Source: Vibrio salinus (GTDB lineage: Bacteria; Pseudomonadota; Gammaproteobacteria; Enterobacterales; Vibrionaceae). From it: a DNA stretch of 64,000 nt. The position numbers and the translations under genes were made by a program. How positions within the stretch are numbered: the first letter of the stretch is position 1; the number at the start of each line of letters is the position of its first letter. Location of the stretch: contig NZ_JAJSDZ010000010.1 of NCBI RefSeq assembly GCF_021272385.1, positions 1,116,001 to 1,180,000 on the forward strand. The letters run 5' to 3'. Under the pieces are notes generated by a model. That model had not been told where the DNA came from. It worked only from the letters and a program-made list of their open reading frames with translations, and did not search any database. Positions 1 through 64,000 of this stretch are shown piece after piece.

Positions 1-378
1 ATTATCAGAATCAACAAAAGTTGCCAATATTGAAAAGTCATCACGTTTGAAACTGTTAAACATTACGACCGATTCAGACGCTGTCGAAAAATCAGCTTCA
101 GCGTTAAACAACCTATCGGAACAGTCAATACCACCAAAACACGGCGCAAGAATGACATTAAGACCATTTTTTTTGAATAAATTTAAATGATTAGCAACAA
201 TAAGAGGAGCTGATAATGGCGAATGGGACGCTGCAATTCTGATATTAGACAAAGCAATATTATTCGTAATTTGTTTAGGAGAAAATTCATAAATATAAAG
301 TGATACTATCCCTAAAGCTAAGATTGCAGGTATGGCGATTTTTTTTATCAAAAATGATTTTTTTAAATTATAATCCAT
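1..378 (-). CDS. Periplasmic substrate-binding protein (SsuA/NMT1-like), N-terminal part, cut by window edge
   Basis: An uninterrupted reading frame of 126 codons starts at ATG 376-378 and runs off the left edge. It begins with a lysine-rich stretch and a hydrophobic segment (about residues 13-29, signal anchor). It continues with IRIAASHSPLSAPLIVANHL and then KKNGLNVILAPCFGG, the pattern of ABC-type nitrate/sulfonate/thiamine-precursor binding proteins, where the first lobe starts with a strand and an 'A.....SAPLIVANHLNLFKKNGL' helix. In vibrios such domains are also found at the N-terminus of membrane GGDEF sensors, and the uncleaved-looking anchor would fit either case. The C-terminus is outside the window, so the output domain and ligand are unknown. 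Confidence 0.7.
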   Translation of the reverse strand, partial: MDYNLKKSFLIKKIAIPAILALGIVSLYIYEFSPKQITNNIALSNIRIAASHSPLSAPLIVANHLNLFKKNGLNVILAPCFGGIDCSDRLFNAEADFSTASESVVMFNSFKRDDFSILATFVDSDN

Positions 379-586
379 AACGCAAAAATATTATTATCTT
401 TCCCTTTCTAAGTTTAGACAGTCTCCTTCATTTGTATACCCAAGCACGATTTATTTTTCGTCACACAACATTCCATAAAACTCTCATCTGTGATACTTTC
501 GTACTATATAACTTATTATTAAAAACATTAATTTTTAAGCATAAGTCAAATAAGTAATAACAATATGTATGCGTGGAGGAATGCAC

Positions 587-1561
587 GTGAAACTACAACA
601 ACTAAAATATCTAAAGGCAATCAGCGATAATAACTTAAATGTCTCTGCAGCTTCCGAAGCTTTGTTTACTACTCAGCCAGGAGTTAGCAAGCAGGTATTG
701 TTACTTGAAAAAGAGCTTGGCGTCCGTATTTTTGAACGACATGGGAAACATTTGCAACGCATCACAGATGTCGGTGAAAAGATCTTATCGGAAGTAGAAA
801 AAATGCTCCGGCTTGAGCAGAAAATCAAGGCTATTGCCAAAGAGCATGTCGATCCGGGAACTGGTGTTTTCAACATTTTTACAACACATACCATTGCTCG
901 TTATCTGCTTCCGGCTAGTGTCTCAGTCTTTACAAAAAGACATCCTAAAATCAACTTTAATCTTCATCCAACGTTACCGTCTCAGGCAAAAGGCGGGATC
1001 AGCCGTGGTTACTCAGACTTTTCAATTGTTGCTCATGATGTTGGTGCCGATTCAGACTTAATTATTCTTCCGGCTTATCTTTGGACCCTGGGTCTGGTTG
1101 TACCGGAAGATCACCCTCTTGCAAGCATTGAAAAACCGACTCTGGAAGATATTTCGCAATATCCGCTTTTGACTTATGAACAAGGAGCCTCAGGACGAGA
1201 AAGAATCGACGAAACTTTCCGTAATGCCGGATTGGCACTCAATTACTTCATGACAGCAATGGATGCCGATGTAATCAAACGTTATGTTGAGCTCGGCTTT
1301 GGTATCGGTATTATTTCATCGCTTGCAGCCAAAGACATAGAGCATATGAAATTAAAATACATTGATATTAACCACTTACTGGAACCATGTCAGGCGTGGA
1401 TATGCTTTAGTAAAGATGTCATTCTGCAAAACTACATGTACGATTTTCTTGGTTCCTTTTCTCCGCATCTTACAAAAACGCTCATGGAAGAAGTATTAAT
1501 GAACAGTAATTCAAATCGTGTCGAAGCGATTTTTAAAGATATAAAGTTACCTGTTTACTAA
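587..1561 (+). CDS. cysB: CysB-type LysR transcriptional regulator
   Basis: LysR-family regulator with an N-terminal winged HTH (about residues 1-60: MKLQQLKYL, NLNVSAASEAL, TQPGVSKQV) and a two-lobe effector domain. The opening residues, the TTHTIARYLLP stretch, the TAMDADVIKRYVELGFGIGII stretch and the terminal FKDIKLP are hallmarks of CysB/Cbl. The GTG at 587 is chosen because GGAGGA (575-580) sits 6 bases before it, and it gives exactly 324 residues, the length of E. coli CysB. An in-frame ATG at 569 would put the Shine-Dalgarno inside the gene. CysB activates sulfur-assimilation genes with N-acetylserine as inducer. The convergent neighbour eamA exports O-acetylserine and cysteine, which supports a sulfur role. 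It could be the Cbl-like paralogue if another CysB exists in the genome. Confidence 0.85.
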   Translation: MKLQQLKYLKAISDNNLNVSAASEALFTTQPGVSKQVLLLEKELGVRIFERHGKHLQRITDVGEKILSEVEKMLRLEQKIKAIAKEHVDPGTGVFNIFTTHTIARYLLPASVSVFTKRHPKINFNLHPTLPSQAKGGISRGYSDFSIVAHDVGADSDLIILPAYLWTLGLVVPEDHPLASIEKPTLEDISQYPLLTYEQGASGRERIDETFRNAGLALNYFMTAMDADVIKRYVELGFGIGIISSLAAKDIEHMKLKYIDINHLLEPCQAWICFSKDVILQNYMYDFLGSFSPHLTKTLMEEVLMNSNSNRVEAIFKDIKLPVY

Positions 1562-1576
1562 ATCACGCCATTCCTT

Positions 1577-1609
1577 ATATACCCAGTTTTTTTAAATACC
1601 TGGGTATAT
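1577..1609. terminator. Hairpin terminator between convergent cysB-like and eamA genes
   Basis: The arms ATATACCCAG (1577-1586) and CTGGGTATAT (1600-1609) form a perfect 10-bp stem with a 13-base loop. TGTCTTTT follows on the plus strand, so it fits a rho-independent terminator for the plus-strand regulator. It may also stop the opposing transcript. Confidence 0.7.
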
Positions 1610-1638
1610 TGTCTTTTAAATTTAAAAGCAAAATGCCT

Positions 1639-2559
1639 CTATTTTAAATCAGTATTTAGCTCAATTTTCATTTTTTTCCTGATAATCCATTTCTGACCGA
1701 AAACATTAATAACCAACCCTAATGCGATTACAAATACTCCGATTATCTGATAAAAACCCAGATTCTCCCCCAAAAGAAGCATTGCACTTAATAAACCAAA
1801 AGCAGGAACCAACAAAGAGAGGGGAGCAACAAGGCCTGTCTCATAACGACTCAGCAAGTAACTCCATCCACCATAACCGACAATGGTCGCTAAAAGTGAA
1901 AGGTAAACAATAGATAATACGTTATACCAATGAATATTCATTAATGAATTCACAATCACATCCAAACCTTCGACAAAAAATGATGCAATAGCAAAACTGA
2001 TGGTTGGCACAAGAGCACTCCATATGACTAATGACATCGTCGGAATTTGGTAATGTCTCATTATCACTTTATTGACGATATTCCCCGTAGCCCATGAAAA
2101 CGATGCACCTAAAATTAATAATAGAGTAAACCATGTAACAGAAGCCGTACCCTGTCCTTGTGCAACCGCCAAAATATAGATACCGATGCCGGCAATCATA
2201 ATTGCAAATATATTGTGTACTCTTATTTTTTCTCTCAGTAACAGAACACCCAGAACCAGAGTAATAAATGCCTGAGCCTGAAGGATCAGAGAAGCAAGGC
2301 CAGCAGCTAATCCCACTTTCAGTGCCCAAAACAATAATGCAAACTGTCCAAAGCTGATTGTCATCCCATAAGCAATTAACCATCTCCAGGGTAATTGAGG
2401 ACGTTTAACAAAAAAGATAGCCGGAAATGCAACCAGAGCAAACCTTAAACCAGCCAACAATAGTGGCGGCATCCCCTCCAGACCAACTTTAATGATGACA
2501 AAATTGATTCCCCAGACCATAACTATAATTAAAGCCAGAAAGCGGTCTCTTATCGACAT
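1639..2559 (-). CDS. eamA: O-acetylserine/cysteine exporter, DMT superfamily
   Basis: Integral membrane protein of 306 residues with ten hydrophobic segments in two EamA repeats. The sequence matches E. coli EamA (YdeD) almost throughout: VWGINFVIIKVGLEGMPPLLLAGLRFALVAFPAIFFV, GLASLILQAQAF, FSWATGNI.NK, MSLVIWSALVP and RYETGLVAPLSLLVP all have direct counterparts there (stretches recalled from the known protein, not aligned by computer). EamA expels O-acetylserine and cysteine across the inner membrane. AAGGATG lies 5 bases before the ATG. It is convergent with the CysB-type regulator, as expected for a sulfur-amino-acid control pair. Confidence 0.85.
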   Translation of the reverse strand: MSIRDRFLALIIVMVWGINFVIIKVGLEGMPPLLLAGLRFALVAFPAIFFVKRPQLPWRWLIAYGMTISFGQFALLFWALKVGLAAGLASLILQAQAFITLVLGVLLLREKIRVHNIFAIMIAGIGIYILAVAQGQGTASVTWFTLLLILGASFSWATGNIVNKVIMRHYQIPTMSLVIWSALVPTISFAIASFFVEGLDVIVNSLMNIHWYNVLSIVYLSLLATIVGYGGWSYLLSRYETGLVAPLSLLVPAFGLLSAMLLLGENLGFYQIIGVFVIALGLVINVFGQKWIIRKKMKIELNTDLK

Positions 2560-2959
2560 GAAACATCCTTATCTAAAATACTCACCGGATAAACTCTTAA
2601 TTCATCAATATACTGGAAGTTCATTAAGGGTATATATCAATAAAGTTCACCTGCATCCGATATATGCAATCCTTTTTGACAACATTGTCAAAGAAACCTC
2701 ACTGAAGCAAGACATTATTTCCAATAAAGCAAAAATAGCCTTTTATCTGTATAAAATGATCTAATAAATAATCAGGATATTTGTAATGAAATAAAACATC
2801 GGGAAGGTAAACATAACAACAAATAATCTCTTGCAAATTGTTGTCTATATCTTATTGTTAATTTAATACTATTATAAGTTCTGAATATCTCAGAACATCT
2901 TCAACATCAGATACGCATATTTAAAACTCATTGATACAATCCGGTTTTAAAGGTTGGCT
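2560..2959. other. Intergenic region between divergent eamA and HD-GYP sensor gene
   Basis: About 400 AT-rich bases without a convincing gene. It must hold the promoters of both divergent genes. I see no strong operator, repeat or RNA structure. The open frame at 2492-2764 overlaps eamA and has no family resemblance. Confidence 0.5.
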
Positions 2960-5900
2960 ATGGTAAACAAATTGTCTCAGATGAAGTTCAGCATTAAGCT
3001 GACTGTCATCTCCTTATTTATCTTTCTATCGCTACTGATAGTGGCAGTTGCGTTATCCCTGCAATTTTATTTTAGCCAATCTTTAGCTAAGGAATCCGCC
3101 GGCCTTTTATTCAAAAACAGTGCTCAACGAGTTAGTGACAAAATTAATGCATTGGATACCGAAAGCAGTGATTTAGCTCTGCTTCTATCACAGTATCCGG
3201 AAATGACTCTTCCCGATTCAACTAAGACAATAAGACCAATAACGAAAATCATGGCTCAGGCCATGCGACAAAAACCGTACCTTTATGCTATTTATATCGG
3301 ATATGAAAATGGTAATTTCTATGAATTGGTTAATTTAAACAGTAGTAAGAACTTAAGAAAACGATTAAAAGCAGACGAAGATGACCGTTGGCTGATTGTT
3401 CATATTTATAGCACTGCGGAAAGACGGCTGAGACAATTTACGTATTTTAATTCGCAATTCATAAAAACACATGAAAGAACCGAACCAAGCCGTTACTTCG
3501 CAAACGTCAGACCTTGGTTCAGACAGGCGATGCAAGCTGATGAAACGATTAAAACCAGCCCTTACCTCTTTCATAACACACAAACACCGGGAACCACCTA
3601 CGCAAAAAAAATTCCTTTAAGCAATAATGTTATCGCCGTTGACCTGTCGATGGCAACGCTTTCCCGCTATCTGCAACAACACCGCTCATTAGAAGAATCA
3701 AATACCATTATTTTTGATAGAAGTGGAAAAATCTTCGCTCATTCATTCGAAAAAATAACATCAGATAAAATCAAACCGGATTCAACCATCTCACTAACAA
3801 AAGAAGAACAAAAGTACATTACGGAGCTCGGTGTCTTAAGAGTATCCAGCGAAAAAAACTGGCCACCTTATGATTTTTCCTACGGAGGTGAACCTCAGGG
3901 ATATTCAATCGACCTTTTCAATCTCATCGCCGGTAAACTAGGTTTGAAAGTTGAATACAGTAATGGCTATAACTGGAATGAGCTTGTTGATTTATACAGT
4001 CAAAACCGATTAGATATTCTCCACAGTTTATTTCAAACACCACAAAGAGAATCATGGGGACTCTTTTCTGATCCCTATCTCGAACTTTCTCCGGTTCTTG
4101 TCACCAACACAAAAGATACTCAAATCACGTCACTGAAAACATTAAACAATGGTAAAACCATTGCAATACCTGCAGGCTGGGCGTTCATCAAATTTGTTAA
4201 ACAACATTACCCCGATATAAAAATATTAGAAACCACTGACACTCTTAGCTCATTAAAAGCACTTATCAGTGGTAAAGCAGACGCGGCATTCGACAACAAT
4301 GCCGCCGTTCACTTTTTTGTTGATCGCTATTCTCTGGAAGGACTACAGTTCAACACAAAACTACCCAGCTTAGTCGGAACATTAGATCAACAATTACGCT
4401 TTCTCGTTCATGATGGCAGAGAAGAGTTGAGAGATTTACTGAATAAAGGTATTCATTCCGTATCTGCATCTGAATTGGCACAATTAAAAAATAAATGGTT
4501 TTATAATCAATCACAAACAAAATTACACCGAACAATACAGTCAGGTGTCGTACCCAACCCCGAATTTACTAAACTTGCCATTCAAAGCAAGGAAAATAAG
4601 GCTGACACCATCAGCCAGTCGATAGTCATTGGGGATACGTCTTACACCGTTTATGTCCATCATACCCTCTCCGCAATTGGCCCGGATAACTATGTCGCAA
4701 TCATGATCCCGACATGGACTATTCAAAAACCGTATATGCATCAGGTTAATATTTCATTACTGATCACTCTGGGTTTTCTTGTATTACTTACGCCACTGCT
4801 GTTCATTCTCGCTAAAATGATCGTAACGCCTGTGAATCTGTTAGCCAATGAAAATAAAAAAATAATGGAGCGTCGATTCAAAGAGGTGGAATGTATCCCC
4901 AGCCGTATTCTGGAGATCAATGACCTTTCAAATTCAATTTTATCTATGGCAGAATCCATCGAAGACTATCAAACAAAACAGCAGGAACTGGTAGATGCAT
5001 TTATTCAGCTCATTGCGAAAGAAATCGATGAAAAATCGCCATTTACCGGAGCACATTGCGAAAGAGTACCAGAAATTGCAATGATGCTGGCAAGATCGGC
5101 ATCTGACAGTTCACTTCCGGCTTTTAAAGATTTTAAACTGGAAAGCATTGAACAATGGCGTGAGTTTAAAATTGCGGCCTGGCTGCACGATTGCGGGAAA
5201 GTGACTACACCGGAACACATCATTGATAAAGGCAGTAAACTCGAAACCATATATAACCGGATTCATGAAATAAGAACCCGTTTTGAGGTTTTGTGGCGTG
5301 ATGCTGAAATTGATTTCTGGAAAGGCATTGCCGATGGCAAGCCAAAAGAAAAACTGCAACAAATTTTATTAAACCGGCACGACCAAATTACTAAAGACTT
5401 TTCTTTTATAGCAGAATGTAATATTGGCAAAGACTATACAGATGAAGAGAAAATAGTCCGGATTAAAGAGATTGCCCAACAAACATGGGTAAGGCATCTG
5501 GATAACAGACTGGGCTTATCACCTCTAGAAACTAAAAATCTTGAGTCAATACCAGGCAAAGCGTTACCGGCTACCGAGCATATATTGATGGATACCCGGG
5601 AACATATTATCCCCTGGATTCGTTCCCCCAAAGACAGAGTCAGTAGTAAATTCAAAGTTGAGATACCTGAAAATCAGGCTAACCTCGGAGAAATATACAA
5701 TCTGAGTATAACTAAAGGTACTCTGACCAACGAAGATCGTTACCGGATTAACGAGCACATTATTTCAACAATCCAAATACTGGAATCGTTACCTCTTCCA
5801 GATGAGCTTTCACGAGTTCCCGAAATTGCCGGAGGCCATCATGAAAAACTGGATGGCACCGGATATCCACAAAAATTAACAGCCAATGAGCTGTCTCTTG

Positions 5901-6139
5901 AAGCGAGAATTTTAGCGATCGCCGACGTCTTTGAAGCATTAACCGCTTCTGACAGACCCTATAAACATGCCAAAACGTTGAGTGAAGCCATTGAGATCTT
6001 AGCGTGTATGGTCAAAGAGCAGCATCTCGATGAAAATCTGTTCAAACTATTACTGGCAAACAAAATACATGAACAATACGCGGAGCGATTTCTAAGTGAT
6101 ACTCAACATGACCCGGTGGATATCAATAAGTACCTCTAA
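2960..6139 (+). CDS. Membrane sensor: Cache with nested SBP_bac_3 domain, plus HD-GYP phosphodiesterase with large insertion
   Basis: Likely a c-di-GMP phosphodiesterase sensor of 1059 residues. The ATG at 2960 is preferred because AAAGG precedes it by 6 bases; a TTG at 2954 directly abuts that Shine-Dalgarno. TM1 is near residues 15-35. A dCache-like periplasmic region follows, interrupted by a bacterial family-3 solute-binding domain (about bases 3800-4505: LGVLRVSSEKNWPPYDF, GYSIDLFNLIAGKLGL, IPAGWAF, SGKADAAFDN). The Cache then resumes (VIGDTSYTVYVHHTL), followed by TM2 and a HAMP-like linker. The C-terminal HD-GYP domain has LHDCGK and HHEKLDGTGYP intact. An unusual insert of roughly 180 residues separates the HD motif (IIDKGSKLE) from the continuation (NEDRYRINEHI). 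Metal and substrate residues look complete, so activity is plausible. The ligand is unknown. Confidence 0.85.
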   Translation: MVNKLSQMKFSIKLTVISLFIFLSLLIVAVALSLQFYFSQSLAKESAGLLFKNSAQRVSDKINALDTESSDLALLLSQYPEMTLPDSTKTIRPITKIMAQAMRQKPYLYAIYIGYENGNFYELVNLNSSKNLRKRLKADEDDRWLIVHIYSTAERRLRQFTYFNSQFIKTHERTEPSRYFANVRPWFRQAMQADETIKTSPYLFHNTQTPGTTYAKKIPLSNNVIAVDLSMATLSRYLQQHRSLEESNTIIFDRSGKIFAHSFEKITSDKIKPDSTISLTKEEQKYITELGVLRVSSEKNWPPYDFSYGGEPQGYSIDLFNLIAGKLGLKVEYSNGYNWNELVDLYSQNRLDILHSLFQTPQRESWGLFSDPYLELSPVLVTNTKDTQITSLKTLNNGKTIAIPAGWAFIKFVKQHYPDIKILETTDTLSSLKALISGKADAAFDNNAAVHFFVDRYSLEGLQFNTKLPSLVGTLDQQLRFLVHDGREELRDLLNKGIHSVSASELAQLKNKWFYNQSQTKLHRTIQSGVVPNPEFTKLAIQSKENKADTISQSIVIGDTSYTVYVHHTLSAIGPDNYVAIMIPTWTIQKPYMHQVNISLLITLGFLVLLTPLLFILAKMIVTPVNLLANENKKIMERRFKEVECIPSRILEINDLSNSILSMAESIEDYQTKQQELVDAFIQLIAKEIDEKSPFTGAHCERVPEIAMMLARSASDSSLPAFKDFKLESIEQWREFKIAAWLHDCGKVTTPEHIIDKGSKLETIYNRIHEIRTRFEVLWRDAEIDFWKGIADGKPKEKLQQILLNRHDQITKDFSFIAECNIGKDYTDEEKIVRIKEIAQQTWVRHLDNRLGLSPLETKNLESIPGKALPATEHILMDTREHIIPWIRSPKDRVSSKFKVEIPENQANLGEIYNLSITKGTLTNEDRYRINEHIISTIQILESLPLPDELSRVPEIAGGHHEKLDGTGYPQKLTANELSLEARILAIADVFEALTASDRPYKHAKTLSEAIEILACMVKEQHLDENLFKLLLANKIHEQYAERFLSDTQHDPVDINKYL

Positions 6140-6215
6140 CCCGCACTAAATTTCTCTGAGACTATAATTTTTACTTTCTCATAAGAACGAACAACCAGAG
6201 ATAAGAAAATATGCT

Positions 6216-7028
6216 CTAATAATAAGAGCGCTCTTTCATCATAAAAGATCTGGGCGACATCCCTGTCACAGCCTTAAATTTAGTACTGAAATAATTACTG
6301 TCGTTATACCCAACACTAAATGCAACATCAGTAATGGATCGACCTCTCCGCAACATCGGGACCGCACGACGGACTCTCAAATGATTAATGAAACGGTTTG
6401 TTGAAAGCCCTGTTAACTGAACCAGCTTATTGCTTAATACTTTCGGCGATACCTTAAACATTTCGCTTACACGATTCACTGACAAACTCTGAATATGATA
6501 GTTGTTACAAAGATAGATAACTGCCTGCATCACTGGCGAATTATCAAAAGCCCCGATACTCAGACGATCAATGGAAAGTAAAAGCTGTTCAAATAGCAAA
6601 GATGTCATTACACCAGAGTGGATACCCTGATTTTCGCGTTCTTCTTTAATTTTTAAAGCAATATGATTAATACGTTTAAAATCGTTTTCAAGAACCATGA
6701 AATGGCTAGAGTCGTTTTCTAATTTTTTTATAACATCGACAGAATCATTGCCTATAGAAAGAAACTCTTTTTTATAGGCAACATTCAGCAAAACCAAATC
6801 ATGCACATCCGAAAACTGGTGATAATCTTTTTCACTCACGCAGGCAACCGTATTAGGAAGCATAACAGAAAACTTATCATTAACCGTATGGGAGCCGATA
6901 CCAGAACTAACCAGTATCAACTCACAGAAATCATGAGAATGTTCTGGGTAATCCAGTTGAGGATCACGGCTCAGTATATTTACGCTGGTTTTATGCCCAA
7001 CGTATTCATCAGACTTAAGAAATAGCAT
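6216..7028 (-). CDS. AraC-family regulator of the rhamnose operon (RhaS/RhaR-like)
   Basis: The 270-residue protein has an N-terminal cupin-type sensing domain (DYPEHSHDFCELILVSSGIGSHTVND, similar in layout to RhaS '[20 protein letters not shown]') and a C-terminal double-HTH AraC DNA-binding domain (about residues 170-268: SVNRVSEMFKVSPKVLSNKL, SITDVAFSVGYNDSNYFSTKFKAVTGMSPRSF). It is the last gene downstream of the rha operon, in the same direction, separated by 86 bases and a weak hairpin. It probably activates rhaB-fucO when L-rhamnose is present. E. coli has two such regulators (RhaR, RhaS); only one lies here. I cannot decide between RhaS and RhaR from sequence alone. Confidence 0.8.
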   Translation of the reverse strand: MLFLKSDEYVGHKTSVNILSRDPQLDYPEHSHDFCELILVSSGIGSHTVNDKFSVMLPNTVACVSEKDYHQFSDVHDLVLLNVAYKKEFLSIGNDSVDVIKKLENDSSHFMVLENDFKRINHIALKIKEERENQGIHSGVMTSLLFEQLLLSIDRLSIGAFDNSPVMQAVIYLCNNYHIQSLSVNRVSEMFKVSPKVLSNKLVQLTGLSTNRFINHLRVRRAVPMLRRGRSITDVAFSVGYNDSNYFSTKFKAVTGMSPRSFMMKERSYY

Positions 7029-7081
7029 ATTAGGTATAAACAGGTTAACTAACTCGTTATACTTTTAGGCTTTAAACACAA

Positions 7082-7109
7082 TAAAGCTGAGATAACTCTC
7101 CCAGCTTTA
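7082..7109 (-). terminator. Weak hairpin after the rhamnose operon
   Basis: TAAAGCTG (7082-7089) pairs with CAGCTTTA (7102-7109), with two further pairs beyond one mismatch. On the minus strand it is followed by TTGTGTTT, a poor T-run. It lies between the fucO-like stop codon and the AraC regulator, so it may attenuate read-through rather than stop it. Confidence 0.45.
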
Positions 7110-7114
7110 ACAAT

Positions 7115-8257
7115 TTACAACACTTTTTTATACAAACTAATAACCTGATCACGTGACACAGGAACAGGATTTCCTCCGGCACAAGGATCAGCAAGGGCAT
7201 CATCAACCCATGCCATCATGTCGTCTTCTGAAATTCCCAGTTGGCTGAATCCTTCCGGAATACCAACTCGCTTATTCAGTGCTTTCAGTGCCTCTATCGC
7301 AGCCAGACTTGCTTCTTCCTCTGTCATCATAGAAGTATCAATACCCATCGCTTTCGCAATTTTGGCAAATTTTTCGACCCGGTAAGGGCGGTTAAATTCA
7401 CTGACAACCGGAAGCAAAATGGCATTACAAACTCCGTGAGGCAAATCTTTTTGAGCTCCGCCCGGATGTGCCATCGCATGTACCATCCCCAACCCGGCGC
7501 TGTTAAAAGACAATCCGGCGATAAACTGCCCAAACGCCATCATTTCACGGGCATTAACATCCTGTCCATTATCCACCGCCTCTGGTAAACATGATGCAAT
7601 AATACGAATCGATTCCAGAGAAATATAATCCGTCAAGGTATGTGCACCGGCAGATACATAGGATTCTACGGCATGTGTTAATGCATCAATACCTGTCGCT
7701 GCTGTCACCGCTTTTGGAATTCCGAGCATGACACTTGGATCATTTACTGAAACATCCGGAATAATCTTATCGGAAATAATCACATGTTTAACATGAGTTT
7801 TTGTATCCGTAATAACGGCGTTACTTGTCACTTCAGCCGCCGTTCCGGCAGTCGTATTGATAGCATATAGTGGAACACCTATCCTTTTCACTTTTTCAAC
7901 ACCATTATACTGAGCGATAGGTCCTTCATTTGCAGACAAAATACGGACAGCTTTTGACGTATCGATAGAACTTCCGCCGCCAAACCCAATCACATATTTC
8001 GCACCGATGGTATGAAACTGATCCATAGCCTGATTTACTGTATTACTATCCGGGTTGGGTTTGACATGACTAAATAGCGAAAGATTCAATGCACTATTCA
8101 TCAGTTTCCCGGAAAAACCAAGCTGAACCATTGCAGGATCACATACTAACATCCCCGGTTCATTCCCATGGGAATCATAAATTCGCTCAATCAAAGCTTC
8201 AATCGCACCTACACCAGACAAATTTATTCTTGGAAAAGCCAATTTAAAAACGTTCAT
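7115..8257 (-). CDS. fucO: Iron-dependent alcohol dehydrogenase, lactaldehyde reductase type
   Basis: Group III alcohol dehydrogenase of 380 residues. It has the NAD-binding GGGS (GFGGGSSIDTSKA) and TTAGTAAEVT loops, and the metal-binding GIDALTHAVESY, GMVHAMAHPGGA and DLPHGVCNAILLP segments that carry the Asp/His iron ligands. Layout and length match E. coli FucO, which reduces L-lactaldehyde to 1,2-propanediol, the by-product of rhamnulose-1-phosphate cleavage. Its position immediately after rhaD supports this role. The ATG at 8257 is preferred over a GTG at 8263 because AGAGG lies 5 bases upstream of it. Some rhamnose operons use a related enzyme, so the symbol denotes function rather than strict orthology. 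Confidence 0.8.
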   Translation of the reverse strand: MNVFKLAFPRINLSGVGAIEALIERIYDSHGNEPGMLVCDPAMVQLGFSGKLMNSALNLSLFSHVKPNPDSNTVNQAMDQFHTIGAKYVIGFGGGSSIDTSKAVRILSANEGPIAQYNGVEKVKRIGVPLYAINTTAGTAAEVTSNAVITDTKTHVKHVIISDKIIPDVSVNDPSVMLGIPKAVTAATGIDALTHAVESYVSAGAHTLTDYISLESIRIIASCLPEAVDNGQDVNAREMMAFGQFIAGLSFNSAGLGMVHAMAHPGGAQKDLPHGVCNAILLPVVSEFNRPYRVEKFAKIAKAMGIDTSMMTEEEASLAAIEALKALNKRVGIPEGFSQLGISEDDMMAWVDDALADPCAGGNPVPVSRDQVISLYKKVL

Positions 8258-8271
8258 AGCCACCTCTCAAA

Positions 8272-9069
8272 TTACAAATTAAATTCTCGTTTCAGAATAT
8301 CCATACTTTCCTGACTAACACCTTCCGGTTCATACCCTGCTGCCAGACACTTGAGGTAAAGTTTTGCTCCTTTATTAGCGACGTCGATATAATCAAATGC
8401 GACAAGAACATCCCTCCCGGACGCGATAGCTCCATGTTTTTCCCAGACAGCCACATCATTGACCAGTAATGACTCTGTCGTTTTATCTGCCAACTCTTCT
8501 GAGGAAGGCAAACAATAAGGGATCACACCAATTCCTCTAGGAACAAATGCTCTGACTTCCGGTAGCATTTTCCAGCAAGTATTTGTGAATAAGTCACTGG
8601 ATTTTGATATGTCAGGATGATGAGACAAAGCAATAAGCTCTAACGGATGGGTATGAACAACCGATTTATCTGCTATCCCTAGTGCCCGTTTAGCCTCTAA
8701 GATTTTAATATGACTAATAAATTCTGAGGTTGGTGCAAAATGTTCTGATGCTGTTCCTCCCCAGATAATACAAAAACCTGTCGCTGAATCATTAATTTTA
8801 AGAATACAACCCGCATACCCCGGCTCCCGTAATTCGCGGATACGTTGTCCGGTTCCTTTTACAAAATAAACACGACCTGCACAGCTTTGTGGCATTACGA
8901 TAGAAAAAAGCTGCTCTTGCGCTGTAATATTAACGTTGCCAATAATATCGGTTAGATCAATGGAAATATTTCCTCCGTTACGTTCAGCCCATTCCCTTTG
9001 CCAGAGATACTGAGAAACCTCATGCACTTTCTCTATTTCAGCTTTAACTGCATTATTTAGTTTAATCAT
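8272..9069 (-). CDS. rhaD: Rhamnulose-1-phosphate aldolase
   Basis: Class II aldolase (265 residues; E. coli RhaD 274) that splits L-rhamnulose 1-phosphate into dihydroxyacetone phosphate and L-lactaldehyde. The zinc site is visible as VVHTHPLELIALSHHP with the HxH pair. Other family landmarks are the N-terminal WQREWAERNGGNIS, the FVKGTGQRIRE stretch and VWEKHGAIASGRDVLVAFDYIDVANK. Its ATG overlaps the rhaM stop by four bases (ATGA), which indicates translational coupling. Confidence 0.92.
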   Translation of the reverse strand: MIKLNNAVKAEIEKVHEVSQYLWQREWAERNGGNISIDLTDIIGNVNITAQEQLFSIVMPQSCAGRVYFVKGTGQRIRELREPGYAGCILKINDSATGFCIIWGGTASEHFAPTSEFISHIKILEAKRALGIADKSVVHTHPLELIALSHHPDISKSSDLFTNTCWKMLPEVRAFVPRGIGVIPYCLPSSEELADKTTESLLVNDVAVWEKHGAIASGRDVLVAFDYIDVANKGAKLYLKCLAAGYEPEGVSQESMDILKREFNL

Positions 9070-9380
9070 TTTAGATAAAAAACCTCTTTTAAATCCCTGG
9101 AAACCGGAGAGTTATCAGCATTTGATTGCATGATGTCTTTCATATAAGCCCACCACTCCTTACAAATCTCCGTATCAGCAATTGCGGCCCACTGTTCTTC
9201 ATTTTCAATTTCGGCATAACTAAACAACAGGTTCTGTTCAGAAAATAAATGAATGGAATAATTAGACACTCCGTGTGAAGACAAAAGCCTGGACATAGAG
9301 TCCCATAATTGGTCATGGCGACGTTTATACTCATCATGACAATCCGGATTTACAAACATAAGGCATGTTTTCCTGATCAT
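9066..9380 (-). CDS. rhaM: L-rhamnose mutarotase
   Basis: Small dimeric mutarotase of 104 residues, exactly the E. coli RhaM length, which interconverts alpha and beta anomers of L-rhamnose. It starts MIRKTCLMFV and contains HDELYKRRHD-like and SIHLFSEQNLLFSY.EIE segments, with a terminal LKEVFYL. The start is ATG 9378-9380 with AAAGGAG just upstream; the longer open frame running into rhaT is a read-back. It sits 14 bases after rhaT and overlaps rhaD by four bases. Confidence 0.9.
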   Translation of the reverse strand: MIRKTCLMFVNPDCHDEYKRRHDQLWDSMSRLLSSHGVSNYSIHLFSEQNLLFSYAEIENEEQWAAIADTEICKEWWAYMKDIMQSNADNSPVSRDLKEVFYLK

Positions 9381-9394
9381 GTTTTTCTCCTTTC

Positions 9395-10423
9395 CTACGA
9401 TGCCATACCAAGACCAACGATATTGGCCGCAGCAGTAATCACTAATAAACCAAAAATAAGAAAACGAACCGGCCGGGTACCAACCCCTTTCCATTCAGCC
9501 ATAATGAGCCCGATAACTCCGCCGAAGAGGACATATCCGGACATGTGTAGCATCCAGTTGATGTAGCTTAGATCTTTAGGTACTGATGCTTCGCCCCAGC
9601 CATAAAAGAAGAATTGCAAATACCACATGATCCCGCCTATAGCGCTAAAAATTAAATTACGCATAAGCAAGCTTTTAGCTAATGACATATCTCTGCGAAC
9701 CGAAATTTCCTCTTTGGTAAAAATATTCCAGAGACAAAAAGCGAAATTGACAATGGCTCCTCCCCCCATGATGAAACCATAAGCAGGCATCGCAACATAA
9801 AGATAATTAATACCAAGCGCCTCAGATTGTTCCCGGATGGGACCCGCGGCATCCAGTCCAAAAGCAAATCCGGCTGAGAAAATTCCACAAACAATGGCCA
9901 GAGAGACTCCTTTTTTCAAATCAAACTCTTCGGCCTTTTGCCCCATCACTTTCTCTTTTTCATTACCGGCATAGGTCACAATCGCAATACCAACCAAAGC
10001 AACTGCTATACCGATCATCGTTAAGGTACTGCCATTTGATGCCAGCAATTCACCCAGTTTTCCTTTAATAATAGGAGGTAAAAGTGTCCCGACGGCAAGG
10101 TTTAACCCAATTGCAATACCAATCCCCATAGACAAACCAAGGTATCGCATCGTTAAGCCATAAGTAATATTTCCAATGCCCCACAGAGCACCACAAAACA
10201 TCAACATAGCAAACGTCGATATAGGAATATGTGAGTAAAATGCCCCCAGATCGGGCACCAACATCATTGTGACAATCCAGGGCATTAAAACCCAGGAGAA
10301 TATTCCACCTATTGACCACATGAATTCCCAGGACCAGCCTTCGACTTTTTTATATGGCGCGTAAAAAGCCGCAGCAGAAGCAGCTCCCACTAAATGCCAA
10401 CCAATACCGGCAACAACAGACAT
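9395..10423 (-). CDS. rhaT: L-rhamnose/proton symporter
   Basis: Ten-helix inner-membrane sugar transporter of 342 residues (E. coli RhaT 344). It starts with GIGWHLVGAASAAAFYAPYKKVEGWSWE and carries RhaT family signatures such as WGIGNITYGLTMRYLGLSMGIGIAIG, CGIFSAGFAFGLDA and GGIMWYLQFFFYGWG. AAGGAAAA precedes the ATG. It follows rhaA after 65 bases and precedes rhaM by 14, in the same transcription unit, and supplies the substrate for RhaA. Confidence 0.93.
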   Translation of the reverse strand: MSVVAGIGWHLVGAASAAAFYAPYKKVEGWSWEFMWSIGGIFSWVLMPWIVTMMLVPDLGAFYSHIPISTFAMLMFCGALWGIGNITYGLTMRYLGLSMGIGIAIGLNLAVGTLLPPIIKGKLGELLASNGSTLTMIGIAVALVGIAIVTYAGNEKEKVMGQKAEEFDLKKGVSLAIVCGIFSAGFAFGLDAAGPIREQSEALGINYLYVAMPAYGFIMGGGAIVNFAFCLWNIFTKEEISVRRDMSLAKSLLMRNLIFSAIGGIMWYLQFFFYGWGEASVPKDLSYINWMLHMSGYVLFGGVIGLIMAEWKGVGTRPVRFLIFGLLVITAAANIVGLGMAS

Positions 10424-10488
10424 GTTTATTTTCCTTATATTGTAGGGATAAAGTAAGACTTACAGTTATGGACTGAATCCAATTCAAA

Positions 10489-11748
10489 TTAACGTGTGGC
10501 TAATACCGTACTTTCGTAATCCGATACCTGATTTATCCAGTCAAAACCAATTGGCACAGCATTTGTGAGGCAATAGTAATCCCACACAGCAGCCCAGGGC
10601 AGAGAATGCATTTCCTCTGTAAGGCCAAGGCGCGTTGTATAATCAAATTGTTGCTCTGCCTTTCTCAATATCTCTCTTGGCTCCAGTAATGCTTTAAGAA
10701 GCGCTTTTTGTGCATTACGGGTTCCCACAGTCCATGCTGCAATACGGTTTATCGAGGCATCAAAAAAATCTAAGCCAATTGAAACACGGTCTGCCAAATC
10801 ATTTCTTACAACTTCACGCATGATTGCCTGTGTCTCATCATCGAATGCGACAACATGATCAGAATCCCAACGAACCGGACGGGTAACGTGTAATAGGATA
10901 TTTTTCACATAGAGCGATACCGCCGAAATCTTATCGCTGATAACTTCAGTGGGATGAAAATGCCCGGCATCCAGGCATAAAGCGGTATGACGGGTAGCTG
11001 CATATGCCAGATAAAACTCATTGCTTCCTACCGTATAGGCTTCTGCTCCGATTCCGAACAATTTACATTCAACGGCATCACGATGAAAACGTTCATCTAT
11101 TGGCTCAGAAAGTGCCGAATCTAACGCATCAATTAATCGTTGTCTCGGGCCAAGACGATCAATAGGCTGATCCTTCATTCCGTCGGGAATCCAGATATTC
11201 ATCGTTGATGGAGTCCCTAATTCACGTCCAAAATATTCAGAAATTTTCCGAGAGGCCTTAACATGGTCAATCCAAAAACGGCGAATTTCTTCCTTTGGAT
11301 GTGAAAGCGTGAAACCATCATCTGATAACGGATGTGAAAACAACGTCGGATTGAAATCTAAACCCAGTTTATTTTTTTTGGCCCATTCAACCCAGGATGA
11401 AAAATGCTCAGGTTTAATCTCATTACGTTCAATTTTATCTGTGCTATCTAGGTAGATAGCATGTAGATTCAGCCGTTTCTTTCCGGGGATTAGAGAAAAT
11501 GCTTTTTCTAAATCTGAACGCAGTTCTGATGGAGTGGTTGCGGCTCCCGGATAATTCCCTGTTGCCTGAATTCCTCCACTTAATGCAACATCGGGAGATT
11601 CAAATCCCCTCACGTCATCGCCCTGCCAGCAATGCATCGAGATAGGAATTTCTCCAAGATGTTTTATCGCTTCATCGGTATTCACACCGTATTGAGAAAA
11701 AACGTCTTTAGCATATTCATAGGCAGATTTGATTTGTGCTTCTTTCAT
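10489..11748 (-). CDS. rhaA: L-rhamnose isomerase
   Basis: Metal-dependent TIM-barrel isomerase converting L-rhamnose to L-rhamnulose. Its 419 residues are identical in length to E. coli RhaA. Recognisable segments are [63 protein letters not shown] and [18 protein letters not shown], which hold the metal-coordinating acidic and histidine residues. AGGATA is the ribosome-binding site. It is 13 bases from the upstream rhaB. Confidence 0.95.
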
Positions 11749-11761
11749 TAGTATATCCTGC

Positions 11762-13201
11762 TTATTTGAGTGAGAGATATCTGGACTTTATAGCTTCCAG
11801 CCCCTCGATTTTCTGTGGTTTAAAAAGTCTTATTTCTGAAGATGACTCAATGATTCGCCGTCCTTCTTCGAGACACGAAATCATGTCAAGGGCAATGAAT
11901 TGATTAATTACATTACCCAGTGCAGAGGCTTCTGTCGGTTCAGTAAAAACAGATATCTGACATACATCTGCACATAACTGATTTAGGAAATGGTCCTGTG
12001 TTCCTCCACCAACAATTCTCAATGCATTAATATCCCGACTTGTCACATTGGCTATCTGAGTTAATGCATCGTCATACGCAAGTGCCAGACTGTCATAAAT
12101 ACACCGGATAACCTGAGAAAATGTTTCCGGAGCTGGTAGATCCCGCCTCAAAAACCACTGTTTTATCGCTTTGGTCATGGATTCGGGGTTTAAAAAATGA
12201 TCATCATTGGGGTTAATAAGAAACCGGAATGGTAATTCCTGGCTAGCCAGCGAGCTGATATCAGAGAAGGTAAGAGAAGGATGCTCTGCTTTGACTCTTT
12301 GAATTAACCAGAGACCCATTATATTTTTCAGTAAACGATACCGCCCATCAACTCCACCTTCATTCGTTAAATTGGCATCAAAAGCAAGTTGATTCGTTAT
12401 GGGTTGCTCACTTTCAATACCGATCAAAGACCAGGTACCCGAGCAGAGAAAAGCAGTTTCAGAATCAAAAATAGGCGTTGCCGCAACGGCAGAAGCCGTA
12501 TCATGACTGGCAACAGAACATACCGGTATATCAACTCCGTTTAATGAATACTGCCCAATGATTTGATTCGGCATTGCAGGAGGAATAAACCAGCTAAATT
12601 TCGCTCCACAAGCATTTATCAGTATTTTGCTCCATTCTTTACCTTTGCAATCCAACAGTTGACTGGTTGAAGCATTCGTATATTCACAATGTTTAACACC
12701 ACACAACTTATAGTTAAGAAAATCTGGAATGAATAGTAGCTTATCGACTCTGTCAAGCCAGTCAGAGTGCATATCGGTGATCGCTTTAAGCTGATTGATA
12801 GTATTAAATGTCAAAAACTGTATTCCTGACATCTTGTAGATATCTTGCTTACTTAGCGCATTATCCTGTTCAATTTTTTGTTGGGTCCCCTGGGTTCTTT
12901 TATCCCTGTAACTAACAAATTCACCAAGAGGCTGACCTGATTTATCCAGTAAAACAAAATCCACTCCCCATGAATCGATTCCTAATGAATGAATTTCAAA
13001 ATCACTCGCTAAAACTTTTGCAATACCAACCTTAATTTCATCAAGCACAGAATATAAATCCCAACAGGATTCTCTGCCCCGCATTACCTGACGGTTATCA
13101 AACCGGTGAAATTCCTCTAATTGAATCTTTCCCTTATCGAAATATCCCACCATCACCCGGCCACTTGATGCACCAAGATCAATTGAAATCACACCTTTCA
13201 T
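11762..13201 (-). CDS. rhaB: Rhamnulokinase
   Basis: FGGY-family carbohydrate kinase (479 residues) that phosphorylates L-rhamnulose at O1. The N-terminal phosphate-1 loop is [15 protein letters not shown]. The catalytic region [15 protein letters not shown] has the FGGY acid, [12 protein letters not shown] lies mid-protein, and the C-terminal adenosine-binding motif is [19 protein letters not shown]. First gene of the rhamnose operon; AGGGAA precedes the ATG. The upstream 220 bases hold the operon promoter and an inverted repeat. Confidence 0.93.
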
Positions 13202-13312
13202 TCTTTATTCCCTCACAGTTTACAAGGGAATTAAACCTAATTTCAGGATGATATAACTTCAAAAAACTGACGGATATAATCTATAAGGGCTTTTTTCCCA
13301 AGATTAAAATGC

Positions 13313-13336
13313 TCATTATCACAGTTCTGATAATGA
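13313..13336. promoter_or_regulatory. Inverted repeat in the rhaB promoter region
   Basis: The perfect 9-bp arms TCATTATCA and TGATAATGA are separated by six bases, about 115 bases upstream of the rhaB start. On the minus strand the repeat contains CTGTGATAATG, reminiscent of half a CRP site. It could bind the AraC-type regulator, CRP or another protein. Identity is inferred from position only. Confidence 0.4.
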
Positions 13337-13425
13337 ACACTCACTGGACAGAAAGAGGATTTGAACAATACAAATGAGATGAAATGATTAAAATTTTTAA
13401 CCATTTTATTAAGTTAATAAAAACT

Positions 13426-15354
13426 CTACTTATTGAGAAATGCTAATGCTTTATCAATATCGACCGGACGACTAAAATAGAACCCCTGATAAAAGTCAGC
13501 CTCTATATCAATAAGCTTTTCTAACTGAGATTGCTCTTCAATCCCTTCAGCAATGACCTGACAACCAATTAGGTGAGACATTTTGGTTACTGCTTCAACA
13601 ATACTTTTGTCTTTCCCCTCATTACATATATTATCAATATATATTTTATCAATTTTAATGAAATCAATTGCCAGGCTTTTCAAAACTGATATTGAGGAGA
13701 AACCGGTCCCAAAATCATCAATAGAAATTAGAATGCCACGTTTTTTAATCTCGGAAATAGCATTAGATAGCTTTTCGAGATTTTCAATTAATACTGTTTC
13801 AGTAATTTCAAGATGAACGTTTGCAGGATTTATCTGGTACTTTTTAACATAAAAGTCCAAAAAAGCTGGAAATTCATCATCCTGAAACTGAATAACGGAG
13901 ACATTGATTGACATCGAAACATTACTATTGATTTTATTTATTTCATGCAACGTCATAAGCGATTTCTTAAGCACTAATTTTCCAAGATTAATGATCAATC
14001 CATGTTCTTCCGCAACGGAGACAAATTCTGCCGGCGAAATAATTTCTCCATTCAACGTCCAACGAACCAATGCTTCATAACCGTCTATCTCATTTGTTGT
14101 CACATTCACGATAGGTTGATAGTGCAGATAAAATGCTTCTTGTTTTAATGACTCTTCCATCGAGCGACGCAAAAATTCCTTACGTTCCGTTTGACGCTGA
14201 ATTTCATCACTGAAGTGACAAATCCGTAAGTTTTTCTGCTTACCTTCCTGAACAGCATGATAAGCTTTACGTACAGACGTCACGATATCTTCATGTTCCT
14301 TATAAATCCGGATACCAATATGATAAGAAGGAACAATTTTGATATTGTGTTGCCTGATTTCTTTTGTCAACGTTTCCTGCAAGTACTTTAAGAATTGCTT
14401 AATGGCAATACGAGATAACGACTCCACATACAAGACAAATTCATCGCTGCCCCAACGACCAGATATCGAATCATAAAATTTATCAACGCTTCGGAACCGG
14501 GTACCTAATGTCGACAAAACATGATCACCAAAGAGATGCCCATAAGTATTGTTCAATATTTTAAAGCCCCTCATATCGATATACAGTACCGCATGAATAT
14601 CATGGTGCTCGATATGTGTTTTATTTAAATTCAACTCAACTTTTGAAAGAAAACTATTACGGTTATTCAGCTCTGTCAGCATGTCCCTTTCTTCAAGCCG
14701 AATGATCTGAGCAGTTCTTTCTTTTACTTTCAGCTCTAAATTATCAACCATATCATCTAACTTAGCTTTATTACGGATACCGCTACTAATGAATTTTGCA
14801 CACTGATAAGAGCTGATTGTCAACGCCACCCAAAATCCAATACCCAAAATACCCAGAGCAAACTTATTCGGCTCACTTGATAAAAGAAGAAGTACACTGT
14901 ACGGCAGGACAATAATAGTCGTAAATACAATAGAAGAACGAAGATCAGCGTTAAGAAGCGTAGCCCCTCCTCCCGCCATTCCACAAAATACCACAATCGT
15001 AATCATTTCTTCTTTAAAGTCGAAAACCCCATTAAATATGTAGGGGAAAAGTGCCCATATAACCCCTGCAGACACAACCCCCCAGAAATGAAGGTTCATT
15101 TTATAGCGGGGATCATTTCTGGCAAAGATAGCAACAAATAACCTGATTATGCAGATCACAAATAATATCCCTAACCACAAATATTTATTATTACCAATAT
15201 CTGCGTATAGAGGACTTACCACGAGCACAGTCGCAACAAAAAGGTTCACAATCACGGATGTGATCATATTAAAAGAGAAAACCTTTAAACGTTCCTGTGC
15301 ATACATAGAAAATGGGTCCTTATCTGCATTTCTTATCACGTAATTCACTTTCAT
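13426..15354 (-). CDS. Membrane GGDEF-EAL protein with variant GSDEF motif, probable c-di-GMP phosphodiesterase
   Basis: 642 residues. A six-segment membrane domain (about residues 28-195) is followed by a short coiled linker (LDDMVDNLELKVKERTAQI), then a GGDEF domain (RDMLTELNNRN to about residue 375) and an EAL domain. The signature loop reads RWGSDEF, so the second glycine of GGDEF is serine, which may reduce or abolish cyclase activity. The EAL domain is complete: DGYEALVRW, NVS, HLEITE, SIDDFGTGFSS, FIKIDK, IAEGIEE and QGFYFSRP. Phosphodiesterase activity is therefore the better prediction. It is separated from the upstream BCCT gene by a terminator and has its own promoter region. Confidence 0.88.
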   Translation of the reverse strand: MKVNYVIRNADKDPFSMYAQERLKVFSFNMITSVIVNLFVATVLVVSPLYADIGNNKYLWLGILFVICIIRLFVAIFARNDPRYKMNLHFWGVVSAGVIWALFPYIFNGVFDFKEEMITIVVFCGMAGGGATLLNADLRSSIVFTTIIVLPYSVLLLLSSEPNKFALGILGIGFWVALTISSYQCAKFISSGIRNKAKLDDMVDNLELKVKERTAQIIRLEERDMLTELNNRNSFLSKVELNLNKTHIEHHDIHAVLYIDMRGFKILNNTYGHLFGDHVLSTLGTRFRSVDKFYDSISGRWGSDEFVLYVESLSRIAIKQFLKYLQETLTKEIRQHNIKIVPSYHIGIRIYKEHEDIVTSVRKAYHAVQEGKQKNLRICHFSDEIQRQTERKEFLRRSMEESLKQEAFYLHYQPIVNVTTNEIDGYEALVRWTLNGEIISPAEFVSVAEEHGLIINLGKLVLKKSLMTLHEINKINSNVSMSINVSVIQFQDDEFPAFLDFYVKKYQINPANVHLEITETVLIENLEKLSNAISEIKKRGILISIDDFGTGFSSISVLKSLAIDFIKIDKIYIDNICNEGKDKSIVEAVTKMSHLIGCQVIAEGIEEQSQLEKLIDIEADFYQGFYFSRPVDIDKALAFLNK

Positions 15355-15469
15355 TATTATAATAATCTCATATATGAGAATGACTTACAAAAGAATGTTC
15401 ATTATATTGACATTTGGGAAATTATCAATTCTTAAAAACAAAGGTTATAAACAAACAACAATGCAATAA

Positions 15470-15518
15470 AAAAGAGCTATACGACAGACCTTATTACGGG
15501 TTGTTATATAGCTCTTTT
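15470..15518 (-). terminator. Terminator of the BCCT transporter gene
   Basis: AAAAGAGCTATA (15470-15481) pairs with TATAGCTCTTTT (15507-15518), and the interior partly pairs further. On the minus strand the stem runs into TTTTTTATTG, a good T-run, about 30 bases after the BCCT stop codon. Confidence 0.8.
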
Positions 15519-15539
15519 AAACAAAAATAGCGTCTTAAT

Positions 15540-15562
15540 TAACTTAACTTAACTTAACTTAT
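15540..15562. repeat. Pentanucleotide microsatellite across the BCCT stop codon
   Basis: About four and a half copies of TAACT/AACTT run in tandem and contain the last codons and stop codon of the BCCT gene. As the unit is five bases, gain or loss of a copy would change the C-terminal residues or stop position. Confidence 0.65.
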
Positions 15563-17135
15563 AAGCACCATATTCAGAACGGAGTCCCAGTAATAAGCTA
15601 AAGCACATTATTATTAATATGAAATTAAAAGGTAACCCTGTGGCAACCACACCGGATTGGAGAGCCTGCAATGCCTGACTTCCGCCTATCCATAGCATCG
15701 TTGCCGCAATGGCTCCCTCAAGAGTGGCCCAAAAAATTCTCTGTGGAATTGGAGCATCCAGCTTCCCTCCAGCAGTAATCGTATCAACCACTAGAGAGCC
15801 TGAATCTGATGATGTAATAAAAAATACAAGAATCAACAAGATTGAAACAACTGAGATAGTACTGCCAAACGGTAATTGATCGTAAACGTAAAAAAGTGTT
15901 AACGATATATCAGTCAATCCTTTAGTACCAAGTTCTCCGGCTTTATGAATCACCTGATCAAGCGCAATACCACCAAAAACACCCATCCATATCATGGTGA
16001 CCAGTGTTGGAATAAAGACAACAGCCAACACAAACTCACGAATAGTACGCCCACGAGAAATTCGGGCGATAAACATACCAACAAATGGTGACCAGGATAT
16101 CCACCATGCCCAATAAAATACTGTCCATGCATGCATCCAGTCTTTATCTTCCCGTCCGATAGGGTTGCTTAACTGAATAATGTTCTCAACATACCCCATA
16201 AACATGCTCCAGATGGAATCCCATGCCAGGTTGTATGTAACGGAGACAATAAACACAAACAGGATAAACGCAAAAATCATATTAATGTTACTGAGGACCT
16301 TAACTCCGCCATCAATACCGCGAACCACAGAACCAATCGCTATCATTGTAACAAATACAATGACGCCTAGCTGCATGCCAATACCACCATCGGTACCGAA
16401 CACATAATTAATTCCACTTGTCGCTTGCTGGGCTCCCAACCCCAATGAGGTCGCTAAACCAAACAATGTTGCCAAAACAGACAGAATATCAATCACGTGT
16501 CCCAGCCATCCCCAGGAGTGATCGCCTAAAATAGGATAAAACATGGAACGCATAGACAAAGGCAAGCCTTTGTTATAAGTAAAAAATGCCAGACTCAGAG
16601 CAACAATAGCAAAAATGGCCCAGCCATGAATTCCCCAATGGAAAATCGTTGCTCCTAAGGCCAACTGTTTCGCTTCTGGTGAATAAGGTTCTACATTTAA
16701 CGGTGCATAGTACCAATTGGTAAAATACGCAGTTGGCTCCGCAACTCCCCAAAAAAGCAAACCAATCCCCATACCGGCAGCAAACAACATGGCTAACCAG
16801 GATACCGTTGAATAATCAGCCGTTGCATCTCGACCACCAATTCGGATTTTTCCATATGGCGAAATACTTAAAGCAAGAGTAAACATAAGAAAAAAGTTAG
16901 CTGACCACATAAATACGCTGTCAAACTGCTCAATGATTGAATTTCTTATACTATCGAGTGTCATCTTTGCTATTTGTGGGTCCGCAACCAAGACAGTAGC
17001 TAAAAAAATCAGAATCAAACCGGCGCTAATTCCAAAGACAGGATTATGAATATCAAAACCCCATTTCTGAACATTATCCTGACCAACCTGATAATCGGTA
17101 GTTTCAATACTGTATTTTCTAAATACATTATCCAT
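15549..17135 (-). CDS. BCCT-family transporter (betaine/choline type)
   Basis: Twelve-helix secondary transporter of 528 residues. Signatures: FAAGMGIGLLFWGVAEPTAYF (the glycine-rich TM3 segment; GMGIG is the form found in sodium-coupled betaine carriers such as BetP), FHWGIHGWAIFAIVALSLAFF, and the aromatic core FYWAWWISWSPFVGMFIARISRGRTIREF typical of all BCCT proteins. ITSSDSGSLVVD lies near the end. The likely job is uptake of glycine betaine or a related osmolyte. ATG 17135 is taken as start; a GTG three codons upstream is possible, and both have weak ribosome-binding sites. It lacks a long C-terminal regulatory tail. The C-terminus ends in a tandem repeat. Confidence 0.88.
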   Translation of the reverse strand: MDNVFRKYSIETTDYQVGQDNVQKWGFDIHNPVFGISAGLILIFLATVLVADPQIAKMTLDSIRNSIIEQFDSVFMWSANFFLMFTLALSISPYGKIRIGGRDATADYSTVSWLAMLFAAGMGIGLLFWGVAEPTAYFTNWYYAPLNVEPYSPEAKQLALGATIFHWGIHGWAIFAIVALSLAFFTYNKGLPLSMRSMFYPILGDHSWGWLGHVIDILSVLATLFGLATSLGLGAQQATSGINYVFGTDGGIGMQLGVIVFVTMIAIGSVVRGIDGGVKVLSNINMIFAFILFVFIVSVTYNLAWDSIWSMFMGYVENIIQLSNPIGREDKDWMHAWTVFYWAWWISWSPFVGMFIARISRGRTIREFVLAVVFIPTLVTMIWMGVFGGIALDQVIHKAGELGTKGLTDISLTLFYVYDQLPFGSTISVVSILLILVFFITSSDSGSLVVDTITAGGKLDAPIPQRIFWATLEGAIAATMLWIGGSQALQALQSGVVATGLPFNFILIIMCFSLLLGLRSEYGAYKLS

Positions 17136-17635
17136 ATTAATCACTTAAATATTTTGCCATCTATACTTTCTGCCAATAATTCTGATAAAAAAGAGCTTTT
17201 TGGCAGAAATATAATTAGAGCACAAAGTGTTTTATGGGCGTGATGTTAACAAAAAAAATACTAGAAAGGCAAATTTCATTCAATTAAAAAGATTTTTTAA
17301 CGAAAATTAATTTTGCAACCAATACATTTATTTAGATAACAAAATATTTATAATTAAATTAATTATTGAAGACGTTAGGCTGTATCCAGATAAAATTTTG
17401 ATATTTTCAATCAGTCCATTTTCATTTTTTATCATTTAACGTTACAAAGTTGACACAACTTTCTAGAGGCTACTTGCCAAAAACATTAGTCGCGCTGCTA
17501 ATTTAATAATGCCGAATGTCTCACAACTAAAAATCTTATTTGAATCTTTCATAACGTTCAATAAATATAAATATTTTAACTCTTTGTACAAAAGCAGATA
17601 CCTCATCGACCATCAATGACAACGTCACAAAATAT
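17136..17635. other. Gene-free region upstream of the BCCT gene
   Basis: About 500 very AT-rich bases between the BCCT start and the 3' end of the XRE regulator. It must contain the BCCT promoter and the regulator's terminator, but I see no clear stem-loop, repeat or conserved reading frame. Confidence 0.5.
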
Positions 17636-18376
17636 CTATAGTACATTGTCTACAACCAACATATTCAGTTTCGTTGACGTTTTTAATTCCTGTTTCGTCA
17701 AAAGCAATTGCTGTTTTAAATCATCTGAATACGCCTGTGACGTTAGCGTAACCAGGCATTTAAAAGCACATGGACGCATATCAGAAGAAGATATTCCACA
17801 TAATAATCCATAGGTGCTATTTCTTAACTCCAGAGGATTAAAAATATACAGTAAACATTCCTCAAGCGCATTATATTGATTAATAAAGGAAAAACGAATT
17901 AATCTATCACTATATGTGACAGTTCCGAGATAATAAATTTCACTGTTTCTGCCGTTTGGTGTAACAACACTAATGGTCAGAGTTGCCGTTTGCTGATTAC
18001 CTTCTTTATCAGGCAAAATATCAATCACACCATCTTTTAAGCGATTGTACCGCCCGTCGTAAAAATAGAAAAATAACCGGGGAGCATTGTGAAATGTTCT
18101 TAAAGCAGACATATTCTGAATCTTCTCTTCCGGTGGCGAAAGATGATAATCGATCAATTGATTCGGCGTGACTTCCAGAGCTGATGCAAGATTAAATAAC
18201 GTCACCATATCAAGCGAGATTTCACCCGTTTCATATTTGGAAACAGTTGCCCGGCTTTTGTGTATTCGTTCGGCTAATTGCTGAATCGTCATCCCCTGAG
18301 CTTTACGACGACTTCTTATCCGGTTACCGATATGTTTATTCAATGTTTCATGATCATACTGCTGTCCGTGACTCAT
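17636..18376 (-). CDS. XRE-family HTH transcriptional regulator
   Basis: 246 residues. A Cro/C1-type helix-turn-helix occupies residues 16-72 (IGNRIRSRRKAQGMTIQQLAERIHKSRATVSKYETGEISLDMVTLFNLASALEV). The C-terminal 170 residues are unlike the cupin domain common in such regulators. They look alpha/beta with many aromatic residues (RLFFYFYDGRYNRLKDGVIDIL) and I do not recognise a family. It is divergent from a ketopantoate-reductase-like gene, with two short inverted repeats in the shared promoter region, so autoregulation and control of that neighbour are plausible. It could also control the BCCT gene downstream. Confidence 0.8.
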   Translation of the reverse strand: MSHGQQYDHETLNKHIGNRIRSRRKAQGMTIQQLAERIHKSRATVSKYETGEISLDMVTLFNLASALEVTPNQLIDYHLSPPEEKIQNMSALRTFHNAPRLFFYFYDGRYNRLKDGVIDILPDKEGNQQTATLTISVVTPNGRNSEIYYLGTVTYSDRLIRFSFINQYNALEECLLYIFNPLELRNSTYGLLCGISSSDMRPCAFKCLVTLTSQAYSDDLKQQLLLTKQELKTSTKLNMLVVDNVL

Positions 18377-18499
18377 ATGTTTATGCCTTAAACAGGTTAA
18401 AGAAAGGGATTTAATGGCGAAATGCTCGTATTACGGTGCACTTTTATGATTTTATAAACTTCAGAATTCTTTTCTAATTAAAATTAGCATATATAGGCC

Positions 18500-18526
18500 A
18501 AAAATTCTATTTATACGAGAATTTTT
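18500..18526. promoter_or_regulatory. Inverted repeat in the XRE/panE-like divergent promoter region
   Basis: AAAAATTC (18500-18507) and GAATTTTT (18519-18526) are perfect 8-bp arms separated by 11 bases. Candidate operator; function inferred from location only. Confidence 0.35.
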
Positions 18527-18535
18527 GAAAACTTT

Positions 18536-18552
18536 GTTTCTTTAAAAGAAAC
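18536..18552. promoter_or_regulatory. Palindrome GTTTCTTTAAAAGAAAC
   Basis: A perfect 17-bp palindrome with one central base, located between the divergent XRE regulator and the ketopantoate-reductase-like gene. Its TTTC/GAAA half-sites are a form often bound by Cro/C1-type dimers, so it is the best guess for the regulator's own operator. Confidence 0.45.
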
Positions 18553-18670
18553 TTCTCTTAGTTGATGAACAATTTAACCTCTCTGTATACTCAGACCCTA
18601 TATCTTTGACTAAACCAGAGTTTTCTTTCCTTCTGTTCTGGTGCTAGCCTGACATTCACTGGAGAATTAT

Positions 18671-19597
18671 ATGAAAATTGCGGTCATCGGCGCAGGAGCT
18701 ATGGGTTGTTTATACGGCGCTTATCTGAGTGAACAACATGACGTCTATATGATAGATACTCTGGAATCTCAGGTTTGGTCAATACAGGAATCCGGAATTA
18801 CCGTAGAAGAAATGGATGGTCGTGTTGTAAATTACCCGAAAGTCAGTGCGTTCCTTTCAGGGCATTGCAACGTCAAGGTTGATATGGTTATTGTCTTTGT
18901 TAAATCAACCTATACTGTGCAGGCACTGGAACAAAATAAAGCACTTTTTAAACCTTCCACTCTGGTAATGACTTTACAGAACGGTGCCGGGAATGACCGG
19001 AAAATTGAAGAATACGTTGATCAGGAAAATATCATCATTGGAACCAGCAAACATAATGCCGTGAATCTTGGTGAAGGCAAAATTAAACATCCCGCGAAAG
19101 GAATTACGACAATTGGTAGCAATCACAATGCATCCAATGTTGTACAGATTGCGGCGAAGTCGCTTGAAGAATCAAGTTTTGACGTTGATATCGCTGGCGA
19201 TATTCAGCGTATCATCTGGAGTAAACTACTGGTAAATCTGTCTGTCAACACATTTACGGCCATTACCCAAACACCCATTGGTTATATGATCAAAAACCAA
19301 CATGCATGGGACTTTGCAAAACGCTTGGTTTATGAAGCAATTGAAGTCGCTGAAGCGGATGGTACTTACTTCGACCGTCGGGAAGCACTCTCAATGGTCA
19401 AAAAAGTCTGCGAAACAGCTGGTGACGGATATTCATCGATGTACCAGGACAGAAAGAACCACGTAAAAATGGAAATTGATGCCATTAACGGAGCCATTGT
19501 CGAACAAGCTAAATTGTATGGCGTTCCAACGCCTTATAACACGCTGATTGTTGACCTTATTCATGCCATTGAAGGCGCTTACGATTTATACGGTTAA
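18671..19597 (+). CDS. Ketopantoate reductase family protein (2-dehydropantoate 2-reductase-like)
   Basis: NAD(P)H-dependent reductase of 308 residues. The Rossmann motif AVIGAGAMGCLYGAYLSE opens the protein. VKSTYTVQAL and LQNGAGN follow, the catalytic lysine lies in IWSKLLVNLSVNTFTAI, and the C-terminal helical domain carries SSMYQDRKNHVKMEIDAINGAIV, which in PanE binds ketopantoate. The family reaction gives pantoate for coenzyme A. Many genomes carry extra paralogues with other alpha-keto-acid substrates, and the divergent XRE regulator hints at an inducible rather than housekeeping role, so I do not assign panE. GGAGAA precedes the ATG. Confidence 0.8.
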   Translation: MKIAVIGAGAMGCLYGAYLSEQHDVYMIDTLESQVWSIQESGITVEEMDGRVVNYPKVSAFLSGHCNVKVDMVIVFVKSTYTVQALEQNKALFKPSTLVMTLQNGAGNDRKIEEYVDQENIIIGTSKHNAVNLGEGKIKHPAKGITTIGSNHNASNVVQIAAKSLEESSFDVDIAGDIQRIIWSKLLVNLSVNTFTAITQTPIGYMIKNQHAWDFAKRLVYEAIEVAEADGTYFDRREALSMVKKVCETAGDGYSSMYQDRKNHVKMEIDAINGAIVEQAKLYGVPTPYNTLIVDLIHAIEGAYDLYG

Positions 19598-19608
19598 CAA
19601 GCAACACA

Positions 19609-20103
19609 CTACTGAACCCGTTTAGCCTGCCAATACTTCGATTTCCAGTAAACATTATTCAGGCTTGAAATAATGACTCCCCGGGATTCGGATGCATGAA
19701 TAAACTGATTTTGCCCGTAATAAATACCAACGTGGCGGGCTTTATGACCGGTTTTAAAAAAGACGAGATCACCTGAGCGAAGTTGAGACCTTGCAATCTT
19801 TTTACCGATGCCTGATTGTCCCTTTGTTGTCCGGGGAATAACGGCACCAAATTGCTCTAAAAAAACCGCATAGACAAAACCGGAGCAATCCACTCCTCTT
19901 TTACTTAATCCTCCATAAGAATAGGGTGTTCCTTTCCATTCCTCATATTGAGTAATAAGACCATTTCTCACCAGCCCACTATTGGATAAATCGGTTTTAT
20001 GAGGATTAACAAAGACAGATTCTTCCGAAGGTGTTGTACTGCAACCGGCGCAAAAGATGATAATTAACCAGATAAGAATACAAGATACTTCTTTTTTCAT
20101 CAT
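19609..20103 (-). CDS. nlpC: NlpC/P60 lipoprotein endopeptidase
   Basis: 164-residue outer-membrane lipoprotein with a signal peptide ending in the lipobox FCAGC (Cys21). The cysteine peptidase domain has catalytic Cys73 (GVDCSGFVYAVF), His124 (RHVGIYYG) and His136 (QFIHASES). The terminal SSLNNVYWKSKYWQAKRV mirrors E. coli NlpC, which favours NlpC over MepS. Such enzymes cleave peptide bonds in murein stem peptides. It is convergent with the ketopantoate-reductase-like gene (11 bases apart). Confidence 0.87.
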   Translation of the reverse strand: MMKKEVSCILIWLIIIFCAGCSTTPSEESVFVNPHKTDLSNSGLVRNGLITQYEEWKGTPYSYGGLSKRGVDCSGFVYAVFLEQFGAVIPRTTKGQSGIGKKIARSQLRSGDLVFFKTGHKARHVGIYYGQNQFIHASESRGVIISSLNNVYWKSKYWQAKRVQ

Positions 20104-20185
20104 TTAGCTTATACGCTCATGCCAGTACCGAAAAGACTGAGTGCATATAATCAAATCGTACATAAAATGTCCATAAAAAAGAAAA

Positions 20186-20212
20186 CGCACAATTCTTATT
20201 TTGAATTGTGCG
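20186..20212 (-). terminator. Strong terminator after ybiT
   Basis: CGCACAATTC (20186-20195) and GAATTGTGCG (20203-20212) make a perfect 10-bp stem with a 7-base loop. On the minus strand it is followed by TTTTCTTTTTT. It lies 35 bases after the ybiT stop codon. Confidence 0.88.
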
Positions 20213-20246
20213 CCCAATTTTACAATCTTATCTGCAAGCAGCCCGG

Positions 20247-21842
20247 TTAACCGGCTAAGCCCTGCTTAGCCAGATATTCATCATAAGTCCCATGGAAATC
20301 ATTCACACCATCTTTCGTTATTTCAATGATTCGGGTAGCAATAGAAGAGACAAACTGCCTATCATGAGAAACAAACAGCAAAGTGCCTTTATAGTTTTCA
20401 AGCGCAAGGTTAAGCGCTTCAATGGATTCCATATCCATGTGGTTTGTCGGCTCATCCATCAGCAAAATATTCGGTCTTTGCATGATAAGCTTACCAAAAA
20501 GCATACGTCCCTGTTCACCACCGGAAATGACTTTCACCGATTTCTTAATGTCATTTTGTGAAAACAGCATACGTCCGAGAATACCGCGTACAACCTGCTC
20601 GTCATCGCCTTCTTTCTTCCACTGCCCCATCCAGTCCATCAGATTCATTTCTTCACTGAACTCATGAGCGTGATCCTGAGCATAATAGCCAATATTATTG
20701 TTTTCCGACCACTTCACCTCACCTTGCATCGGCGTCATTACACCGGCTAGTGTATTCAGCATGGTCGATTTACCAATACCATTTTCACCGATAATGGCAA
20801 TGCGTTCTCCGACTTCAACCAGTAACTTCACGCCATTGAAAAGGACGTTATCTCCATAACCCTGCTTCAGGTCTGTCACTTCAAGTGCATTACGGAACAG
20901 CTCTTTCTCTTGATCAAAACGAATGAAAGGAGACTGACGGCTGGAAGGTTTGACTTCTTCAAGCTGAATTTTTTCCAGTTGTTTCTGACGTGATGTTGCC
21001 TGCTTGGCTTTGGATGCGTTAGCCGAGAAACGGCTAACGAAAGTTTGCAGCTCAGCCATTTGGGCTTTTTTCTTCGCATTATCCGCCAGTAAGCGCTCGC
21101 GGGCCTGCTCGGCAGCAAACATGTACTCGTCGTAATTCCCGGTAAACAAACGTAATTCACCGTAATCCAGATCCGCCATGTGCGTACATACTGTATTAAG
21201 AAAATGACGGTCATGCGAAATGATAACCATCGTACAATTACGTGCCAACAGCGTTTGCTCCAACCAGGCAATGGTATGCATGTCCAGGTTATTGGTCGGT
21301 TCATCAAGGAACATGATGTCCGGTTCCGCAAACAGAACCTGAGCTAAAAGAACCCTCAATTTCAGACCCGGTGCAATTTCACTCATCAATCCGAAATGCT
21401 GGTCTTCCGAAATGCCTAACCCTAAGAGTAATTCACCGGCCCGGGCTTCTGCGGAATAACCATCCATTTCAGCAAATTCTGTTTCTAAATCTCCGACACG
21501 CATACCATCTTCATCGGACATTTCAGGCAAAGCATAAATTCTGTCCCGTTCTTCTTTGACTGACCACAACTCTTTATGGCCCATAATGACGGTATCAATA
21601 ACGGTATATTCCTCAAAGGCAAACTGATCCTGACCCAGTTTTGCAATTCGTTCGTTAGGATCATAAGACACCGAACCCGAAGAAGGCTCCAGCTCACCAC
21701 CCAAAATTTTCATAAATGTCGATTTACCACAACCATTTGCCCCAATCAGACCATAACGGTTGCCATTACCAAATTTAATCGAGATATTTTCAAACAGAGG
21801 CTTGTCGCCAAATTGCATGGTGATGTTTGCAGTCGTTAACAC
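20247..21842 (-). CDS. ybiT: ABC-F family ATPase, ribosome-associated, YbiT type
   Basis: Soluble protein of 531 residues with two ATP-binding cassettes and no membrane domain. Walker A motifs are GANGCGKST and GENGIGKST. Signatures are LKLRVLLAQ and [12 protein letters not shown], and Walker B motifs are [12 protein letters not shown] and [12 protein letters not shown]. The linker region ([45 protein letters not shown]) is the P-site tRNA interaction motif of ABC-F proteins. Length and N-terminus ([21 protein letters not shown]) match E. coli YbiT (530). The start is placed at GTG 21840-21842 with GGA upstream; a longer open frame adds 17 residues without family support. It acts on translating ribosomes, not in transport. 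Confidence 0.9.
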
Positions 21843-21978
21843 AGATAATTCCAAATCAAATAATGAAGACAAAAAAAGTTGGTCATAAACCAACTTTTCA
21901 GATTTCCGCTATAGTAACAGTTTTCGTGATAAACATCACCTTCCGCTATTTATCCAAAGTCATTTAACTCTCATGAAT

Positions 21979-23568
21979 TTACATTCCCATTTCTTTAAAT
22001 AACCTGCTATAAGCTCTGTCTTCTTTTTGAATATGCTGAGTCAGCCATGCTTTCAGAAACGACATCAATTCATCACTGATATCTTCACCGGATTCAACCC
22101 GACGCTGAAAATCCAGAACCTGACTCACCAGAGTGGAGTGAATTCTTTCATGCTGATGGCGATCTTTATATTCAAACATATCAAATAACGTTTCTTCATA
22201 CTTAAAATGATTTCCGGTGTAATCTATCAATCCCTGAACAACCCGTTTAACAGAAGCCAAATCGTAATTATTATTAAGAAGATAATACAATTCGTTAATC
22301 AGATTCACTAAGGTTTCATGCTGACGATTAATTTCTGTCAGGCCAAGATCCAAATCAGGTCCCCACTCAATCAATTTATCTCGATTTTTGTCTTCTTGTT
22401 CCACCTGTTTATCGTCGATTACAAATCGTTTAAGCAAAGATTCCACTTCTCCGGCCAGATTTCTGACAGTGATGCTGGCAAGAACTGTTTTTTGAGCAAC
22501 ACCAACGTTATTATTCGACTCCTGTTCTATCTGTTTCAGATAATTATCAAGCGCCTTAGTTTCAGACAACTGTTCAGAGGCCAGATCGGCAATATTTTTA
22601 CCCAGAGTATCGATATTGAGGATTTGTTCGTTCAGAGAATTAAAATTGCATTCCGCTTCACCTGCTGCTTCCTGAGATGCCAATATTCTGGCCTTGTTTG
22701 ATTCCATTGAAGAATTCACTTTCGTAATCAGTTCCTGCAGATTCAGTATCTTCTCACTGATTTGCTTCGTTGCATCCTGAGTCTGGGTGGCTAAGGCGCG
22801 AACTTCATCCGCAACAACAGCAAATCCTCTACCGTGTTCACCGGCCCGGGCACTTTCAATCGCTGCGTTCAGCGCCAGTAAATTCGTCTGTTCTGCAATA
22901 TTTCCGATGGTGTCGATGACCTGCCCTATACTGACACTTTCCTGATTGAGCTGCTCAAAATGTTCAGCCGAACGAACATACTGTTTCGTCGTCGCTTCTA
23001 AAGAGTCCTCCAATCGTTTCATTCCGGTTATACCTTTTTCTGCCATATCACTCGCATCAGTTGCCAGTTTATAAGAATCATTACAGTACGAATCAACCTG
23101 AGACGATATTGTTGATAATTGTTCAACACGTTCTTTGGCACTATTAATATTATGCTGTTGAGCAACCGCACCGCTTTTTGACGCTTCAGACTGGCTTTGT
23201 AATGAATTAGCAACCTGAATAAGGTAGCGGGTCGTTTTCCCCAGAAAAAATGTTGTCCGTGAAATGTCTTCCCCAACCCGGTTGAAAGATTGATAAATAA
23301 GATTATCACTATCCTGAGATTTGTTAATTCGTGACGTTAAATCTCCCTGTGATAATTGATGTGCCGAAGAGGTAATTTCGGACAACATTGGTCCGACAGA
23401 CATAAGGATGCATAACATCGTTATATGATAAACAATTAAAATAGCCACAAAAGCCCAGTGAACCGACACTCCTAAAATATAAATCAAAGGAATAACTGGA
23501 ATGGATAAAATGACACCCCATAGTAAAGGAGACACTCTGATTGATTTCAGAGCCAGCTTCACGAACAT
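21979..23568 (-). CDS. Methyl-accepting chemotaxis protein fused to a C-terminal hemerythrin domain
   Basis: 529 residues. Two adjacent hydrophobic segments (about 10-60) leave almost no periplasmic domain. A HAMP-like stretch and a methyl-accepting signalling domain with the conserved tip [40 protein letters not shown] follow. The last 125 residues form a bacteriohemerythrin domain with the expected diiron ligands: His in NRQHETL, HxxxE in [11 protein letters not shown], HxxxH in HQHERIH and HxxxxD in QHIQKED. The receptor is therefore likely to sense oxygen or redox state in the cytosol through the hemerythrin domain and to signal to CheA. AGGTAGG lies just before the start. Confidence 0.9.
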
Positions 23569-23891
23569 AACCTACCTCCGGTAGCCTGTGTTAATTCGCA
23601 GGAAATCAGACTATTACTGAAACTATAGTCAAAAAAATCCGGAATGGCGCCTAACGGAACGTACCTGTTTCACATTACATTACATTCATCTTAAACCTTG
23701 CTGTTAATCGATATTACCTGACGAAGAATAGACGTGTTTTTCAACTGCTTTACCAAAAAAGTTCATCATACAAACGTTATCAAAGACACATTTAATATAA
23801 CCAAACCCTCTTAACACAGAGCATTGTGACATTACCTGGAGAGTTAAAGCATATAAACTTCATTTTATAATTACATTTTACTTAATTTCGA

Positions 23892-23920
23892 TTGACAAAG
23901 AAGATCAATATCACAATAAT
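23892..23920 (+). promoter_or_regulatory. Promoter of the marR-efflux operon
   Basis: TTGACA (23892-23897), 17-base spacer, AATAAT (23915-23920). This is a near-consensus sigma-70 promoter whose expected start site (about 23927) falls in the first of three 15-bp repeats. Confidence 0.7.
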
Positions 23921-23924
23921 TACT

Positions 23925-23969
23925 TGCACAGGCAATTAATGCACAGGCTAATAATGTATAGGCAACGTA
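23925..23969 (+). repeat. Three 15-bp direct repeats at the marR operon start site
   Basis: TGCACAGGCAATTAA, TGCACAGGCTAATAA and TGTATAGGCAACGTA follow one another without spacer. They lie between the -10 box and the marR ribosome-binding site (TGGAGG). Their position suits a repressor array for the MarR protein encoded next. Confidence 0.7.
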
Positions 23970-23982
23970 ATGGAGGCTGTTA

Positions 23983-24465
23983 ATGTCCGAATCAGATAAC
24001 CATGATTTATCTCTATACGACAACCTCGGCTTTTTACTTGGTAAAGTTTCGCAAATTAAAGATCGGCTTCTAGATCAATACATTGCAAATGAAGACATCA
24101 CCGCAACTCAGATGAAAATGCTCTATCATTTGTATTTTGTTAATACAAACCGACCTTCTGAAATCGGCACTTATTTATATATAGACAACAGTGCCATTAC
24201 GAGAATGCTGGATCGTCTGGAAAAAAAAGAGCTTATAAAGCGAATCCCAGATCCCAATGATCGCCGTTCAATCCTGGTTGAACTGACGCAAAAAGGTAAA
24301 GATGTTACAAAACGGACTATTCCTTTCGCTATTCATGCCATTGATGATTTGACGCAATGCCTGACTTCTGATGAAACTCAACAACTTCAGTCCTGTTTAA
24401 AAAAAATCGTCGAACACTTAATGCCTGAAGAGTTTAGACTCCGTTATACCAAGGAATCCGAATGA
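23983..24465 (+). CDS. MarR-family regulator of the adjacent efflux operon
   Basis: 160-residue winged-helix dimer. The DNA-binding wing is visible in TQMKMLYHLYFVNTNRPSEIGTYLYIDNSAITRMLDRLEKKELIKRIPDPNDRRSILVELTQKGK, the standard MarR core with the DxRS motif (NDRRSI). It overlaps the next gene by four bases (ATGA). It probably represses its own operon and is released by the drugs or metabolites that the pump exports, as for EmrR/FarR-type systems. Confidence 0.87.
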   Translation: MSESDNHDLSLYDNLGFLLGKVSQIKDRLLDQYIANEDITATQMKMLYHLYFVNTNRPSEIGTYLYIDNSAITRMLDRLEKKELIKRIPDPNDRRSILVELTQKGKDVTKRTIPFAIHAIDDLTQCLTSDETQQLQSCLKKIVEHLMPEEFRLRYTKESE

Positions 24466-25910
24466 TAAAACTGACTAAAATTTCGATATTTGTATCGTTA
24501 TCTCTGCTTTATGGTTGTTCAGCTCCTGATCAAATTAAGCCTCAGAATAAACTCAATGATCAGGCCGTTTTAAGCCATAGTTCCAATCTTAAATCACAAC
24601 AATTTTCTGTCGCAGACTGGCCAAAACAGGACTGGTGGAAATCATTTGGAGATCCTCAGTTAAACCAACTTATTGAGCGCGCACTAAAGAACAGCCCTGA
24701 CATTCAGTTAGCTAACGCCATGTTAACTAAAGCATCGTCTTATGTGATGGCGGCCGACAGTCAGTTTGACCCGACACTTACCGCAGATGCTGCTGCTCGC
24801 CGTGCCCGCTTGTCTCGTTCTGAAGACTATTCAATGCAGGGTAATCGCTATGGTACTGTTTATGATCTGGGATTAAACGGCAGCTATACCTTTGACCTAT
24901 GGGGAGGAGAACGTTCAGCCTGGGAAGCGAGTGTCAATAACCAACAAGCCGCAGAAGTGGATCATCAGGCGGCAAAAATTACGTTGTCTAACGCCATTAT
25001 CCGCTCTTATGTCGAATTGGAAAACTCCTATTCTCTGCTCGATCTGGCTCACAAAGATCTAGAAAGAACACAGCGGATAGTCAGAATTACTCAAAATCTG
25101 TTAAATCACGGATTAACCTCTGATGATCGACTCTATACGGCACAAAGTAATGCAGCCGGAGCCCAACAGGTTCTGAAAAAACGGACGCTGGCAATCAGGC
25201 AACTCAAAAATGCTATTGCAACATTAGTTGGTGAAGGACCAGACACAGCATGGGGTATCCAACGTCCAACAAGTCAAATAAGTACGGTTCTGAAATTACC
25301 AGAGGATTTACCGGCAAACTTATTGTCACACAGGCCCGACATTGTAGCTGCTAAATGGCGGGTAGAAGCAGCCAGCAAAAATATAGACGCGGCCAAAACC
25401 CGTTTTTATCCAAACGTCAATCTGAGTGCAATGGCTGGATTTAAAGCCATGCTGGGTGATGCCGTTTTTGAAGACGTAAGCCGCTCGTGGAATGTCACGC
25501 CAGCGATCTCTCTCCCTATTTTCACTAAAGGATTGACCGCTGATCTGATAGAAAAAACAGCGGACTATGATACTGCTGTCGCTCAATACAACAAGTCACT
25601 GACAAACGCACTGGGACAGGTAACAGATTCTATCCTGGCGATTAAATCTCTGGGAAATCAGTTAAAAGATGCAGAACAAAGTATGCATCTGGCAGATAAA
25701 AGTTACCGGATTACTGAAAAACGTTATCAGTCTGGAATGGGAAGTCAGCTGGAAGTATTAATTGCTGAAGACCAACTCATTCAGGCTGAGTCAGCCTACA
25801 CAACTTTAAAAAATCAGCAGCAAGAAGAGCAGGTATTGTTAATTCAGGCTCTGGGCGGTGGTTTTAGCAATGTTCAAGCACCAGCTAAAACTGTTACTGA
25901 CAAAGATTAA
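24462..25910 (+). CDS. Outer-membrane efflux lipoprotein, NodT/OprM type
   Basis: 482 residues with a lipoprotein signal (LSLLYGCSAP, lipidated Cys19) and two outer-membrane-efflux repeats: WWKSFGDPQLNQLIERAL with ANAMLTKASSYV, SYTFDLWGGERSAWEAS, LLSHRPDIVAAKWRVEAASKNIDAAKTRFYPNVNLSA, and near the end RYQSGMGSQLEVLIAEDQLIQAESAY. It forms the trimeric outer-membrane channel for the EmrAB-type pump encoded downstream. Translation is coupled to marR by an ATGA overlap. Confidence 0.9.
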   Translation: MIKLTKISIFVSLSLLYGCSAPDQIKPQNKLNDQAVLSHSSNLKSQQFSVADWPKQDWWKSFGDPQLNQLIERALKNSPDIQLANAMLTKASSYVMAADSQFDPTLTADAAARRARLSRSEDYSMQGNRYGTVYDLGLNGSYTFDLWGGERSAWEASVNNQQAAEVDHQAAKITLSNAIIRSYVELENSYSLLDLAHKDLERTQRIVRITQNLLNHGLTSDDRLYTAQSNAAGAQQVLKKRTLAIRQLKNAIATLVGEGPDTAWGIQRPTSQISTVLKLPEDLPANLLSHRPDIVAAKWRVEAASKNIDAAKTRFYPNVNLSAMAGFKAMLGDAVFEDVSRSWNVTPAISLPIFTKGLTADLIEKTADYDTAVAQYNKSLTNALGQVTDSILAIKSLGNQLKDAEQSMHLADKSYRITEKRYQSGMGSQLEVLIAEDQLIQAESAYTTLKNQQQEEQVLLIQALGGGFSNVQAPAKTVTDKD

Positions 25911-25924
25911 TATAGGTTTTTACA

Positions 25925-27115
25925 ATGCAAGAAAAAGAAACTGAACAAACTGTCTCTCCTAATAAATCAAAACGTAAAAAAGGATTAACAACGTTTGCTT
26001 TAATCATTGCGATAGCGGCGCTGGGCTCTGGTTATTACTATTTCAATTACGTCAGGGGAAATGAAACGACAGAAGATGCCTACGTAAACGGGAACCTCGT
26101 TCAAATCACACCGGAAATTACCGGTACCGTCACCAGTATTGCAGTCGATGATGGTGACTATGTCAAAAAAGGTCAGGTTTTAGTCCGCTTTGACAAAGAT
26201 GACGCACAGATAGCTTACGAAAGTGCCGTTGCTGACCTTGGCCAGACAGTTCGTCAGGTCCGCACCATGTTTAACAGTGTAACACAGGCAAAAGCAGTAG
26301 TTGAAACCAGAAGAATAGCCCTTAATAAAGCCAAAACAGACTATTCACGACGTAAAGATATGGTGAAAGTAGGTGGGTTATCTCAGGAAGAATTAAGCCA
26401 CGCTAAAGATTTGGTTGATTCGGCTCAAAAAGAATTGGCGGTAGCCATTGAACAGTTAAAAGCCAAACAGTCCATCATTCATGGTACAACCGTTGAAACT
26501 CATCCATTAGTAAGGGCTTCGGTCGCAAATCTGAAAAAAGCGTATCTGGCAAAAATCCGTACCAGTGTTGTTGCACCAGTGTCCGGATATGTTGCACGCC
26601 GGAATGTACAGCTAGGACAACGTGTCTCTCAGAATTCTGTTCTGATGGCCGTTGTTCCACTTGACGATGTATGGGTTGACGCAAACTTTAAAGAAACTCA
26701 GCTAAGAGAAATGCGCATCGGGCAACCTGTATCGCTAATTTCTGACTTATACGGTGACGACGTTGTCTTTCACGGAAAAGTAGAAAGTTTGGGCATTGGT
26801 ACCGGCAGCGCGTTTTCCTTACTACCTGCTCAGAATGCTACAGGAAACTGGATTAAAGTAGTACAACGATTACCTGTGCGCATTGAGCTTGATAAAAAAG
26901 AGCTTAAAAATCATCCGCTAAGAATTGGATTATCTATGACAGCTGATGTGGAAACTGAAAATACCAATGGTCCTTTATTATCAGTATCATCGCCGAAATC
27001 AGCACGGTATAAAACGGACGTTTACAGTAGAAGTAATGATAATTTAAATAAACTGGTTGCCCGCATTATTGCTGAAAACGATGCCCAACTAAAAGATTTT
27101 ATTGCAAAAAAATAG
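25925..27115 (+). CDS. emrA: EmrA-type membrane fusion protein
   Basis: 396 residues with an N-terminal cytosolic lysine-rich tail, one membrane anchor (about residues 23-42) and a HlyD/EmrA periplasmic body. Features: TTEDAYVNGNLVQITPEITGTVTSIAVDDGDYVKKGQVLVRFD (lipoyl half), long helical hairpin, IRTSVVAPVSGYVARRNVQLGQRVS (second lipoyl half) and DDVWVDANFKETQLREMRIGQPV. It bridges the MFS pump to the outer-membrane lipoprotein. Fourteen bases separate it from the upstream gene. Confidence 0.9.
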   Translation: MQEKETEQTVSPNKSKRKKGLTTFALIIAIAALGSGYYYFNYVRGNETTEDAYVNGNLVQITPEITGTVTSIAVDDGDYVKKGQVLVRFDKDDAQIAYESAVADLGQTVRQVRTMFNSVTQAKAVVETRRIALNKAKTDYSRRKDMVKVGGLSQEELSHAKDLVDSAQKELAVAIEQLKAKQSIIHGTTVETHPLVRASVANLKKAYLAKIRTSVVAPVSGYVARRNVQLGQRVSQNSVLMAVVPLDDVWVDANFKETQLREMRIGQPVSLISDLYGDDVVFHGKVESLGIGTGSAFSLLPAQNATGNWIKVVQRLPVRIELDKKELKNHPLRIGLSMTADVETENTNGPLLSVSSPKSARYKTDVYSRSNDNLNKLVARIIAENDAQLKDFIAKK

Positions 27116-27127
27116 AAAGGTCTAACT

Positions 27128-28633
27128 ATGAGTCAACCTCAAAGCTACCAACCATCTAATATGGCTCTATGCGTTTTTGCCATATCGTTGGGAGTATTTA
27201 TGCAAGTATTAGACTCGACGATTGCAAACGTATCACTACCTACCATTGCCGGAAACATGGGTGTCAGCCTGAATCAGGGGACCTGGGTAATTACGTCATT
27301 TACTGTCAGTAACGCCATAGGTCTTCCAATTACGTCCTGGCTAAGTCGTCGAATAGGAGAAGTGAGACTTTATGTCGGTGCACTTATTGCGTTTAGTCTG
27401 TTTTCCTTTCTGTGCGGTGTCTCCCAGTCGATGGGGGAATTGGTGATATTCAGAACGTTACAGGGTCTGGCAGCAGCACCATTATTTCCTATGAGTCAGG
27501 TGTTACTGATGTCCATTTTTCCCAAAGAAAAACGCAGCATGGCTCTTGCTTTACTTGGGATGGTTGCCGTAGTCGGCCCTATAGTCGGTCCAATTCTGGG
27601 GGGATGGTTAACCTATGACTATAGTTGGCCCTGGATATTTTTTATTAATATCCCTATTGGTATTTTTACTGTCATCGTCGTACTACGTCAGTTAAAAGAC
27701 CGTCCTGCTCAGGAAAACATGCGGAATTCAAAATTCGATATTGTTGGCCTTTCAACCATGGCGTTAGGTGTCGGAATACTTCAAATCGTATTAGATAAAG
27801 GAAATGAACTGGATTGGTTTAATAACGTATGGATCATCGCAGGATCGGTTTTTGCTGTTATTATGCTTGTCTTCATGGTTATTTGGGAACTAACCGATGA
27901 TGACCCCATTATTAATTTACGTTTATTTGCCAATCGTAACTTCTGCATCGGAACCATTATTTTAACTTTTGGATACGCTGGTTTTTTCAGTATTAACCTT
28001 ATATTACCTCAATGGCTTCAGAGTCAGATGAATTATACTGCTTTATGGGCAGGGTTTGCGGCAGCCCCTATGGGGGTACTCCCTCTATTTCTGACCCCCA
28101 TATTAGGAAAATTAGGAACCCAGTTCGATATGCGAAAACTCGCAGCATGGTCATTCATCGTTATCGGATCCAGCTGTTATATGCGGGCTCAGTTCAACAG
28201 TGATGTCGATTACTTTACGATTGCCATAATTCAGCTGTTTATGGGTATCGGTATTTCGTTATTCTTTATGCCTATGACGACTATTCTGTTATCCGATTTG
28301 CATGGTTCAGATGTTTCTGATGCTGCGTCTTTATCCACATTTATAAGGACTATCGGAGCCAGTTTTGCTTCATCATTAACTACATGGATATGGACGCGTA
28401 ATGCAAGCGTGCACCATGCCATTCTGGCAGAGCAAATTACTCCCTACAATCCATTAGTCGCTCCGGAGTTACAACATAATAATGCCCACAGTACATTAAT
28501 GACACTCAATGGGATTATCACAGGTCAGGGGTATATGATGTCAACCATCGATCTATTCACAACGTTGATGGGCATTTTCTTTGTGTTAACTCCGTTTATT
28601 TTCCTGACACAAAGACCTAAAGCACATGCGTAA
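27128..28633 (+). CDS. emrB: EmrB-type MFS multidrug exporter, DHA2 family (14 TM)
   Basis: 501 residues, strongly hydrophobic. DHA2 landmarks: FMQVLDSTIANVSLPTIAGNMGVSLNQGTWVITSFTVSNAIGLPITSWLSRRIGEVR (motif D1 and A) and GMVAVVGPIVGPILGGWLTYDYSWPWIFFINIPIG (motif C and following), with 14 predicted helices. Drug/proton antiporter of a tripartite EmrAB-TolC-like pump. AAAGG is the ribosome-binding site, 12 bases after emrA. Last gene of the operon; a hairpin terminator follows. Confidence 0.92.
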   Translation: MSQPQSYQPSNMALCVFAISLGVFMQVLDSTIANVSLPTIAGNMGVSLNQGTWVITSFTVSNAIGLPITSWLSRRIGEVRLYVGALIAFSLFSFLCGVSQSMGELVIFRTLQGLAAAPLFPMSQVLLMSIFPKEKRSMALALLGMVAVVGPIVGPILGGWLTYDYSWPWIFFINIPIGIFTVIVVLRQLKDRPAQENMRNSKFDIVGLSTMALGVGILQIVLDKGNELDWFNNVWIIAGSVFAVIMLVFMVIWELTDDDPIINLRLFANRNFCIGTIILTFGYAGFFSINLILPQWLQSQMNYTALWAGFAAAPMGVLPLFLTPILGKLGTQFDMRKLAAWSFIVIGSSCYMRAQFNSDVDYFTIAIIQLFMGIGISLFFMPMTTILLSDLHGSDVSDAASLSTFIRTIGASFASSLTTWIWTRNASVHHAILAEQITPYNPLVAPELQHNNAHSTLMTLNGIITGQGYMMSTIDLFTTLMGIFFVLTPFIFLTQRPKAHA

Positions 28634-28670
28634 TTAAAATACCTTAGGTCTCCCCATTCAATAGCCCTCT

Positions 28671-28694
28671 ATGCCTGATGCTCACATCAGGCAT
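28671..28694 (+). terminator. Terminator of the efflux operon
   Basis: A perfect 10-bp stem ATGCCTGATG / CATCAGGCAT with a four-base loop (CTCA), followed by GTTTATTT, 38 bases after the emrB stop codon. Confidence 0.85.
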
Positions 28695-28862
28695 GTTTAT
28701 TTAAGTAACCAGATAGTATGTTTTGTGGTAAACCATTAAATTTATCTATAATTTAATCAGTTTCTAAACATCAATATTGAGTCGGGGTCTTTTATAGTGG
28801 TATGTTACCGCCCAAAAATAAAATTCAACTTTGTTCATAGTTATCTTTTTAATGAATCAATA

Positions 28863-30623
28863 ATGTTCAGGGTAATTTGCCGTTTATTTTTCACCCTGAT
28901 TTTCATATATGCATCAATTGCCTTTTCTGTGCAAGCTCATAACCTCAATGATCTTCAGTATAAACACCTTCTTGTTCTGCACTCTTATGACCCTTCTTAT
29001 CCCTGGACAAGTGATGCTCAACAAGGAATACAAGAAGCGATCAGCCAAAGTGAATTCAAATTCAGATTGTCTCTTGAATACCTGGATGCAAAACGAATTA
29101 ATAACCCGGCCTATCTGTCATCCGTACGTCAGTACATCAAAGAAAAATACTTAAACTATCGGTTTGATGCCATTATTGTCACAGATGATACCGCGTTGAA
29201 CCTTCTGAATTCACTTGACTTAACCAACTTAAAAAATCTGCCGACTGTTGCTGTGGGAATAGGCAATCCCACCGCTAAACTGACATCGATCACAAACAAA
29301 GGAATTATACTTAATACAGAAATTCACCTAAAAGAAAATATCAAATTAATCCAAAAGATTAGACCAAATATTCGTAAACTTTATCTGCTGTCTGACGATT
29401 CGGCTTCATCAATATATATAAAAAACAAGCTAAACAATTTACTAAACCAATACCCAAAAATTAAACTGATTGAATTTCATAACCATACATTAAGTGACAC
29501 AATATCCGAGCTAAAACAAATCTCGTCTAAGGACGCGGTTTTACTTGGTCATTATAATACAGAAATAAAAAACGACGTTTACTATGAGTATGAAAACATT
29601 GCTCATGCCATTGGTGAATATAGCAAAGCGCCGGTCTTTGTTTTATGGGAGTTCTATGTACAACATGGGATTGTAGGTGGATATGCAACACGTTCTTATC
29701 AATTAGGTACTACTGCGGTAAATATTATTACTAATCAACTTTCCTCTTTAACAATACCTGCTCCCACCAAAATTCAAACATTTCGTCCCATATTTGATTA
29801 TCAGGCGTTAAAAAGACACGACATCGATATTAATTCACTGCCGGCGCACTCATTAATTATCAATAAGCCAACCAATATTTTTGAACGACATCAGAAGAAA
29901 ATTCTATATAGTAGTGCCACTGTTTGTGTTCTTCTTCTGTTCATTATCAGTCTCCTGGTAGTATCCTTAAGAAGAAAAAAGTTGCTCCATGAAAAAAATC
30001 AGGAAATTGTAGCGCTTCAAAATAAAGAACTGCTAATACAGAAAAACCTGCTTAATGTACTGGGGGAAGCCATCGAAAGCCGCTCCGGAGAAACAAGCAA
30101 TCACGTAAGAAGAGTCGCAAAAGTGTCATCAACACTGGCACAATTAAATGGCTTACCACAAGAGCAATGTGACATTCTTGAAATTATTAGTCCGATGCAT
30201 GATGTCGGTAAAATAGCTATTCCCGAAGCCATTTTAGATAAACCCGGAAAGCTGACAGACGATGAATGGCAGATAATGAAAAAACACACAAATTACGGAT
30301 ATAAACTGCTGAATAGCGGTGATGGCAACATTCTTCAACATGCCTCCATCATCGCTTTAGAACACCACGAGCATTGGGATGGGAATGGCTACCCTGATGG
30401 AAAATCCGGCAAGGATATTCATCTGTTTGCGAGAATAACAGCAATCTCAGATGTCTTTGATGCCTTACTAAGTAATCGTTGTTATAAAAAAGCCTGGTCA
30501 ACGGAAGAAGTAAGAACGTTTTTCGAACAAAAAAAAGGTCGTCAGTTTGATCCAGACCTGACAGACCTTTTATTGAATAATTTCAGTCAGTTTATCGATA
30601 TTCGCTCTCAATATCCCGACTGA
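28863..30623 (+). CDS. Periplasmic ABC_sub_bind sensor with cytosolic HD-GYP phosphodiesterase domain
   Basis: 586 residues from ATG 28863, chosen because it gives a normal signal peptide (MFRVICRLFFTLIFIYAS...SVQA). A GTG at 28797 would add 22 polar residues before it. The periplasmic part (about residues 30-340: HLLVLHSYDPSYPWTSDAQQGI, DAIIVTDDTALNLL, AVLLGHYN) is of the ABC-transporter substrate-binding type seen in sensor proteins. One TM lies near residue 365, then a coiled linker (HEKNQEIVALQNKELLIQKNL) and a canonical HD-GYP domain: SNHVRRVAKVSSTLA, MHDVGKIAIPEAILDKPGKLT and HHEHWDGNGYPDG. All catalytic motifs are intact, so c-di-GMP hydrolysis is expected. The ligand is unknown. Confidence 0.87.
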   Translation: MFRVICRLFFTLIFIYASIAFSVQAHNLNDLQYKHLLVLHSYDPSYPWTSDAQQGIQEAISQSEFKFRLSLEYLDAKRINNPAYLSSVRQYIKEKYLNYRFDAIIVTDDTALNLLNSLDLTNLKNLPTVAVGIGNPTAKLTSITNKGIILNTEIHLKENIKLIQKIRPNIRKLYLLSDDSASSIYIKNKLNNLLNQYPKIKLIEFHNHTLSDTISELKQISSKDAVLLGHYNTEIKNDVYYEYENIAHAIGEYSKAPVFVLWEFYVQHGIVGGYATRSYQLGTTAVNIITNQLSSLTIPAPTKIQTFRPIFDYQALKRHDIDINSLPAHSLIINKPTNIFERHQKKILYSSATVCVLLLFIISLLVVSLRRKKLLHEKNQEIVALQNKELLIQKNLLNVLGEAIESRSGETSNHVRRVAKVSSTLAQLNGLPQEQCDILEIISPMHDVGKIAIPEAILDKPGKLTDDEWQIMKKHTNYGYKLLNSGDGNILQHASIIALEHHEHWDGNGYPDGKSGKDIHLFARITAISDVFDALLSNRCYKKAWSTEEVRTFFEQKKGRQFDPDLTDLLLNNFSQFIDIRSQYPD

Positions 30624-30640
30624 TATTTGAGATTTACAGA

Positions 30641-30877
30641 TTAGTGTTCAATCCCAGACGGATTTTCATCATCTGTTGCGGACGTTTTTTGATAAATATC
30701 GGCCAGAGATTTCGGTTTTTTCAGCTTAGTTTTTTTTCTGCGAATCCGGCGGTATTCAAACTCCTGTTCGACAAATTCCAGCGTTTTAGCATGCTCCTGA
30801 GCCGTTTTATGAAATTCAGGATCGGACATCGCCTTCTGACGCATGCGGTTAACACGTTCAATGGTTTCCCATAACAT
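30641..30877 (-). CDS. Small basic/charged protein of unknown function under SOS control
   Basis: 78 residues, highly charged and probably helical: an N-terminal helix (MLWETIERVNRMRQKAMSDPEFHKTAQEHAKTLEFVEQEFEYRRIRRKK), then a lysine-rich, likely disordered tail. No membrane segment and no family that I recognise. GAGG lies 6 bases before the ATG. Two LexA boxes flank a good promoter immediately upstream, so it should be induced by DNA damage. Basic clusters (RRIRRKKTKLKK) would suit nucleic-acid binding, but that is inference. The gene is convergent with the HD-GYP sensor, 17 bases from its stop. A frame on the opposite strand covers almost the same interval, but only the minus frame has a promoter and ribosome-binding site. 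Confidence 0.72.
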   Translation of the reverse strand: MLWETIERVNRMRQKAMSDPEFHKTAQEHAKTLEFVEQEFEYRRIRRKKTKLKKPKSLADIYQKTSATDDENPSGIEH

Positions 30878-30896
30878 AAGCTACCTCACCCACTTT

Positions 30897-30912
30897 CTGT
30901 ACATATGTACAG
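30897..30912 (-). promoter_or_regulatory. LexA box 1 (perfect palindrome)
   Basis: CTGTACATATGTACAG fits the gammaproteobacterial SOS box CTGT-N8-ACAG and is fully palindromic. It begins within the -10 element and covers the probable transcription start of the 78-residue gene, 20 bases from its ATG. Confidence 0.82.
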
Positions 30913-30938
30913 TATAGCATCACTCTTTGATTTATCAA
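30911..30938 (-). promoter_or_regulatory. SOS promoter of the 78-residue gene
   Basis: On the minus strand TTGATA (30938-30933), a 16-base spacer, and TATACT (30916-30911). LexA box 1 overlaps the -10 element and LexA box 2 lies just upstream of the -35 element. Confidence 0.7.
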
Positions 30939-30942
30939 ATTT

Positions 30943-30962
30943 TACTGTATAGAAAAACAGTA
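30943..30962 (-). promoter_or_regulatory. LexA box 2
   Basis: TACTGTATAGAAAAACAGTA matches the 20-base SOS consensus TACTGTATATATATACAGTA at all but three central positions and keeps CTGT-N8-ACAG. Its centre is 48 bases from that of box 1, which allows two LexA dimers. Confidence 0.8.
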
Positions 30963-30987
30963 TCCAGAAATTTAAATACAGTAAAAA

Positions 30988-31043
30988 TGGAATCTGGAAT
31001 CTGGAATCTGGAATCTGGAATCTGGAATCTGGAATCTGGAATC
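30988..31043. repeat. Eight tandem copies of TGGAATC
   Basis: A perfect 7-bp unit is repeated eight times without change (56 bases), directly upstream of the SOS promoter region and before a 14-bp inverted repeat. No coding frame crosses it. Confidence 0.95.
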
Positions 31044-31052
31044 AAATGGTTA

Positions 31053-31091
31053 ATCAGCTCTTTATTACTATCATGCAAATAAAGAGCTGAT
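31053..31091. terminator. 14-bp perfect inverted repeat after the decayed chemoreceptor gene
   Basis: ATCAGCTCTTTATT (31053-31066) pairs with AATAAAGAGCTGAT (31078-31091) around an 11-base loop, 10 bases after the stop codon of the chemoreceptor remnant on the minus strand. There is no clear T-run on either side, so termination is likely but not typical. Confidence 0.55.
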
Positions 31092-31101
31092 GGACAGGGG
31101 T

Positions 31102-32494
31102 TTACCTTAATTTGAACTGACTGACAATGGAAACCAGCCGGTGATTCATTGAATCAATATCATTGGTCTGTTCGGATACCTGACGACCATTATCATTCAG
31201 CTTCGAAACGATATCATTCAACGCCGACATATTTTGGTTTACTTCCTCCGTAACACTGCTTTGTTCTTCTGCTGCGGTCGCAATTTGAATACTCAGATCC
31301 TTAATGCTATTAACCTGATGATTCAGCTGTTCCAGCGTTGAACTGACCTCTTCAGTACTCTCAAACGTTTCCTGGCTGGCTGTTTGAGTACTTTCCATCA
31401 ATTTAACCACATTGCTGTTACCCGCCAGTAATCTTTCGAGAGCCTTCTCAATTTCTTCAGTACTGGATTGAGTCCGGCTTGCCAATGCTCTGACCTCATC
31501 TGCAACAACAGCAAAGCCTCGTCCCTGCTCTCCGGCCCGGGCCGCTTCAATGGCGGCATTCAGTGCCAGAATAGGACGATACAAAGTATTGAGTACTAAT
31601 ATAGTGAAAACAACACTCAGCAAGACACTAGAAATCGTTAATAATAACGTTTGTTTTTTTATGGTATTAAGACTTTCAAATACAACACTCTTATCCAAAC
31701 CAACCATCAGATACCAGTTTTTGTCACCATATTTTAACCTTCCGAAAACATCACTTTATCAACTCCATTCAGATGATAATCCGTAATAGCTACGTCGTGA
31801 CGTTTAACTTCATTGGTAACATTAACTAATGATGAAAATGAATCCATTTTTTGACCCATCTTAACCACAGGAGATGTACTGGCCAGAACGGTTGAATTAT
31901 CATCGATAATTAAGGCTACAGCCCCTTCATATCAAAGGACTCAACAGCTTCAGTTAGAATTGCTAATGGAATGTCGGCCAGGATAACAGCATTATCTCCT
32001 GCTTTTTTCCCAATGCTAACCATCAGTTCTTTTGTTGTTGCATCCTCGTAGGGCTCAGTATAAATTAATCCTGTCGCAGACATACCATCAATAAACCATG
32101 GTCTCTTAGTTGGATCATAAGTCGGCGGGTTTTTAAAATTATCCCACCCAGGAACCTCAGCCGCACAATATGCATCACCATTAGAAAATCCAATGGTCAA
32201 ATTAGGAATATGGCCTGAGATAGCGGCAACGCGCATCCGCTCTGCATGATTCGCCGTATAATTATATTTTCGATAATCGTCAGCAAGATTACTAACACTA
32301 TTTGCTCTGGCTTTTACAAATTCAGAGAGAAGATTACGTTCTACATGAATTCTTTGTTGGGTATCACTGTAAACAAGTCGCTTAAATTCCGAACTGATAC
32401 TTTGATAGTTAATAAAATTAGACACTCCCACCGCAAGTGCTGTTATTAAAGCCATTGTCACAACAAGAGTTGTTTTAAACCCCAATCTATTCAT
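31102..32494 (-). pseudogene. Decayed methyl-accepting chemotaxis protein gene
   Basis: The 5' frame (32494-31916) encodes TM1 and most of a dCache sensor (NPPTYDPTKRPWFIDGM, YTEPYEDATTKELMVSIGKK) and stops after FDMKGL. The homology continues in a second frame (AVALIIDDNSTVLASTSPVV... to about 31735) and then in a third ([21 protein letters not shown]2). Two frameshifts are needed; the first fits loss of one G from a G5 run, the second a change in a T run. The third frame then jumps from the TM2 end (LYRPILAL) straight into the signalling tip ([28 protein letters not shown]) near 31565, so the HAMP domain and the first half of the signalling domain are deleted. The rest ([15 protein letters not shown]...) is intact. 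It cannot make a working receptor. Confidence 0.9.
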
Positions 32495-32654
32495 ATAACC
32501 ACCTCAACAAGCTGTCTTTACCTCTCATACATATAAATTATATGAATAACATATAAGATTTTCATTTTTGGTGGTAATGTAAATAATTTGAATTTAATTT
32601 CACTTACGACACGATAAACTATCTTTATAATTCACGGACATTTATAACAGTGCA

Positions 32655-33023
32655 TTACTGGTGCGAAGGCAACTCAGGTCGTATCCATATAAAATAGCTT
32701 CCAACTAACATTCCCAACAAAGCTATAATGACAAATGTCTGTGGTACTCCTGCTATCAGCAAAATAACAAAACATGCGGTCATTGATAGCGCAGAATGTA
32801 TTTTGTTTTTCCGGGAAACAACCTTACCGTTTTGCCAGTTTTCAACAATCTCCCGACAATAAGACCATGACATAATCCATGAGTGAATTCTCGGAGAACC
32901 TTTGGCCGCAGCCCAGGCAGCTAAAAGAATAAATTCTGTTGCAGGTAGTCCGGGTAAAATAATACCTAATACAGCCATTCCCAAACTAATTACCGCAATC
33001 AGTTTATAAATCCAACGTTTCAT
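32655..33023 (-). CDS. ybaN: DUF454 inner-membrane protein, YbaN family
   Basis: 122 residues with three to four membrane segments. The N-terminal LGMAVLGIILPGLPATEFILLAAWAAAKGSPRIHSWI, the conserved WQNGKVVSRKNKIHSALSM and the final FIWIRPE are the DUF454/YbaN pattern. Function unknown. It follows tadF by 19 bases in the same direction, so it may be co-transcribed with the pilus operon. Confidence 0.82.
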   Translation of the reverse strand: MKRWIYKLIAVISLGMAVLGIILPGLPATEFILLAAWAAAKGSPRIHSWIMSWSYCREIVENWQNGKVVSRKNKIHSALSMTACFVILLIAGVPQTFVIIALLGMLVGSYFIWIRPELPSHQ

Positions 33024-33042
33024 AGTTCCCTCTCAGTGTAAG

Positions 33043-33612
33043 TTATTCATCATCGCCATCTTCTATAGATAACTCTTCCGATAATTTATCATCCAGTTCA
33101 ATAGTTCGGTATTGCATACGGTTATGTGCCACTACATCTATCACCTTATTTTCAATAAGTAATGACATCGGAGTTAAACCATCAGATTCACGACAAAGCT
33201 GAACAACGATTAAAGAAACTGAATCTTCTTCACTATCTTCTTCTGGCATCTCGCCGATAAAATACCCCTCCGAAACCAATGATGGGCAGATATTTGTCAA
33301 ATCTCCACGGCGAAAGGGCTTCCAAGCCAAGCTACGGTCAAGATTGACTTTATATATATTTAATTCATAGGACCCTATTTCAGATTCGGGCAGCATCTTA
33401 TCAAGCAGATAATCCAAATCCGTTGCTGCTATATAACTTTGAACAGAAAGAACGGATGACAAGGTATGTGAAATTCTGTCATAGTCCCCTCGCAATCGGT
33501 TAATTGAATATAAGTCAGCCACAACTGAAATAGCTACTAACAGCATTCCGAGCGACAGAGTAAATTCAATCATTGCCAGTCCCCGACAGTTTTTTACTCT
33601 ATTTCCCATCAA
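33043..33612 (-). CDS. tadF: TadF-like pseudopilin
   Basis: 189 residues. The N-terminus has a prepilin-like leader and hydrophobic helix, CRG-LAMIEFTLSLGMLLVAISVVADLY, with Glu at +5 of the predicted cleavage site, as in minor Tad pseudopilins processed by TadV. The remainder is periplasmic (EEDSEEDSVSLIVVQLC is notably acidic). It starts directly after the tadE stop codon. Assigned as TadF by position and N-terminal form. Confidence 0.75.
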   Translation of the reverse strand: MMGNRVKNCRGLAMIEFTLSLGMLLVAISVVADLYSINRLRGDYDRISHTLSSVLSVQSYIAATDLDYLLDKMLPESEIGSYELNIYKVNLDRSLAWKPFRRGDLTNICPSLVSEGYFIGEMPEEDSEEDSVSLIVVQLCRESDGLTPMSLLIENKVIDVVAHNRMQYRTIELDDKLSEELSIEDGDDE

Positions 33613-34134
33613 CTAGTCATCTCCGTTAATGACAATATCTCCAAGTATTTGCTGGAACTCATGCTGATAAGAAGCTCCCAAATCAAATAACTCAGGTAAT
33701 GGCGTAATAAAATCCTGACGTAAGGTTAAATTAAGACTCAATATCGGAGCATATGCGTAACTGGTTTCCTCATCATTTCCACTGTCAGAGTCTGATTCAG
33801 ACGATTGATTACCGGAGAAATCCCCCAAATCAGAAAAGGCGTTTAATTTTAAATCCAGATTATCTTTTGAAACTAAATCAAATGAATACCGAATTATCCT
33901 TTCTTTTACAATATTAGATAATTCAGATTCACCCAAAGAATAAAAGTGATCATCCTGCCGAAAATTTTGTACAGCCCTCTCTAATGATAAATTAACCACA
34001 CCAATAATCAGCGCAATTCTGGCCAACTCAAAAAACATGACCAAAATAAACAGCAAAACAGGAAAAATAAGCGCAGTTTCTACAGATACAATTCCTTGCT
34101 GATATTGACGAAACTTTTTAAGTATTGACCTCAC
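33613..34134 (-). CDS. tadE: TadE-like pseudopilin
   Basis: 173 residues. QQG-IVSVETALIFPVLLFILVMFFELARIALI is the TadE/TadG-type leader, processing site (Gly-Ile, Glu at +5) and hydrophobic helix. A serine/aspartate-rich stretch lies mid-protein. It overlaps tadD by four bases. Minor pseudopilin that helps Tad pilus assembly. Confidence 0.82.
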   Translation of the reverse strand: MRSILKKFRQYQQGIVSVETALIFPVLLFILVMFFELARIALIIGVVNLSLERAVQNFRQDDHFYSLGESELSNIVKERIIRYSFDLVSKDNLDLKLNAFSDLGDFSGNQSSESDSDSGNDEETSYAYAPILSLNLTLRQDFITPLPELFDLGASYQHEFQQILGDIVINGDD

Positions 34135-34988
34135 GATTTATCTCCGACTAACGTCAGTGGATTATGAGTCAATACAGTCAGTTCTGAGTTCACTGAGCTA
34201 CCATTCTTTATACGCTGACAAATAAGCTCAAATCGGTTAATAATATCTTCCGTCCGATTGCTATCGGTATACCTATTGAGCAATTCACGAGCCATGTCCG
34301 TTCTTTCATTCAATATATACGCAAGTGCAAGATTCAAACGCCCGGACATGGGCAAAATATTCTCCTGAGTGATAAGTAAATCTATTGCTTTAGAATAATT
34401 GCCGGATGACAAATAAGTCATCGCCAGATTATTTAATACCATCATATTGTCAGGTTGTATTTCTAATGCCTTTGTTAACATTGTTTTAGCTTTATCAACT
34501 TCACCGCGATAACTTCTGATGACACCGGCCCCGTTCAAAGCAGTAACATTATTAGGATTAACTTGCAGAGCACAATCAAGGTAATACTCAGCTTTATCTC
34601 TCTGAGCCACCTTTAAATAAGCCCGACCCAAACCTACACAAAGAGCTTCCCGCTCCTCATTAGTCTCGTGACCGGCGAACTCTTTTTCCGCTCTTTTATA
34701 CAAAGTAATAACCTGAGAAGGCTGAATAACCAGAGAGCCTACCGTTGCATATTCCAGTAAATATGCTCTATTTAACTCTTTTTTTTCATCCATGTTCTTA
34801 TAAACATCAAATGCTGCTTTATAACGACCGTTATCTCTCAATAGATGGGCTAGTTTCAGTGCTTCTGTTGCCATTTCCGGTAATTGTATATTTGTATTTT
34901 CAATTGTATGCACAGGCTTAACCGATTTCTGACTACATCCGGAAAGCAGCACCATAACACAGACAATTAATAAAATTATTTTTTGCAT
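34131..34988 (-). CDS. tadD: TadD, TPR lipoprotein of the Tad apparatus
   Basis: 285 residues. The signal ends with lipobox LLSGCS. Tetratricopeptide repeats follow (about residues 45-215: GLGRAYLKVAQRDKAEYYLDCALQVNPNNVTALNGAGVIRSYRGEVDKAKTMLTKALEIQPDNMMVLNNLAMTYLSSGNYSKAIDLL). TadD acts as a pilotin-like factor for the RcpA secretin in other Tad systems. ATGA overlap with tadE. Confidence 0.87.
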   Translation of the reverse strand: MQKIILLIVCVMVLLSGCSQKSVKPVHTIENTNIQLPEMATEALKLAHLLRDNGRYKAAFDVYKNMDEKKELNRAYLLEYATVGSLVIQPSQVITLYKRAEKEFAGHETNEEREALCVGLGRAYLKVAQRDKAEYYLDCALQVNPNNVTALNGAGVIRSYRGEVDKAKTMLTKALEIQPDNMMVLNNLAMTYLSSGNYSKAIDLLITQENILPMSGRLNLALAYILNERTDMARELLNRYTDSNRTEDIINRFELICQRIKNGSSVNSELTVLTHNPLTLVGDKS

Positions 34989-35005
34989 TTTGTTTCTCTG
35001 AAATA

Positions 35006-35950
35006 TTAACTGGCTAACAAGCGAACAATCCTAACCATCGCTGGTGCTCCCATCATAGCTATAACAGGAGGTAAAATTAGAGTCATTAACGGAACACTGA
35101 GCTGCGCGGGTAACTTACCTGTTTTTTCTTCAAGATTTAAAACCAGAGCCTTACGGCTTTCCTCAGATATCGTTTTCAAAGCTTGGGACAACGGTGTACC
35201 ATAACGCTCCGCCTGTACTAATGTGGATACCATTGCCGTTACATTTTCGACACCACAACGATCTGCTAAATTCACCAGAGCCCGTTTTCTGTCGTTTAAA
35301 ATTTGCATCTCAGTATGCGTATACCCCAATTCTTCTGCTACCTCCGGTGCGGAAAAAGAAAGCTCTTTAGACACAACATTCAGTATCCTCGCCAATGGCA
35401 AACCAGCTTCCGCACAAATAACCATGAGATCCAACGCATCTGGCAGGTTGTCAGACAATAGTTTTCCTCTTTTCGATGCCCGGATTTTCATCCACATTTC
35501 AATCAAAAAGGAACTCAGAAACAGTAACATCAAACTTCCGGCAAGCCCCATCATACTTAAACGATGTCCTGCATCCAGGCCGAACAACAAAAATAACGCA
35601 ATACAACCAATGCCTAAGAAATATTTCCCGATAGTGTACAGACCAATATAACGACGATCATGAAAACCAGCCATTGCAAGCAAACGGTAAACTTTCATTC
35701 GATCTGTTTGTGTTCCTGCCATTGCCTCACCGATCTCAGATAGGCGGGATAAAAAAACAAAATGTTGAAATAAAGACGGTCCGTTAACAAGAGAGATTTC
35801 ATCATTAACAGAATCGTTCACTTCCTGAGAATTACCCAACCTATCCGAGAGCTTGGGAGCTTTTATATGGAAATATAAACCAATAAAAATCATCCCCAAT
35901 GCCATAAGAAAACAGCCTAATCCAACATTTATCAGCACTATTCCATTCAT
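35006..35950 (-). CDS. tadC: TadC, inner-membrane platform protein
   Basis: 314 residues with a T2SS-F domain: DALDLMVICAEAGLPLARILNVVSKEL and TLVQAERYGTPLSQALKTISEESR, then a C-terminal hydrophobic pair (LSVPLMTLILPPVIAMMGAPAMVRI). It pairs with TadB to form the platform on which TadA acts. It overlaps tadB by four bases. Confidence 0.9.
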   Translation of the reverse strand: MNGIVLINVGLGCFLMALGMIFIGLYFHIKAPKLSDRLGNSQEVNDSVNDEISLVNGPSLFQHFVFLSRLSEIGEAMAGTQTDRMKVYRLLAMAGFHDRRYIGLYTIGKYFLGIGCIALFLLFGLDAGHRLSMMGLAGSLMLLFLSSFLIEMWMKIRASKRGKLLSDNLPDALDLMVICAEAGLPLARILNVVSKELSFSAPEVAEELGYTHTEMQILNDRKRALVNLADRCGVENVTAMVSTLVQAERYGTPLSQALKTISEESRKALVLNLEEKTGKLPAQLSVPLMTLILPPVIAMMGAPAMVRIVRLLAS

Positions 35951-36933
35951 CGGATGACCCTCTTAATCATGTAATGAGTTATAAACAGACCCAGGCCCAC
36001 ACTACAGGCTGCATAAATAAGAACACTATTTCCTGTTTCATCATTTAGCAGAAACAGGAAATCTTTCGGAGAATTAAAATACATGTACGCCAGTGACAAA
36101 GGGGCAAGTAGTGCAACAATGGAAGCCGATGCACGCACTTCTGATGTTTTTGCTTTTATTTTTAAAGCCAGTTCCTGACGTGCCCGCAATGTATCACTTA
36201 AGCGAGCCAGTGTTTCACTCAGCCTTCCGCCTGTTTCCTGATTAATGATTAGAATTACAACAAAAAAACGATACTCATTTAGCGGCACCCGTACAGAAGA
36301 ATCTCTCATCGCATCTTTCAAAGGAACACCCACCTTCAGCCAGTTATCGATTAACAAAAATTCAGAAGCTAAAGGCCCGGGCAGATTATCTGCAACCATT
36401 GAAAATGTGTTAGTCACGGGGACTCCCGCTCTGGCAGCTCTGACAATGGCATCAATTGCCTGAGGCAAATTCTGTTTAAACTCTTCTAAATGCCTACCCA
36501 TTGCCCGAAAATAAATCAGCCCCACAGAAACAAAGAAGAAAGTCAGAGTTAATACCAAAGACATAGCAAATGGGGATTTTGAACTTTTACTTATCGCCAG
36601 AGAAATAAGAAACGAAGGAATAAACAAAAATAGACTTCTTTTCCATATATGTTCCTGCCAACCTAATATCTCTAAATCTGTCCACAACCGTTTAATAAGA
36701 GAACCGACAAGAGGTAACGAGTGAAACCTTGTTACATTCATTATTTTCATCAGGCCGTCATCAACTGGCTGGTCTGGATTACTGACCATTCCAAGTGATA
36801 ACTGCTTCAACTGTGATAAATACCGGGCCCTTTCTTTACGCTCAGAATACACAGCTATCAGATAACGGACACCGACAAGAATGCCAAATAAACCAGCAAA
36901 TATGATCAGTGTTAGTCCATCTAATTTCATCAC
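35947..36933 (-). CDS. tadB: TadB, inner-membrane platform protein
   Basis: 328 residues: N-terminal membrane anchor, a second membrane region near residues 105-145, and a T2SS-F domain (LPQAIDAIVRAARAGVPVTNTFSMVADNLPGPLASEF, ILIINQETGGRLSETLARLSDTLRAR) followed by terminal helices. It overlaps tadA (ATGA) and tadC, as is common in Tad loci. Confidence 0.9.
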   Translation of the reverse strand: MMKLDGLTLIIFAGLFGILVGVRYLIAVYSERKERARYLSQLKQLSLGMVSNPDQPVDDGLMKIMNVTRFHSLPLVGSLIKRLWTDLEILGWQEHIWKRSLFLFIPSFLISLAISKSSKSPFAMSLVLTLTFFFVSVGLIYFRAMGRHLEEFKQNLPQAIDAIVRAARAGVPVTNTFSMVADNLPGPLASEFLLIDNWLKVGVPLKDAMRDSSVRVPLNEYRFFVVILIINQETGGRLSETLARLSDTLRARQELALKIKAKTSEVRASASIVALLAPLSLAYMYFNSPKDFLFLLNDETGNSVLIYAACSVGLGLFITHYMIKRVIR

Positions 36934-38291
36934 GCATTCTCCCTGAAAAAATGACTATGAGTGCTGTAAAACCCGGGACGCTCTCCACTGGAAATATATT
37001 CACCATGGACTTTCCCCTTATGATCAATTTCATGAATGGTATAAGCATATAGTTCCTGAGTCTGAATAATATCGTCTTCCATACCGCAAACTTCCGTAAC
37101 AGAAACTACTCGTCGTCCTCCATCACACATACGCTCTACCTGAACAATGATATCGATAGCACTGGCGATCTGCCTGCGAATCGCCTCCAGAGGGAGCTGC
37201 ATATTGGCCATCATGACCATGTTTTCAAGACGCATAATGGCATCACGAGGCGTATTAGCATGAACCGTACACAGAGATCCATCATGACCAGTATTCATAG
37301 CCTGCAGCATATCAAAACTTTCGGCACCTCTGACTTCTCCCAAAATAATACGGTCAGGCCTCATACGCAGAGCATTTCTCACTAAATCTCTTTGATCAAC
37401 TTTACCGGAACCTTCTGCACTTACCGGACGAGTTTCAAGTCGAACTACGTGAATTTGTTGTAACTGGAGTTCCGCAGCATCTTCAATCGTGATAATCCGG
37501 TCATCATTACTGATACCCTGCGACAACGCATTAAGTAGTGTAGTTTTACCAGCACCTGTTCCCCCTGAAATGATTACATTCAGGCGGGCACTCATCGCTC
37601 GTCGAAGAACTTCAACCATATCTGAAGACATAGCGCCACGTTCTGCCAGAATTTCAAGCGACATATTCCGACGCATGAATTTACGAATAGAAATTGTCGT
37701 CCCATCAAGAGCAAGAGGATGAGTAATGATATTAACCCTGCTTCCATCTTCCAGTCTTGCATCGACCATGGGGTGAGTTTCATCGATCCGCCGGCCTACT
37801 CTGGCTGCTATACGTTGAGCAATGTTAAATACATGTTCTTCATCAATAAAATGAATTGGTGTCAATTCTAATCTGCCAAATCTCTCAACAAAGACCTGAC
37901 CGGCGCCATTCACTAAAATATCGTTTATCGAGTCATCCGCTAACAATGGTTGAATTGGGCCAATACCGATCATCTCATTGAACATCACCTCACCAACGTG
38001 ATGCTCTTCATCAGCAGAAAACTGTAAACGATGAACATCGCAAATTTCGCGAATCATATCGTTAATCCGCTGATGCAATTTCTCAGGAGCCATAGATGCC
38101 ACTTTTAACGGATCAATTTGTTCATATAAATGATCCCGAATCAATCGCATATTATTGCTTGCCTGACTTTTATCCGATGTCGTGGATTGAGTCTCCCAAT
38201 TATTTTTTGCAACAATGTCATCCTGTTGACTATTGATCACAGGCTCTTTAACTAATTCATGAATTTTCCGACGTGAATGCTTGATGATCAT
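36930..38291 (-). CDS. tadA: TadA, Tad pilus assembly ATPase
   Basis: 453-residue secretion ATPase of the VirB11/PulE superfamily. Walker [20 protein letters not shown], Asp box [12 protein letters not shown], Walker [36 protein letters not shown] with the His box, and upstream GVFDYLVKP-independent N-terminal domain ([26 protein letters not shown]). It powers Flp pilus extension (and retraction in some species). Translationally coupled to tadZ and tadB by four-base overlaps. Confidence 0.95.
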
Positions 38292-39505
38292 GATGCTTTC
38301 CTCTCAAACGGCAATATAAATCGCTGGAAAAGCCGTCGTCGTCCTTTAGAAGCAGAACGATAACCACAGATCAGATCAACAAGAGAAGAGATGGATTCAT
38401 TAAATAAAGGAACTTTCTGAAGATTTAGTGCTCCCTTCAGCAACATTTGCTCAATCGATTTACCGGCAAATGGCAATTCAATGTCAACTTTTCTGTTAAT
38501 AAATTGCTCGAATTCAAGGCGGCTTATGAGTCGGCTATTTTGACGATGTTCATTGCATACAATAACAATGCGCTGTCCATCCGTTTCATCACCGATTTCT
38601 TTTAACAAACGCAGCGTATTACGTGCTGATATCACCGTATAATCTGCAACAATAATCCTTGTATGAGCGCAAGCAAGAACATCTAATGAACCATCAGGCT
38701 GACTGGAGGGTAAATCCCATACCACCTGCTTAAACATCTGACAAAGCGTTGAACCCAAAGTCAAAATATGCTCTTGATCGATAGCTTCCTGTACCGAAAA
38801 ATAATCAGGAGCCTGACTCAAAATCGATAACTTATCGGAAATGGTATTCATTGAACGGTATAGGAACCGTGTATCGATACTATCCGACCTGAGCACACCA
38901 CTCAGTCCGTCTTCGTCTTGCAAGCCACATAACAATCCCAGACATCCATTCGTACGATCAAAATCAACCAACCCTGTCGTAATACGACGTTCATTAGACA
39001 ATATTTGCGCTATACCCAGAACAATTAAAGATGTCCCAATACCACCTTTTACACCGGTAACGGCTATAGTTCGACCGGACGATATTTCTCCAATTCTCCC
39101 TGTTTTCACACAATTGAAAAGATTTGCAAACCTATCAAGCGTTACAGGTTTAACCAAATAATCAAAAACACCCTGAGCCAATAAATTTCGATAAAGATCC
39201 AGACTAGCAGTGGTATCGGTGCCAATAGCAACCACCTTACATGTTGGCCCACAGACAGAACATAATTCGTAAATTGATTCGGACAAACATTCGGCACCAT
39301 CAATATCCACAAGAATAGCAGAAGGAACAGCATGGGATTTTACCCATTTTATAGCATCATCCACGCCCCCTTGCACAACACCTTCACAGTCCAGACTCAG
39401 GCGGCTGAAATCATCTACATAAATAGCAGCATCATCCTTATCCGGGGTAAATAACATGACAGATTCAAGTTCTTCTGTATTGTATTTGTAATTGTCTTCG
39501 CTCAT
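38288..39505 (-). CDS. tadZ: TadZ/CpaE, polar localisation factor with receiver-like and ParA-like domains
   Basis: 405 residues. An atypical receiver-like N-terminus (about 10-135; SAILVDIDGAE keeps a possible acceptor Asp and DYLVKPVTLDRF the Lys) is followed by a MinD/ParA ATPase fold whose P-loop VTGVKGGIGTSLIVLGIAQ is deviant (KGGIGTS, lacking the usual KT). Hallmarks of TadZ, which places the Tad machinery at a cell pole. It overlaps tadA by four bases. Confidence 0.85.
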   Translation of the reverse strand: MSEDNYKYNTEELESVMLFTPDKDDAAIYVDDFSRLSLDCEGVVQGGVDDAIKWVKSHAVPSAILVDIDGAECLSESIYELCSVCGPTCKVVAIGTDTTASLDLYRNLLAQGVFDYLVKPVTLDRFANLFNCVKTGRIGEISSGRTIAVTGVKGGIGTSLIVLGIAQILSNERRITTGLVDFDRTNGCLGLLCGLQDEDGLSGVLRSDSIDTRFLYRSMNTISDKLSILSQAPDYFSVQEAIDQEHILTLGSTLCQMFKQVVWDLPSSQPDGSLDVLACAHTRIIVADYTVISARNTLRLLKEIGDETDGQRIVIVCNEHRQNSRLISRLEFEQFINRKVDIELPFAGKSIEQMLLKGALNLQKVPLFNESISSLVDLICGYRSASKGRRRLFQRFILPFERKAS

Positions 39506-39521
39506 GGTCTAATCTCAACGG

Positions 39522-40166
39522 TTAATTGTCTTCATTGAAGTCGATGTCCAGAAGTTCTTTTAAATCATCTTCGTAATAACGTTCTACTGCACCGACTGAA
39601 GTTACTGCATCCGCGCTATCCAGAGGTTTTGAACGGATCAAATCTCTCGGATCAGCAACCATACGGGCTAAATTAGACCTTGTTGCACATCCTAATGGAC
39701 CAATCGCTTCATATGGAGAAATAGCCCACTGTCCCGCATCATGAATCTGGCAATCTGGAATACTAACGACCATAGCCTGTGACTGGACACGTAGATCCCA
39801 TTGAGATTTACCTGAATCATAAATTTTGGGCTGAACTTTTACTTGCTTTGCCCCAGCCTTTAATAGGGTCGATTTCAACCTGAACGCAAATTGTTCACCA
39901 TCGCTTGAAAAGGGTTGAATCAAAATCACCTGGTCTATAAGCCTTCCCTGATTCATCAATAAAGTGTTAAGGCTTGCAAATGATGCTTCATCTAAACCCT
40001 CTTGATTTGTCAATTTCAAAGAAACGGCAGAAACTGAAGGAGAAACGTTGATAGGGTAACGTTCTCCGGTCAGAACTTCTTCATCTCCGGCACGTAATTG
40101 ATTTACCGTATGTTCACATCCGGTAAGGAATATACACAGAAAAATAAAAATAAGTCTTAAATACAT
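39522..40166 (-). CDS. cpaD: CpaD-family pilus lipoprotein (RcpB position)
   Basis: 214 residues with lipobox FLTGCE. The C-terminal PLGCATRSNLARMVADPRDLIR is the CpaD motif, ending in an acidic tail. Located between rcpA and tadZ where rcpB/cpaD is usual. The outer-membrane lipoprotein is thought to stabilise the secretin and gate pore. Confidence 0.85.
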   Translation of the reverse strand: MYLRLIFIFLCIFLTGCEHTVNQLRAGDEEVLTGERYPINVSPSVSAVSLKLTNQEGLDEASFASLNTLLMNQGRLIDQVILIQPFSSDGEQFAFRLKSTLLKAGAKQVKVQPKIYDSGKSQWDLRVQSQAMVVSIPDCQIHDAGQWAISPYEAIGPLGCATRSNLARMVADPRDLIRSKPLDSADAVTSVGAVERYYEDDLKELLDIDFNEDN

Positions 40167-40184
40167 AATGACATTCCCTGATAC

Positions 40185-41609
40185 TTAGAAAAGATAACCT
40201 GCTGATGCTTTTTTCGGCATAGCATTATCCAATGTCTTGATCCCTTTGCCGGGAACCTGCAGATCACCAGCATTGGTTGGCGTTACAACATAAGCTGTCG
40301 CAATAATCACCAGTTCTGTTTCCTCCTTCTCATTGCTGGAGGATTCAAAAAGATGGCCAAGTATCGGTATATTTCTTAATCCGGGAACACCGTTGACCGT
40401 CAGGTTCTGACCCGACCGAAGCATCCCAGCAAGAGCAAAGCTTTGTCCGCTGGCAAGTTCAACGGTGGTATCTGCTCGACGAACTTTAAAAGCTGGTATT
40501 TTTGTACCCTCCAGTTCTATAGCACCATCATCTGATAAGTCGCTGACTTCCGGAGCAATATGAAGGCTAATACGGTTCGGGGATAACAACGTCGGTGTCA
40601 TTCTCATAATCACACCATACTGCTTAAAATCAATAGAAGTTGTATTGTTGGTTATCATAACAATTGGAACTTCACCACCAGCCGCAAAACCGGCGGTTTC
40701 TCCTGACATTGCCGTTAAGTTTGGTTCTGCAAGAATACTGGCTAAACCATTTGTCGATAAAGCGGATAACACTCCTCCCAGGTTACCGGATGCGCCACCA
40801 GCAAGGGCATTTGAGACTGAATCGCTGGAAAAGATACCAGTAGAAGCATCGAACAAAGCAGAGCTGGTATTGCGTATAAAATATTTGCCGTTATCAAGCA
40901 AAGATTCCCAACTAAAACCGAGTTCAGTATCCAGACTTCTAGACACTTCCACAATTCGAACACTAATATTAATTTGTGCGGATAACTTAACATGCAATTG
41001 ATTAACAATTCTTACCGACGAATTACTTCCACCGCCATTGTTACCTCCTCTATTAGCGTTACCGCCCCCACTACTACTTACATCTGAATCGCCTCCTGTA
41101 TAAGCAGTGATAGCATCGATCACTTGTTTAGCCTGTTGAGGTGTCTGAACAGAACCACGAACCAAGATTCCGTTTTCAGTTGAACTAAGAAGTTTTACAT
41201 CGGCTCCGACAATTTCAGTGTTAATTTGCTCTGTTAAACTTTCCAGATCAAAACCAGCGATAATATGCGTTGCCAAAATCACACGATCCTGATTATCCAG
41301 AGCATAAAGTGTTGTGGTTCCCGGTTCATTGGCAAACACAAAAATATTGGTAGATGATGGCATCTGAAAACTGGCAATATCAGGATTGGCAACCAATACT
41401 TTTGACGCTCTGGCAGGCAACGATAGCAATCGTCCTTTGCTAACCGTTAGATGTATTGTATCGTGTACTTCAATCTGGGAAAAATTGGTTGTTTTCACAG
41501 TTTTTATTTTGGGAATTATATTTTGACCTGCGAATGCCAAAGGCATACCGATCATGCAGACAATAATAAAATATGCTGCATTTTTTATTTCTTTATGAAA
41601 AGTCTTCAT
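40185..41609 (-). CDS. rcpA: RcpA/CpaC, Tad pilus outer-membrane secretin
   Basis: 474 residues with signal peptide. The N-terminal pilus-assembly domain (LPARASKVLVANPDIASFQMPSSTNIFVFANEPGTTTLYALD) is followed by a BON-like segment and a glycine/asparagine-rich linker unusual for the family (about residues 175-198). The secretin domain follows (ILAEPNLTAMSGETAGFAAGGEVPI, VIMRMTPTLLSPNRISLHIAPEVSDL, FALAGMLRSGQNLTVNGVPGLRNIPILGHLF). It forms the multimeric exit pore of the pilus. Confidence 0.92.
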   Translation of the reverse strand: MKTFHKEIKNAAYFIIVCMIGMPLAFAGQNIIPKIKTVKTTNFSQIEVHDTIHLTVSKGRLLSLPARASKVLVANPDIASFQMPSSTNIFVFANEPGTTTLYALDNQDRVILATHIIAGFDLESLTEQINTEIVGADVKLLSSTENGILVRGSVQTPQQAKQVIDAITAYTGGDSDVSSSGGGNANRGGNNGGGSNSSVRIVNQLHVKLSAQINISVRIVEVSRSLDTELGFSWESLLDNGKYFIRNTSSALFDASTGIFSSDSVSNALAGGASGNLGGVLSALSTNGLASILAEPNLTAMSGETAGFAAGGEVPIVMITNNTTSIDFKQYGVIMRMTPTLLSPNRISLHIAPEVSDLSDDGAIELEGTKIPAFKVRRADTTVELASGQSFALAGMLRSGQNLTVNGVPGLRNIPILGHLFESSSNEKEETELVIIATAYVVTPTNAGDLQVPGKGIKTLDNAMPKKASAGYLF

Positions 41610-41658
41610 CGAAATTATTTCCTAATAATCATAAATTCTCGATTCATGAAGGCATCAA

Positions 41659-42573
41659 TTAATTTGCCACATCTTCGACCTGAACTTTATTTCCCATATA
41701 AAGAACTATTTTCGGAGTCGAAGGTGAGCTCAATTTACGATAAATATCAGTAACTTGGTTCAAAGTGGTTACACCAGTTTTGTTGTCAGCGAGAGACACA
41801 ATATCGTTATTATCTCCGACAGCCCGCAAAGCAAGTTGTAGCGTACCGATTTCTCTGGCGACAGCTAAACGTTCAGACTGTTTAGGCGTCACTTCCAAAG
41901 TGACAGTTTCAAAATACTGATTATCATCCTTGCGTTTCTTATTATCCTGCGAGCGAACTTGCACACCACTGCGAACAACGTTGTTCAAAGCCAAAACTCT
42001 TACATTAGTAACCAATGTCTGGGATGCCAGCATTGGAGGTTGTACAGACGAGGTATCATCGCCAGAAACATTGACATTATTTTCCTTTTTCAAGCCAAGA
42101 ATAACATCAACATGATCGCCAGCAGACACTAATCCAGCATTACTGGCAACCGCATTAGTTGGGATAGCAACTGCGCGCATTCCTTTATGTAAAACCGAAG
42201 CCAAAAATCCTGGTTCTCCCGGTTTCACAACCAATGAATACGTTAATAAATCACCTTTTTTAACCAGTTTACGGACTGTTGCACCAAAGTTAGATGCCAA
42301 ATCTATAGAGTCCTTTTTTAAATACAAAGCTTTGGGATAGTCTTTTTTAACAGCTTGCCAATGAATTGCTCCGCCATCGATAAATTCTCCGGGATGAATG
42401 TCGCGGCTGGCAACCAAAACAGGAGTATAGACATGGGCAGGCCTTGTTACAGCAACAGGCTGTAAAGACACCTCGGCTTTTGGTGCTGGCTCAGCCAGAC
42501 CACGCATAACAAACGTTCCACCAAGAGCTATCACAAAAGCTCCGGATATAAATAAGACGGATGAAACTTTCAT
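41659..42573 (-). CDS. rcpC: RcpC/CpaB, Tad pilus assembly protein
   Basis: 304 residues. N-terminal membrane anchor, then SAF domain (VLVASRDIHPGEFIDGGAIHWQ, GMRAVAIPTNAVASNAGLVSAGDHVDVILGL) and the RcpC C-terminal region (TVTLEVTPKQSERLAVAREIGTLQLALR). Periplasmic partner of the RcpA secretin; 13 bases after tadV. Confidence 0.9.
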   Translation of the reverse strand: MKVSSVLFISGAFVIALGGTFVMRGLAEPAPKAEVSLQPVAVTRPAHVYTPVLVASRDIHPGEFIDGGAIHWQAVKKDYPKALYLKKDSIDLASNFGATVRKLVKKGDLLTYSLVVKPGEPGFLASVLHKGMRAVAIPTNAVASNAGLVSAGDHVDVILGLKKENNVNVSGDDTSSVQPPMLASQTLVTNVRVLALNNVVRSGVQVRSQDNKKRKDDNQYFETVTLEVTPKQSERLAVAREIGTLQLALRAVGDNNDIVSLADNKTGVTTLNQVTDIYRKLSSPSTPKIVLYMGNKVQVEDVAN

Positions 42574-42586
42574 AGAAAAACCAATA

Positions 42587-43153
42587 CTAATGAGTTAATG
42601 GAGTAAGAAGGGACAATACCGCCCCAATGCTAATAGCAATACCATACGGAAGACCAGTTGTTGTCGGTGAGTTGGTATAAGCAGCATCTGGTACCGGGAT
42701 TTTCAGAAATGGGAACCATGCTGAAATATTCAATATCCACTTTGCCCCCCTGAATTCGATAACTCTGACAAATGGCATAAAAAAGACTAAGACTCCCCCG
42801 GCTAATGCCGTAAGCAGTAAAAAGGTTACCAAATTTTCACCACCAAGCAGTAAACACAAAACTGCCATCAGCTTTACATCTCCGGCTCCCATCTGACCAA
42901 TAGCAAATAAAGCAAAACCAATAATCAAAACAGCCACAGCACCTAATACAGAAAGCTCAAACTGACTTTGAATCTGTCTGACTGTTAATCCTGCATAACT
43001 ACCCATATCCAGATAAAACAAAAAAACATTGACCAACACCATCACAAGAAGAAGATAAATAAGATGGTTATAGATCTTGCGATAAAACAGATCACTGATA
43101 CTCACATACAAAAGAGGAAGCACCAACATATAAAGAATCCACTGATCGTGCAT
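42587..43153 (-). CDS. tadV: TadV, type IV-like prepilin peptidase (A24)
   Basis: 188-residue multi-spanning aspartyl protease lacking the methylase domain. First catalytic Asp in YVSISDLFYRKIYN, second in the GxGD motif GQMGAGDVKLMAVLCLLLG. It cleaves the leader of Flp and pseudopilins. ATG 43153 is preferred (AAAGG five bases upstream) over a GTG two codons earlier. Confidence 0.9.
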   Translation of the reverse strand: MHDQWILYMLVLPLLYVSISDLFYRKIYNHLIYLLLVMVLVNVFLFYLDMGSYAGLTVRQIQSQFELSVLGAVAVLIIGFALFAIGQMGAGDVKLMAVLCLLLGGENLVTFLLLTALAGGVLVFFMPFVRVIEFRGAKWILNISAWFPFLKIPVPDAAYTNSPTTTGLPYGIAISIGAVLSLLTPLTH

Positions 43154-43173
43154 AACCACCTTTCCTTACAAAC

Positions 43174-43371
43174 CTAGTCACCGGATGGCGTTGCCGTATT
43201 AGTAATTTGATCCGCAATCGCAGCAAAACGCTCCTTCAATGCGGTCACAAAGACACCATCCGCTCCAAAAATCACACCAATAGCAGCGGCCATGGCTGCT
43301 GCCAGAATTCCGTACTCAATCGCCGTTACTCCGCTTTCATCAGAGATAAACTGCTTAATTTTAGATTTCAT
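43174..43371 (-). CDS. flp: Flp-type major pilin
   Basis: 65-residue prepilin from ATG 43371 (AAGGGA upstream; the longer frame adds 16 residues with no Shine-Dalgarno). Leader MKSKIKQFISDESG, cleavage before VTAIEYGILAAAMAAAIGV, with the diagnostic Glu-Tyr pair at +5/+6, then a short C-terminal tail. First gene of the tad operon, 16 bases before tadV. A Fur-like box lies 54 bases upstream of its start. Confidence 0.93.
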   Translation of the reverse strand: MKSKIKQFISDESGVTAIEYGILAAAMAAAIGVIFGADGVFVTALKERFAAIADQITNTATPSGD

Positions 43372-43424
43372 AATCAATTCCCTTATGTATAAAAAATGAT
43401 AAATAAGCTCAATCCTCACCCCGT

Positions 43425-43443
43425 ATTAAGAGTTATTCTCATT
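43425..43443 (-). promoter_or_regulatory. Fur-like box before flp
   Basis: ATTAAGAGTTATTCTCATT agrees with the vibrio Fur consensus AATGANAATNATTNTCATT at 13 of 16 defined positions; the right half is perfect and the left half is degraded. It lies 54-72 bases upstream of the flp start codon, in the expected promoter zone. Confidence 0.55.
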
Positions 43444-43643
43444 TACATATCAATAGGTCAATTATTAAGAATGCTTAATAAAACATTTCTCAACATCATA
43501 AATTTGATATTTTTGGTTAGTAGAATCTAATAGGCTGCGCCTGATAGATATGATGACCAATTACATGTCGAAAGGTAGTCAGATAAAGTTATTAAAGAAG
43601 AAATTCTTGCCATTTGAATATAATGTTTTATTCATAAACCTTG

Positions 43644-43671
43644 TTGACATAAGTGTTACTATTGATACAAT
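43644..43671 (+). promoter_or_regulatory. Sigma-70 promoter of the response regulator/kinase operon
   Basis: TTGACA (43644-43649), 16-base spacer with an extended -10 TG, TACAAT (43666-43671). The transcription start is expected near 43678, right at the Fur box. Confidence 0.75.
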
Positions 43672-43679
43672 ATTACTAT

Positions 43680-43694
43680 TGATAATAATTATCA
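43680..43694 (+). promoter_or_regulatory. Fur box before the two-component operon
   Basis: TGATAATAATTATCA is a perfect 7-1-7 palindrome identical to the Fur core consensus TGATAATNATTATCA. The wider 19-mer matches the vibrio consensus at 15 of 16 defined positions. It lies about 9 bases after the -10 element, an ideal repressor position. Confidence 0.85.
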
Positions 43695-43745
43695 TTACAA
43701 TTTAGATTAACATTATCAATTTCTTGTCTAAATAAGGAATTAACT

Positions 43746-44420
43746 GTGCGTGTTCTTGTTGTGGAAGATGAACTTCCTGTAAGTCATTGGATAAGCAGTA
43801 AATTGCATTCATATGGTCATAATTGCAAACTCTCAGATAATGGGAAACAAGCTCTTAATCTCATTAAAAATGAAGTTTTTGATGTTGTTTTACTGGACAA
43901 TATGCTTCCTGAAATGAATGGAATTGATGTTCTGAATCAGCTCGTTGATACACCACACCCTCCTATTCTAATTCTATCAGCAAACGATCAAATATCAGAC
44001 CGTATTCATGGGCTAAAGGCCGGCGCAGATGATTACATGGGTAAGCCCTTTGACTTTATTGAACTGTTACTCCGCCTTGAACGTCTCCATGACCGGACAA
44101 CGAAAATACAAAATACTCATGACATACATGTTAGTAATGTTGTTATTAATTTAGAGAAAAGAAACGTAACACTAGGGGGAAAAAAAGTTCTTCTTACAGG
44201 AAAGGAATTTGAACTTTTGCAAGTGTTAGCAGAGCACAAAGGTAAAGCTGTAACTCGGAATATGCTTTTAGAACGAGTCTGGGGCTACCAGTTTGACCCT
44301 CAGACAAACATCCTTGATGTTCATATGTCAAAGCTAAGAAACAAGCTCAACATCAACAAAGAAGAAACACCAATTATACGGACAATTCGTTCTGTCGGCT
44401 ACGCTTTAGGTTCAGAGTAA
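43746..44420 (+). CDS. OmpR/PhoB-family response regulator
   Basis: 224 residues. The receiver domain has acidic pair Glu7-Asp8, phosphoacceptor Asp51 (DVVLLDNMLPEMNG), Ser78 and Lys100 (MGKPFD; the usual 'VKPF' has Gly before Lys). The C-terminal winged helix is of the trans_reg_C type (LTGKEFELLQVLAEHKGKAVTRNMLLERVWGYQFDPQTNILDVHMSKLRNKL.. IIRTIRSVGYAL). GTG start with AAGGA seven bases upstream. The 3' end overlaps the kinase start by one base. Divergent from the flp operon and preceded by a Fur box, so it is a candidate regulator of the pilus or LEPR operons. Confidence 0.9.
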   Translation: MRVLVVEDELPVSHWISSKLHSYGHNCKLSDNGKQALNLIKNEVFDVVLLDNMLPEMNGIDVLNQLVDTPHPPILILSANDQISDRIHGLKAGADDYMGKPFDFIELLLRLERLHDRTTKIQNTHDIHVSNVVINLEKRNVTLGGKKVLLTGKEFELLQVLAEHKGKAVTRNMLLERVWGYQFDPQTNILDVHMSKLRNKLNINKEETPIIRTIRSVGYALGSE

Positions 44421-45793
44421 TGCCAGTCAGGTTAATTATTACCAGTAGCAGTTTTCGTCAGGCCGCTTATGTCGCTTTTTTTTGTCTGATTATTTCTTCG
44501 GCTTCAATTTTTATCAGCGATCACTTTCTGAAAGAAGTTATGCACACTCACCTCAAGAATATGATCCTGGATGATATCAAGGCTAAAAGCTCACTAAAAC
44601 TATTTGAAGATAGCCACAAACTTACCAACTATCTCACCAATCACGAACAGACTCAAAAATATGATGAATTGATCTCCTATACCTTTGATAAAAATAAGGC
44701 ATTACTTCATGGAGATACAAGTGTCTTAAACCTTGATGAACTTAAATCAATTTTCCAGCTGCCACGCAGACATATGGCTGAATTTACTTTTCATAAGAAA
44801 AAACACGTTCTTTTTGGGATTGTAGTTCCTCTTAGTGATGGAGGTTATTATTATGCTTCCTATAACATTTTACCAATGCTCAATAATACCCGGATCATAC
44901 CCCTTATGACAGGTGCTGTATTATTTACAGTATTACTATCAATACTAATTATAAGTCTACCATTCAGCATTAGAAACATGCTAAGAGTAAATAAGATCCT
45001 GGATGTAATGCATGAATATGCCAATGGAAAACATCAGGTTCGTGTCATGAACAATGGCTATAATGATGAATTTGGCCGATTGAGTGATGAAACAGACTTA
45101 TTATTAAGCCGTACAGAAAAGCTAATGGAACAGGTTCGTACAGCAAATAGTCATATTGCTCATGAACTCAAAACTCCCCTGACAAGAGTAAAAAATCGTT
45201 TAATTAATACTTCGGCAATAGTGGAAGGACAAGCATTGGATGAACTGGAAGAAGCAGCAAAAGAAATTGATCGGGTTTTATATCTATTCCGGGCGATAAT
45301 GAAATTGACGGAAGTAGAGAATGGCTTATTATCCCTTAAAAGAGAACCGATACATTCAGTCAAATTACTGCAAGATGTTACCGAATATTACGATCCTTTA
45401 ATTGAACAACACAACATAAGTTTGAAAATCTCTGTCAATAAAAACCATTCTTTTTATGCTGACTATGCTCTAATTCTTCAGGCTGTCGCAAATTTACTTG
45501 ATAATGCAATAAAATATGCACCGGACAGCTCCAAAATAATCTTACGCATAAACCAGCAACTTGATACCACTTACATTCAGATTATTGATGAAGGACCAGG
45601 TATCCCGGAAAATATGTTGTCACAAGTTAAAGAACGTTTTCAACGAATCAAAAGATCAGGAACCAAGGGATTCGGTCTTGGACTGCCCTTTGTACAGGCT
45701 GTCGCAGAACGACATCATGGAACACTATCTCTTGCTAACTGCACTCCTGGTCTGATGGCTACCATTACTTGTAGAAATGAATCTGTCACATAA
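44420..45793 (+). CDS. Membrane sensor histidine kinase
   Basis: 457 residues. TM1 (about 14-33), a periplasmic domain of roughly 135 residues without recognised fold, TM2 (about 160-182), HAMP, HisKA with His248 (NSHIAHELKTPLTRVKNRL) and HATPase_c with N box LLDNAIKYAPDS, G1 DEGPGIPE and G2 GTKGFGLGLPFV. Cognate partner of the upstream response regulator (TAATG overlap). Its last eight bases overlap the end of the opposing M50 gene, so there is no terminator space between the operons. Confidence 0.9.
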   Translation: MPVRLIITSSSFRQAAYVAFFCLIISSASIFISDHFLKEVMHTHLKNMILDDIKAKSSLKLFEDSHKLTNYLTNHEQTQKYDELISYTFDKNKALLHGDTSVLNLDELKSIFQLPRRHMAEFTFHKKKHVLFGIVVPLSDGGYYYASYNILPMLNNTRIIPLMTGAVLFTVLLSILIISLPFSIRNMLRVNKILDVMHEYANGKHQVRVMNNGYNDEFGRLSDETDLLLSRTEKLMEQVRTANSHIAHELKTPLTRVKNRLINTSAIVEGQALDELEEAAKEIDRVLYLFRAIMKLTEVENGLLSLKREPIHSVKLLQDVTEYYDPLIEQHNISLKISVNKNHSFYADYALILQAVANLLDNAIKYAPDSSKIILRINQQLDTTYIQIIDEGPGIPENMLSQVKERFQRIKRSGTKGFGLGLPFVQAVAERHHGTLSLANCTPGLMATITCRNESVT

Positions 45794-47900
45794 CTGATTC
45801 ACGAATTGCGACTTTTAGGACACCATTCCACATGCGATGAATAATACTTTGAGATTTACCTTTTATAACAATTGCTCCCTTTTTCTGGCTAAGGGGAGCA
45901 GATAACGAACTATCATCCGATAAATAAACCTGATAAATTGCCTGCTGCGGAACCGGAATACGCTTATGCCTACCCAATTTAGTAGCAACGGGTCCTCCAT
46001 ATGAAGAACTTAGCTCCGGATGAGCACTAAGGTCGGTAGAAACACCTCGAGCCAAACGGTCAATTGATAAAGAAAAACGGCTGAGATGAATATCATCAGG
46101 AATAAACGTTGCCTTATTTTGGCCACCAATACGGGCAATATCCCTTTCATTTATATAAGCTTCCGCAATAGTTCCTTCTTCACCGACAACTCTGCCCAAA
46201 ACGGTGCCTGCTGCCATCCAGCTTCCTGCAATATGTTCTTGTAAATCAACGACAACACCTGAATACGGTGCACGGATTGTCAGTTTTTCCTTGAGACTTT
46301 TCTGCTCATTCAGTCGGTATTTTATAATTGAAAATTCATCTCTGACAATTTGTAAATCGGCAGCTGCTTTTTTGTCAAAAGGATAAAAAAGGATTTGTTT
46401 CTCCAGCATACGGCTCTGTATTTTAAGTTCCTCTATCGCCTGATCTAATTTAGGAGATATCAGAATAAACATTAATTGTCCCTTAACTACCTTATCTCCG
46501 GCATTTACATACTGCCCTGTCAACATGGCATCTTCGGCAACAAACAATTGTTGTTGTTGCTTTGCCATCAACACCGCTGGAGCATAAACGGTATGGTGCC
46601 ACGGTACAAACAAGAATAAAAAGATGAAAAATACAAAAAGAAACAACCTCAGTATTTTTACATTCATATGAAATTCCTGATAATTTTTTAACCATATACG
46701 AACTTCCCGAACTAAAGGGAATATCAGAAAATAAGCAATTTCTACTGAAAATAACAGTATTCCAAGCGTTTTAAAAACCAAATGATAAACCGCTAATGCA
46801 ATGCTGAAATATAAAGTGCAACGATAAATCCATGTCGAAAGTGCATAAATTACAACCCCCCTGGTCCTCATCGCTGAAAAACGTTCAGGAGGTTTTGTCT
46901 TCCAGCCAAACATCCACTTTCTGATTGCCCAACGGGCCATAGCGAATGCTCTGGGCTGCATATTTGGCATATTGCACCAGTCAGAAAGAATAAAATAACC
47001 ATCAAAACGCATCAGTGGACTCAGATTAATTGATAGTGAAAGAAACAGAGATGTCGTTGATAATGTGAATAGCACACTTTTAACTATTCCTTCATCTGTA
47101 AAATTCCATATAAGTAAGGCCCAGGCAGCAATAACCATTTCAGTAAAAATACCCGCGGCTCCAATCATAATTCGATGTTGTCTGCTCTTCAGCCGCCAAG
47201 CCCCTGACACATCAGTATAAAGTACTGGCCAAAAAAGGATAAACATGATTCCAATTGTTGAAACACGGGCTCCATATCTCTTACAAGTAAATGCATGTCC
47301 TAGTTCATGCAGCACTTTTACTAAGATGATGGTTATTACCGATATGACAGCTCCCTCAGCAGAATACAAATAAGAGAAACCATGTATAAATGACTCCCAT
47401 TGTCTCGATGCCAGCCAGAACCCGGCGATGGCCGCCAACACACTAATTTGAAAAAAAAACCTGGACATAAAAGGTAAGGCAACCGGTAATGTTTTACCAA
47501 GCCATACATCGGGTTCACAAAGAGGAACTCTGAATGCCAGATGATACCGAAACAGCCACTTTAGCCAACTCTCACTTTCTCTTTGCTGCTCTTTCTGTCT
47601 TATTAATGTGTCAGCACTAGTTTGGACTAAATGATTATTTCGTAAAAAAAGTAAAAAAGAATTAAGTGTCTCCGGATTAGGGCGTAACGTTGTCGTTTCA
47701 TATATACGGCTAAGGGTTTTTTGTGGAGAGATTGACCAATTGGCAAGAAATTCCGTTTCAAGCCATCCCAACTGATAAAAACGCCCCCTGATTGGGTCTT
47801 CCAAAGTCCATCGGGAAGACCCATGTTCGCTTTCCGGTGCAGGGTATAATCGTAATTCTTGTCTTAGCAATGGTAATTCGTCATTAGGAGGGCTAATCAT
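45786..47900 (-). CDS. M50 (site-2) metalloprotease fused to HlyD/lipoyl domain, with PqqD-like N-terminus
   Basis: 704 residues. Residues about 15-95 (SSRWTLEDPIRGRFYQLGWLETEFLANW... TLNSFLLFLRNNHLV) resemble a PqqD-type winged-helix domain. A multi-spanning M50 domain follows: HELGH at 198-202 (LVKVLHELGHAFTCKRYGARV), the distal metal ligand in LSPLMRFDGYF (Asp300), and about eight to ten TM segments. After about residue 430 a HlyD-like part has a lipoyl motif (FVAEDAMLTGQYVNAGDKVVKGQLMFIL), a helical hairpin and IRAPYSGVVVDLQEHIAGSWMAAGTVLG. The start at 47900 overlaps the upstream adaptor by ATGA. Family members of this architecture occur beside TolC/HlyD genes. Predicted role: inner-membrane core that receives or trims the exported substrate. 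Mechanism unproven. Confidence 0.82.
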   Translation of the reverse strand: MISPPNDELPLLRQELRLYPAPESEHGSSRWTLEDPIRGRFYQLGWLETEFLANWSISPQKTLSRIYETTTLRPNPETLNSFLLFLRNNHLVQTSADTLIRQKEQQRESESWLKWLFRYHLAFRVPLCEPDVWLGKTLPVALPFMSRFFFQISVLAAIAGFWLASRQWESFIHGFSYLYSAEGAVISVITIILVKVLHELGHAFTCKRYGARVSTIGIMFILFWPVLYTDVSGAWRLKSRQHRIMIGAAGIFTEMVIAAWALLIWNFTDEGIVKSVLFTLSTTSLFLSLSINLSPLMRFDGYFILSDWCNMPNMQPRAFAMARWAIRKWMFGWKTKPPERFSAMRTRGVVIYALSTWIYRCTLYFSIALAVYHLVFKTLGILLFSVEIAYFLIFPLVREVRIWLKNYQEFHMNVKILRLFLFVFFIFLFLFVPWHHTVYAPAVLMAKQQQQLFVAEDAMLTGQYVNAGDKVVKGQLMFILISPKLDQAIEELKIQSRMLEKQILFYPFDKKAAADLQIVRDEFSIIKYRLNEQKSLKEKLTIRAPYSGVVVDLQEHIAGSWMAAGTVLGRVVGEEGTIAEAYINERDIARIGGQNKATFIPDDIHLSRFSLSIDRLARGVSTDLSAHPELSSSYGGPVATKLGRHKRIPVPQQAIYQVYLSDDSSLSAPLSQKKGAIVIKGKSQSIIHRMWNGVLKVAIRESVM

Positions 47901-49258
47901 AACGCTCCCCACCATAACCGCAGGTGAGAAATTGGTCTGCGGAAAAGATAATAAAATAACGTGGTTTTCTTCCCATAAAGCTTTGCAGTTCCTTTCAAAC
48001 CCATCTGGTGAATATGGTTATTTTCGACGAACATTCCTTTTAAAACATATGCATATTGTCCATCATTTTGTAGAGTCGAGTGATAAGCAATAGTTTTAAC
48101 TTCTGCTAAAATAGCCTCCGTTGGATTACTGTTGGGGAAAAAACGAATTTCATCGCCAGGCTTTAGCTCCATCATATTTTCAACAGCTAATTGAATCTCG
48201 AGTTGCGTTTTCTTGGGATCAGCAACAAACATAATCGGCTCCCCGAAATTAAGAGGCCGACCAATCCAATCTCCTTGATCATCAAATAATGAAATCCCAT
48301 CCTGAGGTGAGTATATACTTGTACGTTTAAGCTTTTTCTGCAAATAACTGACCTGGCTTTTCGCCAGTTTTTCACGTCCCTCTAAAATACTAATACTTGC
48401 TTTCCGGCTTCCATCATAGAACGATTGTTGTCTGGCCAACCTAAGTTCAGCACTGGATATAGCTAATCGTTGTCTTGCCTGAGCCAATTGATCATTCAAC
48501 TGACGGGCATCAAGTGTCATCAACAACTGCCCTTTTTTTACAAAATGATTAGGCCTGACATTAAGACGCTGCACCACTCCATTGATAGGCATTCGTACAA
48601 CAACTGATGATGAAGATATAATTTCTGAAGGAGCAAGCACTGACTGACGAACAGGCACAAACATCAGAGCGATACACAGAACAACAGCAGATACCCAAAA
48701 CTTTTTTCTTCCGGGCAGACTTAAACGTTTTGGCTTTTGACTGTTACGCAAAGCTATCCAGGTATGACCATAAGAATCACCCAGAAGATCCAGTAACCTC
48801 TCTTCTCGAATAGAAAGAGGCTCAGATCTGGATAAAAGTAACACACATACCAACTCACCATCGGTACCTTTTACCGGAAACCAGATAAGTACCTCAGACA
48901 AATGCTCTGCAAACATAGAACGGTCAAACGGTAACCACTCATGAGTAGCAAGGCGATGAATATCATTCTTCCGGGTTGTTTTCGCGATAGTAGAACAGTG
49001 CTTATTTAACCACTGAATCAATGGGGCATGGACATCCACCTCGGGTACACCAGAAGCACCCGTAATCCGATTCTGCAGCGGATCCCATAAAATCAGGTGA
49101 TCATAATCAACTAATGTTCGGGTCTGATTAAGCATTATGAACTGCAATTGGGGCAGGTTTGAAGCATTTCTGGCCTTCTTCTCCAGCAACAGCAAAGACA
49201 TTAATGCCGATTCAACAGGATTCCCTCTGGAAATCGCCCGCTCAGAGTCCATGTTCAT
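47897..49258 (-). CDS. HlyD-type adaptor with cytosolic GAF-like domain
   Basis: 453 residues from ATG 49258 (another ATG two codons later is equally possible). The first about 170 residues are cytosolic and look like a GAF fold (LPQLQFIMLNQTRTLVDYDHLILWDP... EVLIWFPVKGTDGELVCVLLLSRSEPLSIREERLLDLLGDSYGHTWIAL). One TM follows (KFWVSAVVLCIALMFVPV). The periplasmic part has a lipoyl motif (VVVRMPINGVVQRLNVRPNHFVKKGQLLMTLDARQLNDQLAQARQRL), a coiled hairpin and a beta-barrel. GAF-adaptor fusions suggest that assembly or opening responds to a cytosolic signal. It overlaps both neighbours, so the operon is tightly coupled. Confidence 0.8.
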   Translation of the reverse strand: MNMDSERAISRGNPVESALMSLLLLEKKARNASNLPQLQFIMLNQTRTLVDYDHLILWDPLQNRITGASGVPEVDVHAPLIQWLNKHCSTIAKTTRKNDIHRLATHEWLPFDRSMFAEHLSEVLIWFPVKGTDGELVCVLLLSRSEPLSIREERLLDLLGDSYGHTWIALRNSQKPKRLSLPGRKKFWVSAVVLCIALMFVPVRQSVLAPSEIISSSSVVVRMPINGVVQRLNVRPNHFVKKGQLLMTLDARQLNDQLAQARQRLAISSAELRLARQQSFYDGSRKASISILEGREKLAKSQVSYLQKKLKRTSIYSPQDGISLFDDQGDWIGRPLNFGEPIMFVADPKKTQLEIQLAVENMMELKPGDEIRFFPNSNPTEAILAEVKTIAYHSTLQNDGQYAYVLKGMFVENNHIHQMGLKGTAKLYGKKTTLFYYLFRRPISHLRLWWGAL

Positions 49259-50015
49259 GCTCGTTACGCTCTTTGTCAGAAACATTGAATACAGCGCTAC
49301 CACTCATTCCGGGCATTAACACTAAATTCTGATGGGCCTGAATTTCGCCAAAAACTTTATAAGATTGACTCAGTGCATCAATCACACTACCAAGACGAAT
49401 GATTTTGGCTTGGTAGGTATTACCAGTTTCATCCAGCGTAACCTGAAAAGTGTCTCCGACATTAACAAAATTAACCCAACGGGAAGGAATAATCAGTTCT
49501 ACCTCATACGACCGAGTACTGTATATCTCCAACAATTTTTTTCCTTCCGTTACATATTCACCAGACTCGACAAAACGCTGAGAAACCCTTCCGGAGAAAG
49601 GTGCTCTAATAATGCATCGCTTCACCATCAACTGAGCGACTTGACGTTCAGATGTCGCCATTTCAAGATCCGCTTCCGATTGACCTACTTCCATCACACT
49701 AATTGACTCCAGTTTATTCAATCGCTTGGCTATCTTGTATTTTTGACTAGCTGCTTTCTCTTTCGCTTTGGCGTGATCTAATCTCGCGCGGTAAACATCA
49801 CAGTTAACACCGGCAAGAACAACACCCTTATTAAACCGCTCACCTTCTTTCAAAGGATATATACTGAGTCTGCCAGCGATTTCACTGGACACAATAAGCT
49901 CCACCTTCGGCTTTAACTGAACCCGGATTGGAGGTGATGAGTCTATATCCTGTTCCTGAGCAGTCACACCAATAGCAAGTGTCATCCCTAACATATACAC
50001 AATGATTTTTAACAT
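49242..50015 (-). CDS. Short periplasmic adaptor (RND/HlyD type)
   Basis: 257 residues from ATG 50015, which gives a normal signal peptide (MLKIIVYMLGMTLAIGVTAQEQ). An upstream ATG at 50057 would overlap the TolC-like gene by 32 bases. Lipoyl halves: VELIVSSEIAGRLSIYPLKEGERFNKGVVLAGVNCDVYRARL and IIRAPFSGRVSQRFVESGEYVTEGKKLLEI. A beta-barrel region (FQVTLDETGNTYQAKIIRLGSVID) completes it. It has no membrane anchor after cleavage, so it is a soluble or lipid-free periplasmic bridge between the TolC-like channel and the two membrane-anchored adaptors. Confidence 0.82.
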   Translation of the reverse strand: MLKIIVYMLGMTLAIGVTAQEQDIDSSPPIRVQLKPKVELIVSSEIAGRLSIYPLKEGERFNKGVVLAGVNCDVYRARLDHAKAKEKAASQKYKIAKRLNKLESISVMEVGQSEADLEMATSERQVAQLMVKRCIIRAPFSGRVSQRFVESGEYVTEGKKLLEIYSTRSYEVELIIPSRWVNFVNVGDTFQVTLDETGNTYQAKIIRLGSVIDALSQSYKVFGEIQAHQNLVLMPGMSGSAVFNVSDKERNEHEHGL

Positions 50016-50025
50016 ACAGAACCGA

Positions 50026-51738
50026 TTACTCATATTTAGCAGAAGTTGTGTAATCACGAATAATGGTTGCTTTCAGTGAGCCAAGATTCTCAAATGTAGA
50101 GACATAATCTGGTGATTCGCTGATAACAGTTCGACTCTCCGGTATTGTTTTCTCTGATACAGAAGGTAAGAAGGTTTCTGTGACAAATGGCGGAATTTTT
50201 GTCAGCAATGGCGGTTGTTGTTGGCTAAGTTCTCCATTGAGTAACCTTACGCGCTTTTGTGCTATAGCCAGGGTCAAGGCTTTAATACTCTGATTCTGTA
50301 TTTGTTCAGGAAGCGGATCTAAACCAGCAGCCTGATAGATTGCACCTAATGAAGATTGTGCTTTCGCTAACTGTTGATCCCGGTGGCGAGTTATCAAAAC
50401 CGTTTCTGTTTTCATTCGGATCTGCTCCAACCTGGATTTCATACTACTTTGATAAGCATGCCGAGTCTGAGCTTCAATACCATTTTGTAACCTCAATAAC
50501 TCGGTCGCATTTTTATACTGATTCTGCGACTGATGATATTGGTGCCATGCAACATTAACTTGAGTCAAAACAGCCATACGAAGTGCCTGCCGGCGTATTT
50601 CTGCTACTTTTTCTTTTGCTTCTCCTGCATTCTTTACAGAACTGTAAGAAAACACATTCATCAAATTCCAGCTTACCTGCACACCAGCATCGGCCCAGTT
50701 CTGATTGACCAGGTAACTGTTACTATCATAATGAGTGCCAACAAACAGTGATGCTCCGGGTAAAAGATGGGTCAATTGTGACCGGGTTTCTAATACAGCA
50801 TTACGCGCTTTATAAACCTCTTCATTTATTTCAGGACGGTTAATCATTGCTAAAGACTCAAGATTCTCCAGACTATAATTAACTTTCGGTAACTTAGTGC
50901 CACTCTCTCCAATAGATGCCAATGTATAAGGCGTTGTAGGTGCTATGTTCATAAGTGTTGCCAACTGCGTTTTAGCATTGATTAATTCAGCGGACAAATT
51001 CTCAAGCTGACTAATCATTTTTAGCAGACTTTTCTGATATCTCATTGCATCAACCGGTGCGATAAGCCTCTCTATTTCAGTCTGACGTGCTTTTTTCAAT
51101 GCTTCTTTCGCCTCAGCCAATATTGCCTTAACTCCTGGTTCCAGATCTTGTGCTGTCGCAGCAGCCCAATATGCACTACGTACCTGTTGAATAATATCCG
51201 CAATAACAGCCCGACGTTGCTCGTTAGCCGCCAACACATTATTAGCCTGTATTCTGGCACCGAAATAACCAATACCAAAATCTAGGATATTCCATGATAG
51301 TGATAGATCGGCATTTCTTAATTTTTTATCCTGACTGGTTGATGGTTCCAGAGATTGTGTCCCGGTCTCAAGCGATTCACTTGATGACGCAGCAAGCTTG
51401 TCTCGGGTCCGCCAGCCAGCACTCGAAGCAACCGAGGGAAGTAATTCGTAACTTTTACTATCAAGCAAGCGCTTTTCAAGTGCTTTTCTCATCACGGCAA
51501 GACGTCCACTAAGGTTATATTTCACAGCACGGGCCATGGCTTCTTCAAGCGTCAAAGGGTGAGAAATTGTTTCTTGCTGACTAAACATTTCAGTCTGATC
51601 TTTAAGAAATATAGCGGATTTCTCTTCATCACTGATGTTATGTGGATGAATAGTACAACCAGCAATAAATAATGCGACGACACCTGTAACGGAAAGTTTC
51701 GCGGACATATTTTTTGAGCTACACGTTGTGTTTTTCAC
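50026..51738 (-). CDS. TolC-family outer-membrane lipoprotein
   Basis: 570 residues. The signal sequence ends with lipobox FIAGCT. Outer-membrane efflux repeats follow: LTLEEAMARAVKYNLSGRLAVMRKALEKRLLDSKSYELLPSVASSAGW, LSLSWNILDFGIGYFGARIQAN, MINRPEINEEVYKARNAVLETRSQL, VQVSWNLMNVF. A proline/serine-rich C-terminal tail of about 80 residues goes beyond the barrel-hairpin core. The start is a GTG at 51738 with a weak ribosome-binding site; an ATG ten codons later is possible. Outer-membrane exit duct for the export module encoded here. Confidence 0.87.
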   Translation of the reverse strand: MKNTTCSSKNMSAKLSVTGVVALFIAGCTIHPHNISDEEKSAIFLKDQTEMFSQQETISHPLTLEEAMARAVKYNLSGRLAVMRKALEKRLLDSKSYELLPSVASSAGWRTRDKLAASSSESLETGTQSLEPSTSQDKKLRNADLSLSWNILDFGIGYFGARIQANNVLAANEQRRAVIADIIQQVRSAYWAAATAQDLEPGVKAILAEAKEALKKARQTEIERLIAPVDAMRYQKSLLKMISQLENLSAELINAKTQLATLMNIAPTTPYTLASIGESGTKLPKVNYSLENLESLAMINRPEINEEVYKARNAVLETRSQLTHLLPGASLFVGTHYDSNSYLVNQNWADAGVQVSWNLMNVFSYSSVKNAGEAKEKVAEIRRQALRMAVLTQVNVAWHQYHQSQNQYKNATELLRLQNGIEAQTRHAYQSSMKSRLEQIRMKTETVLITRHRDQQLAKAQSSLGAIYQAAGLDPLPEQIQNQSIKALTLAIAQKRVRLLNGELSQQQPPLLTKIPPFVTETFLPSVSEKTIPESRTVISESPDYVSTFENLGSLKATIIRDYTTSAKYE

Positions 51739-51813
51739 TACGGATTACCACTGTAAGTTACTTATTGAACAGAGTCGGTATACGACCCGATATATTTAAT
51801 GAAGAGTAGATCA

Positions 51814-54800
51814 TCAGTTTGCCCTCAATTCGGCTAACAACATTTGGGCTTCTGCTTTCAAGGCCCGAGAACTCGCTTCTCTAACCTGATGTTCAAGATT
51901 AGTCGTATCAGTTGCCTCAGTTGTACTTCCATGAATCTGATCTTTCAGATCGACATTGATTATCTTCGTTTCTCCGGAGGCATCCATGACAGTCACAGAA
52001 ATAGAAATGTGCCCCAGCCGATGTAACAAACCAGTGTCTATGGTGACATTCCCACGTTCCAGATTAAACTGAACACCTTCAGGGAGGGACAACCCATTGG
52101 TCAAAGAAACCTGAAGGATTTGTCTATCCTGTCCATGGAGCGCATTGAACAAATCGAACGAAACTGAATTATCCGTCATCTCCTGACCCTGAATTGTCGT
52201 GACTGTATCGGGTTGACGCAAATCGCTCAGCCAGTCATTTAACTGATAGAATGACGTATACGCATTATCCGACGTTTTTCCAGAGAGATAACCTGAAACA
52301 TAAGTAGTACTGTATGAGACATCTAAATTGGAGGAAGAAAAATCATTATTTGACAGTGATGCCAGCTTGGGTGTACTTAAATCAATAATATCTGTTGTAT
52401 CGTTAAGACGCTGTTGCAAAATATTCGGTTCTACCGGTAATTCATTTACTGATAAGCTAAAACGAAACGTCGTAGCAAGCCCCAAAGAGTTTGTCACGGT
52501 AAAAGTAAGCTCATAGCTTCCACTCTCGCTCACAATCCCTGATAATGTTAAGGTATCTGTATTAAAATTAAGGCCATCAGGCAAGCCTTTTACCAGCCAG
52601 GCTAAATCCAGCTTCTGAGGATCCGTGACACCATCCGTTGAAAATACATAATTGATGGCTTGATTTTCATAAAACGAAATATATGAGTCCGTTATATGAT
52701 TGACAGGAGTGGCATCAGCATCAGACAGAGCAATATTTAGTGTTAGATCAAATGAAATCTTTTCCCCGCCGCTGTTTGTCACAACAAAGTTAATAGTATA
52801 TTCAGCAGACTCAGTTGGTATTCCGGATATTGACAAATTTTCGGAATCAAAATTCAGTCCTTGAGGTAGTCCACTGACTTCCCAGCTCAAAGCGCGCTCC
52901 GCGGGATCACTTACAATCGTATCCGGTAAACTCTGACGGTATAATGTATCGGCTTTTCCATCGACAAGTGTCACATTGTCAAGATTAACAACCGGAGCCT
53001 CAACTACATCAAGAGTCAATGCCTGAGATACTTTTTCGCCACTGGGATCGTAAACTGTTAGCGTAAAGGAAATTTCCCCACCTTCCGCTAATGAACTACT
53101 GTCATAACGAATGTTCTGTAACAATTGCTCCAATTGAATCTCTGTCAGATTACCTGTAACTGAAAGTTTCAAAATACCGTTTTCTGAAGAAATGGATGCA
53201 ATAACTTCTTCGTTCAATATGACATTACCATTATCGTTAACAGTATAATCAGAATCCGAATCGATCGTAAAAATGTCATTAGTATTTGTATTACCTGCCC
53301 TTTCAACCGTCACCGTAAAACCGCTATAACTATCAGAATCGGGATCAAAAAGTGACATATCGGTAGCAATTAATGTTGACTCACCAAACGCCACACTCAG
53401 TACCGGCTGATTCGTCTGGTATAAGGTATAATTATGATCTCCGACAAAAAACTCACCCTGGCCCGTCACACTAATTGTGGCATCGGCAGAATCCAGTTGA
53501 GTACTATCAAGACGTGTAAGTGTTGTCCCATCGGTCAGTGTATAACGAAGTAATTCTTTTGAGCCTGTTGTGACATATATCGTTGTCCCATCATTTGATA
53601 CAGCAATATCATTGATATTATCGATATTTAAAGATGATATTTGAGTGAATGAATCTAAATCAAAATGATAAACAGTAACGCTGCTATCAGTGGCAGCATA
53701 TACATATTGCTCATCATCACTTACTTCCAAATCAATGATACTACTGCTGACAGACACGCTATTCCCATCAGAATCTGAATCTCCATCGCGAATGTAGCCA
53801 ACCCAGTCAATACCAGAATCAGTAATTTTATAAGCAATTAATGTTGGTGAGACAAAATTTGTTGTCACAAATACATAATTACCAGATGTAGTCACTGCAG
53901 TAGGACTATATATATAAGGTTCTGACCAGGCAGAACTAAACTTTAATAATCCCTCTTCATTCAGTTCTCCGGTAGAACTATCAATTGATACTGCAAAAAG
54001 GCTGCGGGAAGATGTAAAAAAAATGTAACTACCATCATCTGATAACGTCATATTTGACATGGCACCGAAGTTGGAGGTTAATTTATAATCGAGAGTAACA
54101 ACCTGCTCCTGGACTATTAGACCTTGCTCATCGACTGAATAAACCGTAATTTCACTGCTACTGTTATTTGCCATGATATATAAATGACTACCATCGCTGT
54201 CAGAGAGGATAGTGGTAGCTGATGACGCTTCAACGCTTATTGCATTAAGCGATAAAAAAGTCAATTCGCCGGACTCTGAATTCACATCATAAACGGCAAT
54301 CTTTCCATCATCTCCAATAATGAATAATCGTTCACCGGAATCACTGAGCGTGGCACTGGAAACATTTTCAATCTCCGTTAGATCATCGGTAGATGTTACT
54401 CTACTCAACACGCCCAATTCGTACAGGTCACCCAATGACATCTCTGGGGTATCATTTACATTAATATTATTAATTGTAACAACATAAGAATTAGAGCTTT
54501 GTTCGTAACTATCGGTAAGAGTGACTATCAGACTACTACTAGCGGGTAAAGCATCAGAATGATTTGTGTAATGGACGAGCGCAGCAACCGCATTCACATC
54601 TTCTGTGGTTGGTATCTGTTTATAGACCTCAGTAAATGTAATTTTCATTTCAGAATTTGTAACGTCTACTAAGGCAATAACCACACCATCTTTTGAAATC
54701 TGCCCATTAGAATAGGTATATTCATCACTATCGGCAAAAATAAGCTCTCCCCCCGAATCACTGGTATCAATGCTAACCGTCAGTGTTGCACCATCATAGT

Positions 54801-57117
54801 TACCCGCGCCTCCATTTCTTGAGTCCATTTCTGAGTCACTAATCGTAATACCTGTTAAAAATGCCTGTTCTCCACTATTTTCTGTATACGTAACAGCAGA
54901 AGTACTCTCACCAGAAATCATACTCAGCGCATTTTCTCCGGAATCAGCAACAACATGTATTGTACTACCACTTCCCAGACTGCTTGTCTCATTCTCACTG
55001 ACACCCAGTTCCTGAACAGAGAGATTGAATATTCGGTCCCCAGATTCATCAAGAGATGTATTACGGTACTGAATTGAATCAATAAGCTGTACTGTATCCT
55101 CAACAGAGCTATTAACGTATAAAATCACCGTCTTTACTCCATCATCCGTTTCAGTTATTTGATAATCAAAACCATTAACTGTTTTTTTCGTACCGGACGT
55201 CGTTGTAAGACTGATAATATTGCCATCCACATTCAACACATCATCATCGGAGCTTCCGGAGACTGTAACCATGACCTTCCAGATGGTCTGATCCGCTTCT
55301 ACCGTATCAATGCTGGTCTCTGAAAACAGCGATATATAATCACCGCCGGATGTGTAATCATCAATAACCGCTTTATACGTCATCGTTGGTGCGTCATTAA
55401 CATCAGTCAGATTTAGTGTTACATCGAGAGTATCCTGACTTCCGCTACCATCTTTGAGCGTAATGTTCAGAGTAACCGGAGAACCATTTGCATCAGGGTC
55501 ATCACTGGTATTTTTATAAGCAATCTGGCGTAGCACCTGTTGTGCCGTTGACTGAGAGACAGTATCCGTAAAGCTCACTGTCACACCATCGGATGATGAA
55601 CTCCAGGTTGCAATGACGCTTTCGTTTAATTCAATATTTCCGTCAATATTCAGGGTCAGACTATTGCCATCAATAAAAATATATAGGTCTGAAGAGTCAC
55701 TTTCTGTTCGGGCGATGGTAATACTTGCCCCATAATAGTTATCCAAAGCATCCAATACTGAATCACCGATAACGCCATCAGGAAGAACCACTACGGCATC
55801 ATTACCTTCAGTATAATTAACATCCGGAATTTCATAACTAAAAACGCTCAGACCACTTGTTGAAACGGCAATGATGTGCTCGCTACCTGAAGAATAAGCG
55901 ACACTCACTACCCCATGACTACTGGTTTGCGCAGACTCACTATTCATCGTAACCGAATCACCGAGCCTATGGTCAGTTTCAATAGAATAAGCATTGACAG
56001 ATGTCCCGAAGGTAAACAATGTGCTATCGTCTGAACTGACCATCAATGACGTGACATCGTCACTAACATCATAAGTTCCGGCTATCTGATAACTCCCAGC
56101 GGAATCACGATACATCGCCAACACTCTAGTCGTACCATCAGTACCGTTTTGAAAGGCAAAAACCTCACTGCCATCGGATGTACTCACAATCGAACTAATA
56201 AAATAAGTGTCCGTACCTTCAACCGTTCCTGAAAAAGACAGTGTTCCTTCAGAGCTTACAGCGAAGACACTCATGACAGAACTATCACCGGTACTACCGA
56301 CAAATAACATTCTGCCATCTTCAGAAAATGACATCTGGCCATTATTACTGACATCAGTGTTCTCACTGCCAGTATACGTTGCCAGTACGCTTAAATAACT
56401 GTCATTTCCTGACTGAAGAACATAAACACTATCCCCTTCTGTTAAATACAAATAACCATTGTTAGCCTTTAGATCAGAAGCAGAATCGGAACCGATTAAT
56501 GTTGAAACATCCTGTGATTGTTGATAAATGATTTTTCCTGTATCACCATCCCTGGTAAATGTAACAATGCTACTATCTGTTTCACTATAAACATAGATAA
56601 CAGACTCATCCGATGAAAGCGTAATCAAACTGGCACCACTCAGTCCATCATTGATGACACCATTACGATCAGCGTTATATACGGTTTCTACCAATGATAA
56701 GCTGCCATCATCACTCACAGAAAAAACACATACAACAGATGAATAAGCATTATGATAAGAACCAGAGGTAAAAGTCACTGAATAGGCATATTTACCATCA
56801 GATGACAGGACCAAATCATCAATATTCTTTGCTGTATTCGACCAATTACTATCGGCTAAATAATTCGTATAACTATCGCCTTCAATCGTATTTTGTTCGG
56901 TAGTGACCGTTATCGTAGTAGCCTCTCCTGATACGCTACTGTCGGCCGCCACATCTGATGTTGTCGTCTCAATTGTACTTGTCTCATTACCAGAGTTGCT
57001 GGCATCACTGCTATTGCCACTAACAGAATCTACCGTTGAAGTAACTGCAGCATCAAATACAATCCGTGGCTCAAGCGCAAATGCATGGAGCAATAAGTCC
57101 GAAGTAAACCCTTTCAT
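51814..57117 (-). CDS. 1767-residue acidic LEPR-motif secreted protein with two beta-propellers and cadherin/Ig-like domains
   Basis: Starts MKGFTSDLLLHAFALEPRIVFDAA: no classical signal peptide, but the LEPRxxFDAA N-terminal motif found on many giant non-classically exported proteins. Order: low-complexity Ser/Thr/Asp stretch (about 25-80), a first seven-bladed-type propeller (about 85-430; repeated SSDGKYAY..., SSDESVIYVY..., SEDGRMLFVGS), cadherin/VCBS-like repeats (about 430-890; VTLNITLKDGSGSQDTLDVTLNLTDVNDAPTMTY), a second propeller (about 895-1240; SDSGERLFIIGDDGK, SDDGSYIFFTS, SDDEQYVYAATDSSVTVY), another cadherin-like unit, and two dystroglycan/Ig-like units (LPQGLNFDSENLSISGIPTESAEYTI, LPDGLNFNTDTLTLSGIVSESGSYEL). 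Only one Cys; very rich in Ser and Asp; no RTX GGxGxD nonapeptides seen. Surface adhesin or matrix protein is the best guess. GGGA precedes the ATG. Confidence 0.8.
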   Translation of the reverse strand: MKGFTSDLLLHAFALEPRIVFDAAVTSTVDSVSGNSSDASNSGNETSTIETTTSDVAADSSVSGEATTITVTTEQNTIEGDSYTNYLADSNWSNTAKNIDDLVLSSDGKYAYSVTFTSGSYHNAYSSVVCVFSVSDDGSLSLVETVYNADRNGVINDGLSGASLITLSSDESVIYVYSETDSSIVTFTRDGDTGKIIYQQSQDVSTLIGSDSASDLKANNGYLYLTEGDSVYVLQSGNDSYLSVLATYTGSENTDVSNNGQMSFSEDGRMLFVGSTGDSSVMSVFAVSSEGTLSFSGTVEGTDTYFISSIVSTSDGSEVFAFQNGTDGTTRVLAMYRDSAGSYQIAGTYDVSDDVTSLMVSSDDSTLFTFGTSVNAYSIETDHRLGDSVTMNSESAQTSSHGVVSVAYSSGSEHIIAVSTSGLSVFSYEIPDVNYTEGNDAVVVLPDGVIGDSVLDALDNYYGASITIARTESDSSDLYIFIDGNSLTLNIDGNIELNESVIATWSSSSDGVTVSFTDTVSQSTAQQVLRQIAYKNTSDDPDANGSPVTLNITLKDGSGSQDTLDVTLNLTDVNDAPTMTYKAVIDDYTSGGDYISLFSETSIDTVEADQTIWKVMVTVSGSSDDDVLNVDGNIISLTTTSGTKKTVNGFDYQITETDDGVKTVILYVNSSVEDTVQLIDSIQYRNTSLDESGDRIFNLSVQELGVSENETSSLGSGSTIHVVADSGENALSMISGESTSAVTYTENSGEQAFLTGITISDSEMDSRNGGAGNYDGATLTVSIDTSDSGGELIFADSDEYTYSNGQISKDGVVIALVDVTNSEMKITFTEVYKQIPTTEDVNAVAALVHYTNHSDALPASSSLIVTLTDSYEQSSNSYVVTINNINVNDTPEMSLGDLYELGVLSRVTSTDDLTEIENVSSATLSDSGERLFIIGDDGKIAVYDVNSESGELTFLSLNAISVEASSATTILSDSDGSHLYIMANNSSSEITVYSVDEQGLIVQEQVVTLDYKLTSNFGAMSNMTLSDDGSYIFFTSSRSLFAVSIDSSTGELNEEGLLKFSSAWSEPYIYSPTAVTTSGNYVFVTTNFVSPTLIAYKITDSGIDWVGYIRDGDSDSDGNSVSVSSSIIDLEVSDDEQYVYAATDSSVTVYHFDLDSFTQISSLNIDNINDIAVSNDGTTIYVTTGSKELLRYTLTDGTTLTRLDSTQLDSADATISVTGQGEFFVGDHNYTLYQTNQPVLSVAFGESTLIATDMSLFDPDSDSYSGFTVTVERAGNTNTNDIFTIDSDSDYTVNDNGNVILNEEVIASISSENGILKLSVTGNLTEIQLEQLLQNIRYDSSSLAEGGEISFTLTVYDPSGEKVSQALTLDVVEAPVVNLDNVTLVDGKADTLYRQSLPDTIVSDPAERALSWEVSGLPQGLNFDSENLSISGIPTESAEYTINFVVTNSGGEKISFDLTLNIALSDADATPVNHITDSYISFYENQAINYVFSTDGVTDPQKLDLAWLVKGLPDGLNFNTDTLTLSGIVSESGSYELTFTVTNSLGLATTFRFSLSVNELPVEPNILQQRLNDTTDIIDLSTPKLASLSNNDFSSSNLDVSYSTTYVSGYLSGKTSDNAYTSFYQLNDWLSDLRQPDTVTTIQGQEMTDNSVSFDLFNALHGQDRQILQVSLTNGLSLPEGVQFNLERGNVTIDTGLLHRLGHISISVTVMDASGETKIINVDLKDQIHGSTTEATDTTNLEHQVREASSRALKAEAQMLLAELRAN

Positions 57118-57151
57118 CTTTTTTCCCAGTCATCCAATCATATTGTGTCAG

Positions 57152-58759
57152 TCACTCTATTAGACGTACGTAGTAATTCTTCTGAACATCTTTTGCAATG
57201 TTCTCTAATACGTCCTCTAACTGCGTTTCACCATCAGAAAAACCACTTGCACTGACAAAATGTATGTTATCTTCACCCTCAGTACATATCTTCATTCCCG
57301 GAGCCATATATTGTTCATAAGTTTTTCTTCCTGTGTCTGCGGTATTTCCAGATCTGACACCAACAAAATACACGTGCAGATTCCGACGGCGAAAGCTTTT
57401 GCACAAGCTAATAAACCGCTGTTTGGCGATAGACTTCCTGTTTGCTCCGCTTGCTAATTCACTCTCATAGGCCTGCTGCCGAAAATTATAACGGTCTGTG
57501 TCTAACTGGCTTCCTTTAATATGAGCCAGCATCACAATCGCCTTATAATTCTGGTCATCTGAACTAAAGTCTAAAGGTAATTCAAGATCACCCCAGCCAG
57601 AGTTACCACGCATTCGGGGTGATAGTGTTACTGCCGCCCATCCCATCGCAATGGCGTAATTCACATTATTTCTGGGCGTCATCATATTCAAACGCTCACT
57701 AATTTTGTTCAGATTGTTCGTTAAAGGTAAAACAGGTGTATTAGGACATCCTTTATCCGCAAGCATCCAGCGGGTTCCTATTGCTCCGGAGAACTCAGGC
57801 CATAAATATGGATTCGGTCCCACCCATGATATTGGTGTTGCTCCGGGAGAACCAAATGAGGGATCGGCAACTCGATAAAAAAGACTGAACTGCTCATTTA
57901 CCGAACGATCCCAGTAATAATTTTCATCTTTATCCAATCCTCGGTATAAACATAACAGATGTGCGACTCTGTCCGGAATCCGGGTATCATTCAGGTGGCT
58001 TGCCTTGCCAGAATTAAACAATGATCTTAATTCAGGTGGTTTCAAATTAGTTCCTGACCACTGCTGAATGCGTGCAGGATGATCATTATCATAAACATTC
58101 ACTGCCGAACTGTATGGAACCAATGAAAGCCATCGATATCCGTTGCTGTCAGATTGACTATCATCACTAATAAAATCTTGCGCGAACTCATTCGCCAACC
58201 GTTTTAGAGCAGAAATATCACTATTACTTTCATAATAAGAATTCGGCAACATCAGGGCGACTTCGGTAGGACGACTCATGACCTCCACTGTAGACGAAAT
58301 CACTTCCTCTTTTGACTCAGCCCCCAGAACGGAAGATTCCGCAGTAACACGAACCGATACTTTGTAAGTCACCGACCCGGAATCTGCTTCTGATTTAACA
58401 ACCTGAACAGAAGATGTATCAACCTGATCTGCCAATTCGCTATCTAAGCCAAGATTTGACAAAATATAACCGCTCGCCAGTGCTCTCAGAGCTTCGTTAT
58501 CATCACCATTTGTGTTTGCCATTTCTTTGTACCCGATGGCCAGTGCAGCCGTGTCGGTTGCTCGTTTTACCTGTGAAATACTGTCCACAGTTCGTGTTGT
58601 ATCCAAAGAATAAGCAACGGCAGTTAAAGCACCGGCAAATACAAGAACGGTAAGCGGCAGAACCGAACCCGACTGCTCATTACAAAAGCGTCGCCACAAA
58701 CATTCGGACATTGCCTGGATATTTTTTCCGGAACGGTTAATTGCATCTAATAAAGTCAT
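57152..58759 (-). CDS. tadG: TadG-like pilus protein with degenerate VWA domain
   Basis: 535 residues from ATG 58759 (the promoter predicted at 58802-58830 and the lack of similarity favour this over a TTG at 58807). The N-terminus contains NEQSG-SVLPLTVLVFAGALTAVAYSLDTTRTVDSISQVKRATDTAALAIGYK, the TadG/TadE Flp-pilus-assembly helix. The following region is VWA-like (EVALMLPNSYYESNSDISALKRLANEFAQDFI; LHVYFVGVRSGN), but the metal site DxSxS is replaced by LPNSY. tadF's expected partner is thus found 15 kb from the main tad operon, as the first gene of the LEPR export operon, 34 bases before the LEPR gene. Confidence 0.8.
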   Translation of the reverse strand: MTLLDAINRSGKNIQAMSECLWRRFCNEQSGSVLPLTVLVFAGALTAVAYSLDTTRTVDSISQVKRATDTAALAIGYKEMANTNGDDNEALRALASGYILSNLGLDSELADQVDTSSVQVVKSEADSGSVTYKVSVRVTAESSVLGAESKEEVISSTVEVMSRPTEVALMLPNSYYESNSDISALKRLANEFAQDFISDDSQSDSNGYRWLSLVPYSSAVNVYDNDHPARIQQWSGTNLKPPELRSLFNSGKASHLNDTRIPDRVAHLLCLYRGLDKDENYYWDRSVNEQFSLFYRVADPSFGSPGATPISWVGPNPYLWPEFSGAIGTRWMLADKGCPNTPVLPLTNNLNKISERLNMMTPRNNVNYAIAMGWAAVTLSPRMRGNSGWGDLELPLDFSSDDQNYKAIVMLAHIKGSQLDTDRYNFRQQAYESELASGANRKSIAKQRFISLCKSFRRRNLHVYFVGVRSGNTADTGRKTYEQYMAPGMKICTEGEDNIHFVSASGFSDGETQLEDVLENIAKDVQKNYYVRLIE

Positions 58760-58801
58760 TAGTACGAAAATACATCGGTTATCGGGGAACTTCCCATTCA
58801 C

Positions 58802-58830
58802 TAACAATAATGATGATGATAACCATTCTC
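58802..58830 (-). promoter_or_regulatory. Promoter of the tadG-LEPR operon overlapped by a Fur box
   Basis: On the minus strand TTGAGA (58830-58825), a 17-base spacer, TATTGT (58807-58802). On the plus strand GATGATGATAACCATTCTC (58812-58830) matches the classical 19-base Fur box GATAATGATAATCATTATC at 16 positions. Fur binding would block the whole promoter. Confidence 0.7.
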
Positions 58831-58880
58831 AAAAAGAAAGGTAGTAGAAAAATATTAATATTCGTTAATATTACTGCTCA

Positions 58881-58905
58881 AAATAAAAGAGCCTGACGGC
58901 TCTTT
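58881..58905 (-). terminator. Terminator of the hutWXZ cluster
   Basis: AAAGAGCC (58886-58893) / GGCTCTTT (58898-58905) with a four-base loop. On the minus strand the stem is followed by TTATTTTGAG, 33 bases after the hutZ stop. Confidence 0.85.
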
Positions 58906-58937
58906 CAGATATCGAAGAAAACGTCTCTCAGAACTAA

Positions 58938-59495
58938 TCAGACTTTTTGCAACTCGGGAAACACATGCATTTTTGATACAGGCTCGTGACCTTTATCCAA
59001 ATGAACAAAGTCAATTAAATCCTCACTCGATACATGGTAGGCCTTACCAAACCCTTTGACATACAATCCTTTTTCCGTTGTCAGGTGGTACAATTTAAAA
59101 TCTTTCATCTGACTCAGATTATTGATAATCGGACCAAAGCGCTCCTGTAGCTGCCTTATTATCTGATGCCACTTATCGCTTTCCCGTTCTATAAAATTTG
59201 CTCTAGCGTCAAAAGTCAGCCGTTTACGTGCATACAACTGTTTTGAACTCCCTTCATCCTCAATCATCATCATTGAAAGACTTCTATTTTCATGCAAATT
59301 TCTTGCATGGCGTGCAATCTCTGAAATAAGAACAAAATATCCCTCTTCGTTATAAACGAATGGCGCATAGCTAACGTTTGGATTCCCTTGTGAATCGACA
59401 GTCGCCAGTTGCAGAGTCTGACACTGTTCGCGGAAATCATGAATTTCAGGCTCCAGACGATGTTGTAATCTCTCCTTTTGTACCATTGAATCCAT
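58938..59495 (-). CDS. hutZ: Haem-utilisation protein HutZ
   Basis: 185 residues of the PNPOx-like split-barrel family (QTLQLATVDSQGNPNVSYAPFVYNEEGYFVLISEIARHARNL, TFDARANFIER). The terminal DKGHEPVSKMH retains the conserved His of the HutZ/HugZ C-terminal loop that binds haem in V. cholerae HutZ. It degrades haem to release iron, receiving haem from HutX. It lies 24 bases after hutX. GGAG precedes the ATG. Confidence 0.9.
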   Translation of the reverse strand: MDSMVQKERLQHRLEPEIHDFREQCQTLQLATVDSQGNPNVSYAPFVYNEEGYFVLISEIARHARNLHENRSLSMMMIEDEGSSKQLYARKRLTFDARANFIERESDKWHQIIRQLQERFGPIINNLSQMKDFKLYHLTTEKGLYVKGFGKAYHVSSEDLIDFVHLDKGHEPVSKMHVFPELQKV

Positions 59496-59519
59496 ACTAT
59501 TTTTCTCCTAATCTTTTCT

Positions 59520-60026
59520 CTAGTTTGCTAACTTTTCTTTTAATTCCTTAAAGGCTTTTATTTGGGGCAATAACAATCTACGTTGCTCATCTCTTCCCAG
59601 GTAAATCTTAAAAATTGTATTTCCGTTATTATCTATAAAACCAAAGTAATGACTTTCTTTTCCCATAAAAGGCTTACTGACAAAGCAAACCTTAGATATA
59701 TTTTCCAGTTTTAAATGTCCCTGAAGCTGTCCGGGTTGCCCCATGAGATTAAAATAGCCCATGCTTTTTTTTCCTACTGGTAAAATCGCTTTAACCTCAA
59801 AAATAGAGCCACCTAACTGCATGATAGAAGTAACATTTGTCTTCCAACCGGCTATTTCTGTCAGCAACATTTCAGCATGGCTTCCATCAACGATGGTCAC
59901 AGTATCCTTTGGGAATTCCTGTAATATTTCCAGTTCACTAATACCAAATTTCTCGGCCATCTCGGAGGGCAACAGCTGTGGTTCTTGTTTCAGACTCAGT
60001 GAAATTTTAGAGCGCAATGATTCCAT
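59520..60026 (-). CDS. hutX: Cytosolic haem carrier HutX
   Basis: 168 residues of the HutX/ChuX family: EFPKDTVTIVDGSHAEMLLTEIAGWKTNVTSIMQLGGSIFEVKAILPVGKKSMGYFNLMG and KVCFVSKPFMGKESHYFGFIDNNGNTIFKIYLGRD. Carries haem to HutZ. A run of three 15-bp Fur-like repeats lies about 80-125 bases upstream, in the 276-base gap after hutW, so hutXZ may have its own iron-repressed promoter. Confidence 0.9.
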   Translation of the reverse strand: MESLRSKISLSLKQEPQLLPSEMAEKFGISELEILQEFPKDTVTIVDGSHAEMLLTEIAGWKTNVTSIMQLGGSIFEVKAILPVGKKSMGYFNLMGQPGQLQGHLKLENISKVCFVSKPFMGKESHYFGFIDNNGNTIFKIYLGRDEQRRLLLPQIKAFKELKEKLAN

Positions 60027-60104
60027 GTCATATCCTTAAATAATCATTTTCAGTTTTGACTGATTTCGTTTTGTCTGCCAGACAGAATAGAGGGCTAAAT
60101 TGGT

Positions 60105-60150
60105 GAGAATAATTAAGATGAGAATAATTAAGATGAGAATAATTCGCAAT
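60105..60150 (-). promoter_or_regulatory. Triple 15-bp repeat with Fur-like sequence before hutX
   Basis: GAGAATAATTAAGAT occurs twice in tandem and a third copy diverges after GAGAATAATT. The last unit with its surroundings, GATGAGAATAATTCGCAAT (60132-60150), agrees with the vibrio Fur consensus at 13 of 16 defined positions. The other copies present repeated left halves (GATGAGAATAATT). Confidence 0.6.
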
Positions 60151-60302
60151 GGAATCCAGCATAGGATTTATTAATATTTGTTAATATTTTTACGCTTTAT
60201 TAAACAATATGGTCTCATACATTATTTTCTTAAATACATTATTTGGCAGCCAATTTCTTCATTTTATCTAAAGTTCATTCATAATGATTGAAAAACACTA
60301 TT

Positions 60303-61676
60303 TTAAGAACCCGTTCTCATCATTTCTTGACACATTGGCTGGTGTCCCTTTTCAATTACTTTAATTAAATTTTGTGCCAAATTTACGGACCAGAATTGTC
60401 CTGCGGTTGTTAATACAACATAATAATTATTTAACTCAATTAAGCCATTTTTCTGCCAAATTTCAAATAATGTTCGTAACTGACTGAACAAATCCATTTT
60501 CGCAACAGAATTCAGTTTATTCTTAGATAAAACCCCTTTATCCAAACCCGACTTTATTTCAGCGTACAAATCAAAGTCAACTGTTTGACGAAATACCATC
60601 CCTACCGGCATATTTTGGCTTTTTATCGCTTTCAGATAATCATCCAGTTTACGGTATTGCATTAGTTGAATATCAGCAATGTTTCCTCCGGCTCCGGCTC
60701 CAACGGGCAATACCTCTGCGTTCGTCTTTGCCAGTGAATTGTAGATACTTCTCTCACGATTGTCTGAAGTCCAGTGATTCACGCTGAGTCTTTTCTGATA
60801 ATGTTTCTCCATGAAATTTACGCCCATTTCAAACATTGTCGCCTTCATTTCTGTCGATGCCGGTGGTGGTAATTTCCCCTGAGCAACTTTATCTTCCATT
60901 GGCATCCCTGGCATTTCAATTAGCTGGTAAAGATCGACCCCATCAGCGCCTGATTCCAGATATCCCTCAAGATCACGCTGCCAGATATCCAGATCCTGCA
61001 TTGGCAAACCATATAGCAGATCCAAAACAATGGGTGCCGAATTATAACTTTTTAGATCTGAAATTTTTTGCAGTAGATACTCGCGATCATCCAGCCTTCT
61101 GGCCGCTTTTCTGACTTTAGTATCAAAACTCTGTACACCAAATGAAAAACGATTGAATCCACCTTCCAGTGCACGTTCAAATTTTTCATTATCAAATTTG
61201 TTTAAGCGTCCTTCCAAAGTAATTTCACAATCGGGAGTCAAAGGAAATAAAGCTTTAACTTTAGATGCAAGTAACTGAAGTTGTTCAGAAGATAGATCCG
61301 TTGGCGTTCCGCCCCCCACGTAAACGGCTTGAAATGGCGCTGCCTGAGACCAGGTTAACGAGGATTTCCACTCAAGTTCTTGTATAAGTGCAGAAAAATA
61401 ATCATCAACTAAACCCCGGCTTGAAGCATTCTGAAAAAAATTACAATACGTACATCTCACCCTACAGAAAGGAATATGGATATAAAGACATCGGTTAGAG
61501 TGGCAAGTTGTTGTCGTTGAAAATGCACTCAAAACGGAACTTTGCACGTCCTTAAAAGGAACAGGGTGTACTGCTGCCTGTGCATGAGCACTTGTTTTTT
61601 GTGAAAACGCATATCTTAGCGGATCAGACGTATATATTCCTGTAATTGTCTCATCACTCAGATCAAATTTAATCAT
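60303..61676 (-). CDS. hutW: HutW, radical SAM enzyme of anaerobic haem breakdown (ChuW family)
   Basis: 457 residues. The HemN-like radical SAM core binds a 4Fe-4S cluster through CxxxCxxC, Cys71-Cys75-Cys78 (IPFCRVRCTYCNF). AVYVGGGTPTDLSSEQL, EITLEGRLNKFDNEKFERALEGGFNRFSFGVQSFDTKVRK and LDLLYGLPMQDLDIWQRDLEGYLESGADGVDLYQL are HutW/ChuW features. ChuW opens the haem ring by methyl transfer under anoxic conditions. First gene of hutW-hutX-hutZ. In V. cholerae this trio adjoins tonB1-exbBD genes, which are absent here. Confidence 0.9.
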   Translation of the reverse strand: MIKFDLSDETITGIYTSDPLRYAFSQKTSAHAQAAVHPVPFKDVQSSVLSAFSTTTTCHSNRCLYIHIPFCRVRCTYCNFFQNASSRGLVDDYFSALIQELEWKSSLTWSQAAPFQAVYVGGGTPTDLSSEQLQLLASKVKALFPLTPDCEITLEGRLNKFDNEKFERALEGGFNRFSFGVQSFDTKVRKAARRLDDREYLLQKISDLKSYNSAPIVLDLLYGLPMQDLDIWQRDLEGYLESGADGVDLYQLIEMPGMPMEDKVAQGKLPPPASTEMKATMFEMGVNFMEKHYQKRLSVNHWTSDNRERSIYNSLAKTNAEVLPVGAGAGGNIADIQLMQYRKLDDYLKAIKSQNMPVGMVFRQTVDFDLYAEIKSGLDKGVLSKNKLNSVAKMDLFSQLRTLFEIWQKNGLIELNNYYVVLTTAGQFWSVNLAQNLIKVIEKGHQPMCQEMMRTGS

Positions 61677-62202
61677 TCTAGTTACACCATTTTATTTAAA
61701 TAATTTTACATTGCTTCGCGGTGTTATTAATCTTTTGTTTCTGATGATAGTATTTGTAACTTTTTCCGCTGTAAATATGGGAAACATTAATAATTGTTAA
61801 CATTTTAGAATGCATTAATAGAGGATAGTTAGTATCTATAAGTACTATTATTATAAAGATTACAATTTTAAGCAGATATATAACCAAGTAACCTGAAGAT
61901 GTCGTATTCAGTGATATTTACCCAGGCCTGAAACAAAGATAAAAATGGAGAAAGACCAAAATATTCTATTCGATAGCCTGCCTGTTAATAATGCCTATAA
62001 TGCCTCTTTCTATAGATATATGAATATACACAGTTTCATCATTTATCTGCCAGTGTGCTGATCTCATAACATCTGCTCCTTTTCTGACACACACAAAATG
62101 AAACACGTTGATATTTGATAAGTCTCATATCCACAACTACACTAAAATCGAATAAATAATAAGCACTGGATTGCTAAATAATCATTCGTTCAAGAGGTTG
62201 GC
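61677..62202. other. Gene-free region between divergent hutW and a chemoreceptor gene
   Basis: 526 AT-rich bases with the promoters of both genes. A partial palindrome CATTAATAATTGTTAACA (about 61785-61802) might be a weak regulatory site but matches Fur poorly. A 63-codon minus-strand frame at 61696-61887 has no ribosome-binding site or family and is not called. Confidence 0.5.
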
Positions 62203-64000
62203 ATGAGAATTCAATCAATTAGACTAAAAATGATGCTCCCTATCATTTTACTGGCAACACTGATACTCACGATCTTTATCTTCATGCAGGTCATTTTAAA
62301 AATTGAAGCCAAAGCCATGGAGAAACAAACCAAATCTTATTTTGAAGCAATAGCCGTTGTATTAAATGCAGACAGGGACATCTATCAGGCCCGGTTAGCG
62401 CAAGCTGAAATGTTGTCTAACTACGGAGACAAAGCTCAACAACAAAAAGACTTTGAAGAAAATGCACAACAGGTTTACGACCGCTTTCAACGTTACCGTG
62501 AATTTCTGGCCGAAGAACCGGAACTGATCACACCATATGAAGACTTCGACAAACTTTATGAAGACTGGTTTAAAAGCAGCCGTCATATACCTACAATTTA
62601 TAAAGCCAACCAACAGATTAATGAACAGCTCGCCTCTATTGATAAAGATTTCTACACCCTGCGTAATCTGGTTGATACTGCCGAAGCTAAACTCAGACAA
62701 CACGCATCCGAATGGGGAGAACAGGGTATTGACCGCGATAGGCTCAAAGTCTATCTCAATGCATTGTCAGAAATTCTGAATGCAGACAGAGACATCTATC
62801 AGGCACGGTTAGCTCAACAAAAGATTATCACCGGCGTAGGTGATCTGGATAAAAATAAAGCGGACTTTGAAGCTAATTCTCTTCAGGCGATCAACCGCTT
62901 TCAGGCGTACCGAACCTTAATGGCATCAGAACCTGAGTATGTAACTCCATATGAGACATTTGATCATCTCTTTGCTGAATGGTTTAAGCGAAGTACGTTA
63001 TTGATTGATTCCCATGAATTTAAAACTTCCACAAATCAACAAAATATTCTATCCGCTACGGATCAGAAATTTCACAAAATACGGGATATCTTAGATAAAG
63101 CCGGAGAAAGATTAAAAAAACATGGCGAACGTATGGAAGAAAAGGTCGCTAAACAGATTAATACTTATGAAAATATAGCCATAACGATCATCATTCTTGG
63201 TTTTATCATCGCATTCATTATCGGCTATTACATTCCAATGAAAATCACTCAAAGTGTCAATAGTCTTTCTTCTCGAATTAAAGAAATCTCAGAAGGAGAT
63301 GGCGACCTCACAGCGAGAATAAAATCAACATCAAAAGATGAACTGGGTGATCTGGCCAGAGAGTTTGATGGTTTTCTTGATAACCTGCAATCTATCATGA
63401 AAATTATCCAGACAAAAAGCTCAGCCCTTGGTGATTCCACCCATCAGTTAGAAGAAGTTGCCAACACGGTCAGTCAAATCACTCAGAAACTGGTTGATTC
63501 TAGTGACTCCATTGTAAGTGCCGCAAGTGAGATGTCCATGTCCAATGAACAAATGGCGGATGTGGCTTCTAACACATCGGATGCATCGACAAAAGCTGCT
63601 GACCATATTGATAAAGGAAAAGATGTCGTTAATTCTTCGCATGACAGTATTGACTCTCTGGTCAGAAATATCGATACAACAATGACTAAAGCAGCAGAAC
63701 TGGAAAAAAATTCCATCGACATTTCTACCGTGCTTGAAGTCATACGGGGCATTGCCGATCAAATTAACCTACTGGCTTTAAACGCGGCCATAGAAGCCGC
63801 TCGTGCCGGAGAATACGGACGAGGATTTGCAGTTGTTGCTGACGAAGTACGGACCCTGGCGACTCAGACCAGTGAAAGTACTAATAAGATTGAGCAGATG
63901 ATTACTCAGTTAACACAGAGTGTCTCCGATGCATTTGATACCATTAAAGTCAGCAAAGATAACGCAAATAGTGCTGTTGAAAACTTTGACAGTGTCATTG
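62203..64000 (+). CDS. Methyl-accepting chemotaxis protein with duplicated helical sensor domain, cut by window edge
   Basis: 599 codons are in the window, no stop. AAGAGG lies five bases before the ATG. TM1 is about residues 11-31. The periplasmic part contains two related all-helical modules: [14 protein letters not shown] occurs at residue 54 and again at 192, a 138-residue period, followed each time by YxxFDxLFxxWFK-like segments. This resembles the helical bimodular (HBM) sensor of McpS-type receptors, which bind small organic acids. TM2 ([18 protein letters not shown]), HAMP (about 350-400) and the signalling tip [40 protein letters not shown] follow. The C-terminal methylation half is beyond the edge. 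Confidence 0.88.

Follow-up and report, generated by a model that had tools for sequence, protein, structure and literature searches.

Which protein recognises the conserved LEPR motif near the N terminus of the giant protein encoded at this locus? The window analysed here, i.e. the whole stretch of 64,000 nucleotides from Vibrio salinus, carries the giant gene next to a cassette of channel, adaptor and protease genes. The best candidate for recognising the proposed export tag of the giant protein is a predicted RiPP recognition element (RRE) at the N terminus of the cassette's M50-HlyD protein. In the accessible portion of the open PubMed Central literature on LEPR-type domains, a reader of the LEPR mark was not found, and the same portion gave no description of a LEPR receptor or of an M50-RRE/HlyD/TolC cassette. 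The features concerned are as follows.

45786..47915, minus strand: M50 intramembrane metalloprotease fused to a HlyD/MacA-type adaptor, 709 aa (Pfam, model, Foldseek matches to MacA/MexA)
47625..47870, minus strand: predicted domain of the PqqD/RRE type in the M50-HlyD protein, residues 16-97 (hhalign, AlphaFold model, structure matches, residue counts)
47295..47309, minus strand: zinc motif HELGH, residues 203-207 (H203, E204 and H207 invariant in 108/108)
47001..47027, minus strand: NLSPLMRFD, the second motif of the active site, residues 297-305 (invariant in 108/108: N297 and D305)
46608..47462, minus strand: seven predicted transmembrane helices, residues 152-436, N terminus inside and HlyD part outside (hydropathy and charge, model)
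45846..46598, minus strand: periplasmic HlyD/MacA-type adaptor part, residues 440-690 (Pfam; Foldseek, MacA best E 2.5e-14)
47897..49303, minus strand: second adaptor (HlyD_3), 468 aa, whose N-terminal part, before the membrane anchor, is GAF-like
49242..50057, minus strand: periplasmic adaptor of the HlyD/RND type, 271 aa; its N-terminal stretch is hydrophobic
50026..51738, minus strand: TolC-like outer-membrane efflux protein, 570 aa (Pfam OEP, E 7.8e-26)
51814..57117, minus strand: giant LEPR protein of 1767 aa, the proposed export substrate, with putative Ig and beta-propeller domains
57052..57075, minus strand: LEPR motif LEPRIVFD in the giant protein (residues 15-22), candidate ligand of the RRE

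The cassette and its relatives

Relatives of the M50-HlyD protein were found at E<=1e-15 in 23 of the 295 order genomes and in 58 of the 369 class genomes, the own genome being counted in both samples. A contig scan with the single M50-HlyD protein returned no relative; from the scan with the family alignment the best 80 of at least 579 relatives were taken, and the loci of these best 80 include Marinomonas, Pseudomonas, Azospirillum, Pelagibacteraceae, Nitrospira and Burkholderia. The relatives fall in two branches, the distant one mostly at 23-31% identity. Among the fetched loci, the closer branch was defined by more than 280 phmmer bits (108 loci), of which 98 remain at 95% identity and two (L073 and L113) are the same in sequence. 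In the genome sample it was defined by E<=1e-75 (19 genomes), a cut picked after the search results had been viewed. The fragments G479 and G421 scored into the distant group, though G479 is 39% identical, and G628 stands in both.

Within 12 kb of the M50 gene and on the same strand, relatives of the GAF-HlyD adaptor were found at 103, of the HlyD adaptor at 87 and of the TolC-like protein at 67 of the 108 closer-branch loci, and a single-linkage cluster of giant proteins was present at 88/108. Because many locus stretches end early, at contig or stretch ends, these cassette-gene counts are lower bounds. In the window, the frames of the four cassette genes overlap at their longest starts (47897-47915, 49242-49303 and 50026-50057), which suggests translational coupling.

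Two neighbouring stretches were also noted. A response regulator and a histidine kinase (43746-45793) lie tail to tail with the M50 gene, with an 8-base overlap at its end; the response-regulator cluster occurs near 11/108 related loci. Just upstream of the giant gene, a 551-residue protein (57152-58807) has a TadG/pilus-assembly look by eye and gave no Pfam match.

As in type 1 secretion (HlyB-HlyD-TolC), HlyD adaptors and a TolC-type channel stand beside a giant repeat protein. However, a linked ABC transporter, dedicated as in such systems, was not found: the 300 bases next to the M50 gene contained a same-strand ABC ATPase signature at 0/108 closer-branch loci, and the examined locus DNA as a whole at 11/108. 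An ordinary type 1 system with a linked ABC ATPase was therefore rejected; an unlinked transporter may be encoded elsewhere. Two further differences are that the inner-membrane position is filled by an RRE-bearing M50 protease, and that the conserved motif lies at the N terminus.

The M50-HlyD protein and its predicted topology

In the 709-aa protein, Peptidase_M50 and HlyD_3 both scored above the Pfam cut-off, and the full-length model had a pLDDT of 89.4. The HExxH motif and the second Asp motif lie in predicted membrane helices, as in M50 proteases of the site-2 type. The seven transmembrane helices were counted by eye from the model and from family-averaged hydropathy. Since the C-terminal MacA/MexA-type adaptor belongs in the periplasm, the N-terminal RRE is predicted to be cytosolic, a placement obtained from hydropathy, charge and the full-length model taken together. 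The first-pass annotation had already put the domain on the cytosolic side, and the N-in, HlyD-out arrangement is consistent with this. It should also be mentioned that an extra hydropathy peak near residues 223-227 would, if it were a membrane helix, flip the N terminus of the protein. In the model this peak is a beta hairpin, and the loops flanking it both carry positive charge, which fits a cytosolic position. At the C terminus, the family carries a conserved RESGF-like stretch (RESVM in the window protein), modelled as a helix end after the adaptor part.

The own genome contains one M50 of this family. When 56 members (the window protein and 55 relatives) were compared with the NCBIfam M50 models, the nearest named ones were the daptide protease (56/56 members) and the epipeptide protease (51/56). 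The window protein scored 164.6 bits against the daptide HExxH model NF041824, whose curated cut-off is 300, and 38.1 bits against the YydH/LiaK epipeptide model NF058609, whose curated cut-off is 225; hence the equivalog score of the daptide and epipeptide proteases was not reached. RiPP M50 proteases (NF041824, NF058609; EpeP, TglG) have the same zinc motif as the window protein, and EpeP and TglG act in RiPP maturation according to a review (PMC10885120). In contrast to them, the window protein has an N-terminal RRE and a C-terminal HlyD part, and its substrate is probably the giant protein.

Evidence for a PqqD/RRE-type fold

By structure prediction and profile comparison, residues 16-97 of the M50-HlyD protein are a PqqD-type RRE. 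The first-pass annotation had likened the segment SSRWTLEDPIRGRFYQLG...FLANW, which corresponds to residues 33-60 of the 709-aa ORF (within 47600-47900), to the PqqD fold. This likeness was borne out by the family profile (93.5%) and by RREs as top structural matches, whereas single-sequence scans against Pfam and NCBIfam gave no PqqD match. Neither the M50-HlyD protein nor its N-terminus matched PF05402 at the gathering score, which is a detection threshold and not a structural feature. The whole own genome gave 0 PF05402 matches, and searches of PDB sequences gave 0 matches by phmmer and 0 with a profile. As the PqqD similarity was seen only with the family profile, the single sequence alone would leave the PqqD claim looking unsupported.

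The profile was built from closer-branch N-termini (109 sequences, 95 after filtering) and was compared by hhalign with a PF05402 set of 29 Pfam PqqD finds (30 loci were fetched, of which L222 was omitted). The two matched with a probability of 93.5 and an E of 2.4e-7 over 83 columns. This similarity exceeds chance: the reversed profile gave 0.4%, 30 column shuffles gave at most 1.9%, and the single-sequence controls (response-regulator C-terminal domain, HlyD part and GAF-like part) gave 0.2-1.3%. The distant-branch N-terminal profile, from which L111 was omitted, matched PqqD with 95.7%, and the profiles of the two branches matched each other with 97.1%. In three distant M50 relatives (G433, G421 and G379) a match above the PF05402 cut-off lies directly before the M50 match or within it. 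In a Pfam scan of 76 family N-termini, PqqD was found in 4 members and seven other families in 1 each.

The AlphaFold2 model of the N-terminal domain, made from 56 aligned sequences, had a pLDDT of 89.6. Its strands (13-17, 26-31 and 36-40) are followed by helices at 42-49, 55-65 and 72-84 and by a fourth helix at 92-105, so that the three-stranded sheet and then three helices of an RRE are present. The nearest solved structures in VIA-align were RREs as well: ranks 1 to 3 were the lasso B1 RREs 6JX3, 5V1U and 5V1V (Z 10.4-10.8), all solved with a leader peptide, and rank 4 was PqqD 5SXY (Z 8.8). The next rows, at Z 6-7.5, hold RiPP enzymes including the heterocyclase of 4V1V, TruD, ThcOx and MccB, and non-RiPP rows include GdmN (7.2) and MINA53 (6.2); a Z under 8 may reflect merely a common arrangement. 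In Foldseek, the first five PDB rows were three chains of the leader-bound lasso RRE TbiB1 and the sactipeptide enzyme of 5WHY/5WGG, with probabilities from 1.00 to 0.94. The best row had an E of 7.8e-3 at probability 1.00, and no PDB match of the domain had an E below 0.001.

RREs and helix-turn-helix domains are structurally homologous, and RREs are incompletely found by PF05402, as stated in the RRE-Finder paper (PMC7470986). A DNA-binding winged helix-turn-helix, belonging to a membrane-bound regulator and PqqD-like in look only, could in principle give a similar picture, and the ToxR DNA-binding domain is indeed among the VIA-align rows. We nevertheless consider such a domain very improbable here. 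The ToxR domain reached a Z of 3.7 against 8.8-10.8 for the RREs, and the response-regulator DNA-binding domain, as a single sequence, had a profile probability of 0.3%; both the structure ranking and the hhalign control thus disfavour DNA binding.

The same paper (PMC7470986) describes RREs that may be vestigial, and the protease part of the window protein is nearest, among the named models, to RiPP maturation proteases. Therefore one might take the domain for a vestigial or purely structural remnant of a RiPP-protease ancestor that no longer binds peptides. This appears quite improbable to us, because the conservation is unlike decay: R18 and D40 are invariant in 108/108 closer-branch relatives, and none of the 120 family members used has fewer than 90 residues in the stretch aligned to residues 12-140. 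W36 is kept in 107/108.

Compared with known RREs, i.e. PqqD (PF05402; 5SXY) and the lasso B1 RREs (TbiB1 5V1U/5V1V; 6JX3), model residues 2-90 have the same fold and strand-helix order, at the Z values given above. Unlike these, the window RRE forms one protein with a membrane protease and an adaptor part, and the ligand proposed for it is the N-terminal end of a giant protein. Inspection by eye of the 25 commonest neighbour clusters listed revealed no enzyme of peptide modification, and on this basis a RiPP modification cluster was rejected. PqqD-M50 fusions may already figure in domain databases.

The LEPR motif as candidate ligand

The motif was searched as L[ES].[RK]hhh[DS] within residues 1-100 of ORFs that have a defined start and are at least 300 residues long. 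It was found in 43/1117 ORFs from 120 loci, while the reversed motif gave 0, and no copy was found beyond residue 100 in 663,735 residues. For the alignment, five of the 43 regions (L141 with two, L144, L106 and L111) were left out and the window's was added; in the resulting 39 regions L, E, R and D are invariant. Counted by locus, 39 have a motif protein, and 35 of these are non-redundant. Among the 48 loci with a defined-start giant ORF on the M50 strand, the regex motif was present in 35; two of the other 13 (L180 and L088) carry variants that were recognised by eye and escape the regex, and the rest look unrelated.

Like the LEPR-XLL/LEPR-8K type (NF012209), the motif is short and N-terminal in very large proteins, and the two types differ in sequence (LEPR..FDAA for the window type, LEPR.LLSAD for NF012209). 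NF012209 matches 35/39 motif regions at E<=0.1. The window copy reached 15.2 bits, under the cut-off of 17, and the own genome has one LEPR match. As a side observation on L276, L277, G566, G433, G434 and G380, distant-branch genomes have frames of ~8,600-14,100 residues with NF012209 matches on the M50 contig, and at two loci of the window's genus frames of more than 5,500 residues begin with a EQLEPRLLLSAD stretch. Proteins with EQLEPRLLLSAD belong to distant-branch loci of this genus (G015 and G022).

The hydrophobicity of the LEPR region had a median of 1.31 in 43 proteins against 1.87 for the N-termini of 81 adaptors, and the window values were 1.13 and 2.11, respectively; a few LEPR proteins reach 1.7-2.1. 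Being mostly less hydrophobic than the adaptor N-termini, the LEPR region thus looks unlike a typical Sec signal.

M50 and LEPR occur together across genomes. Among the 369 class genomes, own included, 39 have the M50 and either LEPR type, 19 the M50 only, 8 LEPR only and 303 neither; for M50 (58 genomes) against LEPR (47), this corresponds to p=2.4e-30 with kinship ignored. The 19/58 M50 genomes without a LEPR match and the 8/47 LEPR genomes without M50 have to be read with the fact that some assemblies are incomplete. Each M50 branch associates mainly with its own LEPR variant. For the closer branch the partner is LEPR..FDGA, in 12/19 genomes (p=7.5e-14); for the distant branch it is LEPR-XLL, in 26/40 (p=5.5e-23), kinship again being ignored. 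For the crossed pairings, the distant branch with FDGA gave 3/40 (p=0.43) and the closer branch with XLL 5/19 (p=0.022), and in four of these five (G446, G550, G604 and G644) the only listed XLL match coincides with the FDGA match. M50 neighbours supplied the sequences of the FDGA profile, and five of its rows came from sampled genomes (own, G628, G648, G488 and G631). Without these five genomes, FDGA is still present in 7/14 genomes of the closer branch (p=3.4e-8), and for M50 against LEPR of either type p is 1.1e-26. NF012209 is NCBI's own model and hence free of this neighbour bias.

Because a shared operon explains co-occurrence, the same pattern would be expected if another cassette protein read LEPR. 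The RRE-fold domain would then read some other part of the cassette, e.g. the GAF-like domain of the 468-aa adaptor, while that partner read LEPR. The GAF-HlyD adaptor is, at the 103 loci counted above, nearly as constant as the M50, and part of it likewise precedes the membrane anchor; Pfam GAF was found in 5/26 aligned N-termini of the adaptor family, the window adaptor itself having no Pfam GAF match. This part is possibly a cytosolic sensor or docking part. Over 38 pairs, the distance correlation with LEPR was highest for the RRE (r 0.512; partial 0.223, p 0.003), with the adaptor parts close (partial 0.19 and 0.18, p 0.022 and 0.007), so that the correlation does not set the RRE apart from them. 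Even so, the structurally nearest RREs were solved with leader peptides, and the leader-like conserved peptide of this locus is LEPR; we thus find a LEPR-reading partner rather unlikely.

The preferred reading is that the RRE serves as the cytosolic receptor of the export cassette and binds the LEPR segment, with cleavage and export through the conduit, and we rate it as fairly probable. It fits the gene association, the branch-specific pairing, the leader-like position of LEPR and the RRE fold; that the LEPR motif is the ligand we infer from the association. The first-pass annotation had likewise suggested that the domain could recognise LEPR and dock the protein for export. For a cytosolic RRE ahead of a RiPP-like protease, beside a protein whose N-terminal peptide is conserved, the best reading is leader recognition followed by cleavage and export. 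RREs bind leader peptides as an added beta strand. The domain would bind the giant protein at its LEPR segment, close to the N terminus, probably in the same manner, and would bring this segment to the protease active site near the cytosolic face. There the LEPR leader may be cut by the M50 protease, and the giant chain would be passed to a conduit of three HlyD-type parts and the TolC-like channel. We infer these steps, i.e. binding, LEPR cleavage and export, from the genes and models described above. On a wider scale, the family may represent a widespread ABC-unlinked export route of Gram-negative bacteria, in which an RRE has been repurposed as a cytosolic LEPR receptor fused to a leader protease and adaptor, and in which the two branches pair with their own LEPR variants; for this broader proposal we see the balance as even.

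Some of the largest bacterial proteins, with open frames of up to ~14,000 residues, bear N-terminal domains of the LEPR type. Export by such a cassette, in which no ABC ATPase is linked, would raise the question of how chains thousands of residues long get through the inner membrane. The cytosolic RRE, being part of the same protein as the cassette's protease, offers a concrete candidate receptor, a domain of ~100 residues. If this is true, RREs would extend from peptide-product pathways to protein export.
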